From Deltaproteobacteria bacterium (GTDB lineage: Bacteria; Desulfobacterota; GWC2-55-46): 64,000 nucleotides of DNA. Positions 1-64,000 of the stretch are shown piece by piece (positions within the stretch are counted from its first letter, which is position 1; each line of letters opens with the position of its first letter). Made by a program: the position numbers and the translations under genes. The notes under the pieces are model-generated. The model did no database searches. It was not told the origin of the DNA and saw only the letters and a program-made list of their open reading frames with translations. The stretch is from the NCBI GenBank assembly GCA_016177845.1, contig JACOUO010000003.1:124001-188000 (forward strand), given 5' to 3'.

Positions 1-504
1 CAAGACGTTCGTATGGGAATCGACTATCTTTAAATCTTTGAACACCCTTTTTGCCGGATTATTCAGCTCCCTGCGCAAGTAGCTTGTCATAGCCTGTTTG
101 AACCCGCGGTCCCCGTGTCCGTCCAGTCTGACCTTGGCATCGGAGATGGTGCCGCCGTGATATTTAAGCACCGTCTTTATCGCGTATTTATAGAAAGACT
201 CCCTCGACCGGCGCAGTTCTACGCCGTAGATATTCTTCTTGGGCATGACAATGGCCCGCACCCTGAACTTGGAATCAGCTACCGTGCTGAGAAATTTACA
301 GCGAAAATCCTTGCTGCACTTGTTGAACTTGAATTCGTATTTTTCATGATGTCCCAGCCCCTGCCGTAGTCTCTTGATTTTTAGCGCGGTTTCTTCGGCG
401 TCCAGAGGGTCGTCAAAGATAATCAGCGCAATAACAAAGACCTCGGAAGACCCCTTCCCTACCTTGAAGCCCGGATCGCCTGAATCGTCGATGAAGATAA
501 TCAA
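1..504 (-). CDS. DUF3800 domain protein (partial, C-terminus off the window)
   Basis: An uninterrupted minus-strand frame of 168 codons runs off the left edge. The N-terminus reads IFIDDSGDPGFK, followed by a hydrophobic strand FVIALIIFDD; this acidic strand-loop start is the hallmark of DUF3800, an RNase H-like fold family often found on mobile elements and in defence neighbourhoods. I place the start at a TTG (502-504) because GAGG lies five bases before it and an in-frame stop lies four codons further upstream. Biochemical function is unknown for most family members. The neighbouring integrase and holin debris suggests it belongs to an integrated element. Confidence 0.7.
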   Translation of the reverse strand, partial: MIIFIDDSGDPGFKVGKGSSEVFVIALIIFDDPLDAEETALKIKRLRQGLGHHEKYEFKFNKCSKDFRCKFLSTVADSKFRVRAIVMPKKNIYGVELRRSRESFYKYAIKTVLKYHGGTISDAKVRLDGHGDRGFKQAMTSYLRRELNNPAKRVFKDLKIVDSHTNVL

Positions 505-628
505 TTTAACCTCGCATATTTATTACGCCCGTCTGCAGAATGGAATAATGCCATAGGCGACTTGATATTTCAATCCGATGATGGGACGGAAGTTTACGGC
601 CTAATCCGAAAATAATCGGTGAGTATAG

Positions 629-829
629 CTAATGCTGGATTTTACAGATGAATCCCGGTAGGAATCGAGGTTTTGCGCTGGAGCGAGCCTTGGACGGCAT
701 CCTTACAACCCTTGCCACCTGATGCTTCCTGAATCCCATCTTCTGGTTTTTCATGTCGCCGTGGGCGTACTTGAGGGTGGTGCGGATGTCAGTGTGGCCG
801 AGGCCCAGGGGCAGAGCTGGCTCCAGCAA
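629..829 (-). pseudogene. C-terminal remnant of a tyrosine recombinase / phage integrase
   Basis: The minus-strand frame carries LGHTDIRTTLKYAH, the C-terminal box of phage-type tyrosine recombinases (LGHxxxxTTxxYxH), which includes the catalytic histidine and tyrosine. No catalytic domain precedes it: the upstream sequence switches to an unrelated holin-like frame on the other strand around 815-830. It is therefore a decayed fragment. A position about 2 kb from the 3' end of tmRNA fits an integrase that once used tmRNA as attachment site. This is an inference, as no direct repeat of the tmRNA 3' end is seen in the window. Confidence 0.65.
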
Positions 830-1048
830 AATTGGAGGCCGCTCCTGATGCTAACGATAATCATAATCGTGGCGAATAACTATATCCTCTATCCCTGTCT
901 CTCGATATTTACCGACAAGGTCAGAGTCCTTGATCTACCCGACAGGCTCTGGCAACTCATGGAGATAGGCGTAGGTGGATATATCATGGGGAGGACGGTG
1001 GAGAAGGTGAGGGGGCGAGGTGAGGTAAAAAGAAAACGGTGCGCATAG
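815..1048 (+). pseudogene. Phage holin (3TM type) remnant
   Basis: The plus-strand frame from about 815 encodes NWRPLLMLTIIII, then LWQLMEIGVGGYIMGRTVEK. This pattern (NWRP, hydrophobic helix, then GxGGYxxGRxxEK) resembles the C-terminal part of 3TM-type holins that permeabilise the inner membrane for phage or gene-transfer-agent release. The N-terminal part is missing, and the frame runs backward into the integrase fragment on the opposite strand. I read this as prophage wreckage joined by a deletion. No start codon or ribosome site supports expression. Confidence 0.5.
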
Positions 1049-1089
1049 CGCACCCTACGGGGCTGTAGGTTGGCGAAGCGTAACCCAAC
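1038..1089. repeat. Palindromic repeats: GGTGCGC-ATA-GCGCACC and first GTTGGGTT-type element
   Basis: A perfect 7-bp inverted repeat with a 3-base loop lies at 1038-1054. At 1065-1089 follows an imperfect copy of the element seen again at 1757 and 2672 (here GTAGGTTGG, then GCGAAGCG, then TAACCCAAC). A half-site (CAACCCAAC) lies at about 1134-1142, so the 3' end of the next gene is bracketed. The pattern is that of short REP-like dispersed repeats. A run of T follows the element on the plus strand. Confidence 0.6.
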
Positions 1090-1152
1090 GGTTTTTTTTG
1101 ACAATGAAAATATTGGGGTTTCGGTCTAGGACCTCAACCCAACTTACGCCAC

Positions 1153-1737
1153 TCATCTAATATGCCAAATAGCTCTTCCAGGACCGCCCGAACCAGGAAA
1201 TTGCCAACCCATATGAGTAACCGAATTGATAATCTCGCGTATCAAGTCAACAGTGTGTCTCTGCACTTGCCTTAAAAAATCAACATCAATTGCTGTGTCA
1301 AACTGTTCCTTTTTACGATTTACGAAAAAAGGAAGTGACGCACCATTAACGTCTGGTGTGTGCCATGAACCATGGCAGAGTACGTTGCGAATTTCCGAAG
1401 CCTTACGAAGCTCTTCGAGCAATTCGTCGAGGTTGGAAATTGTTGCGGAAGGATGCTCTCGCACCGCTTTGCCATAGCCATCTATTAAGCCGCCAAGCTG
1501 ATCAGTAAGTGCACGTTCAAGTTTCTGAAGCCACTCGTCACAAGCCTTTTGAATTTCTTCTTCTCGATATGGCTTGGTTGCGGTAAACGCAAAAATCGCC
1601 CTATCTTCCAAAAAGCCAAACGTCGCAACGGTGCGCCCTAGCGCTTCCCAGAACATGGCATCATGCCGGTGGGTTGGATATAGATCGGGCAAACCCGCTT
1701 GATTAACGCTGAATCTCTCTTCCTCTTCACCAGCCAT
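1153..1737 (-). CDS. Hypothetical protein (orphan gene between palindromes)
   Basis: The frame extends upstream to 1821, but that N-terminal stretch is translated palindromic repeat, so the real start is inside. I choose the ATG at 1735-1737 because GGAG lies six bases upstream; the ATG at 1749 is the alternative. The product is about 194 residues, soluble and without a signal peptide. It contains FWEALGRTVATFGFLEDRAIFAF near the N-terminus (split by the family), RNVLCHGSW in the middle, and THMGWQFPGSGGPG near the end. The RNxLCHG stretch recalls the RxxxxH motif region of HEPN-like helical proteins, but this is weak. I do not recognise a named family. It is flanked by GTTGGGTT palindromes on both sides. 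Confidence 0.7.
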   Translation of the reverse strand: MAGEEEERFSVNQAGLPDLYPTHRHDAMFWEALGRTVATFGFLEDRAIFAFTATKPYREEEIQKACDEWLQKLERALTDQLGGLIDGYGKAVREHPSATISNLDELLEELRKASEIRNVLCHGSWHTPDVNGASLPFFVNRKKEQFDTAIDVDFLRQVQRHTVDLIREIINSVTHMGWQFPGSGGPGRAIWHIR

Positions 1738-1756
1738 ATCTTTCTCCATCAGTTTT

Positions 1757-1782
1757 GTTGGGTTAGCGGAGCGTAACCCAAC
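1757..1782. repeat. GTTGGGTTA-N8-TAACCCAAC palindrome (second copy)
   Basis: This is a perfect 9-bp inverted repeat with the 8-base centre GCGGAGCG. It sits between the two orphan genes. On the minus strand it is preceded by CGGTTT-GGAA-AAACCG and by a further half-site (AACCCAAC) at about 1806-1813. The copies at 1065 and 2672 share the same 8-base spacing. It could be a REP-like element, a transcription terminator without a strong U tract, or a mobile repeat. Confidence 0.75.
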
Positions 1783-1837
1783 GGTTTTTCCAAACCGAGA
1801 AGATGTTGGGTTGACAGGCAAAACGGTATCTACGGAG

Positions 1838-2605
1838 CTATGCCATCAATTGACTTCGTGCCTTATTTAAAAGATCGTTAGCCTGTTGACCAAAACGTTT
1901 CTCAAGCACATCAGCTTCAGCTTTGCCACCGAAAAAGGGGGCAATTGACTCATAAAGAGGTAGCAGAGGATATTCCTTACCATTTTGTAGGCTGGCCAAA
2001 CAATTCCTTACAATCTCATATTTTGATTGGAGCATATGCTTAACTAACGCCTCTGTCTCACAACTCATATCGCCAGAGACATTCTTTAGTTTTGGATTGT
2101 TCTCATATTCTGCAATTTTTTCAGCTTCTAAATCGAGTTTTTTAGAGACGAGTAAACACATTATCACGCTCATCTTTTGTTGATAAGCTGCGTACTCGAA
2201 AAGGGTTTTAGATGTTTGTTTTTTAAGCAAGCACAACGAAATAATACTAAAAGCGAAATACATACTTTCAATTTGAGCAGACGATGTCATGTGTAATATT
2301 GGTGCTGCGGGTCTCAAGGACTGTTCATGACAGTACTTCTCAAACTCGTAGGCAATATAAGCGGTCAACTCTGTCAAATCATTTGCACGAGAAACCATCC
2401 CTTTAAGTGCTTTTTGTTTTTCGGCAGGCGTAGCACGAACTCCCTTATTAATGCCCAACATGCGGTCAAATACATCCTGTACTTCGTCGTTAAGTTCGAC
2501 ATCTTGTTGAGTTGAGCGCTCGCGTTTTTGGTGTTGCTCTTCACATTCGGTGTGTTTACTGCGAAGGAACCCAGCTGACTTTCCACAATATTTACAACTA
2601 CCCAT
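1838..2605 (-). CDS. Hypothetical protein with N-terminal zinc-binding Cys cluster
   Basis: The start is the ATG at 2603-2605, preceded by GAGGTG; a longer in-frame extension to 2659 lacks a ribosome site. The protein is about 255 residues. It opens with CKYCGK and continues to HTEC about 15 residues later, a probable CxxC...HxxC zinc knuckle. The rest looks helical, with a hydrophobic segment (MYFAFSIISLCLLKK) that may be a buried helix. Lysine and asparagine content is higher than in the housekeeping genes nearby, which suggests foreign origin. I do not recognise the family. It shares orientation and flanking palindromes with the gene at 1153. Confidence 0.7.
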   Translation of the reverse strand: MGSCKYCGKSAGFLRSKHTECEEQHQKRERSTQQDVELNDEVQDVFDRMLGINKGVRATPAEKQKALKGMVSRANDLTELTAYIAYEFEKYCHEQSLRPAAPILHMTSSAQIESMYFAFSIISLCLLKKQTSKTLFEYAAYQQKMSVIMCLLVSKKLDLEAEKIAEYENNPKLKNVSGDMSCETEALVKHMLQSKYEIVRNCLASLQNGKEYPLLPLYESIAPFFGGKAEADVLEKRFGQQANDLLNKARSQLMA

Positions 2606-2671
2606 AGCGGCACCTCTGCAATAACCAACTAATCCATATAGGGCATCGTTGTCCACCAATATATCCGTTGC

Positions 2672-2697
2672 ATTGAGTTAACGTAATGTAACCCAAC
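2672..2697. repeat. GTTGGGTTA-type palindrome (third, degenerate copy)
   Basis: TTGAGTTA, eight bases (ACGTAATG) and TAACCCAA form an imperfect inverted repeat with the same 8-base spacing as the copy at 1757. It marks the upstream boundary of the orphan-gene pair, just before the tmRNA terminator. Confidence 0.6.
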
Positions 2698-2709
2698 AAA
2701 AAGTAAAGT

Positions 2710-2737
2710 AAAGGCCCGGTTTTCATGCCGGGCCTTT
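2710..2737 (-). terminator. Rho-independent terminator of ssrA
   Basis: AAAGGCCCGG and CCGGGCCTTT form a perfect 10-bp stem. On the minus strand it is followed by a T-rich stretch (ACTTTACTTTTT). It lies about 75 bases beyond the mature tmRNA 3' end and should terminate the tmRNA precursor. Confidence 0.75.
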
Positions 2738-2812
2738 CATCTTGGGACGAGTCTGGGACGATAGTTTTTGGCATCCAAAATCGTCCAACTGCTTGATTTT
2801 TTTAAACAAAAA

Positions 2813-3164
2813 TGGTGGAGGCGGTGGGAATCGAACCCACGTCCGGAAACGCTTATCCGAGTATTCTACATACTTAGCCTGTAATTTAATCTCGCTCCAT
2901 GATCACCTGCAGGCAAGGTTATCAGAGAGCCAGTCCGGTTGAATATCGCTTTCAGGTCCTTCGGACAGAGCCCCAAAAGCTATCCCGCTAAGTGACGTCC
3001 AATAAGCCCCGCAGGATTAGGCCTATCAGACGCTGGCTGACTTAAGCAGCCAGGGCGTAGTTGTAGTCGTTGCCGACTATAATTTTCCACCTTTTTAACG
3101 AGGCGGCAGGACCTCGGTATGCTTCCCTCGGCGTCAGATCGTCCCGTCGAAGCCGGTCGCCCCC
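2813..3164 (-). ncRNA. ssrA: tmRNA (transfer-messenger RNA)
   Basis: tmRNA rescues stalled ribosomes by adding a degradation tag. The 5' end begins GGGGGCGACCGGCTTCGACG, and the 3' end has the TTCGATTCCCACCGCC T-arm and acceptor followed by CCA. The seven acceptor bases pair, with one G-U. The tag frame at 3042-3074 reads GNDYNYALAA then TAA, with GGC as the resume codon; the ALAA end is the usual ClpXP-recognised tail. Total length is about 352 nt, normal for a one-piece tmRNA. It lies directly downstream of smpB on the same strand, so partner RNA and protein are linked. Its 3' end borders the mobile-element scar. Confidence 0.95.
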
Positions 3165-3293
3165 ATTGGGCGTTACTGACTATGTCAAAGAGCTTCAATA
3201 ACTTCTATTTATTGTAACACATTTCAAAGGGATTAAAAACAAGGGATTTTATGTGAGCAGGCCGCCCCCCCACTCTGGTTTAGCTCCAAAGGC

Positions 3294-3755
3294 TTATTTT
3301 CTTGCCTTCAGAACCTTTTGCATCTCCCTCTGGACATCCTTTTTCTTAATGGTCTCGCGCTTATCATAAGTGGTCTTGCCTTTTGCAAGCCCCAGTTCGA
3401 CCTTTGCCTTGCCGCCTTTGAAATATATCTTTGTAGGTATCAGGGTATAGCCCTTCTCCTTTGTTTTTCCAATGAGCCTGAGTATCTCTTTCTTGTGGAG
3501 GAGGAGCTTCCTTGTCCTCTCAGGGCTGGGCTGGTTCTGGTTAAAGCTGTCCACCTTGGCGTAGGGGCTGATATGCGTGTTTATAAGAAGCATCTCGCTA
3601 TTCTTTATCCGTGCGTAGCTGTCCTTGAGGTTGGCCTTTCCGGCGCGCAGTGACTTGACCTCCGAGCCTTCAAGGATGATGCCTGCTTCAATAGTCTCTT
3701 CAATGAAATAATCGTGGTATGCCTTTTTGTTCTGGCAGACGATATCTATGGCCAA
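3294..3755 (-). CDS. smpB: SsrA-binding protein SmpB
   Basis: SmpB binds the tRNA-like domain of tmRNA and delivers it to stalled ribosomes. The 153-residue length is typical. The N-terminal region has [18 protein letters not shown] and [18 protein letters not shown], both diagnostic of the OB-fold core, and the basic tail [16 protein letters not shown] becomes helical in the decoding centre. The stop of the rseC-like gene upstream is one base away, so the two are probably cotranscribed. The tmRNA gene follows 130 bases downstream on the same strand. Confidence 0.95.
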
Positions 3756-3756
3756 T

Positions 3757-4191
3757 TTATTCCACCCTCAGAACTTGCGGCCTGAAAGCTTTGTTCTTCT
3801 CGATAAATTTGCTGTAGATTTTCAATCCGAAAAAGGCAAGGGCAAGAAAGGAAGCCCCCAGGAGCCCTGAAATAAGGTCAGGGTTCTGGTCAGGAAATAC
3901 CTTTACGGCAACTGTCTGGCCGAGGACAACCCCGAATATGAAGAAGACAATAGGCAGGAGATAGAGGAGCAGCCCGGCTTTCAGGACTGAAGCGGCGCCT
4001 ACGGTAAATACGACCTTATCGCCCAAAGAGGCGCCTATCGTGTTGTCGGCCTCGATGATGATTTCATTGTCAACACTTCCGGCTGTGCCGCAGGACTTCT
4101 TTGAGGCGCAGTTATCGCATGCGCCGGTGCGCTGTGTCTTTATCAGTACGGTCTTTTTATTAAGTTTTACTACCATGCCATGTTCTTCCAT
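3757..4191 (-). CDS. SoxR-reducing system protein RseC family
   Basis: The 144-residue protein has an N-terminal cysteine cluster ([11 protein letters not shown], around residues 25-35) followed by a beta-rich stretch, then two transmembrane helices (about residues 72-92 and 105-125) and a short basic tail. This is the RseC/MucC layout. Members act at the inner membrane with Rnf-type reductases to keep SoxR reduced, or modulate sigma-E signalling. No rnf, soxR or rpoE genes are in the window, so the partner is unknown. It is immediately upstream of smpB. Confidence 0.8.
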
Positions 4192-4260
4192 ACTTTAAAT
4201 GGTATCAAAGAAAATCTGTTTTTTCAAGAAGGCATGAGGGGAGGTTCAGGGAAACTTTAA

Positions 4261-4295
4261 AAGAAAACCGGCTCTGACGAAAGGGCAGAGCCGGT
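4261..4295 (-). terminator. Terminator of the chemoreceptor gene
   Basis: ACCGGCTCTG and CAGAGCCGGT form a 10-bp perfect stem with a 9-base loop. On the minus strand it is followed by TTTTCTTTT. It lies 26 bases after the stop codon of the chemoreceptor gene. Confidence 0.8.
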
Positions 4296-4320
4296 CAAGA
4301 AGATAAATATCTCTATTGTG

Positions 4321-6474
4321 TTATGCTGCTTTGGAGCGTTTCCCTCTTGCGAGGCTGATTACTTTGCCTTCGTGCCTTGTTGCTGCCTTGGCATGCGCGG
4401 GCTCTTCTTCAGTCTTTCCTGATATGTTAAATACCTCTACCGTCGCCTTGAGGTTTGTGGCAAGCTCGGCGATTTCCTGGCTGGCCTTGGCTATCTGCTG
4501 TGCGCTTGTCGAAGTCTCGCCGATTACATTGGCAACGGCTTCGATATCACCGCTTATCTGTTCAGTTGCGGCTGACTGCTGCTCTGTAGCTGTTGTTATC
4601 TGGTGGATCATCGAGGTTACGGTATCTACCTTTATTACGATTTCCTGCAGGGCGCTGCCCGCATCCTGCGCAAGCTTTACACCGTGGTCAACCGCAAGGA
4701 CCTCGTTTTCCATTGATGAGATGGCCTTTTTGGTCTCATTCTGCATGGCTTTGATCATGTCGCCTATCTCTTTTGTGGCTTTCATGGTTTTTTCCGCGAG
4801 TTTCCTTACCTCATCAGCTACGACGGCAAAGCCTCTGCCCTGTTCTCCCGCCCTTGCGGCCTCAATCGCCGCATTCAACGCGAGCAGGTTGGTCTGGTCA
4901 GCGATATCATCGATTACATTTATGATATTGCCGATCTCCTGTGAACGGTTGCCGAGGGTTGAGATTATCTCGCTTGACTCTTTTGCTGTTTTTGAAATCC
5001 CGTTCATTGATTCGATTGTCTGGGAAACGATATGACCGCCTTTTACGGCTACATCGCTTGCGTCCTTAGCGGCTTCAGATGCGCCTGAGACATTCTTTGC
5101 AACTTCTATGATGGTAGCGCTCATCTCCTGGGTTGCCGTTGAGACCTGTGTCGCTTTGGCGCTCTGTGACTGTGAGCCGCCCGCTATCTGCACCGCTGAA
5201 GCTGAAAGCTCTTCCGAAGATGAGGCGAGGTGCTCAATTGACGAGTGTATTTCCCTTATGATGCCGTGGAACTTGCCTATCATGCTGTTGAAGGCTGAGG
5301 CCATCTGGCCGCTTTCATCCTGTGATTTTATATCAAGGTTCAGGGTAAGGTCGTTTGTCTTCTCGATATTAAGCATGGTATTGTTGAGATAGGCCATCGG
5401 GGAGATTACCTTGCTCTTTATGACCCAGATGCTGAATACGCCGAGGCAGAGTATGACTGTAAGTAAAAGGCTTGAAAATACGAGGTTTCTTTTTGATGCC
5501 GCGAGGTCTGCCATGACACCGTCATCGACCCATGTGCCAACTGCTGACGATACTTCGAGTATTGAATCAATGCCTTCGCTGCTTCTGTCAATCCACTCTT
5601 TGCCGGTTATGGGGTAATTGCCTGTTGTGCCTGCTTCATAAACGGCTTTGCGTGTTTCGCCGAATTTATTGATGAATACATCTTCCATCCTGCTTACGGA
5701 ATTAAGCACTTCGGGGTTGATATTGTTCATGTCCTTGAGTCTCTGGATGGGTTTGAGGCTTATCTCCACTATTGCCCTGAAAGTGTTGAGCTTCTCTGTT
5801 GCCTGCGCGTCAAAGGGTTTTCTTGAGCCTACGAAGTTAGCTACTGTGGCGCGTTCCCTGCCTGCGTATTCGCTGACAAGCCAAACAGCCTGCTTAAGTT
5901 CAAGGTTCATCCTGAGAGCTTCCTGAAGTGTTTCGTCATTTGCGGTTGATGCGAAGGCTGAAAGCCTTACTTCAGCGCCTGCGTCAATTCCGTTTGTAGC
6001 GGCTTTTATCCAGTCCTTTGTCGCATAGTCCTTTACGGCATTTCCAAGATTTTTATCAACGGACTTACGCGCGTTCTGCAATTCCGACCAGGCGTCCTTG
6101 AGCTTGCCGTTGGCTGCCTGGATGGCAGTGTTTGTGCTGTCCATTGATATAAGGAGTTCTGTTGTTTCGCTTGCTGTTTTATAGGCCTCATCGGCCTTTG
6201 TCCTGAGTTCCTCGATCTTGTTTACAATCGAGCCGTCCGCGCTCTGGTTTGAGGAGAGGGCCATGGCGGTCACGCCGCGCTCCTTTGCCTGAAAGCCTGA
6301 AAGGGCAAGGACCTCATCAGCCAACTGGTTGGCAATGTCCATACGGGCAATCTCTTTGCTTGTCTTATAAGTATCTACGACATTGATAATGGACAGGATT
6401 GTTAATCCTATGACCAGTATGCCGACAATACCGGTTAGAAAATTTTTGATGCTTATTCGCTGCAGAAACTTCAT
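4321..6474 (-). CDS. Methyl-accepting chemotaxis protein with large NIT-like sensor
   Basis: This 717-residue inner-membrane chemoreceptor has a first membrane helix at about residues 12-32. A helical sensor of about 300 residues follows, then a second helix near 330-352, a HAMP domain and a signalling domain. The signalling tip ([18 protein letters not shown], near residue 530) is canonical and should bind CheA/CheW. The sensor contains AKERGVT near residue 55 and [10 protein letters not shown] near residue 205; this RERG pattern is typical of NIT-type four-helix sensors described for nitrate/nitrite, but the ligand here is inferred only from that likeness. There is no C-terminal CheR-tethering pentapeptide (it ends RSKAA). 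The start ATG follows AGGAGG. Confidence 0.92.
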
Positions 6475-6632
6475 CTACTACCTCCTCATCCTTTTTTATG
6501 ATATAGTTTCGCGTTAAAGACTATTATTACTAGTTACATTGGTTGATTGTATAGTTACCATTTCGGGAGTTATCAGAATTACTTTAGATTTTTTAATTTT
6601 TAATTTTAGTAACTGTAATTAGGTACAGGTAT
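6475..6632. promoter_or_regulatory. Divergent intergenic region with AGTTAC repeats
   Basis: This 158-bp AT-rich gap separates the chemoreceptor (minus) from rsmB (plus). TAGTTAC occurs at 6531-6537 and again at 6552-6558, exactly 21 bp apart (two helical turns), and the inverse AGTAACT is at 6608-6614, just before rsmB. The spacing suggests an operator for a dimeric regulator, but no regulator is identified. I could not pick convincing -35/-10 boxes. Confidence 0.4.
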
Positions 6633-7967
6633 ATGACAAAATCAAAAGGCGCAAGGGGTGCGGCGTTCAGGGTCCTGAACAGGGTGGAAGCAGGGGATTC
6701 TTATGCGGATATCCTGCTTGAGGCAGAGCTTGAGAACTTAAGCGAGGCCGACTCCGCCCTTGCAATGGAAATCACTAACGGGGTGCTGCGCTGGAGGATA
6801 AGGCTTGATTGGGCAATTGATTCGTTCTCTTCAATAAAGACGAAAAAACTTGAGCATAATGTGCTTAATGCCTTAAGAATAGGGGCTTACCAGATATTAT
6901 TCCTGACAAGGGTGCCTGCGTCAGCGGCCATTAACGAATCCGTAAACCTTGTAAAGACGGGAGGGAATAAAAAAGCGGGTTTTGTGAATGCTGTATTGAG
7001 GAAAATAAACTCGGAAAAGGACAACCTGAAATTCCCTGATTTTGAAAAGGAGCCTGTCAAACATATATCTGTAGTCTATTCACATCCTGAATGGATGGTA
7101 AAAAGGTGGGTAGAGAGGTTTGGCCTTGATGAGGCGATGAGCCTCTGTGAAGGCAATCAGATAAGGCCGCCAAAGGTATTACGGGTAAATACGCTCAAGA
7201 CAACACGGGGTGAGCTTTTTAATGAGCTTGTTGAAAAAGGCCTCGATGTGAAGTTGACGGATTACTCTCCCTTAGGCATACAGGTATTTAGGGGCAGGCT
7301 CAACCCAAAGGATGACAGATACTACATACAGGATGAGGCTTCCCAGCTGGTGCCGCTGCTTTTAGCCCCTAAAGCGGGTGAGGCAATACTCGATGCATGC
7401 AGCGCGCCCGGCGGCAAGACCACGCTTATGGCGCAGCTTATGAATAACAGCGGGATTATCATCGCGCTTGATAAATACGCAGGAAGGCTTAGAACAGTAG
7501 AGGAATCAGCCCAGAGGCTTGGGGTAAAAATAATAAAGACCATGGAGGCTGACGCCGCGGGCCCATTGAGGCTGCCTGCGGAGATACAGGAGTTTGACGC
7601 GATACTCTGTGACGCCCCGTGCTCCGGGCTTGGCGTCTTAAGAAGGTCTCCTGATATAAAATACAGGAGAAAAGAAGAGGATATAAAAGAGCTTTCAGCC
7701 CTTCAGAAGTCAATACTTGAGAACATCAGCCGCTATCTTAAAAAAGGCGGGCGCATTGTTTATTCAACCTGCACATTTGAGCCGGAAGAGACTGACGGAG
7801 TGGTGAAGTGGTTTTTGGAAAATCATAAGGACTTTGTACTTGAAAAAGCCGGCGGGTATGTCCCGGAGGATTGTAAAACCATGGTGGATGAGCCAGGGTT
7901 TTTAAGGACATACCCGCACAGGCATGGTACAGACGGTTTCTTTGCCGCAAGGCTAAGAAAGCTTTAA
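6633..7967 (+). CDS. rsmB: 16S rRNA (cytosine-967-C5)-methyltransferase RsmB
   Basis: RsmB methylates C967 of 16S rRNA using S-adenosylmethionine. The 444-residue protein has the expected NusB-like helical N-terminus (residues 1-130) and a C-terminal methyltransferase domain. The SAM loop DACSAPGGKT lies near residue 253. The two cysteines of the m5C family are in DAPCSGLG (near 328) and STCTFEPEE (near 378); the latter is the nucleophile. It ends with HRHGTDGFFAARL, as is usual. It stands alone between the chemoreceptor and the rod-like gene. Confidence 0.95.
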   Translation: MTKSKGARGAAFRVLNRVEAGDSYADILLEAELENLSEADSALAMEITNGVLRWRIRLDWAIDSFSSIKTKKLEHNVLNALRIGAYQILFLTRVPASAAINESVNLVKTGGNKKAGFVNAVLRKINSEKDNLKFPDFEKEPVKHISVVYSHPEWMVKRWVERFGLDEAMSLCEGNQIRPPKVLRVNTLKTTRGELFNELVEKGLDVKLTDYSPLGIQVFRGRLNPKDDRYYIQDEASQLVPLLLAPKAGEAILDACSAPGGKTTLMAQLMNNSGIIIALDKYAGRLRTVEESAQRLGVKIIKTMEADAAGPLRLPAEIQEFDAILCDAPCSGLGVLRRSPDIKYRRKEEDIKELSALQKSILENISRYLKKGGRIVYSTCTFEPEETDGVVKWFLENHKDFVLEKAGGYVPEDCKTMVDEPGFLRTYPHRHGTDGFFAARLRKL

Positions 7968-8000
7968 AAGGGCATCGGAAAAGTATCCATTAAGTTATCC

Positions 8001-8339
8001 TTATGCTTTTATGTCAAGGGTGCATCTTTGCATCTCATCGGCGCACCTGAAAGCGGCTGTATTGGCCTTAAGCATATTTACCGCTGTTATCCGGCTTACT
8101 GCCTCTTGCGTGTATTCGCTGTTCGAGCCTTCGATTACCGTTCCGTTTTTCTGATAATACGGCCCCGCGGAGTAATCCCTGCCCAATGTGACTACTACCC
8201 CGCTGCCGGTTTCATTCATAATGACGGTCTGCTTTTTATACCCGTCCGTATTGATGTTGGCGGTATTATGGGCAGAGGCGTCCATCATCCTGAAAGAGGC
8301 TTTTATGCCTGAAGCCGAAGAGCTGAACGCAGAGATCAT
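8001..8339 (-). CDS. Small flagellar basal-body rod-like protein (FlgC/FlgG type)
   Basis: The 112-residue product starts ISAFSSSASGIKAS and continues with AHNTANINTDGYKKQ, the N-terminal motif of axial rod/hook proteins (ANNxANxxTxGYK). The C-terminus (AVNMLKANTAAFRCADEM) matches their coiled C-terminal motif. The central domain of FlgG or FlgE is absent, so it is a minimal rod protein like FlgB or FlgC. The ATG at 8337-8339 is chosen because GGAGG lies five bases upstream; an ATG 12 bases earlier has no ribosome site. No other flagellar gene is in the window, so it is an orphan copy. Confidence 0.7.
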   Translation of the reverse strand: MISAFSSSASGIKASFRMMDASAHNTANINTDGYKKQTVIMNETGSGVVVTLGRDYSAGPYYQKNGTVIEGSNSEYTQEAVSRITAVNMLKANTAAFRCADEMQRCTLDIKA

Positions 8340-8451
8340 AAAGGCCTCCATCTTACTTATCGGCAGACGAAGTTAATACTTTAGAAGAAAATTGATTTTT
8401 TATTTTTTTAATTTGTTTTAAAATAGAGAAAATAAATTACAGGGAAATATA

Positions 8452-9027
8452 ATGTCGAATTTCTGGTATGTAATACTTGCCCTCGGCGGCACGATAGCGG
8501 CAGGTTTTGGAAGCACCTATATATTCAGCTACTTTAACCGCCATCTCCTCAAGGTAGTTAAAAAGGCTGAGGAGCTTGTCCGCAAAAGGCTTCAGAGCAG
8601 GGACAAGATGAATATAAAAGATATCGTGGCTGCGGCTGATATCGAAGAGGAGCTTCTGCCTAAGGCGCACTTTCTCTTAAACGGCGTTGCCAACTCCATC
8701 GGGGTAGACCCTGAGAACTTCAGGCCCGATGACATGTTGGGAGAGGCGCTTTTCGTAAGCGAGAGCGAGTTAAGCAGCGCCCTTCCCGAGGAATGGAGCA
8801 AGACAAAGATAAAGGATGGTATTCAGGTATTTTCCTACGAGATATTGAATAATATCGAGAAATTTTCCAATAAAAGCAAATTAAAGACAAGGCTTGGGGC
8901 GCTTCCTAACGCGCCCAAGGGCAGGGCCGATGTATTGGCGCTCATCTCTTCGATGTCATTGAAGGAGTTTTTGAAGTTCTTCTCGCCAATCATAGATACA
9001 TCCAAGATGAAGGGCGGATGGGGCTAA
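8452..9027 (+). CDS. Hypothetical protein with one N-terminal membrane helix
   Basis: This 191-residue protein has a single N-terminal membrane helix (residues 4-25, YVILALGGTIAAGFGSTYIF). A basic, helical cytoplasmic part follows, containing KKAEELVRKRLQSRDKMNIKD (in two pieces) and VDPENFRPDDMLGEAL. The latter faintly recalls acyl-carrier-like sequences, but the DSL phosphopantetheine motif is missing. I do not recognise a family. The stop overlaps the stop of tsaC on the other strand by 4 bp. The ribosome site AGGGAA precedes the ATG. Confidence 0.7.
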   Translation: MSNFWYVILALGGTIAAGFGSTYIFSYFNRHLLKVVKKAEELVRKRLQSRDKMNIKDIVAAADIEEELLPKAHFLLNGVANSIGVDPENFRPDDMLGEALFVSESELSSALPEEWSKTKIKDGIQVFSYEILNNIEKFSNKSKLKTRLGALPNAPKGRADVLALISSMSLKEFLKFFSPIIDTSKMKGGWG

Positions 9028-9641
9028 GGCACTAAATCCCCGGAGGGAATCTCGCCCTCCCGTACCACTTTTATTTCTTTTCCCGTCACATCTATTATGG
9101 TTGAACCGAGCCTTCCCCCGAGCCGTCCGCCGTCTACCAGAACATCTATTTGGCCATCAAAATAATCAAGCACCTCCTGCGCTGATACAGGGGGTTTTTT
9201 GCCTGAGGGGTTTGCGCTTGTAGCGGTAATGGGGCTATTAAGGGTATTAAGGAGCTTTTGGGTGTCGGGGTTGCTTGAGACTCTTACGCCTATGGTTTTG
9301 CTATAGCTGATAAGCTCAGGGGGTATTGAAGAATGCGCCTTGAAGATAATGGTAAGGGGGCCGGGCCAGAACCTTTTTATAAGCCCTTCGGCAACGGGCG
9401 GGATTTCTGCTGCCACGCTGTCAAGCATTGCCCTGTCTTTTATTATCACGGATATCGGGCTTTTCTCTGAGCGGCTTTTTAGGTTGAAGAGGTTTGCTAT
9501 GGCGGTTTTATTGAAAGGGTCAACGCCGAGGCCGTAGAATGTTTCCGTAGGGTAGGCGATTATACCGCCTTTTTTGAAAAAGGAGACCGCCTCATCAAAT
9601 GTAGATGAGGCGGAAAGTATCAGTGTTTTTTTCTTATCCAA
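9024..9641 (-). CDS. tsaC: L-threonylcarbamoyladenylate synthase (TsaC/Sua5/YrdC)
   Basis: The enzyme makes threonylcarbamoyl-AMP from threonine, bicarbonate and ATP for the t6A37 modification of ANN-decoding tRNAs. The 205-residue length matches TsaC without the Sua5 extension. Motifs seen: GGIIAYPTETFYGLG near residue 25, KSRSEKSPISVI near 55, PGPLTIIFK near 92, GVRVSSNPD near 122 and TSANPSGKKPP near 140. The start is TTG and overlaps the purE stop by 8 bp, so translation is probably coupled. Confidence 0.92.
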   Translation of the reverse strand: MDKKKTLILSASSTFDEAVSFFKKGGIIAYPTETFYGLGVDPFNKTAIANLFNLKSRSEKSPISVIIKDRAMLDSVAAEIPPVAEGLIKRFWPGPLTIIFKAHSSIPPELISYSKTIGVRVSSNPDTQKLLNTLNSPITATSANPSGKKPPVSAQEVLDYFDGQIDVLVDGGRLGGRLGSTIIDVTGKEIKVVREGEIPSGDLVP

Positions 9642-10140
9642 TTTGGGCTTTTAGTTTCTTTGCCTTCTCTTCGACCTGCTTTGCCATTTCTTTTCTGTAT
9701 TTCTTAAGTTCTTCATGGAGCTTTTCATCGGCTGTCGAAAGTATCTGCACAGCGAAGATGCCTGCGTTCTTTGCGCCTGCCTTTCCGATTGCCATTGAGG
9801 CTACGGGGACTCCGCCGGGCATCTGCACGGTTGAAAGGAGGGCGTCAAGTCCGTTAAGCGGGCTTGCGTCAATTGGCACGCCTATTACAGGCAGGGTCGT
9901 CTCAGCCGCGATAAAGCCCGCAAGGTGCGCCGCGCTGCCCGCGCCTGCTATTATTACCCTGATGCCCCTTTTCTCGGCGTTCCTGGCGAACTGCGCTGTC
10001 CTGTGCGGCGTTCTGTGCGCTGAGGATATCGTCATCTCAAAGGGGATATTGAAGTTCTTAAGTACCTTTGCTGCCTCTTCCATTACAGGCAGGTCTGAAT
10101 CGCTGCCCATGAGTATTCCAACTAATGCCTTCTCTGCCAT
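9634..10140 (-). CDS. purE: N5-carboxyaminoimidazole ribonucleotide mutase PurE
   Basis: PurE class I converts N5-CAIR to CAIR in purine synthesis. The N-terminal GILMGSDSDLPVM and the following ISSAHRTPHRT carry the conserved active-site serine, aspartate and histidine. PVIGVPIDASPLNGLDALLSTVQMPGG (split here by description) forms the substrate loop. At 168 residues it is slightly long because of a lysine-rich C-terminal helix. PurK, its usual partner, is not in the window. It is the third purine gene in the run purH-purD-purE. Confidence 0.95.
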   Translation of the reverse strand: MAEKALVGILMGSDSDLPVMEEAAKVLKNFNIPFEMTISSAHRTPHRTAQFARNAEKRGIRVIIAGAGSAAHLAGFIAAETTLPVIGVPIDASPLNGLDALLSTVQMPGGVPVASMAIGKAGAKNAGIFAVQILSTADEKLHEELKKYRKEMAKQVEEKAKKLKAQIG

Positions 10141-10159
10141 AATGCCTCCCGAATTCGGA

Positions 10160-11431
10160 TCAGTCCTTTAATGCCTTCTGTCCAATATCTTTCCTGAAGT
10201 ATGCGCCTTTCCAGCTAATCCTGGATACCGCGTTATAGGCGTTATCTATCGCGTCTTTTATGCCGCTTCCAAGGGCAGTGACTCCGAGTACCCTTCCGCC
10301 CGATGTTACTACACGGCCTTCTTTCAAAGCTGTTCCTGCATGGAATACTACAACATCTTTGAGCTTTGCGGCTTCTTCAAGGCCGGCTATCGCGTCGCCT
10401 TTTACATAATCGCCGGGATAGCCAGCTGAAGCCATCACCACGCAGACCGCCGCTTTCTCTGTCCAGCTTAATTTTATCTTATCGAGCGTGCCGTCAACAG
10501 AGGCCATGAGAGCTTCGAGCAGGTCGCTTTCAAGGCGCATAAGTATTGGTTGGGTTTCAGGGTCGCCAAACCTGCAGTTAAACTCAAGCACCTTGGGTAT
10601 ACCTTTATCTATCATAAGCCCCGCGTAAAGTACTCCTTTATACGGGCGGCCTTCAGCCTCCATCGCCTTTACAGTCGGTATCATGACCTTTGCCATGACC
10701 TCTTCGGCAAGCTCAGGCGTTACAATCGGGGCAGGTGAATATGTGCCCATGCCACCTGTATTGGGGCCTTTGTCGCCGTCAAATATCGCCTTATGGTCCT
10801 GCGCAGGCGCAAGGGGGAGCACTGTCTTCCCGTCAGTGATGGCAAGGAAAGACGCCTCCTCGCCTTTGAGGAACTCTTCGATTACAATTTTGCTTCCGGC
10901 GCTGCCAAATGCCTTTTCCTTCATCATCAGGTCAATTGCGGCGTATGCCTCGTCTTTTGTCTGGCATATTATGACGCCCTTGCCTGCGGCAAGCCCGTCA
11001 GCCTTTACGACAAAAGGAGGGTTGTGTGTCTCAATATATGTCCTTGCGTGCTCTGCTGAGTCGAATTTTTTGTAAAAGGCAGTCGGTATCTTATGCCTTT
11101 GCATAAGGTCTTTGCTGAACGCCTTGCTGCCCTCTATCTCAGCCGCCTTCTTTGAGGGGCCGAATGCTTTCAGCCCCGCTTCTGTGAATATATCGACAAT
11201 ACCCAATGTCAGCGGCACTTCAGGCCCTACTACGGTCAGGTCTATCTTTTCACGGAGCGCGAAGCTCTTAAGGGCCGCTATGTCTTCCGCGGGTATGAGC
11301 ACATTCTCACCGACCTGAGCTGTCCCCGGGTTTCCGGGAGCGATAAAGAGCTTTGTCACATTTTTGCTCTGTGAGAGTTTCCATGCGATTGCGTGCTCTC
11401 TGCCGCCGCTTCCTATTACAAGAACTTTCAT
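10160..11431 (-). CDS. purD: Phosphoribosylamine-glycine ligase PurD
   Basis: PurD joins phosphoribosylamine and glycine with ATP (GAR synthetase). The 423-residue protein begins KVLVIGSGGREHAIAWKLSQS, typical of PurD, and contains the ATP-grasp elements VVKADGLAAGKGV near residue 143 and the metal-binding EFNCRFGDPETQ near residue 287. GPNTGGMGTYSP is the conserved flexible loop. It lies 15 bases downstream of purH and 19 upstream of purE, in one operon. Confidence 0.97.
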   Translation of the reverse strand: MKVLVIGSGGREHAIAWKLSQSKNVTKLFIAPGNPGTAQVGENVLIPAEDIAALKSFALREKIDLTVVGPEVPLTLGIVDIFTEAGLKAFGPSKKAAEIEGSKAFSKDLMQRHKIPTAFYKKFDSAEHARTYIETHNPPFVVKADGLAAGKGVIICQTKDEAYAAIDLMMKEKAFGSAGSKIVIEEFLKGEEASFLAITDGKTVLPLAPAQDHKAIFDGDKGPNTGGMGTYSPAPIVTPELAEEVMAKVMIPTVKAMEAEGRPYKGVLYAGLMIDKGIPKVLEFNCRFGDPETQPILMRLESDLLEALMASVDGTLDKIKLSWTEKAAVCVVMASAGYPGDYVKGDAIAGLEEAAKLKDVVVFHAGTALKEGRVVTSGGRVLGVTALGSGIKDAIDNAYNAVSRISWKGAYFRKDIGQKALKD

Positions 11432-11446
11432 CTTCGTATCCTAATA

Positions 11447-13030
11447 TTAGTGTTTGAAATGACGGATGCCTGTAAATACCATTGCAATCCCGTGCTCATC
11501 AGCCGCCTTTATTACCTCTTCATCCCTGATCGAGCCGCCGGGCTGGATTATGGCGGTTACTCCGTGCTCGGCTGCCATGTCGACATTATCCCTGAACGGG
11601 AAGAACGCGTCTGATGCCATTACCGAGCCTTTTACCTCAAGGCCCGCGTCCTTTGCCTTAAGTACGGCAATCCTTGTGGAGTCTATCCTTGACATCTGGC
11701 CTGCTCCTACGCCCACTGTGCGGCCATCATTGGCAAATATTATGGCGTTGCTCTTTACATGCTTGCAGACATTCCACGCAAAGATGAGATTCTCAAGCTC
11801 TTTTTCGTTCGGGCCTCTTTTTGTGACGGTCTTTAAGTCTGATGCGCTCTCAAGGTCAAGGGTCTGGAGGAGAACTCCGCCGGATACCCTCTTTATGTCA
11901 AGGTCAGTCGGCCCGAAGCTCCTGTGCTCCTGCTTAATCTCTCCGGTCTCAATTACCCTTAAGTTCTTCTTTGCGTTAAACACATCGAGTGCGTCTTTTT
12001 CAAACTTCGGGGCGATTACCGCTTCAAGGAATATCTGGTTGAGTATCTCTGCTACTTCTTTTGTGACGGGCCTGTTAAAGCCTACTATGCCGCCGAAAGC
12101 GGAGACCGTATCGCAGGCGTAAGCCTTTTTGTATGCTTCGAGCAGTCCGGCTTTGGATATGGCGGTGCCGCATGGGTTATTGTGCTTTATGATGACTGCC
12201 GCGGGCTCATGGAACTCAACCGCTATCTGGAGGGCGGCGTTAAGGTCAAGTATGTTGTTGAATGAAAGCTCCTTGCCCTGAAGCTGTTTTGCGTCTCCGA
12301 GGCCGGGAATGCCCTTTGACCTGATGCGGTAGAAGGCTGCGGCCTGGTGCGGGTTCTCGCCGTACCTTAAGTCCTGCACCTTTTCGTACTGGACTGTGAA
12401 TGTCTCAGGGAACCTCTTCATGGGCTCTGCCTCGGGGATTTCTGGAACGCTTCCGAGGTAGTTGGATATTGCGGCATCGTAGCGCGCGGTCAACTGGAAT
12501 ACCTTTTTCGCGAGCGAGAAGCGGGTCTGAAGAGATAAGCAGTTCTTTTTATCGTGCATCTCTTTTACTATCCTGCCGTAATCGGCAGGGTCGACCACTA
12601 CAGCCACATCGTTATAGTTCTTTGCGGCTGCCCTTATCATAGTGGGGCCGCCGATATCGATATTCTCTATTGCGTGCTCAAGGGTGCAGCCCTTGGCTAT
12701 CGTATCCTCAAAAGCGTAGAGGTTTACTACCACCATGTCAATCGGGAGTATCCCGTTTGTCTCCATCTCTTTCTGGTGCGTGGCATTGTCGCGTATGCCT
12801 AAGATGCCGCCGTGTATTTTCGGGTGGAGTGTCTTGAGCCTTCCGTCAAGCATCTCGGGAAAACCTGTATAAGACTGTATGGGGATTACTGTCACGCCGG
12901 CATTTCTTATAAGCTCTGCTGTGCCGCCCGTTGATATTATCTCAACACCGGCTGCTGAAAGCTCTTTTGCGAAATCAACTATGCCGGTCTTGTCCGTTAC
13001 ACTGATAATTGCCCTGCGAATCCTTTTCAT
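11447..13030 (-). CDS. purH: Bifunctional AICAR transformylase / IMP cyclohydrolase PurH
   Basis: PurH performs the last two steps of IMP synthesis. The 527-residue chain has the N-terminal IMP cyclohydrolase (MGS-like) domain with STGGTAELIRNAG and GFPEMLDGRLKTLHPKIHGG, and the C-terminal transformylase with the catalytic KHNNPCG motif near residue 280. It is the first purine gene of the operon, followed by purD and purE. The ASKHA-domain gene upstream ends 36 bases before it and may be cotranscribed. Confidence 0.97.
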   Translation of the reverse strand: MKRIRRAIISVTDKTGIVDFAKELSAAGVEIISTGGTAELIRNAGVTVIPIQSYTGFPEMLDGRLKTLHPKIHGGILGIRDNATHQKEMETNGILPIDMVVVNLYAFEDTIAKGCTLEHAIENIDIGGPTMIRAAAKNYNDVAVVVDPADYGRIVKEMHDKKNCLSLQTRFSLAKKVFQLTARYDAAISNYLGSVPEIPEAEPMKRFPETFTVQYEKVQDLRYGENPHQAAAFYRIRSKGIPGLGDAKQLQGKELSFNNILDLNAALQIAVEFHEPAAVIIKHNNPCGTAISKAGLLEAYKKAYACDTVSAFGGIVGFNRPVTKEVAEILNQIFLEAVIAPKFEKDALDVFNAKKNLRVIETGEIKQEHRSFGPTDLDIKRVSGGVLLQTLDLESASDLKTVTKRGPNEKELENLIFAWNVCKHVKSNAIIFANDGRTVGVGAGQMSRIDSTRIAVLKAKDAGLEVKGSVMASDAFFPFRDNVDMAAEHGVTAIIQPGGSIRDEEVIKAADEHGIAMVFTGIRHFKH

Positions 13031-13066
13031 AATAATACTTAATGCCTCCTTCTAAGATTATCGTAG

Positions 13067-14326
13067 TTAAAAATTCATGTTCCTTATAAATTCCTGCTCA
13101 AAGTGAGCGCTCCCTGAAAGCGATACATACTTAACCTTTGCCGCAATATCTTCTGCCTCTGCCTTTGCTTCGTCTGTCAGAAGGGCAAGGGTGGCTCCGT
13201 CAAGGGCGGCATCTCCGACAGAGTAGATATTATCGAGCCATTCTGAATCAAGCAGCCCGATCTCTTTAAGCCCCTCTTTTTTAAGATGGCTTCCGAACGC
13301 GCCTGCTATATAGACTTTTTTGATTTGGCCAGGGCTTATCTGCGCCTTTTTAAGGAGCATGGATATGCCGGCCCTTGTAGCTGATTTGGCCACCTGAAGA
13401 GCCCTGATATCAGCCTGGTTAAGGGCCACTTCACCCTTTGCGCCCCTGTAGAGCACAAAGGAGTTTCCGCCGTCCTCTTCTTTTATCTTATTGGCAAGAT
13501 TATTTTCTATCTCGCCTTTATCTTTTATCCTGCCTGTCCGTTCGATTATCTCTGCTTTAAGAAGCCCGGAGACGGCTTCAATAAGGCCTGAGCCGCATAT
13601 CCCCTTTGGGGCGGCATTGCCGATTACATCGAGGATGAGCCTGTCGCCTTCAATATTGACGCCCTGTATTGCCCCGTCCCGGGCAGTCATTCCGTACTTA
13701 AGCTCGCCGCCTTCAAAGGCAGGGCCTGCTGCCGCGGAAGTGGCATACATGGAGCCGTTCGCGCTTAATATTATTTCGCTGTTTGTCCCAATATCTATGG
13801 CAAGGGTCGGTTCTGTCTCTTCTTTAAGGCCCAGCGAGAGCGCAACCGCCACAGCGTCCCCTCCCACAAAACCGCCTATGAACGGGAAGGTGTAGAGCAG
13901 CGCGTCTTTTGCGCTCAGGCCTATCTCAGTTGCCTTAAGCCTCTTTGCCTCTTTAAAAGCAGGCTTGTAAGGCACCTTTGAGAGCGGCTCAGGCGATATG
14001 CCCAGGAGTATATGCTCCATCACGGGGTTTCCCGCGGCAGTTATCTCTGAAACTCCGCCGTCCTGCGGCAGTCTCTCCAATATCTCATTGCAGGCGCTTA
14101 CAACGCTCTTTGAAAGATCGGCTAACAGAGCGGGGTTTTCAACGACAGCGTTTATCCTTGAAACTACATCCCTGCCCCATTTTGACTGCGGATTGGGCAG
14201 TACAGCCGTGCCGAGGAAAAGGCCGGTTGCCAAGTCCACCGAGCGCCCGACTATAGTGGTAGTGCCTATGTCAAAAGCCGCCCCAATGCCTTTTTTTGTG
14301 TAGTTTATATTTTTAATTTTTATCAA
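13067..14326 (-). CDS. ASKHA-domain protein related to corrinoid activation (RACo) proteins, ferredoxin domain absent
   Basis: The 419-residue protein has AAFDIGTTTIVGRSVDLATG at its start, LAIDIGTNSEIIL near residue 175, KGICGSGLIEAVSG near 245 and VYIAGAFGSHLKKEGLKEIGLL near 350. These are phosphate and adenosine loops of the ASKHA fold as found in DUF4445/RACE proteins. RACE proteins use ATP to reductively reactivate cobalt(I) corrinoid enzymes and normally carry an N-terminal [2Fe-2S] domain. Here the chain starts almost directly at the first ASKHA loop and no cysteine cluster is present, so an electron donor would have to act separately. No corrinoid protein is nearby. Confidence 0.75.
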   Translation of the reverse strand: MIKIKNINYTKKGIGAAFDIGTTTIVGRSVDLATGLFLGTAVLPNPQSKWGRDVVSRINAVVENPALLADLSKSVVSACNEILERLPQDGGVSEITAAGNPVMEHILLGISPEPLSKVPYKPAFKEAKRLKATEIGLSAKDALLYTFPFIGGFVGGDAVAVALSLGLKEETEPTLAIDIGTNSEIILSANGSMYATSAAAGPAFEGGELKYGMTARDGAIQGVNIEGDRLILDVIGNAAPKGICGSGLIEAVSGLLKAEIIERTGRIKDKGEIENNLANKIKEEDGGNSFVLYRGAKGEVALNQADIRALQVAKSATRAGISMLLKKAQISPGQIKKVYIAGAFGSHLKKEGLKEIGLLDSEWLDNIYSVGDAALDGATLALLTDEAKAEAEDIAAKVKYVSLSGSAHFEQEFIRNMNF

Positions 14327-14351
14327 GGAGTTATACGGCCAATCCCAAAAA

Positions 14352-14386
14352 CTAAAAAAGCAGGCCGCGGGTTTCCGCAGCCTGCT
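14352..14386 (-). terminator. Terminator of the alr-mlaEFD operon
   Basis: AGCAGGC(C)GCGG and CCGC(A)GCCTGCT form an 11-12 bp stem around a GTTT loop. On the minus strand it is followed by TTTTTTAG. It lies about 75 bases beyond the mlaD stop. Confidence 0.8.
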
Positions 14387-14460
14387 AACTTAACATTATT
14401 TGAGGGTTTAAATCAAGATTTTAACTTTCAAGCCCTTCAGGGGCGCAAAAGCGGCCTGAG

Positions 14461-16017
14461 TTACTGGAAGGATACCGGAGGCGCGCTTGTCAGGAGATAT
14501 TTTACATCCTCATCCTGGAAGCTGAAGCCCACACCCATGTAAGCGGACTGAAGCCCTACCTTGCTTACGAAGTCGTCAACGCCGGCGGTAAGGAAGAAGA
14601 ACTTATTTATGTAATATGTGCCTGATGCCTTGAGGTGGGGGTTGCCCTTCTGTCCGAAATCAAAGGCATCAAGAGAGAGTTTCAGCCTGTCTTTGTACAT
14701 GTAGTAATCGACACCCGCGCCGCCTGTCGATTCGATAAGACCGCCTCTTAAGGTGGTGTTCTTGAACCTCTTGGCTATCTGTGCGGTGAATTTAATCTGC
14801 TCAGTAGTCTTGGTCTCGGTGGTGGTCGAGGTCACCCCGTTTGTAACAATATCTCTTGTCTCTTTGGTCCTTCTGCCCCTTGGGTCATCCACAATCTCAA
14901 GGAGATAGTATTTATCTGCCTTGGGCTGTATCCTCAAGGTGAAGTAGCTCTTGGTGTCCCTCGCGTCAAAGAGGTACTCACCCCTGTACCCGATAAAGGT
15001 ATGGAAGTTCTCGGTCCTCTCGATATAGTTATTTATGCCGGTTACGGTCTTGTTTATATTCTCATGGAGAGTCGCGTCATTTATGAGCTTTCCGATGGTG
15101 CCTTCGCCTTTATCTATCTTTTTGGCAATGCTGCCCATGGAGGTCATTGTATCTGAAACGCTCGGGCCGATTTCCTTTGTGACCTTGTTGAGGGTGTCCA
15201 TTGCCTGCTGAAGGCTCAATGAGGCCTCTTTAAGGTTTTCCACTCCGTCCTTAAGATTGCCCCTGTTCTCAGAGATCATGTCGTTAAGGTTGTTTGAAGT
15301 CTTTGTAAGCGACTCGTTGAGGTTCTTTATAGCTGCCCTGAGCTCAGCGGTGATTCCTGGGCCTTCCTTCTTAAGAAGGGCAGTGAAGTCATCAAGGTTA
15401 TGCATGATGTTCTCAAACTGCTCGTCGTTCTTGGCAACCATCCTGTTGACCCTGAAGGTGATCTCTTCGATGTTGTCAACGATGTTCCTTAAGGTCTGCT
15501 CTCCCTCTTCTCCGCCAAGCACATTGCTGATGGATTCTGTTACCTTCTTTATGTCGCCTGAGACATCGCTAAGTATGGTTATGAGCTTATCCATGTCGGC
15601 ATAAGAAGTCGTGCGGGTTATCTCGTCGCCCTCTTTTAATGGCGGCGCGCCGGGAGCGCCCGGCACAAGCTCAAGGTACTTCTCACCGAGGAGGCCTTTT
15701 GTGGTCAGCACTGCAGTAAAATCCTTGCCGATTTTCACATTAGGCTTTATTTCAAGCTCAAGTTCAGCTTTGTTCTCTTTAAGGGTTATCCTCTTGACCC
15801 TTCCGACTTCGACTCCGGCAACGCGCACCGAGGCGTTCTCGTCAAGGCCAGCGGCTGAGTCGAATTTTACGAAAAGGGTATAGCCCTCTGCCCTGCCGAG
15901 CTTTATGCCGCCGAGCCTCAGTGACATATAGACCAGCAGCATTATCCCTATGAGGACGAAAAGCCCAACCTTTGCTTCGGGGCTCATTTTTAATAATGAA
16001 GAAGGCTTAAGTGCCAT
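14461..16017 (-). CDS. mlaD: MCE/MlaD family protein with long helical region and beta-strand-rich C-terminus
   Basis: MlaD is the substrate-binding subunit of the Mla phospholipid transporter, anchored in the inner membrane. Residues 15-38 form the membrane anchor, and the MCE domain follows (YTLFVKFDSAAGLDENASVRVAGVEVGRV split across residues 42-72). A coiled-coil stretch (about 130-320) then has repeated NL/TS heptads. The last 170 residues show alternating hydrophobic strands (LKLSLDAFDFG, FFFLTAGVDDF, YMGVGFSF) like an outer-membrane barrel. At 518 residues it is about three times longer than E. coli MlaD. It may bridge the periplasm without a separate MlaC; this is inference. Confidence 0.85.
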   Translation of the reverse strand: MALKPSSLLKMSPEAKVGLFVLIGIMLLVYMSLRLGGIKLGRAEGYTLFVKFDSAAGLDENASVRVAGVEVGRVKRITLKENKAELELEIKPNVKIGKDFTAVLTTKGLLGEKYLELVPGAPGAPPLKEGDEITRTTSYADMDKLITILSDVSGDIKKVTESISNVLGGEEGEQTLRNIVDNIEEITFRVNRMVAKNDEQFENIMHNLDDFTALLKKEGPGITAELRAAIKNLNESLTKTSNNLNDMISENRGNLKDGVENLKEASLSLQQAMDTLNKVTKEIGPSVSDTMTSMGSIAKKIDKGEGTIGKLINDATLHENINKTVTGINNYIERTENFHTFIGYRGEYLFDARDTKSYFTLRIQPKADKYYLLEIVDDPRGRRTKETRDIVTNGVTSTTTETKTTEQIKFTAQIAKRFKNTTLRGGLIESTGGAGVDYYMYKDRLKLSLDAFDFGQKGNPHLKASGTYYINKFFFLTAGVDDFVSKVGLQSAYMGVGFSFQDEDVKYLLTSAPPVSFQ

Positions 16018-16089
16018 TATCTTTCTACTCTAATCCTTTACTTTACAATTAATACATTATAATACGGGCTGATATGACTTTTGTCCGTA

Positions 16090-16836
16090 TCAGTAAACTT
16101 TTATCGGGCCTTCTGCCCTGCCTTCGAGGAACTGGCGCAGTATCGGGTTCTGGTTTGCCTTCATCTCTTCTACTGTGCCTTCCTCGATTATTCTGCCCTC
16201 GTGCAGCATGGCTATCTTGTCGGCTATCTTATAAGTAAAAGGAATGTCATGGGTAATCAGGATATAAGTTGTTTTTAGCGCGCGCTGGGTATCAAGGACA
16301 AGGTCAGCTATGGAGTCGCTCATAATTGGGTCGAGCCCTGTCGTAGGCTCGTCGAAAAGGACTATTTCCGGGTCCATTACAATGGCCCTTGCGAGGCCCA
16401 CCCTTTTTTTCATGCCTCCGCTGAGGTCAGCAGGCATCATGTCCTCTACATTAGCCAGCCCAACTCTATTAAGCTTTTCTCTGACTATCTTAAGGATGTC
16501 CTCATCATTCATGTCGGTATGCTCTTTGAGGGCAAACCCGACATTGCCGGCCACGGACATTGAATCGAAAAGGGCAGCACCCTGAAAAAGCATCCCGAAC
16601 CTTTTAAGCACTTCGCTGAAATCGCGCTCTGACATCGCTGTGATGTCCTGTCCGTCAAGAAGGATCTTTCCTTCGTCAGGTTTGAGGAGCCCGATAATGT
16701 GTTTAAGCAGTACGCTCTTGCCTTCGCCGCTTCTTCCGATAATGACGGTGATCTTGCCTTTTTCTATTTCAAGGTTAACGCCGTCAAGTACCTGCTTGGG
16801 GCCGAAGGCCTTCTTTAGATTAATAATTTTTATCAT
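16090..16836 (-). CDS. mlaF: Mla-type ABC transporter ATP-binding protein
   Basis: This is the ATPase subunit driving lipid transport with MlaE and MlaD. The 248-residue protein has Walker A (GRSGEGKSVLLKH) near residue 33, the signature LSGGMKKRVGLARA near 139 and Walker B (IVLFDEPTTGLDP) near 159, followed by the H-loop ITHD. All residues for ATP hydrolysis are present. It lies between mlaE and mlaD in the usual order. Confidence 0.95.
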   Translation of the reverse strand: MIKIINLKKAFGPKQVLDGVNLEIEKGKITVIIGRSGEGKSVLLKHIIGLLKPDEGKILLDGQDITAMSERDFSEVLKRFGMLFQGAALFDSMSVAGNVGFALKEHTDMNDEDILKIVREKLNRVGLANVEDMMPADLSGGMKKRVGLARAIVMDPEIVLFDEPTTGLDPIMSDSIADLVLDTQRALKTTYILITHDIPFTYKIADKIAMLHEGRIIEEGTVEEMKANQNPILRQFLEGRAEGPIKVY

Positions 16837-16856
16837 AATGTGGCTTAATTATCAAG

Positions 16857-17627
16857 TTATGCCATGAACGATGACATCAGGTAGTCTGAAACAAGTATGA
16901 GCACGCTCGCCATGACCACGGAACTTGTAGCCGCCCTTCCGACACCTTCCGCGCCGCCTGAAGTGTAGAATCCGTTATAGCTCGCTACAAGAGTCGTGAT
17001 AAGCCCGAATACAATGGATTTGGTAATTCCGGTGAATATGTCGTCTACCTGCACGAAGTCTATCGTCCTTCCGATATAGATGCCGGGGTTTATGCCAAGG
17101 AGCTTTACGCCGACAAAATATCCTCCGATTACCCCGACAAAGTCAGTGATTATCGTAAGGAGAGGGAACATGCAAATGCCCGCGAGTATCCTTGGGACAA
17201 CGAGATACTTGATAGGGTTTACCGCCATAGTGAAGAGCGCGTCTATCTGTTCCGTCACCCTCATTGTGCCAAGTTCTGTTGCCATTGCGCTGCCTGCCCT
17301 TCCGGTGACCATGAGACCTGTTAAAACAGGGCCGAGCTCTCTGGCCATGCTGAGGGCGACAGTGGGGCCGACAAGGCTTTCCGCGCCAAACCTCTTAAGG
17401 GCGTTATAGCTTTGGAGGGCGAGCACCATGCCGGTAAATGAGCCCGTGAGTATGACTACGAAAAGGCTCTGGACGCCCACGAACTCCATCTGCTTGAAGA
17501 TGTTCCTGAGCTTTATCGGAGGGGCAAAGGCGTACATCATGGCCTTAAAGAGCATTATAGCCATTTTGCCCATGCCATCGATGAACTGTTCGGACGATTT
17601 GCCTAAGCTTTCAAGATAAGCTTTCAT
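16857..17627 (-). CDS. mlaE: Mla-type ABC transporter permease
   Basis: The 256-residue integral membrane protein carries the MlaE family core: GSFTGMVLALQ near residue 62, ARELGPVLTGLMVTGRAGSA near 92 and LGTMRVTEQIDAL near 120, with about five membrane segments. It forms the transmembrane dimer contacted by MlaF and MlaD. Its ATG overlaps the alr stop codon (TAATG), so translation is coupled to the racemase. Confidence 0.95.
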   Translation of the reverse strand: MKAYLESLGKSSEQFIDGMGKMAIMLFKAMMYAFAPPIKLRNIFKQMEFVGVQSLFVVILTGSFTGMVLALQSYNALKRFGAESLVGPTVALSMARELGPVLTGLMVTGRAGSAMATELGTMRVTEQIDALFTMAVNPIKYLVVPRILAGICMFPLLTIITDFVGVIGGYFVGVKLLGINPGIYIGRTIDFVQVDDIFTGITKSIVFGLITTLVASYNGFYTSGGAEGVGRAATSSVVMASVLILVSDYLMSSFMA

Positions 17628-18745
17628 TATTTGTATATCCTCGGGACACGGGCAGAGATATTGCAGAATATCTCGTAGCTGATAGTGTCCGTCTTCGCGG
17701 CGATCTCTTCGGCAGTGATCTCCTCTTTGCCCTGAGCGCCTATTATGATCACTTCATCGCCTATTGAGGCGTCTTTTATATCCGTCACATCGCACATCAT
17801 AAGGTCCATGCAGACCCTGCCCACCATTGGCGCCCTCATCCCGCGTACAAGTACTTCGCCTTTGCCGGACAGCCTCCTTGGGATTCCGTCAGCATACCCG
17901 ATTGGAAGCGTTGCTATTACGCTTTCCTTTGTGGTGACGAAGGTCCTGCCGTAGCTTATTGAAAACCCGGCAGGGACATTCTTTATGTGCATTATCTCAG
18001 TCTTTAAGCTCATTACCGGCTTGAGCTTTATCTTATCCCGCAGATGTTGAGCCGGGTAAGAGCCGTAGAGCATTATGCCCGGCCTTATTATATTAAAATG
18101 CGCGGCGTCGTAGTCAACCGCAGCCGCGCTGTTTGCCATATCAATGAACTCGGGCGTAAAGCCCAACCCTTTCATGACTTCAACGACCTGCAGAAAAAGC
18201 TCGACCTGTTTTTTCGAGTATTCCCTGTCTTCTGATTCTGATTCGACGAAATGCGATAGAACTGCTTCGGCTTGAAGATTAGCGAGCGACCTGAATTCCT
18301 GAAAGAACGGGACGACCTGATGCGGCAGGAGCCCGATCCTGCCCATGCCTGTATCGATTTTTATGTGCACTTTTTTTACGGCGTTTATCTTTTTCGCGTA
18401 TTCATTGATGAGGCGCGCGGTATTCAGGTCAAAGACAACCGGCGTAAGGTCAAGGTCAAAGATATCCTTGACCTGCCCCGGATATATGCCTCCGAGGATA
18501 ACGATAGGGCTAATTATACCACCAACTCTGAGTTTTGCGCCTTCTTCGGCTATCGCGACCCCGAAAAATTCGCAGCCGAGCGATTCAAAAATCTTTGCGG
18601 CCTCAAGGTCTCCGTGCCCGTAGGCATTTGCCTTGACTATGGCCATTATCTTTGTAGCCTGCGTGGCGTTGCTTCTCAGTTGCCGGTAGTTGTATTTAAG
18701 CGCCGCGGTATCGATGATTGCAGCGGTGGGTCTTGCGGATAGCAA
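17627..18745 (-). CDS. alr: Alanine racemase
   Basis: This PLP enzyme makes D-alanine for peptidoglycan. The PLP lysine is in MAIVKANAYGHGD near residue 40. The catalytic tyrosine is in ISYGRTF near residue 260, and PIGYADGIPRR and VGRVCMDLMMCDVT are canonical. I prefer the TTG at 18743-18745 because AGGAGG lies four bases upstream; a TTG 15 bases earlier would put the ribosome site inside the gene. It is the first gene of alr-mlaE-mlaF-mlaD, linking wall precursor and outer-membrane lipid homeostasis. Confidence 0.94.
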   Translation of the reverse strand: MLSARPTAAIIDTAALKYNYRQLRSNATQATKIMAIVKANAYGHGDLEAAKIFESLGCEFFGVAIAEEGAKLRVGGIISPIVILGGIYPGQVKDIFDLDLTPVVFDLNTARLINEYAKKINAVKKVHIKIDTGMGRIGLLPHQVVPFFQEFRSLANLQAEAVLSHFVESESEDREYSKKQVELFLQVVEVMKGLGFTPEFIDMANSAAAVDYDAAHFNIIRPGIMLYGSYPAQHLRDKIKLKPVMSLKTEIMHIKNVPAGFSISYGRTFVTTKESVIATLPIGYADGIPRRLSGKGEVLVRGMRAPMVGRVCMDLMMCDVTDIKDASIGDEVIIIGAQGKEEITAEEIAAKTDTISYEIFCNISARVPRIYK

Positions 18746-19088
18746 AATTCCTCCTGCCAAAAGAGTTAAAAAATCAAGTTTAACAAATACTTAATAGCAC
18801 CAATCACATGCCCCTGTAAAGGGAAAACTGATTTTTACATAAAAGGACGCGGCAGAGGCAGGGCCTTGCCCTGCGGATGTGATTGACGGCAAAGGGCGTA
18901 CCAACGGATATCCATGATATTTCACGGCTTTCGCTTGACTTGTAAAGGTACCCATAATATTATTGTAAGTAGTTTTTTCCTTCTCAGCCTGTAATGATAA
19001 GGGCCGGGGGCAAAGTCCGCATTCTGTTATGAACCACTCCAGCCAAAACCGCTATCCTGAAATCAAATTCTGACAAGAGGTAGTATCA
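18746..19088. other. Intergenic region upstream of the glycan operon and alr
   Basis: This 343-bp gap between divergent genes contains no plausible gene. On the plus strand it holds the promoter at 18935-18963 and a leader of about 120 nt before the first glycan gene. I see a GC-rich inverted patch near 18860-18876 (GGCAGGGCCTTGCCC) but no recognised riboswitch. Confidence 0.6.
18935..18963 (+). promoter_or_regulatory. Sigma-70 promoter of the glycan operon
   Basis: TTGACT (18935-18940), a 17-bp spacer and TATTAT (18958-18963) match the sigma-70 consensus 10 of 12. Transcription would start near 18970 and read into the aminotransferase gene after a leader of about 120 nt. Confidence 0.7.
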
Positions 19089-20183
19089 TTGAAGATACCT
19101 TTTCTTGACCTGAAAAAGCAGTACCTAAGCGTAAAAGATGAAGTCTCAGATGCGATAGGGCGCGTCCTTGATGATTCGGCTTATTCAGGCGGGCCTTATG
19201 TCGATGCCTTTGAGGCAGAGTTCGCAAAGTACTGCGGGGTCAAGTATTCAACAGGCGTATCGAGCGGCACTGACGCGCTGCACCTTGCCATGAGGACGCT
19301 TGATATCGAAGCAGGCGACGAGGTGATACTGCCGGTAAATACCTTTGTGGCAACCGCATGGGGCGTATCATATGTAAACGCAAAGCCTGTCTTTGTCGAC
19401 TGCGACCCTGAGTCGTGGAATATTGATCACAAGGCCATAGAGTCAAAGATAACGGATAAGACAAAGGCGATAATAGGCGTGCACCTTTACGGACAGCCGT
19501 TCGATGCCGATGAGGTGAAAAAGATTGCTCGTAAATATAACCTCAAATTCGTTGAGGACTGCGCTCAGGCTGTAGGCGCTCTGTATAAAGGCAGGAGGGT
19601 GGGCAGCCTTAGCGATGTAAGCTGCTTCAGCTTCTATCCGGGGAAAAACCTTGGGGCTTACGGAGAGGCAGGGGGGCTTGCCACGGATAATGCCGAGTAT
19701 GATAAACGGATAAGGTCGCTTCGCAACCACGGCTCTCTCGTAAAGTATTATCATGAAGAGCTTGGTTTTAATATGAGGATGGACGGCATACACGGTGCGG
19801 TGCTCAGCATCAAATTAAAGTATTTGGATGAATGGAACGAAAAGAGAAGGAGCATAGCCAAAAGCTACAGGCAGGGCATAAAAAACCCGAAGCTGAAAAT
19901 GCAGAGGTGCCCTGATTTCGCTTCTTCGGTCTATCATCTCTTTGTAATAACTACAGAGGACAGGGACGGGCTTAAAAGCTACCTTGAGGCAAAGGGTATT
20001 TACCCCGGCATACATTACCCTGTGCCGTGCCACTTGCAGAAGGCTTACGCCCATCTTGGGTATAAAAAAGGGGATTTCCCCAATGCCGAGCATCTGTCGC
20101 GAAGCTGCCTGTCTCTGCCGATGTACCCTGAACTTACGGAAGAAGAAGTCGCTTTTGTTATAGATGCTCTCAACAGGTATTGA
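19089..20183 (+). CDS. DegT/DnrJ/EryC1/StrS sugar aminotransferase
   Basis: This is a PLP-dependent transaminase that installs an amino group on a nucleotide-linked keto-sugar. The 364-residue protein begins IPFLDLKKQY, has SGTDALHLAMRTL near residue 60, DCAQAVGA near 158, and the PLP lysine in SFYPGKNLGAYGEAG near 184. The start is TTG preceded by AGAGGT. Sequence suggests the QdtB/FdtB or WlbE-like branch, but the sugar cannot be named. It is first in a five-gene operon for surface polysaccharide. Confidence 0.9.
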   Translation: MKIPFLDLKKQYLSVKDEVSDAIGRVLDDSAYSGGPYVDAFEAEFAKYCGVKYSTGVSSGTDALHLAMRTLDIEAGDEVILPVNTFVATAWGVSYVNAKPVFVDCDPESWNIDHKAIESKITDKTKAIIGVHLYGQPFDADEVKKIARKYNLKFVEDCAQAVGALYKGRRVGSLSDVSCFSFYPGKNLGAYGEAGGLATDNAEYDKRIRSLRNHGSLVKYYHEELGFNMRMDGIHGAVLSIKLKYLDEWNEKRRSIAKSYRQGIKNPKLKMQRCPDFASSVYHLFVITTEDRDGLKSYLEAKGIYPGIHYPVPCHLQKAYAHLGYKKGDFPNAEHLSRSCLSLPMYPELTEEEVAFVIDALNRY

Positions 20184-20190
20184 AACTTAA

Positions 20191-20895
20191 ATGATAAAAG
20201 ATTCCGTGCAGGCGTTTGTCCCTGCTTTCAATGAAGAGGCCACGATCAAGACCGTCCTTGAGCGCACGCACGAGGTCTTAAAGAAGCACTGCCTTAATTT
20301 TGAGGTGCTTGCATATGATGACGCCTCAACGGACAGTACGCCCAGGATAATGGATGAGTTCGCAAGGACTCATAAGAATGTAAAAGTAGTACACCAGAAG
20401 AAGAACGGCGGCGGCTGGGGCCCGATGGTTAGAAATGCCTTTTTGCAGGCCTCGCATGACTGGATAGTAATAGTTGATTCAGACATGCAGTTTGACCCGT
20501 ATGACCTTGAGAAGTTCATGCCGCACCTTAAGGATTATGACCTTTTAATATCGGGCAGGCTCAACAGGAAGGACAACCTTGCGCGAAAGCTCATAACCTT
20601 TACGGACAAGTTCCTTTTAAGGCTTCTTTTTTCAGTGTCGTTCTACGACCTGCACTGGATAAAGTTCATCAGGACAAAATATATCGATAAAAAGACGATA
20701 ACAGGCGATTCTCCCTTTGTTGAGACTGACATACTCATAAGGGCGAAGATGAAGGGCGCGAGAATCAAGCAGTTTTACTTGCCGCATTATCCGCGCCTCC
20801 ACGGGCAGGCAACAGGGGCGAGCCTTAAAAATATTTACAATTCCCTCAGGGATATGCTGAGCCTCTATTTTAAATTGAAGATGGCGCGCGGTTAG
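20191..20895 (+). CDS. Family 2 glycosyltransferase (soluble)
   Basis: The 234-residue protein has AFVPAFNEEATIKTVL at its start, YDDASTDSTPRI near residue 45 and IVIVDSDMQFDPYDLEKF near 93, which give the nucleotide-sugar and metal (DSD) sites of GT-A family 2 enzymes. It is DPM1/polyprenol-phosphate-transferase-like in layout but lacks the C-terminal membrane helices. It is separated by seven bases from the aminotransferase upstream. Confidence 0.88.
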   Translation: MIKDSVQAFVPAFNEEATIKTVLERTHEVLKKHCLNFEVLAYDDASTDSTPRIMDEFARTHKNVKVVHQKKNGGGWGPMVRNAFLQASHDWIVIVDSDMQFDPYDLEKFMPHLKDYDLLISGRLNRKDNLARKLITFTDKFLLRLLFSVSFYDLHWIKFIRTKYIDKKTITGDSPFVETDILIRAKMKGARIKQFYLPHYPRLHGQATGASLKNIYNSLRDMLSLYFKLKMARG

Positions 20896-20941
20896 TTCTT
20901 TTAAGTTCCGGGCGGGCTTGGCTCCTGTATGGTTCATATTT

Positions 20942-22060
20942 ATGCTTAAGAAATACGATTATCTTATATTCGGCGCGGGAATTTACGGCCTGTATGCCGC
21001 AAGGCTTCTCGGTAAAAGGGGGCTTAAGGTCGCTGTTGTGGAGCACGATGACGGGCCGTTCCAGCGGGCAAGCTATATTAATCAGGCGCGGGTGCATCAC
21101 GGCTATCATTACCCAAGGAGCATCTCTACAGCCGCAAAGACCGCAAAGTATTACTACAGGTTCAACGAAGAGTTCTCCTTTGCGGTAAACATGAAATTCA
21201 AAAAGGTCTATGCCATATCCACCGTGAATTCCCTGACTAACGCAAGGCAGTTTAAAAAATTCTGCGATTATGTAAATATACCTGCTGTTGAGATAAACCC
21301 GGAGCTGTACTTCAATAACCAGTATATCGAGTCAGCCTTTGAGACAGAGGAGTTTGCCTTTGACGCGTTCGTTATCCGTGACCGGTTAATGGAGCAGCTT
21401 TCCGCGCTTAAGAATGTAGATTTTTTTTTTAGAACGCAGATCAAGGATGCAGCCAAATCAGGCAGGCACTATTTAGTCTCATTCGATACGGGTTTGAATA
21501 TAGAGACCCCTGCCGTACTTAACGCGACTTACGCGAGCATCAACCAGCTCCTAAACAGGTTTGGTTTTGCGAGCATGAAGATAAAGTACGAGATATGCGA
21601 GGTCATCCTTGTAAATGTGCACGGGTTCCTTGAGGATGTCGGGCTTACGGTAATGGACGGGCAGTTCTTCTCTGTCATGCCGTTTGGATTAATCGGGAAG
21701 CATTCGCTGACCTCGGTCGCGTTTACGCCCCATTTAAGCTCTTATGACGCGCTGCCGACATTTTCGTGCCAGTATGTAAATACGAAGTGCAGCCCGCAGC
21801 AGCTTGAGAACTGCAATCTGTGCCCTGCAAGGCCCAAGACAGCATGGCCGTACATGAGCCAACTCGGAAGAAAATATCTGAGGGATGATTCTCAGGTGAC
21901 TTATGACAGCTCGCTCTTTGCGATAAAGCCCATACTCCTTGCGGCAGAGCTTGATGATTCGAGGCCGACCGTCATCAGGAAATTATCCGATGAGCCTTCT
22001 TTCATCTCAGTATTGTCAGGAAAGATAAATACGCTCTATGACCTTGATGAGGTCCTTTAA
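20942..22060 (+). CDS. FAD-dependent oxidoreductase
   Basis: The N-terminal YLIFGAGIYGLYAARLLGKRG and VAVVEHD form an FAD/NAD Rossmann motif. The DAO-type chain of about 372 residues follows, including ASYINQARVHHGYHYPRS near residue 45, a pattern seen in sugar- or amine-oxidising flavoproteins in polysaccharide clusters. The ATG at 20942 is chosen; a TTG 24 bases upstream has no better support. It is embedded between two glycosyltransferases, so the substrate is probably a sugar or lipid-linked intermediate. I cannot name it. Confidence 0.8.
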   Translation: MLKKYDYLIFGAGIYGLYAARLLGKRGLKVAVVEHDDGPFQRASYINQARVHHGYHYPRSISTAAKTAKYYYRFNEEFSFAVNMKFKKVYAISTVNSLTNARQFKKFCDYVNIPAVEINPELYFNNQYIESAFETEEFAFDAFVIRDRLMEQLSALKNVDFFFRTQIKDAAKSGRHYLVSFDTGLNIETPAVLNATYASINQLLNRFGFASMKIKYEICEVILVNVHGFLEDVGLTVMDGQFFSVMPFGLIGKHSLTSVAFTPHLSSYDALPTFSCQYVNTKCSPQQLENCNLCPARPKTAWPYMSQLGRKYLRDDSQVTYDSSLFAIKPILLAAELDDSRPTVIRKLSDEPSFISVLSGKINTLYDLDEVL

Positions 22061-23047
22061 ATGAAATACCAGATATTCGTATCCTTCATAGTCTATGTGC
22101 ATAATGGCGAGGGCAAGGCCGCGCGGTTTTTAAAGACCTGTGACAGCTATCTGCATAATAATTTCGAGAGCTATGAGATTGTACTCGTCAATGACGGCAG
22201 CACCGATAATACCATTGCTGAAGTGGAATCTGTGATGAAGGATGTGAAGGGCAATGCCATCCTCATTAATCTGCCGTGGAAGCATGGTGTCGAGCCTGCG
22301 ATGACTGCCGGCCTCCACAGGTCTGTCGGGGATTTCGTATTTGAGAGGGATAACCTTGAGATAGATTTTTCGGAGGAACTCCTTGTAAGATTATATGAGA
22401 CAGCCACATTGGGCTTTGATATCGTATCAGCCGCTCCCAATGCCCCGCTTTCATTCACATCAAAGATGTTCTATAAGTTCATAAACAGGGTCTCTTATGT
22501 AAACCTTAATATGTCTTCGGAGACTATAAGGCTTGCCTCAAGAAGGTCCCTGAACGCGATGCTTAACCTGAAGGAGAAGTTCCGCTACAGGAAGGCTCTC
22601 TATCTCCTTACGGGATACCCGAATAAAAGCATTGCATATGAGCAGATACCCGGCTACAAAGGCACGAAGAAGAGGGTTGAGCAGGAAAATATCGACCTTG
22701 CGCTCGATGTAGTAATAGGCTTTTCAAATATCGGCATCAAGGCGATACACCTCTTATCTGCGCTTCTCTTCCTGTTCTCGATAGGAGTTGCCGGATTTAC
22801 CATTTATAATTATCTTTTTGTAAAAGATATAGTAGAGGGCTGGGCGAGCATACTGCTCTTTTTATCAAGCGTGTTCTCGGGCCTGTTCTTCATACTCGGC
22901 ATCCTTGGAGAATATATCTTAAGGATATTAAATGAGGTCAAGGGCCGCCCGTACTATACTATCTCATCCATCAAGGTTTTTTCTGAATCTACCAATACGG
23001 CTTTAAGCCTTGAGAAGATTCATAACAAAAATCCAATTTTCCCGTAG
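22061..23047 (+). CDS. Family 2 glycosyltransferase with C-terminal membrane helices
   Basis: The 328-residue protein has the GT2 signature VNDGSTDNTIAEV near residue 44 and an FERDNLEIDF acidic site near 103. Two membrane helices follow at the C-terminus (about residues 228-255 and 262-288). This layout (GtrB/ArnC/DPM-like) matches enzymes that load a sugar onto undecaprenyl phosphate. The ATG directly abuts the oxidoreductase stop (no gap), so the two are probably translationally coupled. Confidence 0.88.
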   Translation: MKYQIFVSFIVYVHNGEGKAARFLKTCDSYLHNNFESYEIVLVNDGSTDNTIAEVESVMKDVKGNAILINLPWKHGVEPAMTAGLHRSVGDFVFERDNLEIDFSEELLVRLYETATLGFDIVSAAPNAPLSFTSKMFYKFINRVSYVNLNMSSETIRLASRRSLNAMLNLKEKFRYRKALYLLTGYPNKSIAYEQIPGYKGTKKRVEQENIDLALDVVIGFSNIGIKAIHLLSALLFLFSIGVAGFTIYNYLFVKDIVEGWASILLFLSSVFSGLFFILGILGEYILRILNEVKGRPYYTISSIKVFSESTNTALSLEKIHNKNPIFP

Positions 23048-23064
23048 AGGTTCGGAGCAGAGTC

Positions 23065-24876
23065 GTGCGGCATAAAGATTGTCTTGTAAATGTCCTTATC
23101 CCGGCAGTTATACTTGCCCTTTTGTCTTTCATCTATATCTCGCCTATCTTTTCGAATTTCAGCTATATCGGACTTTCTGACTGGGACAGCCAGCTCTTCT
23201 ACTACGCCGCCCCTCTTAAGACCATTCTGGAATATCACCAGTTCCCGCTGTGGAATCCCTATGCCTGCGGCGGAATGCCGATGCTGGCCAGCCCTGAGCT
23301 TAGTTTCCTTGCGCCCCCTTATATCTTCCCTCTGTTGTTCGGAGAGGTGGCAGGCGTCAAGTTCCAGATAATCTTCTATACCATCATTGGCATGTGGGGG
23401 ATGTACTTCTTAAGCAGGACCTTGGGCTTTGGCAGGTATTCCTCTTTTGCAGCCCCTATCATCTTCATGCTCAGCAGCTGGTATCCTTTGAGGATAAGCG
23501 AAGGGCACTCAGGCTTCATGCCGTTTGCGCTCCTGCCGCTTGTAGCGGCTTTTTACATCAGGGCAAATGAGGCAGGCTCATTTAAAATAAGGCCGCTCAT
23601 CCTAAGCGCGGTATTCTTAGCGTGGATGCTCCTTGCAGGCGGCGTGTATCCGTTTACGGTAACAAGCCTCTTCCTCTTTTTCTTCAGTATCTTATCAGCG
23701 GTATCTAAAAAATCCGTCAGGCCGCTTATCAATGTGGCTTTGATTGTAGTTTTTACATTCCTGCTCGGCGCGGTCAAGGCAATCCCGCAGTATGAGTTCA
23801 TCTCGCAGTATCCAAGAAAGACCGAGACAACCGAGTACCACTCGGTAAATATATTAAAGGATTCTCTTTTCAGCAGGAACCAGAGGGTTACGACTCAGAG
23901 CCCTGAATTCTATAAAGGCGCCCAAGAGGACGCAGGCGAGTACCTTAGAGCCTTCTGGAGGGGCGAGAGGCCCTGGGGGTGGCAGGAGTACGGCGCATTT
24001 GTAGGTATAGGCGCATTCATACTGTATCTGTTAGGTTTTGCCTTTATAAAGAGGCTTTGGGTATGGCTTTCAATATCTGTAATAACGCTCCTGCTTTCAA
24101 TGGGAGATTATTCGCCGATTAATCTATGGACGCTTTTAAGAAAGCTCCCTGTCTTCGGGTCGCTCCACGGCCCTTCAAGGATAACCATTCTCTTTGTCTT
24201 TACGCTCTCCGTGATAGCGGGTTTTGTCGTAAACAGGCTTGAGAGCGCAGATGCGCTTAAAAAGAAGCTTCCCTCCAAGGCCCTTGTAATCCCGATACTG
24301 CTTATATTGCTCCTTGAGCTTATTACGGTCTCGATGCCGGTATTCAAGGACGCTTTTGTAAAGCCTCCTTATAATCTGCAGGAGAACAAGATCTTCTCCC
24401 ATATAATCGTCAATGACCCTACGGCAGTCAATTACCCTTACTTCCTTCAGAATGTCGGGGTGCTTAACTGCTATGAGTCGCAGCACCCGACTACAAAGGC
24501 CGTTCCCTACGGCCATGAGAACGGGGACATAAACCCTTATTACAAGGGTGAGGCATACCTTGCAAACGGGCAGGGGACAGCGAACCTGAAGTTCTTCTCT
24601 CCGAATAAGGCGATTATTGAAGTGGATGCAACGGCAAAAGATACCGTTGTCTTCAACCAGAATTTCTTTAATGGCTGGAGGAAGGAATACAAAGGGCAAA
24701 AGAGTGAAGTGACCCCGTTTGGAGGGCTTGTAGCGTCTGAAGTTGAGGCCGGAAGGTCTGAGGTGACATTTTATTACAGCCCCACAAGCTTCAGGGTTGG
24801 GCTTGGGATTTCGGTTGTGTCCCTTATCATCGCAGGCTTCTTTATATTCAGAAGGCCTAAGGAGTGTTGTTCGTAA
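23065..24876 (+). CDS. YfhO-like multi-pass membrane protein, probable GT-C glycosyltransferase
   Basis: This 603-residue polytopic protein has about ten membrane helices. Near residue 36 lies SDWDSQLFYYAAPLKT, followed by FPLWNPYACGGMPMLASPE, the periplasmic acidic loop typical of YfhO/GT-C proteins that transfer sugars from polyprenyl-phosphate carriers. The C-terminal 150 residues form a soluble beta-domain ending in a final helix. The start is GTG. Together with the polyprenol-type transferase upstream it may glycosylate a surface polymer or teichoic-like substrate. Confidence 0.8.
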   Translation: MRHKDCLVNVLIPAVILALLSFIYISPIFSNFSYIGLSDWDSQLFYYAAPLKTILEYHQFPLWNPYACGGMPMLASPELSFLAPPYIFPLLFGEVAGVKFQIIFYTIIGMWGMYFLSRTLGFGRYSSFAAPIIFMLSSWYPLRISEGHSGFMPFALLPLVAAFYIRANEAGSFKIRPLILSAVFLAWMLLAGGVYPFTVTSLFLFFFSILSAVSKKSVRPLINVALIVVFTFLLGAVKAIPQYEFISQYPRKTETTEYHSVNILKDSLFSRNQRVTTQSPEFYKGAQEDAGEYLRAFWRGERPWGWQEYGAFVGIGAFILYLLGFAFIKRLWVWLSISVITLLLSMGDYSPINLWTLLRKLPVFGSLHGPSRITILFVFTLSVIAGFVVNRLESADALKKKLPSKALVIPILLILLLELITVSMPVFKDAFVKPPYNLQENKIFSHIIVNDPTAVNYPYFLQNVGVLNCYESQHPTTKAVPYGHENGDINPYYKGEAYLANGQGTANLKFFSPNKAIIEVDATAKDTVVFNQNFFNGWRKEYKGQKSEVTPFGGLVASEVEAGRSEVTFYYSPTSFRVGLGISVVSLIIAGFFIFRRPKECCS

Positions 24877-25320
24877 GTACCTGAATCACAGCTTCTCCTT
24901 CCACAATGCCGCGGAGCGAACGGTAGTTCGCAAAGTAAATCAGCAACAACGCTTTAATACAATCTGCAATCCTTTAACTCCTTACCGTATTTGCCCAACG
25001 AAAGGAACAGGCCAAAATCTTTAATACCGGATTCCCGATAGAGACATTCGGGAATGACGGCTTGATTAGGGGAAGGGCGAGAGAGCGGGCATCAGCGCAA
25101 GCGACTTAAAGCTTTGAGGTGAGCGGATTGGGGAGGAGCGGGGTTGCGCATTCATTCGCCCGAAAAAGCCCGGCAGGGCGTTAAGGTTAAAACAGCACTG
25201 AGCTGAGTGCATATCTTCTTTCTTATTCTTGCCTTTAAAGTTCTGTCACCGTCAGATTGCTTCGGACAAAAGCCCCTCGCAATGACATAAGGGGCGAGGG
25301 GAATGCGTTTAGAACTAAAA
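24877..25320. repeat. Gene-free region with REP-like inverted repeats
   Basis: No credible coding frame is seen. Short palindromes are present: ATTCCCGA...TCGGGAAT at about 25029-25053 (8-bp stem, 8-base loop) and an ATTGC...GCAAT pair at about 25258-25285 with CTTCGG in the loop. GCGAAC-GGTA-GTTCGC lies near 24916. A related CATTGCGAACAAAGCGAAGCAA sequence occurs near 43637. These resemble dispersed REP/BIME-type repeats. Confidence 0.5.
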
Positions 25321-25352
25321 AAAAGGGCCCAACCTTTCGGTTGAGCCCTTTG
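25321..25352 (-). terminator. Terminator of rpoH
   Basis: AAAGGGCYCAACC-type stem (one mismatch) around a TTTC loop, followed on the minus strand by eight or more T residues. It lies just downstream of the sigma factor stop codon. Confidence 0.8.
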
Positions 25353-25369
25353 TAATTTCTATTTGTCTT

Positions 25370-26197
25370 TTAGGCCAATTCAGGAATAGGCCCAAACATC
25401 TCCATCTTCTTGCCAAGGGATTTGCGGAGCTTCTTTAAAGCCTCGCTCTCTATCTGCCGGACGCGCTCCCTCGTAAGCCCGAGCTTATTGCCAAGCCCCT
25501 GCAGGCTTTCGGGCTCATCAGCCATTACCCTGTTTTCAATCACGATACGCTCTTTTTCATTTAAGACGGCAAGGGCGTTTGTGACCTCCCTTTTGGCTAT
25601 CGCGGTCTCCTGCTTTATCGCGACTACCTCAATAGGGGTAGGGCCGCTGTCAGCAAGCATATCGAGGTGCGTTGCCTTGTCATCTGATTCTGATAATGAC
25701 CTGTCCAGCGAAAAGTCGTTCGAGAACCCGAAGTCCTCTGAACTTGTGGCGGCTGAGGTGCTCTCGTCATTGATATCAATGACAGCAGCCCCGTCGCCCT
25801 TTTTGTAAAAAAGCTGCCTCTTTAAGGCCTTTGCGTTACGCTTTACAATACCCTTGGTCTTGAGGATATAGTCCTGAATGCAGGATTTTATCCACATGGT
25901 CGCATAAGTGATAAGGCGGAAACCTTTGTAGGGATTAAACTTTTTTACGGCAATCATCAGCCCGATGTTGCCTTCCTGAATAAGGTCAGCCAGCCTGCAC
26001 CCGTAATTGCGGAATTCAAGTGCTATCTTGATTACATACCTAAGGTTAGATGTGACAAGGATGTGCGCGTCCTCAAGCTTCTTTTCGTTGTAGAAGCGCT
26101 CAGCGACCTTGAACTCGTCCGCCTGTGAGAGCACAGGATAGCGGTTTACTTCTGCCAAATAACTCTGCAGGTTATCGGACAGTACCGGTAGACTCAT
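25370..26197 (-). CDS. rpoH: RNA polymerase sigma factor, RpoH (sigma-32) type
   Basis: The 275-residue factor has an N-terminal YLAEVNRYPVLSQADEF like sigma-32. Region 2 reads DLIQEGNIGLMIAVKKFNP and TYATMWIKSCIQDYIL, and region 4 ends TRERVRQIESEALKKLRKSL. Region 2.4 to 3 (KGIVKRNAKALKRQLFYKKG) resembles the RpoH box but only in part, so another alternative sigma-70-family group is possible. The gene has a consensus promoter and a CIRCE operator immediately upstream, which supports a heat-shock role. The start ATG follows GGAGG by seven bases. Confidence 0.85.
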   Translation of the reverse strand: MSLPVLSDNLQSYLAEVNRYPVLSQADEFKVAERFYNEKKLEDAHILVTSNLRYVIKIALEFRNYGCRLADLIQEGNIGLMIAVKKFNPYKGFRLITYATMWIKSCIQDYILKTKGIVKRNAKALKRQLFYKKGDGAAVIDINDESTSAATSSEDFGFSNDFSLDRSLSESDDKATHLDMLADSGPTPIEVVAIKQETAIAKREVTNALAVLNEKERIVIENRVMADEPESLQGLGNKLGLTRERVRQIESEALKKLRKSLGKKMEMFGPIPELA

Positions 26198-26211
26198 CTT
26201 TTAACCTCCGT

Positions 26212-26238
26212 TTAGCACTCTTAATTTATGAGTGCTAA
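26212..26238. promoter_or_regulatory. CIRCE operator (HrcA binding site)
   Basis: TTAGCACTC, a 9-base spacer (TTAATTTAT) and GAGTGCTAA match the CIRCE consensus at all 18 positions. It lies between the -10 box and the rpoH start codon, overlapping the predicted transcription start. The HrcA repressor should block rpoH transcription when chaperone capacity is sufficient. hrcA itself is not in the window. Confidence 0.95.
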
Positions 26239-26240
26239 AT

Positions 26241-26269
26241 ATTATAGAAATAAAAGGTTAAATTGTCAA
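26241..26269 (-). promoter_or_regulatory. Consensus sigma-70 promoter of rpoH
   Basis: On the minus strand TTGACA (26264-26269), a 17-bp spacer and TATAAT (26241-26246) match the consensus 12 of 12. It directly precedes the CIRCE operator. Such a strong promoter makes sense only if held down by a repressor. Confidence 0.9.
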
Positions 26270-26281
26270 GTAGGCTCGGAC

Positions 26282-27220
26282 TTAGCCTGTTTCAGGCAGG
26301 AAGCTCGGCAGGTTGACACCGTTGAATTGTTGAAACTCGCCCCTTACCTGAAAGAGATGGGTCTCCACATTGATTGCGCCCCAACTGTAGAGCGTCTCAA
26401 CCAGCTTTCGCCTGTCCATGGGTATTACCATAAGTGGAGCAAGCCCTTTGAACCTGTCGAGTTCTTTTAATATTAGGGCGGCTGTGTCGTCTTCTGTTCT
26501 GGCAACACAGGGACCGAGCATATTAAGGGCGGGGTGCCTGACCGATATCATAAAACCTTCGATGGCACCCCCATTTGGGCTTTCAAGCACAGAGGCATGG
26601 AAGTAGCCCCTCTTGTTCTCAATGCAGTAGCGGTAGTCCTTCTCTCTTGTTATGCCGCTTACCTCCAATTCCAGGGCTGCCATGGCAGGAATGTCATCCA
26701 ATACTGCATCCCGTACCCGCCCTCTTCCTTCTGTCGTGGCTTTCATGCCTGCAAGCGGCACATTCACTACCATGTCATGGTAGACATGGCGGGGCACGAA
26801 CCCTGCCCTGTTATAGAGTGAAAAGGAGTTCATGTTTATCGCGCTTCCGACGAGGCGCAGCGTCTTATAGCCGTTTTTCTCTGTAAAATCGATGATATGG
26901 TTAACAAGCGCCTTGCCTATGCCAAGGCCGCAGTAATTCTGGTGCACCGACATGATGCCGAGGCTTACATGGCGTTCACGGGGATGGTAGAAGCAGGAAC
27001 CCATGAGCATGCCTGTCTCTGAATTTACGGCTGCTACATTGCATCCGGGGTTCAGGTCATTGTAAACATCGAAAAAGACCTCAGTTACCCTCGGCCCTCC
27101 CTTGAAATAATCGGTAGGCCAGCCGTGGGTCCTGTACCAGTAATTGAAGGAGCCGTACAAAAGCTCTGAATACTCGTACTTGTCATCAGGGGTCAAGGGG
27201 CGGAGCTGGTACTTTACCAT
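26282..27220 (-). CDS. Two-domain GNAT N-acetyltransferase
   Basis: The 312-residue protein has a first GNAT domain with the acetyl-CoA motif VHQNYCGLGIGKALVNHIIDF near residue 93, followed by SFSLYNRAGFVPRH. The second half (from about residue 165, VRDAVLDDIPAMAALE) starts a second GNAT fold that lacks a clear pyrophosphate loop, so it is probably non-catalytic. Substrate is unknown. It ends 13 bases before the rpoH promoter, on the same strand. Confidence 0.82.
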   Translation of the reverse strand: MVKYQLRPLTPDDKYEYSELLYGSFNYWYRTHGWPTDYFKGGPRVTEVFFDVYNDLNPGCNVAAVNSETGMLMGSCFYHPRERHVSLGIMSVHQNYCGLGIGKALVNHIIDFTEKNGYKTLRLVGSAINMNSFSLYNRAGFVPRHVYHDMVVNVPLAGMKATTEGRGRVRDAVLDDIPAMAALELEVSGITREKDYRYCIENKRGYFHASVLESPNGGAIEGFMISVRHPALNMLGPCVARTEDDTAALILKELDRFKGLAPLMVIPMDRRKLVETLYSWGAINVETHLFQVRGEFQQFNGVNLPSFLPETG

Positions 27221-27315
27221 TTTGCCTCCAGCGGGTCTTTAGTATGATAATTAAATGAGTGAAGAGTTTAATGCAGGGTTCAAGAATTGTAAACTGTAAC
27301 AAAATACAGGATAAA

Positions 27316-27350
27316 AAAAGCGGGGCTGGTTTTCGCCAGCCCCGCTAAAG
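27316..27350 (-). terminator. Terminator of the atp operon
   Basis: AGCGGGGCTGG and CCAGCCCCGCT form a perfect 11-bp stem with a 6-base loop (TTTTCG). A run of seven A on the left gives the U tract on the minus strand, after atpE. TTTTTT on the right at some distance could allow limited bidirectional function. Confidence 0.85.
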
Positions 27351-27379
27351 TTTTTTGAAGCCTACACGCTAACCCTGAT

Positions 27380-28530
<1,151 letters not shown>

Positions 28531-28538
<8 letters not shown>

Positions 28539-28941
28539 TTTGTGAAGCCTCCTCTCTTGCTGCCGCTATCATTACAATGATAGTGGTGAAAATCGAACCC
28601 GTAAGCCCTGCTACAAGCGGCCAGGGTGAAAATATTTTTGATGATATCAGAATCGCGAATATTGCCGCGGTAATAAGGAACCGCGCGTGATAATTCAAGG
28701 TTACGAACCTGCCTGCCTTATCCGGCTTCATGCCGACTCCCTTTCGGGCGATTCTCAGCATCCAAAGCGCGTTTGCTACGCCGATTATATAGCCAGCCGC
28801 AAAACCTGCCGCAAAGGGCTTTTTGAAAAAAAACAGGGCAGCCGCACCGATTGCCCCGACCGCAAGGTTTGCCACTGCTGCCTTGTAGGCGATTGAGGAT
28901 GTTGTCTCTGCAATCCCTTTCGGCTTTGCGTCAGAAGCCAT
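28531..28941 (-). CDS. atpI: ATP synthase subunit I (AtpI-like)
   Basis: The 136-residue protein has four predicted membrane helices (about 22-42, 48-65, 86-103, 106-125) and lies directly before atpB with an 8-bp overlap. AtpI-type proteins help c-ring assembly or act as Mg2+/Ca2+ carriers for the synthase. The assignment rests on size, topology and position, with moderate sequence likeness. Confidence 0.75.
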
Positions 28942-29155
28942 ATTTTTTTGTCATAAGATAGATATTTCTAAACCCTGCCGCAATCCCGAAGAAAAGGAAT
29001 ATTATCGTCAGCCAGGGTTTCGTATTGAAAAAGCCGTCTAAATATATCCCGATTAAAAGCCCAATAAAGGTGGATACGACCATTGATATGCCCATTGAGG
29101 CGAGCATAGCAAGACCTTTAAAGAACCCCCGGCCGCCGTTATTCTCTTCAGCCAT
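28931..29155 (-). CDS. atpZ: AtpZ/AtpI family protein
   Basis: This 74-residue protein has two membrane helices with GISMVVSTFIGLLIGIYLDGFF and FLFFGIAAGFRNIYLMTKKY, the pattern of AtpZ (DUF AtpZ/AtpI). AtpZ together with AtpI supports c-ring assembly. It is the first gene of the operon, and its stop overlaps the start of the following gene by 11 bp. Confidence 0.85.
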   Translation of the reverse strand: MAEENNGGRGFFKGLAMLASMGISMVVSTFIGLLIGIYLDGFFNTKPWLTIIFLFFGIAAGFRNIYLMTKKYGF

Positions 29156-29219
29156 AGGCCTCCCCCGATATCTTAGTCCAGATTTGTTGAATTAAGGGGC
29201 CGGATAAAAGAAACATCGA

Positions 29220-29248
29220 TTTTTAACATGGCGCAACTGCAATGTCAA
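29220..29248 (-). promoter_or_regulatory. Promoter of the atp operon
   Basis: On the minus strand TTGACA (29243-29248), a 17-bp spacer and TAAAAA (29220-29225) form a good sigma-70 promoter about 65 bases upstream of the atpZ start codon. Confidence 0.65.
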
Positions 29249-29290
29249 ACTAAATCTTTCCGCGCCCTTCGGCCCCGATATACTGATTAT

Positions 29291-29359
29291 AACCCTCCCG
29301 CTGGAATGGTTGTCATTAAGGGGAGGGTTCCTTGACGATTCCTGATTTTGTGATAAAAT
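29291..29359 (+). promoter_or_regulatory. Inverted repeat and promoter of the sugar-nucleotide gene
   Basis: TTGACG (29332-29337), a 16-bp spacer and TAAAAT (29354-29359) form a sigma-70 promoter. Just upstream lies a perfect 9-bp inverted repeat, AACCCTCCC (29291-29299) and GGGAGGGTT (29321-29329), ending two bases before the -35 box. It could be an activator site or a structural element. The first gene starts 90 bases downstream. Confidence 0.6.
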
Positions 29360-29449
29360 CTATGACTTTAATGAAACTACCCGCCATTAGATGAAATCCG
29401 CCGAAAGTTAGGAGGATTTCCCAATAAAAACCATTCAGGAGGCGACTGC

Positions 29450-31963
29450 TTGAAGAGCATTATTATGGCCGGCGGCTTTGGCACAAGGCTAAGACCGCTT
29501 ACTAACACCCTGCCGAAACCCATGGTGCCTATGGCAAACAGGCCCATAATCGACCACATCGTTGAGCTCCTCAAAAAAAATTCCATAACCGACCTTACAG
29601 GCCTTCTTTACTTCCAGCCTGAGATGATATCCGACCATTTAAAGGACGGCTCGCAGTTCGGGGTAAAGATAGACTACATAACGGCTACGGTCGATTTAGG
29701 CACAGCAGGGGCAGTGGGCAGCGCCATGCGCAGGTGGCCTGACCACGACACAACCCTTGTAATAAGCGGGGATGTGCTGACTGACATAGACCTGACAAAG
29801 GCCCTTGAGTTCCATAAAAAGAACAATGCTATTGCCACGATTGTCCTTACAAGGGTTGAAAACCCCCTTGCCTTCGGCATCGTTATCACAGATGAGAGCG
29901 GAAGGATAGTAAGGTTCCTTGAGAAACCGAGCTGGGGAGAGGTATTCAGCGATACGATAAATACCGGCATCTATATCCTTGATAAGGCTGTGCTTGATTT
30001 CATCCCTCCTGAAAAGGAGTTTGACTTCAGCAAAGAGCTCTTCCCTATTCTGCTTGAGAATAAAAAGCCCATATACGGCTTTATAGCAGAGGGTTACTGG
30101 AAGGATGTGGGCACCCTTGAAGAGTACAGGATAGCCAACATGGATATCCTTCAGGAAAAAGTCAAGGTGCAGATACCCGGAGAAGAGGTCGATGGAAAAG
30201 GCATCTGGGTAGGCAAAGGCTCAAGGATAGATTTTACCTGCAAGCTCGAAGGCACCAATGTAATTGGCGAGAACTGTAAAATAGAGGCTGACACCCGAAT
30301 ACTGAATTCTGTCATAGGCGCTAATTCCGTAGTCGAGGAAGGCACAGTCATAATTGATTCAGTGTTATGGGATAATGTGAAGGTCGCAAGGGGCGTATAC
30401 ATCCAGGAGAATGTGATTGGCAATAACACCGATATTGCCGAAGGCGCGCACCTTGCCGAAGGGGTCATAGTAAGCGACCACTGCCAGATAGGCAGGAACA
30501 GCACCGTCAAGGCCAATGTAAAGGTATGGCCGCAAAAGACAGTTGAAGATGACGCCATTCTTGCCTCAAGCCTTATCTGGGGCGAGAAGTGGAGCAGGCA
30601 TATATTTGCAACTTACGGCGTGACAGGCCTTGCCAATACCGAGATAACCCCTGAGTTCGCGGCAAAGCTCGGGGCCGCATACGGCGCGTCGCTTAAGAAA
30701 GGCTCATCCGTTTCTACAAGCAGGGACGCGCACAAGACATCCCGCATGATAAACAGGGCAGTTATGACCGGGATACTATCTACCGGCATTAATGTGCATG
30801 ACTACGGCGTTACGCCAATGCCTGTGGTAAGATTTCTGGCAAGGGGAGGGAGCGAGGTCGGAGGCATACATACAAGGAGGTCTCCTTTTGACCAGCAGCT
30901 TATTGATATGAAGTTTTTCGATAACAAGGGGCTTGACCTGCACCCGGGTTATGAAAAGACCATAGAGAAGCTCTTTTTCAGGGAGGATTTTCCGAGGGTT
31001 TCCATGGAAGATACCGGTGAGATGGTATTCCCCATACACGGCTTTGAATACTATCAGAACGGCTTCATGTCAAAGGTCGATGTGAAGAGCATAGTAGACG
31101 CTGGCTTTAAGTTTGTGCTTGATTATTCATACGGCTCGTCCTCACGCATATTCCCGACAATCCTTGGAAGGCTCAACTGCGAGGTTATAGCCTTAAACGC
31201 CAACCTTGACGGCGCAAAGACCACCAAGACCGCAGAGGAATTCCAGAAGGCCCTTGACCAGCTTTCTTCAATAGTAAGGTCAGTCAACGCGGACATGGGT
31301 TTTTACCTTGACGCAGGCGGAGAGAAGGTCTTCATATTTGATGAGACGGGTGAGGCCATTGACGGCGATACGGCCCTTAGCATAGTGACTCTTCTTACGC
31401 TCAGATATTACAAGGATGCCGAGAACAAGGTCATTGCCGTACCCATCACCGCTTCCCGTTCAATAGACATAATGGCAGAGACATACGGGTTTAAGGTGAA
31501 GAGGACAAAGACATCTGCAAGGGGCCTTATGGAGGCCGCTTCAGAGGATGGGGTGCTCTTTGTCGGAGAGCAGTCGGGCGGTTTCATATTCCCTCAGTTC
31601 CAGCCTGATTTTGACGGCATGTACGCCATAGTCAAAATACTTGAGATGGTCGCAAAGCAGGGCACGAGGCTTCATAAGCTTATAAGGGAAGTGCCGCCCT
31701 CCATTATTTTAAAGGAAAAGGTATCCTGCTCATTCGAGCACAAGGGCATGATAATGAGGCGTCTTGCCGAGGATTCGGAAGGTAAAAATACTGTTCTTCT
31801 GGACGGAATAAAGATATACTACGGCGACGACTGGATTGTGGCTTATCCGAGCCAGGATAAACCCTACTTCCATCTTGTGGCAGAGGCCGCGACCGAAGAA
31901 AAGGCAAAGGCTCTCATTAAGCAGTACTCCGATAAGATCCGGAGCTGGCAGGTAATATATTAA
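29450..31963 (+). CDS. Mannose-1-phosphate guanylyltransferase fused to a degenerate phosphomannomutase domain
   Basis: This is an 837-residue multidomain protein. Residues 1-235 form a nucleotidyltransferase with MAGGFGTRLRPLT and the Asp-rich IISGDVLTD-type metal site, and residues 250-370 contain left-handed beta-helix hexapeptide repeats. Residues 380-837 have the phosphohexomutase fold. In the last part every active-site loop is altered: TASHNP becomes TRRSP (near 472), DGDGDR becomes DAGGEK (near 620), GEESGH becomes GEQSGG (near 706), and RPSGTEP becomes YPSQDKP (near 798). Only the transferase is therefore likely to be active. The start is TTG after AGGAGG. Confidence 0.88.
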   Translation: MKSIIMAGGFGTRLRPLTNTLPKPMVPMANRPIIDHIVELLKKNSITDLTGLLYFQPEMISDHLKDGSQFGVKIDYITATVDLGTAGAVGSAMRRWPDHDTTLVISGDVLTDIDLTKALEFHKKNNAIATIVLTRVENPLAFGIVITDESGRIVRFLEKPSWGEVFSDTINTGIYILDKAVLDFIPPEKEFDFSKELFPILLENKKPIYGFIAEGYWKDVGTLEEYRIANMDILQEKVKVQIPGEEVDGKGIWVGKGSRIDFTCKLEGTNVIGENCKIEADTRILNSVIGANSVVEEGTVIIDSVLWDNVKVARGVYIQENVIGNNTDIAEGAHLAEGVIVSDHCQIGRNSTVKANVKVWPQKTVEDDAILASSLIWGEKWSRHIFATYGVTGLANTEITPEFAAKLGAAYGASLKKGSSVSTSRDAHKTSRMINRAVMTGILSTGINVHDYGVTPMPVVRFLARGGSEVGGIHTRRSPFDQQLIDMKFFDNKGLDLHPGYEKTIEKLFFREDFPRVSMEDTGEMVFPIHGFEYYQNGFMSKVDVKSIVDAGFKFVLDYSYGSSSRIFPTILGRLNCEVIALNANLDGAKTTKTAEEFQKALDQLSSIVRSVNADMGFYLDAGGEKVFIFDETGEAIDGDTALSIVTLLTLRYYKDAENKVIAVPITASRSIDIMAETYGFKVKRTKTSARGLMEAASEDGVLFVGEQSGGFIFPQFQPDFDGMYAIVKILEMVAKQGTRLHKLIREVPPSIILKEKVSCSFEHKGMIMRRLAEDSEGKNTVLLDGIKIYYGDDWIVAYPSQDKPYFHLVAEAATEEKAKALIKQYSDKIRSWQVIY

Positions 31964-31984
31964 ATTCTGAAAGGTACGCCGTAG

Positions 31985-32614
31985 ATGAAAGTCATTCCCG
32001 TAGGGCCTCTTGAAGTAAACTGCTATATACTCTGGGACGATGAAAGCCTTGAGGCTTTCGTGATAGACCCCGGCGGAGACGGGGACCTTATTAAAACCGC
32101 TGTAATCGAAGAAGGTCTTACGATAAAATATGTTATAAACACCCACGGCCATTTCGACCATGTGGGAGCTGACGGTGAAGTGAAGAATGCCTTTCATGCG
32201 CCCCTTGCCATACACAAAAATGACGCGCAGCTACTTGCGGATGCACATGACCATGGGGTCATATTCGGCGTAAGGATGCCTAAACAGCCAAAGCCTGACC
32301 TCCTTCTTGAGGACGGGCAGGTGCTTGAGGCAGGTAAAGTTAGTTTGAGGGTCCTCCATACGCCGGGGCACACGAAAGGCGGAATCTGCCTTTACTGCCA
32401 GGAGTTCGGACTGCTCTTTACGGGTGATACGCTCTTTGCCGGCTCTGTTGGAAGGACTGATTTTGAGGGCGGCTCTTATGATGAGCTTATGGGCTCGATT
32501 AAGACAAAGATACTTCCGCTCGGAGATTCGGTAAGGGTTTTTCCGGGGCACGGGCCTGAGAGCACCATAGGGGATGAGAAAGAGATAAATCCGTTCCTGA
32601 AAGAAATATTATAA
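31985..32614 (+). CDS. MBL-fold metallo-hydrolase (glyoxalase II-like)
   Basis: The 209-residue enzyme has THGHFDHVG near residue 53, the two-metal HxHxDH motif, followed by HTPGHTKGGICLY near 123, FTGDTLFAGSVGRTDF near 148 and a final FPGHGPEST histidine. These fit glyoxalase II-like thioester hydrolases. It lacks the GloB C-terminal glutathione-binding domain, so the substrate is open. It is followed 15 bases later by coaBC. Confidence 0.88.
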   Translation: MKVIPVGPLEVNCYILWDDESLEAFVIDPGGDGDLIKTAVIEEGLTIKYVINTHGHFDHVGADGEVKNAFHAPLAIHKNDAQLLADAHDHGVIFGVRMPKQPKPDLLLEDGQVLEAGKVSLRVLHTPGHTKGGICLYCQEFGLLFTGDTLFAGSVGRTDFEGGSYDELMGSIKTKILPLGDSVRVFPGHGPESTIGDEKEINPFLKEIL

Positions 32615-32629
32615 GCCGGAGTCTTTAAG

Positions 32630-33814
32630 TTGATATTAAAAGATAAAAAGATAGCCCTTGGGGTTACGGGCGCGATTTCAGCGTATAAGTCGCTTGAGCT
32701 TACAAGGCTTTTGATAAAGCAGGAAGCTGTTGTATGGCCTGTTATGACAAGGTCGGCAAAAGAGTTCATAACGCCTCTGAGTCTCTCAACGCTTGCCAGA
32801 AACCCGGTCTCTACCGAACTGTTTGAGCTTGCCGAAGGCAGCAGGATAAGCCATATAGACCTTGCGCAAAGCGCGGACCTCGTTCTTGTCGCGCCTGCTA
32901 CAGCCAATATTATAGGTAAGGTCGCAAACGGCATTGCCGATGACCTGCTCTCTACCGTCATATCGGCAACGACCGCGCCGGTCCTTCTTGCGCCCTCCAT
33001 GAACTGCAGGATGTGGGAGAACCCCATAGTAGCGGAAAATGTAGAGAGATTGAAAAGGCACGGCTACTTCTTTGTAGGCCCTGATGAGGGCGACCTTGCC
33101 TGCGGATACGAAGGCAGGGGAAGGCTTTCGTCTGTTTCCGATATAATGGACGCGGCAGAGTACGCGTTAAGCGATAAGGATTTAAAGGGCGAGAAGGTGC
33201 TTGTTTCAGCAGGCCCCACAAGGGAGGCAATAGACCCGGTAAGATATATTTCAAACGCATCTTCAGGCAGGATGGGCTATGCCCTTGCAAAGGCCGCAAG
33301 GAGAAGGGGCGCGGAAGTGGTGCTTATAAGCGGGCCCTCAAGCCTGCCCAGGCCCTCTGATATAACCTTTGTCCCTGTTGTAAGCGCGGAAGAGATGTAT
33401 GACGCTTGCATAAGGTACTATCCCCAGTCAACTCTTGTGATAATGGCCGCCGCTGTTGCGGACTACAGGCCAAAGAAGACCTATCCCACAAAGATGAAAA
33501 AGGAAGCGACCTCTTTGACCCTTGAGATGGAGAGGACCGCCGATGTTCTTAAATACATGGGAAATAAGAAAAAAGACCAGTTCCTTGTAGGTTTTGCCCT
33601 TGAGACTGAAAACCTTGAAGAGAACGCAAAGAAGAAACTGGGCGAAAAGAACCTTGACCTTGTTATTGCGAACAGCCCGGTAGGGCTTGACAGCACGCTT
33701 AATCAGGTAACGATAATAAACAAGGATAATGATATCGAGGTGCTGCCGCCTCTTCCAAAGGACGAAGTGGCTGACAGGATTCTTGATAATGTAGTGAAGC
33801 TTAAAAGGGGTTAG
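32630..33814 (+). CDS. coaBC: Bifunctional phosphopantothenoylcysteine decarboxylase / phosphopantothenate-cysteine ligase
   Basis: CoaBC makes 4'-phosphopantetheine for coenzyme A. The 394-residue protein has the FMN-binding CoaC domain (GAISAYKSLELTRLL near residue 14; PSMNCRMWENP near 123; the catalytic cysteine in LACGYEGRGRL near 160). The CoaB domain follows with SAGPTREAIDPVRYISNASSG (split near residue 192) and a conserved PKK near 285. The start is TTG. Confidence 0.95.
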   Translation: MILKDKKIALGVTGAISAYKSLELTRLLIKQEAVVWPVMTRSAKEFITPLSLSTLARNPVSTELFELAEGSRISHIDLAQSADLVLVAPATANIIGKVANGIADDLLSTVISATTAPVLLAPSMNCRMWENPIVAENVERLKRHGYFFVGPDEGDLACGYEGRGRLSSVSDIMDAAEYALSDKDLKGEKVLVSAGPTREAIDPVRYISNASSGRMGYALAKAARRRGAEVVLISGPSSLPRPSDITFVPVVSAEEMYDACIRYYPQSTLVIMAAAVADYRPKKTYPTKMKKEATSLTLEMERTADVLKYMGNKKKDQFLVGFALETENLEENAKKKLGEKNLDLVIANSPVGLDSTLNQVTIINKDNDIEVLPPLPKDEVADRILDNVVKLKRG

Positions 33815-33821
33815 AAAGGAA

Positions 33822-34679
33822 TCAGACCCTTACCCATTTAAGGGCGTTCTCCATCGCCTCTTCCCAGTCCCTGTCCTGCCTTCTTATCTTTAATAATTTC
33901 TTTCTTATGAATTTTGCGGCATTGAGGCTGTGCTTGCCTGTGGGGTCTTTTTTTACGCAGGAGGCCTTCTGAGAGTAATTCAGCATCTCTATGATGGAAT
34001 CGAAAGATACCGAGAAGTACCTTTCCTTGTCTTCCTTGTGCAGGCTCCATTTGGAGGTAAGGGACAGGAGGTTGAGCATCCTGTGCCACTGTTCGAACCT
34101 CTGCAGGCTCATCATGCTTGAAAAAATTGTCTTATTTGTCCTGAAGGACAGGGGGGTATCCTCAATTGTGGAGTCAAGGAGCCTGTCATTGTCAAGGTGC
34201 ACCTTCCGGACTATCTTTTTAGGCAGCTGCCAGACCCTTTTATCTGCCAGTGCGTCAAACCTCATCTCCCAGTAGATGTGCCTTAAGGTGCGCGCTGAAA
34301 ACGACCTTATCATCATCTCAGGTATGAAGTGGTTATGGGCGATGGTGTCCGCCGCAAGATGGGAGAGATATCCGTAAGCGAACGCCTTTTGCGAGTCTGT
34401 CTCAGCCCTTCTTAAGAGCTTATAGCCAATCTTCCAGTTATGGCAGTGCTTGAGCTCCTCAACAAGGTTTTTGCCTACTACGATGTCCGCGCTGATGTTG
34501 CCGTAGAGAAAGTCGTTCGGGAATGCCTCGATAAGGGCCCTTAAGGGCGGCACAAGGAGCCCTGTATTATGCAGCACCGCGTTTCCAAGCTCAAGGTGGG
34601 TGGCCGGCCCCCATGCAAAAGAGTCAGCAGGGAGGAGAAATACTATCAGAAGAGAAAAGATGATGGAAAAAGCTATCAT
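33822..34679 (-). CDS. Zinc-dependent phospholipase C family protein
   Basis: The 285-residue protein has a signal peptide (residues 1-22) with a probable cut after SFA, leaving WGPATHLELG. A mature N-terminal tryptophan plus histidine ligands is the hallmark of zinc phospholipase C enzymes, in which Trp1 binds zinc. More ligands follow in GNISADIVVG, HNWKIG and YLSHLAADTIAHNHF (near residue 110). It is probably secreted or periplasmic and may hydrolyse phospholipid head groups. It is convergent with coaBC. Confidence 0.8.
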   Translation of the reverse strand: MIAFSIIFSLLIVFLLPADSFAWGPATHLELGNAVLHNTGLLVPPLRALIEAFPNDFLYGNISADIVVGKNLVEELKHCHNWKIGYKLLRRAETDSQKAFAYGYLSHLAADTIAHNHFIPEMMIRSFSARTLRHIYWEMRFDALADKRVWQLPKKIVRKVHLDNDRLLDSTIEDTPLSFRTNKTIFSSMMSLQRFEQWHRMLNLLSLTSKWSLHKEDKERYFSVSFDSIIEMLNYSQKASCVKKDPTGKHSLNAAKFIRKKLLKIRRQDRDWEEAMENALKWVRV

Positions 34680-34709
34680 AATCTAATATGCTATCCGAAG
34701 GAATTATCG

Positions 34710-34739
34710 TTGTAAAGGGGAAAAAAGTACCTGTATAAT
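34710..34739 (+). promoter_or_regulatory. Promoter directly abutting the start codon (leaderless candidate)
   Basis: TTGTAA (34710-34715), an 18-bp spacer and a perfect TATAAT (34734-34739) precede the ATG at 34745 by only five bases. Transcription should start at or within one or two bases of the A of the ATG, and there is no ribosome site. This predicts a leaderless mRNA. Confidence 0.65.
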
Positions 34740-34744
34740 ATACC

Positions 34745-35317
34745 ATGAGCTTAAAAGAGGACTATAATAAAATTATTGATAATGCTCTGGATTCTCTGGA
34801 GTATCTTATCTACGCCGGGTTAAATGAGGTCCCAAAGGGAAAGGCTGCGGCTGCTCAAAAACCTTCCGTTGCTCACGAAGATACGCAGGATTACGGCGCC
34901 GCCAAAGGATACGGCCTGACAGTTTGGCTCTCAACAGAAGTTGCCTTTGCCTGCCCTCAGGGGCTCTCAACCGAAGAGATAGAACAGGTCGGAAAGATTA
35001 TATCCTGGGTAAAGAAGGAGTTCGGAGCGGAGTTTGAAAAGGATTACATCCCGTTGACCGCCGAAGAGGTAAAGGCGTTTGAAATTACAAGGACAATCAA
35101 AGGGGTATCGCCAAAGATTATCGTTGCCTTCGGGCCTGAGCCATCCCTTGCCATAATTGGTCTCTCTGATATGGCTTCCATCAGGGGCCGAATCCATAAT
35201 GCGGGTGATATCAGGGTCATGCCCACGCATGAGCCCATTGCCCTGATACAGAGGCCTGAGCTTAAAAGGGAGACTATGGTGGATATTACGCTGATAATGA
35301 AGGAGCTTAAAAAATAA
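34745..35317 (+). CDS. Degenerate uracil-DNA-glycosylase-like protein
   Basis: The 190-residue protein lacks obvious enzyme motifs in its first half, and I do not see a GEAPG loop or Fe-S cysteines. Its C-terminal half resembles family 4/5 uracil-DNA glycosylases. PKIIVAFGPEPSLAIIGL (near residue 118) matches the PKxIVALG strand; IRGRIHNAGDIRVMPTHEP then PELKR (residues 140-176) matches RG...VMPTxHPsxLLRxPxxKR. The catalytic-loop HPS is HEP here. I read it as a structurally related protein that has lost glycosylase activity. A generic unknown protein is the alternative. Confidence 0.5.
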   Translation: MSLKEDYNKIIDNALDSLEYLIYAGLNEVPKGKAAAAQKPSVAHEDTQDYGAAKGYGLTVWLSTEVAFACPQGLSTEEIEQVGKIISWVKKEFGAEFEKDYIPLTAEEVKAFEITRTIKGVSPKIIVAFGPEPSLAIIGLSDMASIRGRIHNAGDIRVMPTHEPIALIQRPELKRETMVDITLIMKELKK

Positions 35318-35380
35318 CAACTAAAGCATAAGCTGAAAGCATTATTGAAATACAGGAAAATCCCTGATAGAATCAGATTT

Positions 35381-36682
35381 ATGAAAACCCTATGCAGGTT
35401 TTTTTCAATCCTCCTTTTCATAATTTCCATTTCATATTTACAACCCTTTACTGCCCCCGCATCAGCAAACGAGGTCTATTATGTCAAAGTCGATGGCATA
35501 GTAAACCCCGTAACAGCTGAATTTCTTACAACAAGCCTTAAAGAGGCTTCCGCTAAAAGAGCCGAAGTATTTATAGTTCAGCTCGATACGCCCGGCGGGC
35601 TCGACCTTTCGATGAGGGATATAATCAAGACCATCCTCTCATCAGAAGTCCCTGTAGTGGTCTATGTCGCGCCTGCAGGGTCAAGGGCGGCCTCAGCAGG
35701 GGTTTTCATCACCTATGCGGCCAATATTGCCGCAATGGCACCCGGCACCAATATCGGTTCAGCGCACCCTGTTGCCATGGGTGGCGGTAAGATAGATGAG
35801 ACCATGTCTAAAAAGATAGAAAATGATGCGGTAGCTTATATAAAAGGCATTGCCGTTAAAAGGGGCAGGAACGCTGATTGGGCTGAGAAGGCTGTAAGGG
35901 AGAGCGTAAATATCACGGCTGAGGATGCATTGAGGCTCCATGTAATAGACCTCATGGCTGACAGCCGGGAAGAGCTTCTGGCAAAGCTCGACGGCAGAAA
36001 GGCAGAGGTATTATCAGGAGAGAAGATAATAAAGACACAGGGTATGCCTGTAACAGAAGTGGAGATGGATCTAAGGTACAGGATATTGAGCACCATCACC
36101 AACCCCAATGTCGCCTATATCCTCCTGATGATAGGGCTTATCGGAATCTACTTTGAGCTGGCAAACCCCGGGGCGGTATTCCCCGGAGTAATAGGCGCGA
36201 TGTGCCTTATTCTGGCCTTCTACGCGTTCCAGACCCTGTCCATAAATTACGCGGGGCTACTGCTGATAGTCCTTTCCATTATATTGTTTATTATAGAGGT
36301 AAAGGTAGTAAGCTATGGGATGCTGACGGTAGCGGGAGTAATATGCCTGACATTGGGCTCACTAATGCTTTTTGAATCACCGGAGCCGTTTATGAGATTA
36401 TCGATATGGGTAGTATTGCCAACAGTTGTCCTTATGACAGGAGTAATACTCGGCACAATGTATTACGCCTTGAGGATTTACAGGAGAAAGGCTGTAAGCG
36501 GGGTTGAGGGGCTTATCGGGGAGGAGGGCACGGCAATTGACGGGTTTGACGCGGGAGTTGAAGGCAAGATATTCATAGACGGAGAGTACTGGAACGCTGT
36601 CAGTGAAGAGCCCATAAAAAAAGGCGATAAGGTAAAGGTAGTTGAATTAACGGGGCTTCTTCTTAAAGTGAAAAAACAATAA
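35381..36682 (+). CDS. nfeD: NfeD family membrane serine protease
   Basis: The long NfeD form (about 433 residues) has an N-terminal signal segment and a ClpP/SppA-like protease domain, with the nucleophile in [16 protein letters not shown] near residue 103 and a lysine further on. Four to five membrane helices follow (about residues 245-370), then a C-terminal OB-fold (residues 380-433). These proteins cut stomatin-type partners. The slipin gene follows 25 bases later, the classic pair. The ATG at 35381 is preferred to an upstream TTG at 35345. Confidence 0.92.
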
Positions 36683-36707
36683 ACCTGTTTGTAGAGCGGA
36701 GGGGATC

Positions 36708-37487
36708 ATGGAATTTGGGATTGGTACAGGTGGAATAATACTTCTGGTGCTCATAGTGATGTTCCTATGGAGCGCGATAAAGATACTTCCTGAGTATGAA
36801 AGAGGTGTCGTATTTTTTCTTGGAAGGTTTCAGGCTGTCAAAGGGCCGGGCCTAATACTGCTTATACCCGGCATACAGAGGATGATAAAGGTAAGCCTGC
36901 GTACGGTAACAATGGATGTGCCGCCGCAGGAGGTCATAACAAGGGACAACGTGTCCGTAAGGGTGAATGCTGTCGTGTACTTCAGGGTGCTTCTTCCCGA
37001 CAAGGCCATAATAGCGGTAGAGAATTACCTCTATGCAACAAGCCAGCTTGCCCAGACCACGCTCAGGAGCGTCTGCGGACAGGGAGAACTTGATGAGCTT
37101 TTAACCGAGAGGGATAAAATCAATAAGAAAATCCAGGAGATACTTGACAGGCAGACTGACCCGTGGGGAATCAAAGTTGCCCTGGTTGAAGTAAAGGCGA
37201 TAGACCTGCCCGAAGAGATGAAGAGGGCAATGGCAAAACAGGCTGAGGCAGAGAGGGAGAAGCGGGCGAAGATAATACACGCCGAAGGCGAATTGGGCGC
37301 CTCCTATAAGATACTTGAAGCAGCAGACCTGCTCAGCAAGAACTCAGTTTCTTTGCAGCTCAGGTATCTGCAGACGCTCACGGAGATAGCTGCGGAGAAG
37401 AACTCTACCATACTCTTCCCGCTCCCCATGGATGTAATAAAGCCGTTCCTGAGAGGACTTAAGGCAGAGGAGCCTGAAACAAAATAA
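36708..37487 (+). CDS. Slipin (stomatin/SPFH family protein)
   Basis: The 259-residue protein has one N-terminal membrane helix (residues 8-27) and an SPFH domain starting [19 protein letters not shown]. The helical region ([22 protein letters not shown], near residues 172-195, split) is typical of stomatins. It forms membrane-bound rings and is the natural partner of NfeD. It is cotranscribed with nfeD and followed by a RadC-like gene. Confidence 0.93.
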
Positions 37488-37505
37488 TTCGCATCGGGTT
37501 GAGCT

Positions 37506-38204
37506 ATGTCAGCGATTGAGAATCCGAATTCAGGGCACAGGAAGAGGCTTAAGGACAGGTATGCAAAGGGCGGGCTCGATGGCTTCCATGATTACGAAGT
37601 CATAGAGATGCTCTTGACCTATTCCATCCCGAGAAGGGATGTGAAGCCGCTTGCCAAGGAATTGCTCAGAAGGTTTAAAAGCATAAAAGGCGTGCTTGAG
37701 GCCTCACCTGAAGAGCTTGAGGCCATAAAAGGCATGGGGGATAACACCTCTATCCTTTTAAAGCTCATAAAAGGGTCGGCTGAGATGTATTTAAGGGAGC
37801 GAGCGGATGTTAAAAAGGCCATCCGCTCTCCCAAGGATGTGCTGGATTTTCTCAATGCCGAGCTTGCGAATGAAGAAAGTGAGAAGTTCTACGCCATTTA
37901 TCTCAATTCAAAAAATGAGATACTTTCTATGGAAGCCCTGCACCGGGGAGAGGTGAAGGAGGCGTCTATCTCTCCAAGGCTTGTAATAGAAGAGGCCATA
38001 CGCCTGAATGCAAGGTCGCTTATCTTTGTTCACAATATCCCGGGTAAAAAGCCGAAATTGCAGAATGCCACCCGAAGCCTCATCTCAGAGCTCGAATCAG
38101 CGGCTACTTCGATTGATATATTGGTGCACGACCATCTGCTAATAGGGGAGGGCTCTCACATAAGCGCCAGAGAGATAGGATGGCTTAAGACCGGTTCTGG
38201 CTAA
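37506..38204 (+). CDS. RadC-like protein with degenerate JAB/MPN active site
   Basis: The 232-residue protein has the RadC N-terminal HhH-like domain (HRKRLKDRYAKGGLDGFHDYE, split) and the JAB fold, including FYAIYLNSKNEIL and SARSLIFVHN-type strands. The canonical metal motif HNHPSGDxxPSxxD is replaced by HNIPGKKPKLQNA near residue 175, so the second histidine, the serine and the aspartate are lost. It cannot be a metallo-isopeptidase. An intact paralogue lies at 62608. The stop overlaps that of thiD by 4 bp. Confidence 0.85.
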   Translation: MSAIENPNSGHRKRLKDRYAKGGLDGFHDYEVIEMLLTYSIPRRDVKPLAKELLRRFKSIKGVLEASPEELEAIKGMGDNTSILLKLIKGSAEMYLRERADVKKAIRSPKDVLDFLNAELANEESEKFYAIYLNSKNEILSMEALHRGEVKEASISPRLVIEEAIRLNARSLIFVHNIPGKKPKLQNATRSLISELESAATSIDILVHDHLLIGEGSHISAREIGWLKTGSG

Positions 38205-38938
38205 GACCTTTCTGCCAGCGTTTTGTTCAAGTAAGACTTTGCCTCAAGGATTGCTGTTTTAATGGGTTTTCTGTTGGCAAGGCCTGCGGCAATTGCAGCT
38301 GACAGGATGCAGCCTGTCCCGTGGAATCTTTCTTTTTTACCCCGAATCCTTTTGCCTTCGTAATACTCAAATCTTTTACCGTCAAAGAGTATATCCAGAG
38401 GCTCGCCCGCAAGGTGGCCGCCTTTAACGAGCACAAAAGGCGCGCCCATGGAAAATATCTCTTTTGCGGCGGCTTCCATCTGCGTCTCGTTCTCTATTTC
38501 AATGCCTGAGATGATTGAGGCCTCAGGAAGATTGGGCGTGACTATGGTTGTGAAAGGCAGCAAAGCCCTGATTGCCCCCACACCTTTTTTATCTATCAAC
38601 GGATGCCCGCCTGTAGAGCGTAGCACTGTGTCAAGGACAATATTTTTAAGCTTATATTCCCGGATAAGTTCTCTGGCCGTAGCGGCGTTGGCAGAGCTTC
38701 CGAGCATGCCGATTTTAACGGCATGGATGCGGAACTCTTCAAGAAGAGTTGTGACCTGGGCTTTAAGAAAATCGGAAGGCACAGTTTTTGTGGCTTTTAC
38801 ATAAGACCTGTTCTGTGCGGTGAGTGAAGTTATGGCGGATAGGCCAATGATTCCAAAGGCCTCGAAAGTTTTGATGTCTGATTGTATACCGGCCCCGCCT
38901 GATGGGTCGGCGCCGGCTATTGTAAGGGCTGTTCTCAT
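38201..38938 (-). CDS. thiD: Hydroxymethylpyrimidine/phosphomethylpyrimidine kinase
   Basis: ThiD phosphorylates HMP and HMP-P in thiamine synthesis. The 245-residue protein has [19 protein letters not shown] near residue 8, [16 protein letters not shown] near 133, [16 protein letters not shown] near 173 and the anion-hole [16 protein letters not shown] near 205. It stands apart from other thi genes in the window. Confidence 0.93.
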
Positions 38939-38966
38939 TTAAAATGGAAGGGTGTGAATGAGGAGG

Positions 38967-39239
38967 TTAGAACCTTTTCTTAGCAATCTCTTCCTCAAAG
39001 TATTTCTTGTAAAGGATATCCCATTCCCTGCTTCCTTCGGGGATTTCTCTTGAGAGTGAGCGGATCTTGTCCCTTGCGGTTGAATCAGCGTCGTCCTCGA
39101 CCCTGAGAAGGTCTGTCATCGCCCTTTTTGTCTCAAGAAGGGCCTTTTCGTCGTTAGTAAAATCCACAAGGTCATCTTTCCAGATGCCGTCGGTTATCAG
39201 ATGCGCCAGATGTGAGATCCTGTCTTCAGAAAGCCTCAA
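38967..39239 (-). CDS. DUF507 protein (second of tandem pair)
   Basis: The 90-residue protein starts MRLSEDRISHLAHLITDGIW and ends SREWDILYKKYFEEE. These match DUF507, a small helical family of unknown function common in Deltaproteobacteria, Nitrospirota and Aquificota. It overlaps the upstream DUF507 gene by 4 bp (ATGA-type), so they are translated together. Confidence 0.85.
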   Translation of the reverse strand: MRLSEDRISHLAHLITDGIWKDDLVDFTNDEKALLETKRAMTDLLRVEDDADSTARDKIRSLSREIPEGSREWDILYKKYFEEEIAKKRF

Positions 39240-39517
39240 ATGACTATGCCCCTTTCCCTTGCAAGCTTGCCTTTAATCATATTGAACATCTTTCTGTAAT
39301 CTATCTTCTGTGTGTCGATTGAGCCTGTATGGGATTTTAGTATCTGCTCGACCTCTCTGTCGAGGCTTTCCTCTGCCCTCAGGTCAGCGAGTATTATCTC
39401 GTTTATCTTCTCAAGGACCTTGGCCTCATTTGTCTTTAAAGTGACGAGGTCTTTGGCCTTAAGCCTGTCTAGAACGGTCTTTGAAAGTTTTTCAACCTGC
39501 TCTTTTGTCAGTCTCAT
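39236..39517 (-). CDS. DUF507 protein (first of tandem pair)
   Basis: The 93-residue protein begins MRLTKEQVEKLSKTVLDRL and ends with IDYRKMFNMIKGKLARERG, the DUF507 pattern. It is a clear paralogue of the next gene. Both are acidic-helical and soluble. Two different subunits translated together suggest a heteromer; function unknown. Confidence 0.85.
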   Translation of the reverse strand: MRLTKEQVEKLSKTVLDRLKAKDLVTLKTNEAKVLEKINEIILADLRAEESLDREVEQILKSHTGSIDTQKIDYRKMFNMIKGKLARERGIVI

Positions 39518-39557
39518 TACCCGAAAATAGCACAGTTCACACCCGTTTGCAAGGATG

Positions 39558-39586
39558 TTGACAGAAGGGGGTTTTTGGTCTATAAA
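39558..39586 (+). promoter_or_regulatory. Promoter of the PA2779/PA2778-like cluster
   Basis: TTGACA (39558-39563), a 17-bp spacer and TATAAA (39581-39586) match the sigma-70 consensus 11 of 12. The first gene starts about 32 bases beyond the likely transcription start. Confidence 0.75.
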
Positions 39587-39624
39587 TTAAAAAACGTTTG
39601 TGCAACGCCGTACGGGGGTGACCT

Positions 39625-39876
39625 ATGTCATGGCGGAGCGGGGATTTCAGCTGTATCATAGTAGGCGTTTTCCTTTTTGCTTCCGGGGCTCTGACATATA
39701 TCTTCCCTGAAGTAAATTATATCACCAAAGAAAATGTATTTGCCCAAGTCGGGCGGCATGCTTATTACCAAAGGTCAATCATCATCCCCAAAACATTATC
39801 TATCGGCGCGGGACTAACCGGAAGCGGACTTCTACTACATAGCCTAAAAATCAGGAAAAGAGGGGGGTACAGATGA
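39625..39876 (+). CDS. Small hypothetical membrane protein
   Basis: The 83-residue protein has two membrane helices (about residues 9-27 and 53-73) joined by a polar loop with VNYITKENVFAQ. It ends with a basic tail (KIRKRGGYR). The stop overlaps the start of the PA2779-like gene by 4 bp (ATGA). No known family. GGGGGTGA precedes the start. Confidence 0.7.
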   Translation: MSWRSGDFSCIIVGVFLFASGALTYIFPEVNYITKENVFAQVGRHAYYQRSIIIPKTLSIGAGLTGSGLLLHSLKIRKRGGYR

Positions 39877-40268
39877 ATTGGATTAAAAAAGCATACTTCA
39901 GGCAGGTTGCCCTTTTCGTGGCGCTGACCATGTTCATACTTGGCGGCATTCCCACAAAGAGCATGGCGTATATGATGGGCTCAGAGGCAGTTATCGCACA
40001 GTCAAGGGCCGCTGACATGGATACGGTGCAGAGGGTGCTTGAATCAAAGCTCGTAAGCGAAAGGCTCTCCCAGACAGGCCTTTCAATGCCGGAGATACAG
40101 TCAAGGATTGATAAATTGAGCGACTCAGAGCTCCACTCATTCGCTTCCCAGCTTGACAGCCTCTATCCGGGCGGAGACGGCCTTGGGGTGGTAATAGCGC
40201 TCCTTATTATTGTAATACTTGTCATGGTCATACTTAAGCTTGCTGACAAGAAGATCATTATCAGGTAG
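39873..40268 (+). CDS. PA2779-like (DUF6627) small membrane protein
   Basis: The 131-residue protein has a signal or membrane segment (residues 12-28), then MGSEAVIAQSRAADMDTVQRVLE and the LDSLYPGGDGLGVV sequence before a C-terminal membrane helix. These are the features of the PA2779 family, which is usually next to a PA2778-type peptidase, as here. Function is unknown. A strong hairpin follows the stop. Confidence 0.8.
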   Translation: MNWIKKAYFRQVALFVALTMFILGGIPTKSMAYMMGSEAVIAQSRAADMDTVQRVLESKLVSERLSQTGLSMPEIQSRIDKLSDSELHSFASQLDSLYPGGDGLGVVIALLIIVILVMVILKLADKKIIIR

Positions 40269-40279
40269 AGAGCATCTTG

Positions 40280-40318
40280 CCGGCCTGCCTTCGAAAAGGC
40301 AGGCCGGATGTTTTTTAA
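40280..40318 (+). terminator. Strong hairpin between PA2779- and PA2778-like genes
   Basis: CCGGCCTGCCTT and AAGGCAGGCCGG form a perfect 12-bp stem with a CGAA tetraloop, followed by ATGTTTTTTAA. It should end or attenuate transcription after the PA2779-like gene. Confidence 0.85.
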
Positions 40319-40356
40319 CGGCTTACCTTTCCCTCAGGCATAGCCCTTCCACTCAA

Positions 40357-40923
40357 ATGAATACCGAAAAATTCATACGCCTATCCCTGATAGTTTTTTT
40401 TCTTTTTGCAGCAATCGGCTGCGGAATTAACCGAAACTATATCCGTGAAGAGATAAAAAGGTCGGAGGCAGGCTATCTGCGCGAGGTGCCCTTCTTCCCG
40501 CAAAATACTTATATGTGCGGCCCAGCAGCCATGGCAAGCGTTGTCGGGTATTGGGGAGAGGGCAAGGAGATGGATGAGGTCGCAAAGGAAGTCTATCATG
40601 AAAAACTAAGAGGCACCCTTCCGATAGACCTTCTCATATACGCAAAAGAGAAGGGCTTTGACGCGAAATTTTACAAAGGCGATCTTGATGACCTCAAAAA
40701 AAAGATTTCCTCAGGCACTCCCGTGATACTCTTTTTGAACCTTGGCTATGAATTCTATCCTGTGGGGCATTATATAGTGCCTACGGGGTATAATGATGAT
40801 CTGAGAGCGTTTACAGCCCATTCAGGCGTGATTAAAGACGAGGTCTTTACTTACGATGAGCTTGAAAGGGCGTGGGGCAAGACCGGTTATTCCACGCTCC
40901 TTTTAAAGCCGAAAGGTAGATGA
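40357..40923 (+). CDS. PA2778-like C39-family cysteine peptidase, lipoprotein
   Basis: The ATG at 40357 is chosen because it gives a lipoprotein signal (FFLFAAIGC, lipobox with cysteine near residue 22). The mature part has YMCGPAAMASVVGYWG with the catalytic cysteine near residue 52 and GHYIVPTGYN with the catalytic histidine near residue 133. This is a C39/papain-like fold as in bacteriocin-processing and PA2778-type proteins. In PA2778 a TPR tail is fused; here the TPR protein is a separate downstream gene. Confidence 0.8.
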   Translation: MNTEKFIRLSLIVFFLFAAIGCGINRNYIREEIKRSEAGYLREVPFFPQNTYMCGPAAMASVVGYWGEGKEMDEVAKEVYHEKLRGTLPIDLLIYAKEKGFDAKFYKGDLDDLKKKISSGTPVILFLNLGYEFYPVGHYIVPTGYNDDLRAFTAHSGVIKDEVFTYDELERAWGKTGYSTLLLKPKGR

Positions 40924-40924
40924 G

Positions 40925-41620
40925 ATGGCAAAGATGAAAATGGCATTCGCTTTATTGATGCTTGTATTCTTAAGCTCCTGCAGCCATGTTATTTTAGAGA
41001 AAGACCCACTTTCAATGGATGAGCACCTGAGGCTCGGCGCAATATATGAATCAAAGGGCGAATATGAGCTTGCATTGAAAGAGTACCAAAAAGCAATCGA
41101 AGAAAACGGGAAGAATGCCGATGCCTACTTTGGGATGGGCAATGTTTATTTTAAAATAAAAAATTATAAAGATTCCGAGACAAATTTTCTTAAGGCCGTT
41201 GAACTGAACCCCGATAAGGGCGCGTACCGCAATAACCTTGGCTGGCTCTATGTAGAGCAGGGTGATTTTACTGAGGCTGAAGACTCAGCAAGAGAGGCTA
41301 TAAGGGTTGACCCTGAGAATAAATATATTTATCTTGATACCCTCGGCATGGCATTGACAAAACAGGCCGAGTATCTATATGCTGAAGAGGCGTATATCGA
41401 GGCTGCAAAGCTGTACAGCCCCCAGAATATGGAGGGGCTTATTGAGATTTATAACCATCTGCTTGATTTATATAAAATAAGCGGGGAACAGGAAAAAGCG
41501 GCTATAATTGAGAAGGCCATAAAGGATTTCAAGGACGCCGAATCGCTTGCTGAAAGGTCGAAAAATGAGAATAGTTTACGGCGTCAATCCGGTGATGGAG
41601 GCTTTGAGAGGCTCCGCTGA
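40925..41620 (+). CDS. TPR-repeat lipoprotein
   Basis: The 231-residue protein starts with a lipoprotein signal (LMLVFLSSC) and contains four to five TPR units, such as LGAIYESKGEYELALKEYQKAIE near residue 36 and NLGWLYVEQGDFTEAEDSAREAIR near 104 (split). It would be a membrane-tethered scaffold and probably works with the C39-type peptidase upstream (one base apart). Its 3' end overlaps rlmB by 56 bp. Confidence 0.85.
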   Translation: MAKMKMAFALLMLVFLSSCSHVILEKDPLSMDEHLRLGAIYESKGEYELALKEYQKAIEENGKNADAYFGMGNVYFKIKNYKDSETNFLKAVELNPDKGAYRNNLGWLYVEQGDFTEAEDSAREAIRVDPENKYIYLDTLGMALTKQAEYLYAEEAYIEAAKLYSPQNMEGLIEIYNHLLDLYKISGEQEKAAIIEKAIKDFKDAESLAERSKNENSLRRQSGDGGFERLR

Positions 41621-42302
41621 CAGGATTGAGAGGATTTTGGTTTATGAGGGCAGGGCAGACAGGACTGTAGAGGATATCATAAAGTCGGCAAGGGCCAAGA
41701 ATGTATCCGTTGACAAGGCATCCCAGCAGGACCTTGAAAGAATAGCGGGAACCTCAAGGCATCAGGGTATAGCGGCCATCATCCACGGCGAATTCAGGTA
41801 CAGGGATATCGAAGAACTGATAGGCGCATGGAAAAAGACAGGCGAGATGGCCTTTTTCCTGATACTGGACTCCATTCAGGACCCGCAGAACTTCGGCTCT
41901 ATCATAAGGACTGCCAATGCCGCAGGCGTGCACGGCATCATTATACCCAAGGACAGGGCCTGCGAGGTCACTCCGACTGTTGTGAAGGCCTCCGCAGGCG
42001 CATCAGAGCATACGCTCATTGCCCGCGAGACAAACATCACAAGGGCCATAGAGAGGCTCAAGGAAGAAAACATCTGGGTAGGAGGCATTGAGGCAGGCTG
42101 CAAGCAAACCGTCTACAGGATGGATTTGAACAGGGACCTTGCGATTGTCGTAGGCAGCGAGGGAAAGGGCATCAGAAGGCTTGTGATGGAGAACTGCGAT
42201 TTTTGCATATCGATACCCATGGCAGGACAGATAAATTCACTCAACGCGGCGCAGGCAGCCGCAATAACGATGTTTGAGGCAAGGCGGCAGAGGCTTGGTT
42301 AG
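41565..42302 (+). CDS. rlmB: 23S rRNA (guanosine-2251-2'-O)-methyltransferase RlmB
   Basis: This SPOUT-class enzyme methylates 23S rRNA. The ATG at 41565 begins MRIVYGVNPVMEALRG, the usual start. The C-terminal knot has LILDSIQDPQNFGSIIRTANAAG near residue 105, VVGSEGKGIRRLVMENCDF near 190 and ISIPMAGQINSLNAAQAAAI near 212, all canonical. It starts inside the TPR gene in another frame. Confidence 0.94.
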   Translation: MRIVYGVNPVMEALRGSADRIERILVYEGRADRTVEDIIKSARAKNVSVDKASQQDLERIAGTSRHQGIAAIIHGEFRYRDIEELIGAWKKTGEMAFFLILDSIQDPQNFGSIIRTANAAGVHGIIIPKDRACEVTPTVVKASAGASEHTLIARETNITRAIERLKEENIWVGGIEAGCKQTVYRMDLNRDLAIVVGSEGKGIRRLVMENCDFCISIPMAGQINSLNAAQAAAITMFEARRQRLG

Positions 42303-42338
42303 AATTGCTTTGATTGGTTTACATTTTACCGCGTGAGG

Positions 42339-42366
42339 TGGACTTCCTTCTTAAACAGGGTATAAT
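42339..42366 (+). promoter_or_regulatory. Promoter of ilvA
   Basis: TGGACT (42339-42344), a 16-bp spacer and a perfect TATAAT (42361-42366) form a promoter about 50 bases upstream of the ilvA start codon. TTGGAG precedes the ATG by six bases as a ribosome site. Confidence 0.6.
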
Positions 42367-42421
42367 AATTTTTAGTGTCTCAAAGCCTTTCAGGGCATAA
42401 CTTTCAAGCCTTGGAGCGATA

Positions 42422-43618
42422 ATGTTTGATCTTATAAAAGAAGCCTCCGTCAAATTAAAAAATATCATAAATCCCACCCCTTTGATCTTTTCTTCATCCT
42501 TCTCCAAAATATTCGGATTCGAATGTTATCTTAAGCTTGAGAACATGCAAAAAACAGGCTCTTTCAAGATACGGGGCGCTTACAATAAGATAAGCTCCCT
42601 TCCAAAGGAGGAGAAGGACAAGGGCGTTATCACGGCCTCTTCAGGCAACCACGCCCAGGGGGTTGCGTGGGCATCATCTCTTCTTGGCGTAAAATCCCTC
42701 ATCGTAATGCCTGAGACAACCCCTATAATCAAATACATTGCCACCAAAGGCTACGGGGGCGAGGTGCTTTTTTACGGCAAGGATTTTTTTGAGTCTTATA
42801 CATACGCTAAAGCCCTTGCAAAGGAAAGGGGCCTGGCTTTCATCCCTCCCTTTGAGGATGACCTTATAATAGCAGGGCAGGGCACAATCGGGCTTGAGAT
42901 ACTCGATGCATTGCCTGATGTCGATACAATTGTCGTGCCTGTGGGCGGAGGAGGGCTTATCTCAGGTATTGCGCTGGCCGCAAAAGAGATAAACCCTGAC
43001 ATCACCATGATAGGGGTTGAGGCTAAGGCATCAAATTCATGCGTAATGTCGATAAGGGCAGGCCGTCCCGTGCAGGTTGAAAAACAGCCTACAATAGCCG
43101 ACGGCATAGCAGTAAAAAAAGTCGGGGACAAGACTTTCTCCATCATAAAGAGAAATGTGGATGCGGTATTTGATGTTGAAGAGGATTCCATCGCCAGCGC
43201 AATCCTTCAGCTCCTTGAGAGGAAAAAACTTATTGTCGAAGGCGCGGGGGCGGTTTCAGTTGCCGCGGCATTTGAAGGCAAGCTGCCCAAGGTCTCGCAG
43301 AAGGTGGTATTTGTCTTAAGCGGTGGCAATATCGATGTTACCATGCTCGACAGGGTGATAAGGCTCGGGCTTTTAAAAGAAGGCAGGATACTGAAGCTCA
43401 CTACGATAATCCCTGATGTCCCGGGCTCTCTTGCGAAGCTCACCTCTGAGATAGCCGCCTTAAAGGCGAATATCCTTCATGTGATACACCAGAGGGAAGC
43501 GGTAGATATTCCCGTAAGCTCAATAGGCCTTGAGGTCATACTTGAGGTCGAAAGCTTTGAGCATGCGGACAGGGTCTTTCAGGCGCTTGGGGAAAAGGGG
43601 TATGTGGTTAAAAGATGA
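42422..43618 (+). CDS. ilvA: Threonine ammonia-lyase (threonine dehydratase)
   Basis: This PLP enzyme deaminates threonine to 2-oxobutyrate, the first step to isoleucine. The PLP lysine is in KTGSFKIRGAYNKI near residue 45, SSGNHAQGVAWAS lies near 73, and the phosphate loop VPVGGGGLISG near 173. A C-terminal ACT-like regulatory domain (residues 325-398) begins LTTIIPDVPGSLAKLTSEI. The 398-residue length with a single ACT domain resembles the short, often catabolic, TdcB/IlvA type. Confidence 0.93.
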   Translation: MFDLIKEASVKLKNIINPTPLIFSSSFSKIFGFECYLKLENMQKTGSFKIRGAYNKISSLPKEEKDKGVITASSGNHAQGVAWASSLLGVKSLIVMPETTPIIKYIATKGYGGEVLFYGKDFFESYTYAKALAKERGLAFIPPFEDDLIIAGQGTIGLEILDALPDVDTIVVPVGGGGLISGIALAAKEINPDITMIGVEAKASNSCVMSIRAGRPVQVEKQPTIADGIAVKKVGDKTFSIIKRNVDAVFDVEEDSIASAILQLLERKKLIVEGAGAVSVAAAFEGKLPKVSQKVVFVLSGGNIDVTMLDRVIRLGLLKEGRILKLTTIIPDVPGSLAKLTSEIAALKANILHVIHQREAVDIPVSSIGLEVILEVESFEHADRVFQALGEKGYVVKR

Positions 43619-43673
43619 AAATGAGGCTTTAATCAACCATTGCGAACAAAGCGAAGCAACTGGATTTTGGAGT

Positions 43674-43706
43674 GGGCGGACATCTCTGTCCGCCCCATTT
43701 TTTTTA
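43674..43706 (+). terminator. Terminator of ilvA, next to a REP-like repeat
   Basis: GGGCGGACA and TGTCCGCCC form a perfect 9-bp stem with a TCTC loop, followed by CATTTTTTTT. Just upstream (43637-43659) lies CATTGCGAACAAAGCGAAGCAA, a REP-like dispersed sequence. Confidence 0.85.
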
Positions 43707-43988
43707 TTAGCCTTTATTCTCAGTACCCTGGTTACGCCATCTCTTAAGCTCTTTTAAAAGCTCTCTGGCGGTCTGTTTTGCGGTCTCCTCTGTGACATGC
43801 CTGCTGGTCATCATAGGCCCGTAAAGTTTATCTACCATCTGCTCTAAGGTAAGGTCTTCAAGGAATACGCCCTTATCATAGCAGTGTCTGCAATAGTCTA
43901 AGGCCTTTACGCCTGTGGAGCTTGTGCCGAATTCATCCGGCCTGAGGATTGCAACTCCGCAGCTTTGACATCTTGGTCCGTACAGCAT
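43707..43988 (-). CDS. Zinc-ribbon domain protein
   Basis: The 93-residue protein starts YGPRCQSCGVAI and continues to YCRHCYDKG near residue 33, giving a CxxC...CxxC zinc ribbon. The C-terminal half is helical (KQTARELLKELKRW). It resembles the putative zinc ribbon family found in many bacteria, of unknown function. It precedes, on the other side, the HIT and hisIE genes on the same strand. Confidence 0.75.
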   Translation of the reverse strand: MLYGPRCQSCGVAILRPDEFGTSSTGVKALDYCRHCYDKGVFLEDLTLEQMVDKLYGPMMTSRHVTEETAKQTARELLKELKRWRNQGTENKG

Positions 43989-44026
43989 TTTGTTCTTACT
44001 CCTTTCCTGGATTTACTGTTGTGGAT

Positions 44027-44362
44027 TTATCCCATCTTCCCCATAAGCGGTCTTCCCGCAATGAAATGCATGTGAAGGTGAAAGACCGTCTGTCCGCCTT
44101 CTTCATTGGTATTGATAATGGTCCTGAAGCCTTTTGAATCGACTCCAAGGTCCTTTGCGAGCGTTTTGGCGGCCTCGAGCATATCCGCAAGCAGTTCCCT
44201 GTCAGCGCAATCGAGAAGAGTTGAGTAATGTTTCTTCGGTATTATCAGCAGATGCGTCGGCGCCTGCGGGTGAATGTCTTTTATGGCGATAATGCTCTGT
44301 GTCTCATGCACGACTGTTGCGTTCATCTTTTTCTGAGCGATCTTGCAGAATATGCAGTCCAT
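44027..44362 (-). CDS. HIT (histidine triad) family nucleotide hydrolase
   Basis: This 111-residue protein begins CIFCKIAQKKMNATVV with a CxxC zinc pair and ends with FHLHMHFIAGRP, the HxHxH histidine triad. It belongs to the Hint branch that hydrolyses adenosine phosphoramidates. Its ATG overlaps the hisIE stop codon (TAATG), so the two are translationally coupled. Confidence 0.93.
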   Translation of the reverse strand: MDCIFCKIAQKKMNATVVHETQSIIAIKDIHPQAPTHLLIIPKKHYSTLLDCADRELLADMLEAAKTLAKDLGVDSKGFRTIINTNEEGGQTVFHLHMHFIAGRPLMGKMG

Positions 44363-45027
44363 TATTCCTTTCCTTTCACGCCGCGGGATTCCTTCTCGGT
44401 AATGCCTGATATGCCGAACCTCCTGCCAAGCTCCCCGAACACCTCTTCTATTTCAATGCCCTGGTTTGCCAGGAGCACAAGGGAGTGGAACCAAAGGTCG
44501 CAGAACTCGTAGAGGACATCGCTCCTGCCTTTTTCATTTGCAGCCTCTATAAGCTCATTTGACTCTTCCTCTATCTTTTCAAGTATCTTGGGCAGCCCTT
44601 TGGCGTAGAGGGAGGCAACATATGATTTTTCAGGCGGATTTGTTTTTCTCTCTTTTAATATCCTGAAAAGCTCGGTCATTACGCGCGGGCCCGCGGGCTT
44701 TATCCCGCTCTCCCCCATAGCCCTGTAAAAGCAAGTCCTCTCGCCTGTGTGGCAGGCAGGCCCCTTAGGGTCAACCATAAGGAGGATGGTATCTCCGTCG
44801 CAGTCGTAATGGATGGATTTGACCTCCTGAAAATTGCCTGAGGTCTCGCCCTTAAGCCAGAGCTTATTTCTTGAACGGCTGAAGTAGACCGCCTTGCCGG
44901 TTGCAAGCGTCTGTTCAAGGGCCTCTTTGTTCATCCATGCCATCATCAGCACTTCAGAGGTAAAGATATCCTGGGCTATCGCGGGCACAAGGCCCTGCTC
45001 ATTGAATTTGATGTCAGACAGGTTCAA
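44362..45027 (-). CDS. hisIE: Bifunctional phosphoribosyl-AMP cyclohydrolase / phosphoribosyl-ATP pyrophosphatase
   Basis: HisIE carries out steps 2 and 3 of histidine synthesis. The HisI part (residues 1-115) has [37 protein letters not shown], the metal-binding DCDGDTILL and [12 protein letters not shown]. The HisE part (120-221) has [26 protein letters not shown] (split) and a downstream [14 protein letters not shown]. Fusion of the two is common. Other his genes are not in the window. Confidence 0.95.
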
Positions 45028-45145
45028 AACAGGTGTCCTTTAAAAGTTTTTACGAACAAATCGAGGATATAATAACACGAAAGCCGTTGTCAATATAGCT
45101 TTTAAAACTGCTTACCCCCCCAACTTTTTTACCGGGCAGCCTGCC

Positions 45146-45174
45146 TTGACGATTCCGGGATTGCCTGATAGACT
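45146..45174 (+). promoter_or_regulatory. Promoter of pdhABC (leaderless candidate)
   Basis: TTGACG (45146-45151), a 17-bp spacer and TAGACT (45169-45174) precede the ATG at 45182 by seven bases, so the predicted transcription start falls on the start codon. No ribosome site is present. The CTTGACGATTCC sequence is shared with the promoter at 29331. Confidence 0.5.
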
Positions 45175-45181
45175 TCAAGCT

Positions 45182-46249
45182 ATGCCGATAAACATAATCG
45201 AGAAAATAGAGATAAAATATCTGCAGATAGTCAATGAAAAGGGAGAGGCGGACTCCTCCCTTATGCCCCCCCTGAGCAATGACGAGATCAAAAAACTTTT
45301 TGAGACGATGATCCTTGCCCGGACCTTTAATCATAGGGCGTTAAGCCTTCAAAGGGAAGGCAGGATAGGCACTTACGCGTCCATCTGGGGGCAGGAGGCC
45401 TCTCAAATTGGCTCAGCCTATGCCCTTGATAAAGACGACTGGATATTCCCGTCATTCAGGGAATCAGGCGTTTTTGTTGAAAAGGGCTATCCGTTATGGA
45501 TGCTGTACCGGTACTGGGCAGGAGATGAACGGGGCATGCAGATACCCGAGGGCTTTTATCTCTTTCCCATGAGCGTGCCTGTAGGCACTCATGTGCCTCA
45601 TGCAACGGGCGCGGCCTGGGCAATGAGGCTCAAAGGCCACAGGAAGGTTGCAGCGGCATACTTTGGCGACGGAGGCTCCTCAAAAGGCGACTTTTACGAA
45701 GGCATGAACTTTGCCGGCGTATTCAAAGCCCCAGTAATTTTCCTTTGCCAGAATAACCAATGGGCCATATCAGTGCCAAGGGCAAGGCAGACCGCGGCAA
45801 AGACAATCGCGCAGAAGGCAGCGGCCTGCGGCTTTGAAGGCATACAGGTTGACGGCAATGATATCTTTGCCGTTTACAAGGCTACGAAAGACGCTGTTGA
45901 GAAGGCAAAGAATGGCGGAGGCCCGACACTCATCGAGTGTTTCACATACAGGCTTGACGACCACACAACCTCTGATGACGCTTCAAGGTACAGGACTGAG
46001 GAGGAAGTCGAGGTGTGGAAAAAGAAAGAACCTCTGATAAGGCTCAGGCTCTTTATGGAAAAAAAAGGGCTCTGGACAAAGCAGTACGAGGACGAGGTCT
46101 CAAAAAAGGCGCAGGAGACGGTAGATAAGGAAATACAGAAGGCAGAGGCCTTTGCTGCCCCTGACCCGGCAGATATAGTACGCTACACATATGGAGAGCT
46201 TACGCCAAGGCAGAAAAGGGAATTAAAGGAGTTTGGATGGGAAAAATAA
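45182..46249 (+). CDS. pdhA: Pyruvate dehydrogenase E1 component, alpha subunit
   Basis: This thiamine diphosphate enzyme subunit oxidatively decarboxylates pyruvate (or a branched-chain 2-oxoacid). The 355-residue chain has the ThDP motif GDGGSSKGDFYEGMNFAG near residue 162 ending at QNNQWAISVP. The phosphorylation-loop-like HTTSDDASRYR lies near residue 260. The ATG at 45182 is preferred over a TTG 36 bases upstream that would include the -35 box. pdhB starts inside its 3' end. Confidence 0.92.
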   Translation: MPINIIEKIEIKYLQIVNEKGEADSSLMPPLSNDEIKKLFETMILARTFNHRALSLQREGRIGTYASIWGQEASQIGSAYALDKDDWIFPSFRESGVFVEKGYPLWMLYRYWAGDERGMQIPEGFYLFPMSVPVGTHVPHATGAAWAMRLKGHRKVAAAYFGDGGSSKGDFYEGMNFAGVFKAPVIFLCQNNQWAISVPRARQTAAKTIAQKAAACGFEGIQVDGNDIFAVYKATKDAVEKAKNGGGPTLIECFTYRLDDHTTSDDASRYRTEEEVEVWKKKEPLIRLRLFMEKKGLWTKQYEDEVSKKAQETVDKEIQKAEAFAAPDPADIVRYTYGELTPRQKRELKEFGWEK

Positions 46250-47199
46250 ATATCGTCCAGGCTATCAACCAGGCTCTTGCTGAGGAAATGGAACGGGACA
46301 GGGATGTAGTCATCCTTGGCGAGGACGTTGCCAAAGACGGAGGCGTTTTCAGGGTCACTCAAGGGCTTCTTGATAAGTTCGGCCCTGAACGGGTGATAGA
46401 TACTCCCTTATCAGAGCTTGGGATAATAGGCGCAGCCGTAGGGCTTGCCGCTTACGGAATAAAGCCTGTAGCCGAGATTCAGTTCATGGGTTTTATATAC
46501 GCGGGGCTTGAGCAGGTATTTTCACATGCCGCGCGCATCCGCTCACGCTCACGGGGAAGGTATACCTGCCCGATGGTAGTGCGTACCCCTTACGGAATAG
46601 GCATAAAACCGCCTGAGCTACATTCAGAGTCCTCAGAGGCCCTTTTCGCTCAAATGCCGGGAATAAAGGTGGTAGTGCCCTCAACCCCGTATAACGCCAA
46701 AGGCCTTTTAAAATCAGCCATAAGGGACCCTGACACAGTCATATTTTTAGAGCCTTCAAGGCTCTACAGGTCGATAAAATCAGATGTGCCTGATGGCGAA
46801 TACACGATTCCTTTGGGCAAGGCGCATATCCATGAGCAAGGCAAAGACATAACGGTAGTCGCCTGGGGCACAATGCTCCACAGGGCAGCAGACGCGGCAG
46901 AAGATTTTGACTGCGAGATTATTGACCTGATGACCTTGCGTCCTTACGATGAAGAGACCATAATAAATTCCGTAAAAAAGACCGGACGCCTTGTCATTGT
47001 GCATGAGGCCCCAAGGGTCGGCGGTTTCGGGGCTGAGATAGCTGCCCTTGTCGCTGAAAAAGCCATGGAATATCTTAAAGCTCCGATACTTAGGGTTACC
47101 GCGCCCGATGCCGTAATCCCCATGGCAAGGCTTGAAGACCATTATATGCCGAGTCCTGAGAGCATCAAAAAGGCTTACCGTACAGTAATGGAGTATTAA
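46237..47199 (+). CDS. pdhB: Pyruvate dehydrogenase E1 component, beta subunit
   Basis: This is the transketolase-like pyrimidine-binding subunit of 320 residues. VVILGEDVAKDGGVFRVTQGL near residue 25, FGPERVIDTPLSELGIIGAAVG near 47 (split) and EAPRVGGFGAEIAA near 252 are the expected motifs. The start overlaps pdhA by 13 bp, so the alpha2beta2 subunits are coupled in translation. Confidence 0.95.
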   Translation: MGKINIVQAINQALAEEMERDRDVVILGEDVAKDGGVFRVTQGLLDKFGPERVIDTPLSELGIIGAAVGLAAYGIKPVAEIQFMGFIYAGLEQVFSHAARIRSRSRGRYTCPMVVRTPYGIGIKPPELHSESSEALFAQMPGIKVVVPSTPYNAKGLLKSAIRDPDTVIFLEPSRLYRSIKSDVPDGEYTIPLGKAHIHEQGKDITVVAWGTMLHRAADAAEDFDCEIIDLMTLRPYDEETIINSVKKTGRLVIVHEAPRVGGFGAEIAALVAEKAMEYLKAPILRVTAPDAVIPMARLEDHYMPSPESIKKAYRTVMEY

Positions 47200-47266
47200 C
47201 TCCGGCTTGCCTGTCAAACAAATTACCTGCCGTTTTTAAAAATCTTGAACCTGGGAGCATAACCAT

Positions 47267-48514
47267 ATGGTATTTGATTTCAAATTGCCTGACCTTGGCG
47301 AGGGGATCACCGAAGGTGATGTTGTAAAATGGCGTGTCAAGGAAGGCGACAGTGTTGAAGAACATCAGGTAATCCTTGAGGTGGAGACTGACAAGGCAAT
47401 AGTAGAAGTGCCTTCACCAAAGAAAGGCAAGGTTGTAAGGAGGAATAAATCAGAGGGTGAGACGGTAAAGGTAGGCGAGACCCTTCTCCAGATAGAGACT
47501 GAGGAAAAAGCGGAAGAAAAAGCGCCTGAGAAGAAAGTTGCCCAGGAGGAGAGGGCAAGGCCCCCTTCAGTATCAGTCGTAGGCACCATGCCTGAGGGTG
47601 AAGAGGTGCTTGCGTCCCCGAAGGCACGGGCGATGGCAAGAAAGGCAGGCATTGACCTTTCAACTGTTACAGGCACAGGCCCGGGCGGAATCGTTACCGA
47701 GGATGATGTAAAGGCGGCGCAGGCTGCCCCAAAACCCGAGGCAAGGCCGGCGGAAGCCAAAAAAGAAGAAATGCCTGAACGGAAAGAAGAGAAAGGCGCT
47801 GACAGATTCGGCCCTATTGAAAGAATACCGTTAAAAGGCGTTAGAAGGAGCATCGCAAAAAATCTTATTACCACAATGAGGACAGCCGCGTTCGTAACAG
47901 GAATGGATGAGGCTGATGTTACGGAGCTTTGGGATTTAAGGCAGAGGGAGAGAAAAGTAGCAAGGGAAAAGGGTATTCATCTGACATTCATGCCCTTTTT
48001 CATGAAGGCAATACAGCATGCCCTTGTCTCGCACCCGTACCTTAACGGGTCGGTGGATGAAAAGGGTGAGGAGATAATATTAAAGAAGTACTACAATATA
48101 GGGGTAGCTGTTGAGACCCCTGACGGGCTGATGGTCTCTGTTGTAAAGGATGTGGATAAAAAGACTATACTTGAGCTTGCCGCTGAATTGCAGGAGCTCA
48201 GTAAAAAGGCAAGGGACAGAAAGATTACTCTTGAGGAGCTCAAGGGCTCGACATTTACAATATCGAATTACGGCTCATACGGCGGCATATTCGCAACCCC
48301 TATAATCAACCAGCCTGACATCGCTATTCTGGGAACGGGCAAGATAAAAGACAAGCCGTGGATAAAAAGCGGCCAGATAGTCATAAGGAAGGTGCTCCCG
48401 CTTTCTCTTACATTTGACCATAGGGTAGTTGACGGGGCTGAATCAGCTGTATTCCTTTCAAAGGTCATCAGGTACCTTGAAGACCCCGCGATGATATTCA
48501 TAGAAAGCGCGTAG
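47267..48514 (+). CDS. pdhC: Pyruvate dehydrogenase E2 (dihydrolipoamide acetyltransferase)
   Basis: The 415-residue E2 has one lipoyl domain with the lipoylated lysine in EVETDKAIVEV near residue 44. A charged proline/alanine linker, an E3-binding domain (LASPKARAMARKAGIDLSTV near residue 125) and a catalytic domain with FDHRVVDGAESA near residue 382 follow. E3 (lpd) is not in the window. A bidirectional terminator follows 25 bases later. Confidence 0.94.
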   Translation: MVFDFKLPDLGEGITEGDVVKWRVKEGDSVEEHQVILEVETDKAIVEVPSPKKGKVVRRNKSEGETVKVGETLLQIETEEKAEEKAPEKKVAQEERARPPSVSVVGTMPEGEEVLASPKARAMARKAGIDLSTVTGTGPGGIVTEDDVKAAQAAPKPEARPAEAKKEEMPERKEEKGADRFGPIERIPLKGVRRSIAKNLITTMRTAAFVTGMDEADVTELWDLRQRERKVAREKGIHLTFMPFFMKAIQHALVSHPYLNGSVDEKGEEIILKKYYNIGVAVETPDGLMVSVVKDVDKKTILELAAELQELSKKARDRKITLEELKGSTFTISNYGSYGGIFATPIINQPDIAILGTGKIKDKPWIKSGQIVIRKVLPLSLTFDHRVVDGAESAVFLSKVIRYLEDPAMIFIESA

Positions 48515-48535
48515 GGTTTTCAAAGCATATAAATA

Positions 48536-48566
48536 TAAAAAGCCCGCTTTGAAAGCGGGCTTTTTA
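48536..48566. terminator. Bidirectional terminator between pdhC and sodB
   Basis: AGCCCGCT-TTGAA-AGCGGGCT is flanked by A5 on the left and T5 on the right. It can end transcripts of the convergent pdhC (+) and sodB (-) genes. Confidence 0.85.
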
Positions 48567-48582
48567 TATTTCACGGGGCAGC

Positions 48583-49200
48583 TTAGCTTGCGGCCTCTTT
48601 TGATATCTGGCTGATATTTATCCTCTCAAGCCTCTGCGAGCAGGCGTTCCAGTTGATGTTTTTAAAGAACGCATCGATGTAAGGCTGCCTCTTTGCGCCA
48701 AAATCGAGGAAGTAGGCGTGCTCGTAAACATCCATAATAAGTATGGGTATCACATTGAAGGGAACTTTGTCATTGTGCGCGTCAAGGCAGTAGTTATGAA
48801 TCTTGCCGTCATAGATGTTAAGCGCCATTATGACCCAGCCCCTTGCGGCCATGCCGCAGGCTTTGAACTGCTCAGTCCATTTATCGAAGGAGCCGAACTC
48901 CTTTGCGATAAGGTCTGAGAGCTTGCCTGAGGGCTTGGTGCCTTTTCCGCCCATGAGGTTCTCGAAATAAAGCTCGTGAAGGACAACGCCGTTTAGCGCG
49001 AATGTCTCATCGGTCTTTACTGATCTCAGATCGCTGAATGTCTGGTTTGCCTTTGAAAAATCGACACTCCTCTGCCTTTCCTCAATCTCGTTAAGCTTAT
49101 TTACATATCCCACATAGAGAATGTCCCTGTGGTTTGAAATCTGCTGGTCTGAAATGCCCTCTAACTTAAGATCGAACTTCTTGGGTTGGTGTAGTGCCAT
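48583..49200 (-). CDS. Superoxide dismutase (Fe/Mn family)
   Basis: The 205-residue protein keeps the four metal ligands: histidine in SNHRDI near residue 24, histidine in VVLHELYFENL near residue 74, and aspartate and histidine in MDVYEHAYFLDF near 158-162. The helical hairpin is divergent: the usual HxxGKHHxxYV becomes HRDILYVGYV, keeping the ligand but losing the second histidine pair. It detoxifies superoxide. The metal (Fe or Mn) cannot be told from this alone. Confidence 0.9.
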   Translation of the reverse strand: MALHQPKKFDLKLEGISDQQISNHRDILYVGYVNKLNEIEERQRSVDFSKANQTFSDLRSVKTDETFALNGVVLHELYFENLMGGKGTKPSGKLSDLIAKEFGSFDKWTEQFKACGMAARGWVIMALNIYDGKIHNYCLDAHNDKVPFNVIPILIMDVYEHAYFLDFGAKRQPYIDAFFKNINWNACSQRLERINISQISKEAAS

Positions 49201-49372
49201 TTTACTGCCCTCCTTTAAGGTAAGTTCATCTCATTTGGGTTTTTGGTAATGGGTTTTGAATAAGCCAGAATAGTCTAAGGACTTTATTAATGCCATACGA
49301 AAAGTAAATCAGCCAAATGGGGATGTGTCAAGGGGGGTTGGCTCCAGGAGCCTGTTATGATTAGGTATTTTT

Positions 49373-49711
49373 TTAGATGAACCGGTCGAGGAGGATGCCC
49401 ATGATACTGATGACGAGGGCGCCGAAGATAGCGGTAAAAAAGCCGGTGACCTCAAAGCCTGTCACAGCGTAACCGACAAGCCAGAGAATAATCCCGTTTA
49501 AGATAAAGGAGAAAAAACCAAGGGTAAGGAGGTTTATCGGAAGGGTCAAAATGTAGAGGGCCGGTTTTATGGTCAGGTTCATAAGGCCAAGTACAATGGC
49601 TGCCTTTATGGCAGGGCCGTACCCTTCCACTTTAATTCCGGGCAGGAGATAGGCGGCAAGGATAATGCCAAATGTCAGGACTACGAGCCTTAAGATCAGA
49701 TTCAATATCAT
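49373..49711 (-). CDS. Phage holin family 4 / YvlD-like membrane protein
   Basis: This 112-residue protein has four membrane helices. LAAYLLPGIKVEGYGPAIKAAIVLG and LPINLLTLGFFSFILNGIILWLVGY (split) are the typical YvlD pattern. Members are conserved inner-membrane proteins of unknown function linked to envelope stress in some bacteria. It is not a phage gene in this context. It is 52 bases downstream of the IMPase gene on the same strand. Confidence 0.85.
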   Translation of the reverse strand: MILNLILRLVVLTFGIILAAYLLPGIKVEGYGPAIKAAIVLGLMNLTIKPALYILTLPINLLTLGFFSFILNGIILWLVGYAVTGFEVTGFFTAIFGALVISIMGILLDRFI

Positions 49712-49763
49712 TCTATTCTTTCCATTCCATCTAATATTAGACCAGCATCATATTTAAGTCAAA

Positions 49764-50555
49764 TCACGAGGCATTATCGTCTACTGTCGTTCGTGAGAGT
49801 ATCTCCATCATATCATTATGTATAAGGCCGTTGGTGGCAAGGCATTCAAGCGAATATATGGAGTAAGGGTTGCCCTTGAAGTCCGTTATAACGCCGCCCG
49901 CCTCTTTTACGATGAGCGAGCCTGCGGCAACATCCCAGGGCTTAAGCTTAAGTTCCCAGTAGCCGTCAAACCTGCCTGATGCGATATAGCTTAGGTCAAG
50001 GGCGGCTGAACCGGCCCTCCTGATAGCCTGGGCCTTAAGAGAGAAAATCGAGAAGAAGTCGAGGTTATTTTCTTTGGATGTCCTTAAATCATAGGGAAAG
50101 CCTGTTGCAAGGAGGCTTCTGTCGAGGCTGCCGACCTTGGAGACATGAATCCTTGAGCCGTTAAGGTATGCGCCCTTGCCCTTTTCCGCCACAAAAAGCT
50201 CATCGAGCATTGGGTCGTAGACAACGCCGAGGACTACCTCTCCTTTTTCCTCAAACCCGATCGATACGCAGAAGAACGGAAAGCCGTGGGCGTAATTCGT
50301 AGTGCCGTCCAGCGGGTCTATAACCCACCTGAAGCCTGAAGTTGTCTTAAGCTCATCGCTCTCTTCGGCAAGGATTCCGTGGTCGGGGAAAGTCTTGGTT
50401 ATTTCTTCTTTTATGAGCGCTTCCGAGCGCTTGTCCATCTCTGTGACTATATCTACAGCGCCCTTGAACTCAATCCTGTTCACCTTGCCAAGGTTTTCCT
50501 TGAGCACAAGCCCGGCCTTGCGTGCGGCATTAATCGCGGTATTTTTTATATCCAT
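49764..50555 (-). CDS. Inositol monophosphatase family protein (SuhB-like)
   Basis: The 263-residue Mg2+-dependent phosphatase has the metal site ILAEESDE near residue 60, WVIDPLDGTTNYAHGFPFFCVSIG near 77 (split) and the C-terminal KPWDVAAGSLIVKEAGG near 205. These support activity on inositol-1-phosphate or related sugar phosphates. Confidence 0.93.
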   Translation of the reverse strand: MDIKNTAINAARKAGLVLKENLGKVNRIEFKGAVDIVTEMDKRSEALIKEEITKTFPDHGILAEESDELKTTSGFRWVIDPLDGTTNYAHGFPFFCVSIGFEEKGEVVLGVVYDPMLDELFVAEKGKGAYLNGSRIHVSKVGSLDRSLLATGFPYDLRTSKENNLDFFSIFSLKAQAIRRAGSAALDLSYIASGRFDGYWELKLKPWDVAAGSLIVKEAGGVITDFKGNPYSIYSLECLATNGLIHNDMMEILSRTTVDDNAS

Positions 50556-50630
50556 TTTTTTTAAAATTTAAAAGGGTCTACGCAGGTTTTTTTTGGAAAG
50601 AAATCGTGAGGCAAATAAAAATTTGGCCCG

Positions 50631-50655
50631 GCTTTTACGGCGCGGGCCAAATCAG
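50631..50655 (-). terminator. Terminator after the FmdB-like gene
   Basis: ATTTGGCCCG and CGGGCCAAAT form a perfect 10-bp stem. On the minus strand it is followed by TTTTTATTTG. Confidence 0.8.
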
Positions 50656-50668
50656 GATTTTTGTATTT

Positions 50669-50899
50669 TTAACAGCTCGGGCAGCCTGAACAGCCGGGCT
50701 TGCCTGAGTCCTTTTTGCCCTTTTTGGAGTAATCGTCAGCAAACCAGCCGCCCCCCTTGAGCTGGAAAGAGGACTGGGAGATGAGCTTTTCCACGGTGCC
50801 TTTGCAGTCAGGGCATTTTTTAATGGGCTCGTCCGAAAATTTTTGGATTACCTCGAATTCTTTCTGGCATTTTTTGCATTTGTATTCGTAGATAGGCAT
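50669..50899 (-). CDS. FmdB-type zinc-ribbon regulatory protein
   Basis: The 76-residue protein begins PIYEYKCKKCQKEFEVIQKF and has a second pair KKCPDC, giving the CxxC...CxxC ribbon. It ends PGCSGCPSC, a cysteine-rich tail. This is the FmdB/CxxC_CXXC_SSSS family, named from a putative regulator of formamidase; the real role is unknown. Confidence 0.9.
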   Translation of the reverse strand: MPIYEYKCKKCQKEFEVIQKFSDEPIKKCPDCKGTVEKLISQSSFQLKGGGWFADDYSKKGKKDSGKPGCSGCPSC

Positions 50900-50933
50900 T
50901 ACGGTTTCCTCCGGTCAATATTAATCCCTATAT

Positions 50934-50962
50934 ATTGTAGGGCCGGGAAAGTACAATGTCAA
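50934..50962 (-). promoter_or_regulatory. Promoter of the FmdB-like gene
   Basis: On the minus strand TTGACA (50957-50962), a 17-bp spacer and TACAAT (50934-50939) match the consensus 11 of 12. The start codon is 34 bases beyond the -10, preceded by CGGAGGA. Confidence 0.75.
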
Positions 50963-51135
50963 TTTTAAAATTCTGCGGGGTTTTTGAGCCTGCCGGAAGA
51001 TTTAATTGATGAAGATAAAAAATGTGATTAAAAACATGGACTAAGCGGCTTTGAAATGCGAAAATAGACGCAACTCAGGCTTTTGTAACTGCTCAATGTG
51101 ATTCACCTTTTTTGTTTTAATCATAATTTTGTTCC

Positions 51136-52476
51136 ATGGCTCCAAAAGACAAACAGACTGACAGAAGCTTGCGGTATTCCATTAGGGATGGGATTTTCGC
51201 GAGCATGATGAACGGTTTCACGCTGGACTTCTTCACACCCTTTCTCCTTCTCCTCGGCGGTACTGTAAAGCATGTAAGCGTCATAAGCGCGCTGCCCAAT
51301 TTTTTTGCGTCTTTCATACAGTTGAAAAGCCCTGACATCGCAGAGAAATTCAAATCCCGCAAAAAAGTCATAAAGATTTTTGTCCTCCTGCAGGCACTCA
51401 TGCTTATACCGATGCTGGTGTCCTTTTCATTCGGGAGCTGGAGGCTTACTGTCTACATCTCAACCCTTGTCCTTTTTACTTCTTTCGGTTCATTCATCAT
51501 GCCGCCCTGGGGCAGTATCATGGCCGACCTTGTAGAGTCCACCAAACGGGGGGAGTATTTCGGCTGGCGCAATAAAATGCTGGGGCTTGTGACTATTGCT
51601 TCATCATTTGCCGCTGGTTTTATCCTCCACCAGATGCAGAAAATCGATATCTTTCTGGGATTTTCCGTTATCTTCGCCCTGGCCTTCGTCTTCAGGCTCA
51701 TTTCATGGAATTACCTGAATAAGATGCACGAGCCTCATCAGGTACATAAGGATGAAGATTACTTCTCCATCTGGGATTTCATGTCAAAGTTCAATAAAAG
51801 CAACTTCGCAAGGTTCGTTATATTCGTATCCATCATAAAATTCTGCGTCAATATCGCCTCCCCCTTCTTTGCGGTATTGATGCTGAGGGATTTGAAGTTC
51901 GGGTATCTCACGTATGTCATGATAACGGTTGCAGCCGCGCTTGCCAGTAACTTCAGCATCAAACGCTGGGGCATGCACGCGGATAAGATTGGCAACCTCA
52001 AGGTCTTGCGGTTCACCTCCCATCTCGTTGCGTTTATCCCTCTGCTGTGGCTTTTAAACCAGAACCCGATATTCCTTTTTGTCGTTCAGGTATTTTCAGG
52101 TTTTTCGTGGGCAGGCTTCAATCTTTCGGCTTCCAACTTTATTTATGACGCAAGTACGCCGGGAAAAAGGACGCGCTGCATCGCTTATTATAATTTTTTT
52201 GTGGGGCTTTCATTATGCTCAGGGGCTTTGCTTGGCGGTTTTCTGGCCCAGAGGGTGCCTGCGGGATTTTTTACGCACAGCCTGATGAATATAATACTCC
52301 TGTCAGCTGTGTTAAGGCTTCTTGTGGCTTTTGTAATGCCTTTTAATCTGAAGGAAGTAAGGGAAGTCAAAAAGATAAGGAACCATCAGCTCTTCTTCAG
52401 CATGCTGAGCATCAAGCCTGCAATTGAGACGGCAACTGTAAGGGGAGAAAGACAGAAGAGATTTTTCTTCTTCTGA
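51136..52476 (+). CDS. MFS transporter
   Basis: The 446-residue integral membrane protein has about twelve helices. The loop AEKFKSRKKVIKIF near residue 70 fits the MFS motif A position, and SSFGSFIMPPWGSIMADLVESTKRGEYFGWRN (split, residues 120-150) is typical of a BtlA/YfcJ-like branch. Substrate unknown. Its stop directly abuts the stop of the U32 gene on the other strand. Confidence 0.85.
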   Translation: MAPKDKQTDRSLRYSIRDGIFASMMNGFTLDFFTPFLLLLGGTVKHVSVISALPNFFASFIQLKSPDIAEKFKSRKKVIKIFVLLQALMLIPMLVSFSFGSWRLTVYISTLVLFTSFGSFIMPPWGSIMADLVESTKRGEYFGWRNKMLGLVTIASSFAAGFILHQMQKIDIFLGFSVIFALAFVFRLISWNYLNKMHEPHQVHKDEDYFSIWDFMSKFNKSNFARFVIFVSIIKFCVNIASPFFAVLMLRDLKFGYLTYVMITVAAALASNFSIKRWGMHADKIGNLKVLRFTSHLVAFIPLLWLLNQNPIFLFVVQVFSGFSWAGFNLSASNFIYDASTPGKRTRCIAYYNFFVGLSLCSGALLGGFLAQRVPAGFFTHSLMNIILLSAVLRLLVAFVMPFNLKEVREVKKIRNHQLFFSMLSIKPAIETATVRGERQKRFFFF

Positions 52477-53481
52477 TTATTTTACCAGATAGGACCCGAT
52501 GGTCTCTTTTGTGCCTTCGAATGTGGCGATAGTCTTTGCGCTCCATTCGGGCTTTACCCTGTAGTTTTTCGGGTCAGCGTAGTAGGAGTCCACGGCCTGC
52601 CTCATTATGCCTGTCATTGCCCCCACATAGCTCTTTGTCCTCTGGCGGCCCTCTATCTTGAAGGCGGCAACACCGGATTCGATAAGGCCCGGTACGACAT
52701 GAAGGATATTGAGTGATTCAGGCTCTTCAAAGGCATAGAATACTTCACCGTCAGGCATTATGTAGCGGCCCTTGCAGCAGGTCGGGTAAGGTGAAGATTC
52801 TGTTGAGGAGAGCTTATTCAGTACGACATTATTTAGGCTTATGCTCATGCCTCCGCCCTGAGTGTTCTCAAAGCGGACAAACCTTGAAGGCGAGCAGGCC
52901 CCTTCCGTATTTGTGGACGCGCCTGTGATAAATGAGGACAGGTAGCACCTGCCTTCGATATTGATGCACAGCCCACCGAGCGCAAAGACCTCTATCTCTA
53001 CATCCGTATGCTCTTTCAGCTGTTTTATCTCAGGTATGGTCAGCACCCTCGGCAATACGACCCTTTTGATGCCGAAGTGCTTTTTGTAAAAATTTATGCT
53101 CTCGTAGTTTGATGAGCTGGCCTGGGTGGAGAGATGAAGGTTTGCGTCAGGATATTTTTCTCTGGCATATTTCAGTATGCCCATGTTGGCTATGATGACG
53201 GCGTCCGCGCCAAGCCTTACGGCATTGTCAACGGCGGCGTACCACTTGGGAAAGGTATCCCCCTGCGGGAAGGTGTTTATCGCTACAAAGAACTTCCTGC
53301 CCTTTGAACGGATGTATTTTATGCCGTCCTCAAGCTCCTCGGGGGTGAAGTTCAGCCCCTCGAAGTTCCTTGCGTTTGTCGCGTCATTGAACCCAAGATA
53401 GACCGCGTCAGCTCCGCTGTCTACAGCGGCTTTGAGGGATGCGATATTTCCTGCGGGTGCGATTACCTCTGCTTTATTCAT
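52477..53481 (-). CDS. Peptidase U32 family protein
   Basis: The 334-residue TIM-barrel-like protein starts VIAPAGNIASLKAAVDSGADAVYLGF, the U32 signature. Four cysteines near residues 172-248 (LCINIEGRC, EGACSP and TCCKGRY) fit the [4Fe-4S] site of UbiU/V, RlhA and YhbU-type proteins. These work in O2-independent hydroxylation, rather than classical proteolysis. The target is unknown, and no ubi genes are in the window. It is followed by ssb upstream on the same strand. Confidence 0.88.
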   Translation of the reverse strand: MNKAEVIAPAGNIASLKAAVDSGADAVYLGFNDATNARNFEGLNFTPEELEDGIKYIRSKGRKFFVAINTFPQGDTFPKWYAAVDNAVRLGADAVIIANMGILKYAREKYPDANLHLSTQASSSNYESINFYKKHFGIKRVVLPRVLTIPEIKQLKEHTDVEIEVFALGGLCINIEGRCYLSSFITGASTNTEGACSPSRFVRFENTQGGGMSISLNNVVLNKLSSTESSPYPTCCKGRYIMPDGEVFYAFEEPESLNILHVVPGLIESGVAAFKIEGRQRTKSYVGAMTGIMRQAVDSYYADPKNYRVKPEWSAKTIATFEGTKETIGSYLVK

Positions 53482-53492
53482 TTGTCAGCCTT

Positions 53493-53897
53493 TTAGAACG
53501 GCACATCGTCTATGTCGGAAGGCGGTATTTCGTCCGCTCCCGTATCAACTGAACTGCCGCTGCCGTCCCTGCCGCCAAGCATCTGCATGGTGTTGGCAAG
53601 TATCTCTGTTGTGTACTTCTTGTTGCCGTCCCTGTCGTCCCAGCTTCTTGTCTGGATCTTGCCTTCGATATAGACCTGCTTGCCTTTTGAGAGATATTCG
53701 CCGCATATCTCGGCTAATTTGCCGAAAGTGACTATCCTGTGCCACTCGGTCTTGGTTTCCTTCTGCCCGTCCTTGTTTGCGCGTGTTTCGCTTGTGGCAA
53801 TCCTGAAGTTAGCGACAGCCGTCCCGTTAGGCGTGTAGCGTATCTCCGGGTCAGCGCCAAGATTGCCGACAAGAATGACCTTATTTACTCCTGCCAT
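53493..53897 (-). CDS. ssb: Single-stranded DNA-binding protein
   Basis: SSB covers single-stranded DNA in replication and repair. The 134-residue protein starts [24 protein letters not shown], has [28 protein letters not shown] in the OB fold (split) and ends SDIDDVPF, the acidic tail that recruits partner proteins. The ATG is preceded by a plausible GGAG. Confidence 0.96.
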
Positions 53898-54142
53898 AAA
53901 AAACTCCTTCTTTTTAAAGGGTGGGTTGTTTTCAGGATTGAGGCTGATAATTTAACACCCATTCGGGGGATAATTCAAGCTGTTTCGCTCTCCCGAAGCA
54001 TCCTTAATAACCACACGATTCCAAAAGTATTATTTTATGCTTTTTTTATCCTAAATCACTTGTTAAAATGTTATATTAAATAAAATCGGCTAAAAAGACC
54101 CGTATTCCTAATTTCATTCGGAAGTGGAGAAATATAAAGTTC

Positions 54143-54856
54143 ATGGTTTTGTTTAGAACACTGCTTGTGTGGCTTTTGGGGCTGCCAATCACCATATTCC
54201 TGTTCCTCATAATCCTTATTTCCCTCTTATTTGAACGGCAAGGCAAGGCAATACACTCAATCGGGTCTTTCTGGTCACGGATAATACTTGGGCTTGCCGG
54301 GGTAAAGGTAAAAGTATCCGGTATCGAGAACATACCAAAGGGCCAGCCCGTTATCTTCCTTTCAAACCATCAGGGGGCTTTTGATATACCGGCTTTGCAG
54401 GGCTACATACCGGCGCAGTTCAGGTGGGTGGCAAAGAAGAGCCTCTTTAAAATTCCAATAATCGGCTGGTCAATGACCCTTGCTGGCTATATCGGGATTG
54501 AAAGGGAGAGCGCGACGGCTGCCTTCAGGAGCATGATAGCCGCAGCCAAAAAGATTAAATCAGGCACATCTGTCCTTGTCTTTCCTGAGGGCACGAGGAG
54601 CCACACCGATGAACTGCTGCCATTTAAAAGAGGCGCGTTCATGATAGCCATGAAAAGCGCGGTGCCCATTGTGCCTATGGCAATAAGGGGCACGGGCCAT
54701 ATCATGGAGAGGGGAAGCCTACTTATAAAACCCGCTAATGTGACCATAAATATAGGAAAACCAATCCCTACGCAAGGGGTTGACGAGAAGGTTCTGCTTG
54801 AAGAATCCAAAAAGGCAATCGAGGCTGCCTATCATAATAAAAGCCTCGCCTCTTAA
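54143..54856 (+). CDS. plsC: 1-acyl-sn-glycerol-3-phosphate acyltransferase
   Basis: PlsC makes phosphatidic acid. The 237-residue protein has two N-terminal helices, the catalytic NHQGAFD (HX4D) near residue 76 and VFPEGTRSHTDELLPFKRGAF near 150. The gene follows an AT-rich region with TAAAAT-type boxes near 54080. rnj starts four bases after its stop. Confidence 0.93.
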   Translation: MVLFRTLLVWLLGLPITIFLFLIILISLLFERQGKAIHSIGSFWSRIILGLAGVKVKVSGIENIPKGQPVIFLSNHQGAFDIPALQGYIPAQFRWVAKKSLFKIPIIGWSMTLAGYIGIERESATAAFRSMIAAAKKIKSGTSVLVFPEGTRSHTDELLPFKRGAFMIAMKSAVPIVPMAIRGTGHIMERGSLLIKPANVTINIGKPIPTQGVDEKVLLEESKKAIEAAYHNKSLAS

Positions 54857-54859
54857 CTT

Positions 54860-56551
54860 ATGGAATTAGAACTGGACCTTCAACAGGCTGTAACCAAGCC
54901 CAACCTCAGGATAATACCGCTCGGCGGGCTTGGGGAGATAGGGCTTAACATGATGGCAATCGAGTACGGAGATGCCATCATTGTAATCGACTGCGGCCTG
55001 ATGTTCCCGGAAGATTACATGCTGGGGATAGATATAGTCATCCCTGACATAACCTACCTTAAAAAGAACAGGGAAAAAGTAAAGGCCTTTGTCATAACGC
55101 ACGGGCATGAAGACCACACCGGGGCGCTTCCGTTCGTACTCAGGGAGATAAACGCGCCGATATACGCAACAGCCCTCACAATCGGGCTCATTGAGGAAAA
55201 GCTCATTGAGTTCGACATGCTTAAATCAACCACTTTCGAGACAGTACGGCCAAGGGACAGGGTAGTAATAGGCCCGTTCGATGTAGAGTTCATTAGAGTA
55301 AGCCATTCCATAGTTGACGGTTGCGGCCTTGCCATAAGGACCCCTGAGGGCGTTATCGTCCACACGGGGGACTTCAAGATGGACCAAACCCCTGTTGACG
55401 GCGAGGTCATGGATTACGCGAGGTTCTCGGAGTATGGGGAGAACGGCGTGCTTGCGTTCATGTCGGACTCTACCAATGTCGAGAAGGAAGGCTACACCCT
55501 ATCTGAAAAAGAGATAGGCTATAACCTTGAGGAGATATTCAGGAAGTGCGAGGGGCGCATTATCGTTGCCGCGTTCTCTTCCAATATTCACCGCGTCCAG
55601 CAGGTAATCGATGCCGCCGCCAAATTCGGCAGAAAAGTCGTCCTTAACGGAAAAAGCATGGTTGCCAACGGCAGGATAGCAAGGACCCTCGGCTACCTGA
55701 AAGCCCCTGACGGCCTTATGGTCGATCTTAAGGAAATAGACGGACTGCCCCATAACCAGATAGTTATCCTTACCACCGGAAGCCAGGGAGAGCCAATGAG
55801 CGCGCTCACCCGCATGGCAATGGATAACCATAAATACATAAAAGTAGTAAAAGGCGATACGATAATACTGTCTTCAAAGTTCATCCCCGGCCACGAGAAG
55901 GCGATTTCCACCATGATGAACCACCTCTACAGAAGAGGGGCTGATGTTATCTATGAAAAGGTCTCGGAGGTCCATGTCTCAGGCCACGCCAGCAGGGAAG
56001 AGCTTAAGATAATGCTCAACATGGTAAAGCCGAAGTACTTTATCCCTGTCCACGGGGAGTACAGGCATCTGGTGCTCCACGGAAGGCTTGCGCAGAAAGT
56101 AGGCATCCCCGAGGAAAACATAATGATAGCTGAAGACGGGGATGTCGTTGAATTTACTGAAAAAGGCATAGAGAAGACCGGCAAGGTCGAATCGGGCAAG
56201 GTGTTTGTCGACGGCAAAGGTGTCGGTGATGTAGGGGCGATGGTGCTTAAAGACCGCACGCACCTGTCACAGGACGGTATGGTGCTTGTGATAATGGCTA
56301 TCAACCAGACTACAGGCGAATTCCTCTACGGCCCTGACATACTTACAAGGGGGCTTGTGCTTGAAGAGGTCTCCGCAGACCTTCTGGAGAAGGCCAAAAC
56401 AGTTGTCATCGAGACGCTTAATAATATCAATACAGAGGCAAAGACAGAGCAGCTTGAGGTAAAAGAAGAGATAAGGCGCGGCTTGAGGAGATTTTTCAAC
56501 AAGCAGCTTGAGCGTAAGCCCGTCATACTGCCTGTAATCATAGAAATATAA
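54860..56551 (+). CDS. rnj: Ribonuclease J
   Basis: RNase J is a beta-CASP metallo-beta-lactamase ribonuclease with endo- and 5'-exo activity. The 563-residue length is typical. The motif HGHEDHTGALPFVL lies near residue 76; HTGDFKMD lies near 168. The beta-CASP domain contains SDSTNVEKEGYTLSE near 200, and VHVSGHASREELKIM lies near 370. The C-terminal domain is complete. RNase J as the main exonuclease instead of an RNase E system is usual in Deltaproteobacteria and Nitrospirota. Confidence 0.95.
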   Translation: MELELDLQQAVTKPNLRIIPLGGLGEIGLNMMAIEYGDAIIVIDCGLMFPEDYMLGIDIVIPDITYLKKNREKVKAFVITHGHEDHTGALPFVLREINAPIYATALTIGLIEEKLIEFDMLKSTTFETVRPRDRVVIGPFDVEFIRVSHSIVDGCGLAIRTPEGVIVHTGDFKMDQTPVDGEVMDYARFSEYGENGVLAFMSDSTNVEKEGYTLSEKEIGYNLEEIFRKCEGRIIVAAFSSNIHRVQQVIDAAAKFGRKVVLNGKSMVANGRIARTLGYLKAPDGLMVDLKEIDGLPHNQIVILTTGSQGEPMSALTRMAMDNHKYIKVVKGDTIILSSKFIPGHEKAISTMMNHLYRRGADVIYEKVSEVHVSGHASREELKIMLNMVKPKYFIPVHGEYRHLVLHGRLAQKVGIPEENIMIAEDGDVVEFTEKGIEKTGKVESGKVFVDGKGVGDVGAMVLKDRTHLSQDGMVLVIMAINQTTGEFLYGPDILTRGLVLEEVSADLLEKAKTVVIETLNNINTEAKTEQLEVKEEIRRGLRRFFNKQLERKPVILPVIIEI

Positions 56552-56572
56552 AAATATCAGCGGGGAATTTGG

Positions 56573-57685
56573 ATGGAGAGGAGCAAGGTCTATTTTGCAA
56601 ATCTGCGGACAACTACAAAGCGGAACCTTTTCCATAAGCTTGACTCATTGCTTGAAAAGGCAAGGCTTAAGGAGAAGTTCAGAAAAGGCAATCTTGTAGC
56701 AATAAAGCTCCACTTTGGGGAAAAAGGCAATACCTCATATATTCAGCCTGTCTTTGTAAGGCGTGTCGTAGACAGGGTCAAAGAGACAGGGGCAAGCCCT
56801 TTCCTTACGGATACCAATACGCTTTATGTTGGGACAAGGGGAAATTCAGTAGACCACATCCAGACCGCAATCGAGAACGGCTTTGACTACGCGGTAATCG
56901 CAGCTCCTATCATAATAGCCGACGGCTTAAGGGGGGAGGAAGGCACCCCCGTAAAAGTTGGCGGCAAACACTTCGAATCAGTAAATATAGCAAGCGAGAT
57001 TGTAAAGGCGAACGGCCTTGTAGTCCTTACGCACTTCAAATGCCATGAGATGACCGGCTTTGGAGGCGCGCTTAAGAACATGGGCATGGGATGCGCCAAC
57101 AGAGAGGGCAAGCTCTCCCAGCACTCTAATGTCGCGCCCCGCGTAGAGCCCTCAGGCTGTGTTGCCTGCGGAGAGTGCGCACTTGTATGCCCCGCAGGCG
57201 CAATCGATATCGGGCAATCCGCCGTAATCAATGAAGACATCTGCATAGGCTGCGGCCACTGCATACCAGCATGCCCTGAAGCCACGATAGATGTAAGGTG
57301 GGATGAGACTACCTCTAATCTTCAGGAGAAGATGATAGAACATGTAGCGGGGGTGCTCAAGGGTAAGCAGGACAAATGTGTCTTTGTAACTTTTATCAAT
57401 AAAGTCAGCCCCGCATGCGACTGCTACGGGCATAATGACGCGCCTATTGTGCCTGATATCGGCATCCTTGCCTCAACCGACCCTGTTGCCATTGACCAGG
57501 CCGCCGCAGACCTTGTGAACAGCCTTGAGGGGTTTAAGAATACCGCACTTCAGAGCGGGCATGAGCCCGGAGGCGATAAGTTCAGGGGGGTTCACCCCAC
57601 TGTTGACTGGAACATACAGCTTGATACCGCGGTAAAGTTTGGCCTTGGCACAAGAAACTATATTCTTGAAAATATAACTGATTAA
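56573..57685 (+). CDS. DUF362 protein with two [4Fe-4S] ferredoxin motifs
   Basis: The 370-residue protein has a DUF362 domain on both sides of a ferredoxin insert. Two clusters, CVACGECALVCP and CIGCGHCIPACP (residues 193-240), bind two [4Fe-4S] centres. The N-terminal part contains AIKLHFGEKGNTSYIQP near residue 44. It is likely an electron carrier or a metal-site assembly factor; role unknown. No obvious partner reductase is next to it. Confidence 0.88.
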   Translation: MERSKVYFANLRTTTKRNLFHKLDSLLEKARLKEKFRKGNLVAIKLHFGEKGNTSYIQPVFVRRVVDRVKETGASPFLTDTNTLYVGTRGNSVDHIQTAIENGFDYAVIAAPIIIADGLRGEEGTPVKVGGKHFESVNIASEIVKANGLVVLTHFKCHEMTGFGGALKNMGMGCANREGKLSQHSNVAPRVEPSGCVACGECALVCPAGAIDIGQSAVINEDICIGCGHCIPACPEATIDVRWDETTSNLQEKMIEHVAGVLKGKQDKCVFVTFINKVSPACDCYGHNDAPIVPDIGILASTDPVAIDQAAADLVNSLEGFKNTALQSGHEPGGDKFRGVHPTVDWNIQLDTAVKFGLGTRNYILENITD

Positions 57686-57690
57686 TTTAT

Positions 57691-57719
57691 TTGATAAATC
57701 CGTTTCACTAAGGTATTTT
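57691..57719 (+). promoter_or_regulatory. Promoter of pilB
   Basis: TTGATA (57691-57696), a 17-bp spacer and TATTTT (57714-57719) make a moderate sigma-70 promoter about 46 bases before the pilB start codon, which is preceded by GGAG. Confidence 0.5.
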
Positions 57720-57765
57720 ATTCTATAGCGAATAGAAGCCCTTAGCCTCAAATGCGGAGAGTTTT

Positions 57766-59670
57766 ATGGCAGTAAAAAAGATAGGCGAACTGCTTGTTGA
57801 ATCAGGCCTTATATCGGAAGAGCAGCTACAGGAAGCCCTTTCCGAAAGCAAGGAGAACAAGGGGGTAAGAGTAGGGCATGTCCTTGTAAAAAAGGGCTAT
57901 GCCTCTGAAATAGATATAGCCCAGACGCTTTCCTTTCAGCTTAGAATACCTTTTGTCGATATTTCCGCCGCCTCTGTTGACCCTGAGGCAATAAAGCTTG
58001 TAAACGAAAGACTTGCCAAAAAATACTTTCTCATCCCGCTTTATCAGGAACGGAAGCTGTTGAAAATTGCCATGGCAGACCCTTTGAACCTCAACGCGAT
58101 AGATGACCTGAGGTTCTCTACAGGCATGGAAATACAGCCGTGCGTGGCAACCCTTTCCGATATAAATTCAGCAGTCGCCAGATATTACCATCTCAATGAG
58201 CCCATTGAAGACCTTATGGTGGACCTTAAGAAAGACAAGCTTGTTGAGGTGATACATGAGGCTGATTCAGGCAGGGACATCGCCGAGCAGGTAAAGAAAA
58301 GCTCCGCTCCCCCCATAATCAAGATGGTCGATTCCATAATTATCCACGGAGTTGATAACAGGGCAAGCGATATACACCTTGAGCCGCAGGAAAAGTGCGT
58401 AAAGCTTAGGATCCGTGTGGACGGCATCATGCGTGAGACCATGCAGCTCCCTAAATGGGTGCAGGGCCCTGTTGTGTCCCGCATAAAGATAATGGCCAAG
58501 ATGGACATAGCCGAACGGAGGATCTCCCAGGACGGCAGGATAAAGGTCAGGCTTGGTGATAAGAACCTCGATCTCAGGGTTTCGACCCTTCCGACTCAGT
58601 ATGGCGAGACCGTTGTCATGAGGATACTTGACCCCAAGGCATCTCTGCTTTCATTGGATAGCATAGGTTTTCTTGAGGAAGATTTTGAACGGATAATGGA
58701 GATCATAGACAGGCCGCAGGGGGTTGTGCTTGTTACAGGCCCTACAGGGTGCGGAAAGACCTCCACCTTGTATGCCATGCTCGGCAGGATAAAAAGGGAA
58801 GAGATAAACATAATCACGATAGAGGACCCGATAGAGTACGAATTAAAGGATGTGAACCAGGTTGCCGTTAATGATAAGACGGGGTTGACATTCTCCTATA
58901 CTTTAAGGTCGGTATTAAGACAGGACCCCGATGTCATACTGGTAGGCGAGATGAGGGATACCGAGACCGCGATAATAGCGCATCAGGCATCCATGACAGG
59001 CCACCTCGTATTCTCAACGCTTCATACGAACGATGCCATCTCATCCGTTGTAAGGCTCAGGAACATGGGCATACCTCCATATATGATAGCTTCAGCCCTG
59101 AACGGGATTGTGGCGCAGAGGCTTGTAAGAAAGATATGCGCAAACTGCAAGGAGCCCTACGAGCCGAAAAAGGAAGACCGCAGGAAAATCAATTTCAATG
59201 TCCCTCAAAAGCTCTATCGCGGCGCAGGGTGCAAGGCCTGTAACGGGACAGGCTATTCAGGCAGGACAGGGATATTCGAGGTGCTCACGGTAAACAGCAG
59301 GCTCAAGAACCTGATTGCCACCGAAGCCCCGGAGTCAGAATTGATAAGGGCTGCCGCTGAAACCGGAATGGCCCCGCTGCATCTTGACGGGCTTAAAAAA
59401 GTGTCAGAAGGCATAACTACTCTTGAAGAGCTTATGAGAGTGGTGTATCTCTCCAAGGAGAATGAGAATAAGAACGGGGTTTGCCCTTCATGCAGGAACC
59501 CTGTAGGTGCGGAAGCTGAAGTCTGCGTTCACTGCGGCAGCTTCATTAAGAATGATTGTCCGACATGCGGCAAATTAAGGCAGCCTGACTGGATAATGTG
59601 CCCCTATTGCGCCACCAGATTCGGGGGGGACGATAACGATAACATACCTGAGATAGAGCCTATAAGCTAA
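57766..59670 (+). CDS. PilB/GspE-type secretion ATPase with added C-terminal double zinc ribbon
   Basis: The 634-residue ATPase powers type IV pilus or type II secretion assembly. It has two N-terminal MshEN-like repeats (KIGELLVESGLISEEQLQEAL near residue 5), Walker A (VTGPTGCGKTSTLYAML near 322), the Asp box IEDPIEYE near 352, Walker B near 385, and the usual CxxC pairs near residues 462 and 488. After the normal end (about 560) come CPSC, CVHC, CPTC and CPYC (571-617), a double zinc ribbon not found in standard PilB. No pilus genes are adjacent. Confidence 0.9.
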   Translation: MAVKKIGELLVESGLISEEQLQEALSESKENKGVRVGHVLVKKGYASEIDIAQTLSFQLRIPFVDISAASVDPEAIKLVNERLAKKYFLIPLYQERKLLKIAMADPLNLNAIDDLRFSTGMEIQPCVATLSDINSAVARYYHLNEPIEDLMVDLKKDKLVEVIHEADSGRDIAEQVKKSSAPPIIKMVDSIIIHGVDNRASDIHLEPQEKCVKLRIRVDGIMRETMQLPKWVQGPVVSRIKIMAKMDIAERRISQDGRIKVRLGDKNLDLRVSTLPTQYGETVVMRILDPKASLLSLDSIGFLEEDFERIMEIIDRPQGVVLVTGPTGCGKTSTLYAMLGRIKREEINIITIEDPIEYELKDVNQVAVNDKTGLTFSYTLRSVLRQDPDVILVGEMRDTETAIIAHQASMTGHLVFSTLHTNDAISSVVRLRNMGIPPYMIASALNGIVAQRLVRKICANCKEPYEPKKEDRRKINFNVPQKLYRGAGCKACNGTGYSGRTGIFEVLTVNSRLKNLIATEAPESELIRAAAETGMAPLHLDGLKKVSEGITTLEELMRVVYLSKENENKNGVCPSCRNPVGAEAEVCVHCGSFIKNDCPTCGKLRQPDWIMCPYCATRFGGDDNDNIPEIEPIS

Positions 59671-59765
59671 TCTTCCATTTGCCAAAGAGTTGCAGTTGTG
59701 CTATTATCTCTGCTCATCTGAAAATTTAACAGAGTTGCGACTAAAAAAGACCCGGCGCTCAAGAT

Positions 59766-60341
59766 ATGTCAAAATCTCATTTGAATTGGTTTTTTATTGC
59801 CCTGCTTTTATTTTTTCCGGTAGTCGCATTTGCCGAGGACGGCTCTCAGATGGACCCGGCGCCTGCCGAGTGGAAGAAATACGAATTTAAGAGAGAACCC
59901 GGCCAGTTCAAGCGTGACAGGACCGGCATGATAGACCCCACTCCCGATGTAATCACCCTTAAACACCTTCCCAAAGACGGATATGGTTTTGTGGACTGGG
60001 CACAGTCCATAAGGGACGGAATAATACAGCCAAGGGACTTTATATTGGAGGAAACTCCGGTAAAAGAGGAGGATAAGCCTGCTCCTGCCCCTGATGTAAT
60101 AATAAAGTCCAAGCTGGCTTTTATGCCCGATGTCCTTTTCCCTCATGCGCCCCATACCACATGGCTTAAGTGCAGCACCTGCCATCCCAAAATATTCAAG
60201 AAAAAAGCGGGAGCTACCCCGATAACAATGGCCGGCATCTGGAAAGGCCAGTTCTGCGGAAGATGCCATGATAAAGTCGCTTTTCCTACAAGGAATTGCT
60301 TCAAATGCCATTCGGTACAGAGGGACGCAGCTAAAAAATAA
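59766..60341 (+). CDS. Trihaem c-type cytochrome (cytochrome c3/c7 family)
   Basis: The 191-residue protein has an N-terminal signal peptide (residues 1-22, cut after AFA). Its C-terminal part has three haem-binding motifs: CSTCH (near residue 136), CGRCH (near 164) and CFKCH (near 178). Further histidines (FPHAPHTTW before the first haem) can serve as axial ligands, as in c7-type periplasmic electron carriers. The N-terminal half (residues 25-100) is a proline-rich stretch of unknown role. It suggests respiratory electron transfer to a periplasmic or extracellular acceptor. Confidence 0.87.
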   Translation: MSKSHLNWFFIALLLFFPVVAFAEDGSQMDPAPAEWKKYEFKREPGQFKRDRTGMIDPTPDVITLKHLPKDGYGFVDWAQSIRDGIIQPRDFILEETPVKEEDKPAPAPDVIIKSKLAFMPDVLFPHAPHTTWLKCSTCHPKIFKKKAGATPITMAGIWKGQFCGRCHDKVAFPTRNCFKCHSVQRDAAKK

Positions 60342-60373
60342 ATATCCGGGTAATTCGATACCTGCAACAACCT

Positions 60374-60958
60374 ATGTTCGATGAGTTTTCAAAATCTGAA
60401 CTGGTAAGCATCCTCGAAGTAATAGAAAGGGCGCGGAACTGCTCAGGCCCCGAGGAACTTAAAAAGATCATCCTTGATTCCAGGCAACTGGTCTCGGCGG
60501 ATTATGCCGTCTGCGGGCTGGGCAAGATAAGCGGGCTGATGGTCTCTGATGTGCTTGGGCTTATTAATGGCAATTTCCCCGAAGAATGGATGAATGATTA
60601 CATCGCTCGCAGGAATTATTTCAACGACCCTATCGTGAAATATCACTCCCAGTTCTCCATGACCCAGTTCTGGACTAATATTTTCAAATATTATGACGAT
60701 AAGGCTTCTAAGAGAGCCATAAGGGATGCCGCGGATTTCGGGCTGAAATTCGGCATCTCCAGCGGGATTTTTATACCTGAAGAAGAAAAGATAAGCATCT
60801 TCTGTTTCGCAGGCAACCAGAACAGGTTTGACCAGCACCATAAAAAGATAATGGATATAATCACCCTCCATCTGAACAGCGCTCTCGTGAGGGTGACAGA
60901 TATTACTCCGAAGGCCGTTTCAGACATTGAGTTGAGGTTGGATAATTGGGGATTATAA
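60374..60958 (+). CDS. LuxR-type autoinducer-binding domain protein without DNA-binding domain
   Basis: The 194-residue protein matches the ligand-binding half of LuxR-type receptors. The six pocket residues are kept with normal spacing: W72, Y76, D85, P86, W100 and G127 (equivalent to TraR W57, Y61, D70, P71, W85 and G113). It stops after residue 194 with no helix-turn-helix. It is a tandem paralogue of the next gene, which shares an ELVxIL start, and is separated from it by 10 bases. It could bind signal without DNA and act as a sponge or a dominant-negative partner, as shown for TrlR in Agrobacterium; this is inference. Confidence 0.85.
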   Translation: MFDEFSKSELVSILEVIERARNCSGPEELKKIILDSRQLVSADYAVCGLGKISGLMVSDVLGLINGNFPEEWMNDYIARRNYFNDPIVKYHSQFSMTQFWTNIFKYYDDKASKRAIRDAADFGLKFGISSGIFIPEEEKISIFCFAGNQNRFDQHHKKIMDIITLHLNSALVRVTDITPKAVSDIELRLDNWGL

Positions 60959-60968
60959 GGGGGCAGCT

Positions 60969-61697
60969 ATGAATTTTAAGGAATTCTGTAAAGGCGAGCT
61001 GGTGGAGATTCTTGACCTTATTCAGACAGCCGTAGCATGCAAGACCGAAGACGATGTAAACAAGGTCACTTATAAACTCAAGGAGCTGGTATGCGCTGAT
61101 ATGGGAGTTTGCGCGCTAAGTGAAGGCACTACCAAGCTTCTCAAGATAGTTAACCTTAATTGGCCGGGAGAATGGGCCGGCATTTATACCTCAGAAGAGC
61201 TTTATAAAAAAGACCCTGTAATAAAATATAATTATGACCGCAAAAACGCCTTTTTTTGGACAGAGGCCACTGAAGTTTACTCTGACCGGCCCAATCTGGA
61301 AGTGATGGACAGGGCATCTGAGTTCGGGCTCAGGCACGGACTGTCAAGCGGCATCTGCGGCGCGGGCAACAAGAGCAGCATATTCTCATTTGCCTCAGGC
61401 AAGAATAATTTTACCCGGCACCACCTTCAGATAATAGATGTAGTTATGCCCCACATCCATCAGGCCTTTTTAAGGATTTGCGAATCAAAGGCTGTTACCA
61501 GCCACGACCTCTCAGCACGTGAAATGGAGGTCTTGAGGTGGATGAAGGAAGGCAAGACCAATTGGGAGATATCAATAATCCTCAATATAAGCGAGAGGAC
61601 TGTAAAATTCCATGTCCAGAATATTGAGAGAAAGCTCAATGCTGTAAATAAAGCTCATGCGATAGCGATTGCACTGGATAGTGGATTGGAAGTGTAA
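60969..61697 (+). CDS. LuxR family quorum-sensing transcription regulator
   Basis: The 242-residue protein has a complete autoinducer-binding domain (W69, Y73, D82, P83, W97, G124) and a C-terminal HTH (LSAREMEVLRWMKEGKTNWEISIILNISERTVKFHV, split across residues 180-216). The conserved E, L and G positions of the LuxR HTH are present. It should bind an acyl-homoserine lactone and a lux box. It is convergent with luxI, with 62 bp of 3' overlap. The start ATG is preceded by GGGGGCAGCT. Confidence 0.92.
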   Translation: MNFKEFCKGELVEILDLIQTAVACKTEDDVNKVTYKLKELVCADMGVCALSEGTTKLLKIVNLNWPGEWAGIYTSEELYKKDPVIKYNYDRKNAFFWTEATEVYSDRPNLEVMDRASEFGLRHGLSSGICGAGNKSSIFSFASGKNNFTRHHLQIIDVVMPHIHQAFLRICESKAVTSHDLSAREMEVLRWMKEGKTNWEISIILNISERTVKFHVQNIERKLNAVNKAHAIAIALDSGLEV

Positions 61698-62316
61698 CCG
61701 GCATGCTGGACATCCACTGATGAAAAGATGACCTTGTCTCAAGCCCTATCTCGTCAAACCTATGCCAGTCAAGGGTGCATACCCCGGCCTTTACTCCGTC
61801 AGGCATCACTACAAAATCGCTGAACTTCTCAACAGGAAGGCCTGTAAGCCTCAGGAGCCTGAAGCACCTGGCATCCACGACCATCACCGAGTGCCTGATC
61901 TCATTCAAGCGGTTCCAGTGGTAAAGGCCTTTGTAGAGCAGGTGCGAGACCTGTTTGAGATACTGGTTTGACCTGTCTTCCTTCTTTACGCACAGCCTTG
62001 TTACCTCTGCCATGTCGGGCGCCCTTTTTACCCTGACGCCTTCGGGCAGCATGCAGGCGAATTCCTTATCCACCATGAACGGATAAGACGAAGTGATAAG
62101 CCTGATGTAGCCTGCTATTCTGAAGTCCATATCAAAGACGCCGATGCTTTCGGAGAAGTTGTCATACCTGTCTCTCTCCATCCGGTCAGGCGAGGCCGGG
62201 ACCCACTTTAGTTCCTCAGCAAAAACATCGTGCCTTAAGCGCATTGCCTGCTCGAACTCTTCGTGGGTGGAGAGCGTTTTTACGACGAAGTTGTCTTCCT
62301 GAAATGTAAGCTCCAT
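61636..62316 (-). CDS. Acyl-homoserine-lactone synthase (LuxI family)
   Basis: The 226-residue protein keeps all ten residues invariant in LuxI synthases: R28, F32 and W38 (LRHDVF...LKW), E47, D49 and D52 (MERDRYDNF), R72 (GYIRL), F86 (DKEFACML), and E104 and R107 (EVTRLCV). The enzyme joins S-adenosylmethionine and an acyl donor (acyl-ACP or acyl-CoA). Related FeeM/PEP-CTERM-associated acyltransferases share part of the pattern, but the adjoining LuxR genes favour LuxI. It has a lux box about 97 bases upstream. Confidence 0.88.
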   Translation of the reverse strand: MELTFQEDNFVVKTLSTHEEFEQAMRLRHDVFAEELKWVPASPDRMERDRYDNFSESIGVFDMDFRIAGYIRLITSSYPFMVDKEFACMLPEGVRVKRAPDMAEVTRLCVKKEDRSNQYLKQVSHLLYKGLYHWNRLNEIRHSVMVVDARCFRLLRLTGLPVEKFSDFVVMPDGVKAGVCTLDWHRFDEIGLETRSSFHQWMSSMPVTLPIHYPVQSLSHELYLQH

Positions 62317-62387
62317 GTCCAGCTTTATAGCAGGACTAAAAAAACTTTGTAACTGGCAATGAGAGCAGTTTTAATTTTTGATAAATG

Positions 62388-62393
62388 ATTATA
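62388..62393 (-). promoter_or_regulatory. Predicted -10 box for luxI
   Basis: A perfect TATAAT on the minus strand. The lux box centre is 27 bases from it, which places the box near -40 of the predicted start. That is the usual position for LuxR activation overlapping the -35 region. Confidence 0.65.
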
Positions 62394-62412
62394 AAATATA
62401 AGATTTCGCAGA

Positions 62413-62428
62413 CTGTACCAAAGTACAG
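62413..62428. promoter_or_regulatory. lux-box-like palindrome
   Basis: CTGTAC-CAAA-GTACAG is a perfect 6-bp inverted repeat with a 4-base centre. It keeps the CTGT...ACAG core spacing of known lux boxes (V. fischeri type). It lies 97 bases upstream of the luxI start, the only such palindrome I see in the window. Confidence 0.8.
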
Positions 62429-62451
62429 GCGAAAATACCCTGCCAATTTTA

Positions 62452-62457
62452 TATAAT
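62452..62457 (+). promoter_or_regulatory. Predicted -10 box for a rightward lux-box transcript
   Basis: A perfect TATAAT on the plus strand. Its distance from the lux-box centre (about 31.5 bases) places the box near -43, again where LuxR activators usually sit. It would drive RNA toward radC. Confidence 0.5.
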
Positions 62458-62607
62458 AATCCGACAGATAAATTTAAATGCCGGTAATCCAGCTTCTGCC
62501 ATCAGCAGAGTTGAAGGATTACATTTTTAAGCCGGTCAATTCCCTTTGAAAGGAGTGAAATCAGGGCCAGGATGCGGCTGCCATGCAGCTGATACATTTG
62601 TCGTCCT
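62458..62607. other. Leader between lux box and radC, possible small frames
   Basis: No established gene lies here. Two short plus-strand frames exist: 62478-62549 (MPVIQLLPSAELKD start, 23 codons) and one starting ATGCAGCTGATACAT at 62583 (21 codons) overlapping the radC start. Neither has a strong ribosome site; AAAGGAGTGAAAT at about 62548 lies between them. I treat them as unproven. Confidence 0.3.
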
Positions 62608-63354
62608 TTGTCCTGCTGCGCGACTATGATCGAACTCCTCATTGCTGAAGCTGCCTCAAACCGGGAACACAGGAAAAGGCTTAAAGAAAGATTCAAGATG
62701 GCGGCCCTCGACGGCTTCCATGATTACGAGATACTTGAACTCCTCCTCGCTTACGCTGTCCCGAAGAAGGATGTAAAGATACTTGCCAAAGCGTTAATAA
62801 AAAAGTTCAACGGGATGAGGGGCGTTTTCGACGCATCTCCTGATGAGCTTAAATCAGTAAAGGGCATAGGCGAGAACGCCGCCCTTCTTATAAGGCTCAT
62901 CAAGGATGTCACAGGCATATACCTGAAAGAACGCATGATGGGCAAGGATGTCATACTCTGCCCCAAAGATGTGCTTGATTACCTGAATATGACGCTTTCG
63001 GGTGAAAGGGTCGAGAAGTTCCTGGCCATTTACCTCAATTCAAAAAACGAAGTCCTTGCCATTGAAATCCTCCACGAAGGCACGATCAACCAAACCATAG
63101 TCTATCCGAGAAAGGCCATAGAAAAGGCTTTTAAACATAACGCGCGCTCCGTTATCTTCGTCCATAATCATCCGAGCGGGGATTCGACCCCGTCAGGAAT
63201 GGACAAACAATTGATGAAGGCCCTGGACAGGGCTGCCCAGGCCGTTGATGTTTTAGTCCTTGACCATCTTATCATCGGCAAAAATACGCACTTCAGCGCC
63301 AGGGAAAGCGGGATGATAAACGCTCCGCATAATCACAGGTGCATGGCCCCTTGA
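62608..63354 (+). CDS. radC: RadC family protein with intact JAB/MPN active site
   Basis: The 248-residue protein has the RadC N-terminal domain (HRKRLKERFKMAALDGFHDYE, split) and the JAB metal motif VHNHPSGDSTPSGMD near residue 184, with histidines, serine and aspartate all intact. The RadC role in DNA repair is disputed; JAB proteins are metal-dependent hydrolases. It is a paralogue of the degenerate copy at 37506. The ATG at 62608 lacks a clear ribosome site. It may be read from the lux-box promoter. Confidence 0.9.
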   Translation: MSCCATMIELLIAEAASNREHRKRLKERFKMAALDGFHDYEILELLLAYAVPKKDVKILAKALIKKFNGMRGVFDASPDELKSVKGIGENAALLIRLIKDVTGIYLKERMMGKDVILCPKDVLDYLNMTLSGERVEKFLAIYLNSKNEVLAIEILHEGTINQTIVYPRKAIEKAFKHNARSVIFVHNHPSGDSTPSGMDKQLMKALDRAAQAVDVLVLDHLIIGKNTHFSARESGMINAPHNHRCMAP

Positions 63355-63367
63355 CCTGAAAAGCAGC

Positions 63368-63712
63368 TTATTTATTGCTTTTTGAGTACTCAAGGCAGTC
63401 GCTCAATATCGGGAAGTTCTTCCTGTTCACCTTCTCTTCAAACATTATTCCGGCGCCGTAATGCCCTCCTACAGGCTGAACCCAGCGCACCACGCCCGGT
63501 ATTTCCTCTGCATCGGTCATTTTTCCGTGTTCAAGATAGGTTATCTTTATCAGAAGCCGCTGCTTTTTCTTAATGGGCTGCATCGCGTAGAGCCCTATGC
63601 CGCCCCGGTTGATATTCAACAGCACTGCCCCAAGCCAATCCTCCGAGTGCTCCTGCTTTATCTTCACCTCCGCAAGAAGATACCTTCTTTTAAGCCTTCT
63701 TCTCTCTTCCAT
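63368..63712 (-). CDS. PilZ domain protein
   Basis: The ATG at 63710-63712 is chosen; a longer frame to 63787 has no ribosome site. The 114-residue product opens EERRRLKRRYLLAEV and continues to LNINRGGIGLY, which match the RxxxR and (D/N)xSxxG motifs of c-di-GMP-binding PilZ domains, with serine changed to asparagine in the second. It likely senses c-di-GMP. Next to a pilB-like ATPase and quorum genes, this suggests surface-behaviour control. Confidence 0.8.
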   Translation of the reverse strand: MEERRRLKRRYLLAEVKIKQEHSEDWLGAVLLNINRGGIGLYAMQPIKKKQRLLIKITYLEHGKMTDAEEIPGVVRWVQPVGGHYGAGIMFEEKVNRKNFPILSDCLEYSKSNK

Positions 63713-63815
63713 ACCCACTCCCTCCACTGACCAGATTTTTTCATATCGGTTGAAAATGATTTTATTTAAATCGCGGGAGTTCTTCAAGATGAGAGTGCAA
63801 CGGAAGCCCGGTTTC

Positions 63816-64000
63816 CTATTGTTTCATTCTGCTCCCTTCAATGGAATCTTTAACAGCCCTCAAAAGCCCTGTAAGCGAATAGGGTTTTTGCAGGTATTTA
63901 TATCCTTTCTGGCCGATTGAGGGGAACTGGGTCTTGAGGTCCATGTAACTGCTTGTAAGTATCACCTGTATTCCCGTTTTTTTTGAACGGAGATTATCTG
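63816..64000 (-). CDS. Response regulator receiver domain (partial, N-terminus off the window)
   Basis: The minus-strand frame enters from the right edge with at least 60 residues. GIQVILTSSYMDLKTQF is beta-4 with the conserved Thr/Ser switch, and GYKYLQKPYSLTGLLRAVKDSI contains the conserved Lys-Pro of beta-5/alpha-5. It ends RMKQ with a TAG stop at 63816-63818. No output domain follows, so it is either a single-domain regulator or the receiver end of a hybrid kinase. Confidence 0.85.
   Translation of the reverse strand, partial: DNLRSKKTGIQVILTSSYMDLKTQFPSIGQKGYKYLQKPYSLTGLLRAVKDSIEGSRMKQ

Follow-up and report, generated by a model that had tools for sequence, protein, structure and literature searches.

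A conserved CIRCE element on the rpoH promoter suggests that the HrcA circuit stands above the sigma-32 circuit in a deltaproteobacterium and its relatives

The window analyzed here, that is, the whole 64,000-nucleotide stretch of DNA from a Deltaproteobacteria bacterium (GCA_016177845.1, contig JACOUO010000003.1), contains a gene for a divergent sigma factor of the sigma-32 type, rpoH. The features of this locus are shown in Table 1. The ATG start codon of rpoH lies at 26195-26197 on the minus strand, and the promoter region is 84 nt long, being bounded upstream by the end of the acetyltransferase gene. The promoter matches the sigma-70 consensus at 12 of 12 positions, and a CIRCE element follows its -10 hexamer after a gap of 2 nt. 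The original prediction had claimed a full-consensus promoter and an 18/18 CIRCE on rpoH, and the letters at 26195-26269 agree with it one for one. It had also claimed that the CIRCE overlaps the start of the transcript. When the start is placed by convention about 7 nt past the -10, the predicted position is near 26234 and lies within the CIRCE, in line with that claim. The rpoH promoter of the window does not have the C-rich part of the sigma-32-like promoters described below; that is, it is a plain sigma-70 promoter.

Table 1. Features of the rpoH locus in the window
Feature	Position	Strand	Basis
-35 TTGACA of the rpoH promoter	26264-26269	minus	sequence
-10 TATAAT of the rpoH promoter, 17-nt spacer from the -35	26241-26246	minus	sequence; kept across the order
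CIRCE (predicted HrcA operator), perfect TTAGCACTC-N9-GAGTGCTAA	26212-26238	minus	18/18
Shine-Dalgarno GGAGG of rpoH	26205-26209	minus	sequence
rpoH, divergent sigma-32-type sigma factor, 275 aa	25370-26197	minus	TIGR02392 best model
GNAT-type acetyltransferase gene, upstream of rpoH	26282-27220	minus	Pfam PF00583 and list of open reading frames

With up to 3 mismatches allowed, the rpoH CIRCE was the only one in the window; shuffled sequences gave an expectation of 0.01. When the whole 3.0-Mb genome was searched, two CIRCE sites were found, namely the perfect one at rpoH and one with 1 mismatch upstream of groES, and the reversed control pattern gave zero sites. The expectation from composition is 4.6e-5 perfect sites in 3 Mb. 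Given this value and the two sites in the genome, a chance origin of the rpoH CIRCE is excluded.

The sigma factor itself was then compared with protein family models. TIGR02392 (RpoH) was the best of all models, and its score of 222 bits was below the cut-off of 323. NF005143 gave 221 bits and likewise did not reach its cut-off of 241. The RpoH models scored 68 bits above RpoS, and among the 8 sigma-like loci in the genome this protein was the best RpoH match by about 50 bits. Alignment with members of the same order showed that region 3 is shorter by about 20-25 residues in RpoH of the order and that the RpoH box is changed, reading KALKRQLFYKK where the canonical protein has QAQRKLFFKLK (QRKLFF has become forms such as KRQLFY). 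These two changes account for the low model score. The RpoH proteins of other families in the phylum scored above the curated cut-off, and both region 3 and the RpoH box are kept in them. A single clear counterpart of the gene was found in 43 of 48 genomes of the order. Judging from these sequence comparisons, we call the protein an RpoH-derived sigma factor, whose contacts with DNA and with chaperones may differ from those of canonical RpoH.

The 43 rpoH genes obtained from the 48 sampled genomes of the order were examined for an upstream CIRCE, allowing up to 2 mismatches. The element was present in 21 and absent in 22. The -35 sequence CTTGACA occurred in 33 of the 34 promoters scored, and in 20 of the 21 genes with the element, the CIRCE started 1-2 nt past the -10. 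The promoter-CIRCE unit of four genomes (G015, G016, G017 and G043) is located 164-264 nt from the start codon of rpoH, and the spacing of 1-2 nt is still kept. The CIRCE thus tracks the promoter and not the start of the gene. The N9 loop varies freely between species, and the arms are fixed.

Outside the order, all 38 rpoH genes examined in 11 families of the phylum had the CIRCE (f13 9/9, f14 3/3, f16 3/3, f19 2/2, f30 6/6, f47 7/7, f51 2/2, f74 1/1, f83 3/3, f93 1/1 and f97 1/1); several of these elements carry 1-2 mismatches, and one (G267) has an 8-nt spacer. No CIRCE was found at rpoH in the remaining families examined. A perfect CIRCE also precedes rpoH in a metagenome-assembled genome of Geobacter sp. 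UBA6151 (L014). G178 possesses two rpoH genes (L237 and L247), each with an upstream CIRCE containing one mismatch (TTAGCAGTC), and other members of its family have similar sites. A CIRCE with the 8-nt spacer, which a search with fixed N9 misses, was seen upstream of groES in L153 (G039) and L154 (G038) and upstream of rpoH in L115 (G267). We therefore dropped G038 and G039 as cases in which rpoH alone has a CIRCE.

The genome of the window contains a single intact copy of hrcA (TIGR00331, 311 bits with a cut-off of 197). The two checks that had been proposed, the search for CIRCE at rpoH of relatives and the search for hrcA in the genome, thus both gave positive results. As read from the translations, hrcA forms an operon with grpE and dnaJ, and dnaK is not the next gene after them. 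The CIRCE of groESL lies 142 nt upstream of groES. It is upstream of an RpoH-type -35, 7 nt away, whereas at rpoH the CIRCE is downstream of the -10. At hrcA itself, no CIRCE was found in 30 loci of the order, including that of the window's genome, with spacers of N7-N11 and up to 4 mismatches. Judged by motif, the predicted HrcA regulon is reduced to groESL and rpoH, and any action of HrcA on its own operon should be indirect.

Most hrcA loci of the order (L075-L104) have their own conserved promoter, CTTGACA-N17-TATCTT or TATTTT, in whose spacer CCGTTGG is partly conserved. The idea that hrcA belongs to the promoter class of clpB and groES was unsupported, since hrcA has this promoter of its own and its scores with the clpB matrix were intermediate. 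A candidate of that class (16.9 bits) is located 48 nt upstream of hrcA only in the window's genome.

The promoter class in question was defined as follows. Upstream of clpB in 27 genomes of the order, we found CTTGACA, a spacing of 17-18 nt, and a -10 with an invariant C in front of it. A matrix was trained on these clpB sites alone and then scored on other genes, with random 250-nt pieces of the window as the null (median -5.2 bits, 99th percentile 8.6 bits). The matrix recovered a groES promoter in every one of the 27 genomes, with scores of 11.5-28.2 bits, and an hsp20 gene adjoining clpB in the window's genome had a site of 24.8 bits. Neither clpB nor hsp20 has a CIRCE of its own. The groES promoter reads CTTGACA-N12-GGCCAT, and the class common to clpB and groESL across the order reads CTTGACA-N12-NNCCAT, which fits CTTGAAA-N11/16-CCCCAT, the sigma-32 consensus used for delta-proteobacteria. 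The RpoH of the window presumably reads this class. Within the window, the highest match (18.1 bits, 50931-50963, minus strand) precedes a small gene for a zinc-ribbon protein (50669-50899) by about 31 nt; this gene is possibly a further target of RpoH.

We think that HrcA, bound at the CIRCE, would gate sigma-70 transcription of rpoH, so that the HrcA circuit is placed upstream of the sigma-32 circuit, and we give this reading a probability of roughly 85%. The housekeeping sigma-70 polymerase would transcribe rpoH from the full-consensus promoter, and HrcA would block it from the CIRCE, which lies just past the -10 and includes the predicted start. In Bacillus and Chlamydia, GroE promotes the activity of HrcA, and unfolded proteins titrate GroE (PMC6032397); we infer both HrcA binding at the rpoH CIRCE and sensing through GroE for the bacterium of the window. 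That is, misfolded protein would titrate GroE, HrcA would be released, and groESL and rpoH would be derepressed. RpoH would then drive the genes with CTTGACA-N12-NNCCAT promoters, namely clpB, an hsp20 and still more groESL. When refolding makes GroE free again, HrcA would shut off groESL and rpoH. In this scheme, groESL would receive both the HrcA and the RpoH signals, which would make a feed-forward loop. The 22 rpoH genes of the order without a CIRCE mean that the element is not indispensable, and in the window's genome, rpoH could also be transcribed by read-through from the upstream gene.

The original prediction had described two heat-shock circuits wired in series. The conservation and the promoter evidence support this arrangement, in which the HrcA binding and the RpoH reading of the promoters are our interpretation. 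It had also named, as a refutation, a sigma factor that does not control heat-shock genes. In favour of such control are the rank of the protein as the closest RpoH match among the sigma-like loci and the sigma-32-like promoters shared by these genes, which presumably depend on RpoH.

The inverted repeat at rpoH might instead act not as a DNA operator but chiefly through an RNA hairpin that forms at the 5' end of the mRNA and affects stability or translation. The arms of the CIRCE do form a 6-bp stem in the predicted 5' leader of rpoH, and CIRCE hairpins influence mRNA stability in Bacillus. However, the folding of the whole rpoH leader is not unusual (z -1.35). Moreover, the exact letters of the operator and its distance of 1-2 nt from the -10 are kept even in genomes whose rpoH start codon is 160-260 nt away. 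A bare stem needs no exact letters, and the conservation of the letters therefore speaks against the hairpin, which we regard as very improbable. Still harder to believe is that the CIRCE and promoter of rpoH are an evolutionary leftover to which HrcA is now irrelevant. About half of the rpoH genes of the order have lost the CIRCE or never had it, which speaks for a relic. In the window's genome, however, it is the rpoH site that is perfect and the groESL site that carries the mismatch, and it is the loop, not the arms, that is free to differ between species.

A different doubt concerns the sigma factor. HrcA may repress rpoH, but if the product is no longer a heat-shock sigma factor, the two circuits are not in series. 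The score of 222 bits against the TIGR02392 cut-off of 323 and the loss of the RpoH box, together with that of most of region 3, speak for this idea. On the other hand, the protein leads all other sigma-like loci of the genome as an RpoH match, most genomes of the order contain one clear counterpart of it, and a sigma-32-like promoter class is common to the heat-shock genes. We thus consider such a change of function improbable and prefer the reading that HrcA gates the expression of a heat-shock sigma factor.

The rpoH genes without a CIRCE usually still have the promoter CTTGACA-N17-TATAAT. The presence of the CIRCE requires 7 changes on the best RpoH tree, and at least 2 when well-supported branches are considered. 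A C at -2 before the -10 of rpoH was found in 11 of 13 genes without the CIRCE as compared to 3 of 21 with it (Fisher p 8e-5, with kinship ignored). When kinship was taken into account, only 2 supported independent contrasts were available, too small a number for a test, and these mostly pointed the expected way and did not reach significance; the association of CIRCE loss with C at -2 is therefore kept only as a lead. Since this C is fixed in the clpB promoters of the order, it can be read as a sign of RpoH autoactivation at rpoH without CIRCE. We tentatively raise the doubtful possibility that rpoH in the order alternates between sigma-70 transcription gated by HrcA and, where the CIRCE is absent, activation by RpoH itself through the C at -2.

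Ueki and Lovley, cited in PMC2725144, reportedly studied in 2007 the RpoH of Geobacter sulfurreducens, a relative that is amenable to laboratory work. CIRCE autoregulation of the hrcA operon is common and not universal. The wiring of CIRCE on rpoH is not new, having been predicted in 2004 for G. sulfurreducens, in which a perfect CIRCE is located at -51 of rpoH and further elements lie on groESL and hrcA (Rodionov et al. 2004, PMC545781, Table 8). The window's genome resembles that bacterium in possessing a perfect CIRCE close to rpoH (at -41 here), hrcA, and a CIRCE on groESL. In contrast, hrcA-grpE-dnaK-dnaJ of G. sulfurreducens has a CIRCE and the order of the window has none there, and RpoH is shortened in this order. 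Compared with the HrcA/CIRCE regulon of Bacillus subtilis and others, the operator letters, the N9 spacing, the intact HrcA and the groESL target are the same, whereas here a sigma factor is among the targets and the hrcA operon stands outside the regulon. Compared with the proteobacterial sigma-32 regulon, the best profile is likewise RpoH, and clpB and groESL likewise have a CTTGAnA-N12-nnCCAT-like promoter; the difference is that rpoH here is apparently under a DNA-binding repressor and that its product has neither the canonical RpoH box (QRKLFF) nor most of region 3. In the literature searched, which was thin in subscription papers, we found no further reports of CIRCE on rpoH, and neither hrcA without CIRCE nor an RpoH that has lost the RpoH box together with most of region 3 was found there as a feature of this order.

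Repression by HrcA and activation by sigma-32 are commonly regarded as parallel routes for the heat-shock response. Our results suggest that the two circuits are stacked across much of the phylum, with the sigma factor subject to the repressor. They also suggest an old arrangement that has been lost on some occasions. What is specific to the order is the position of hrcA outside its own regulon, together with the shortened RpoH. The arrangement of HrcA over RpoH offers a testable example of one regulatory circuit set above another.
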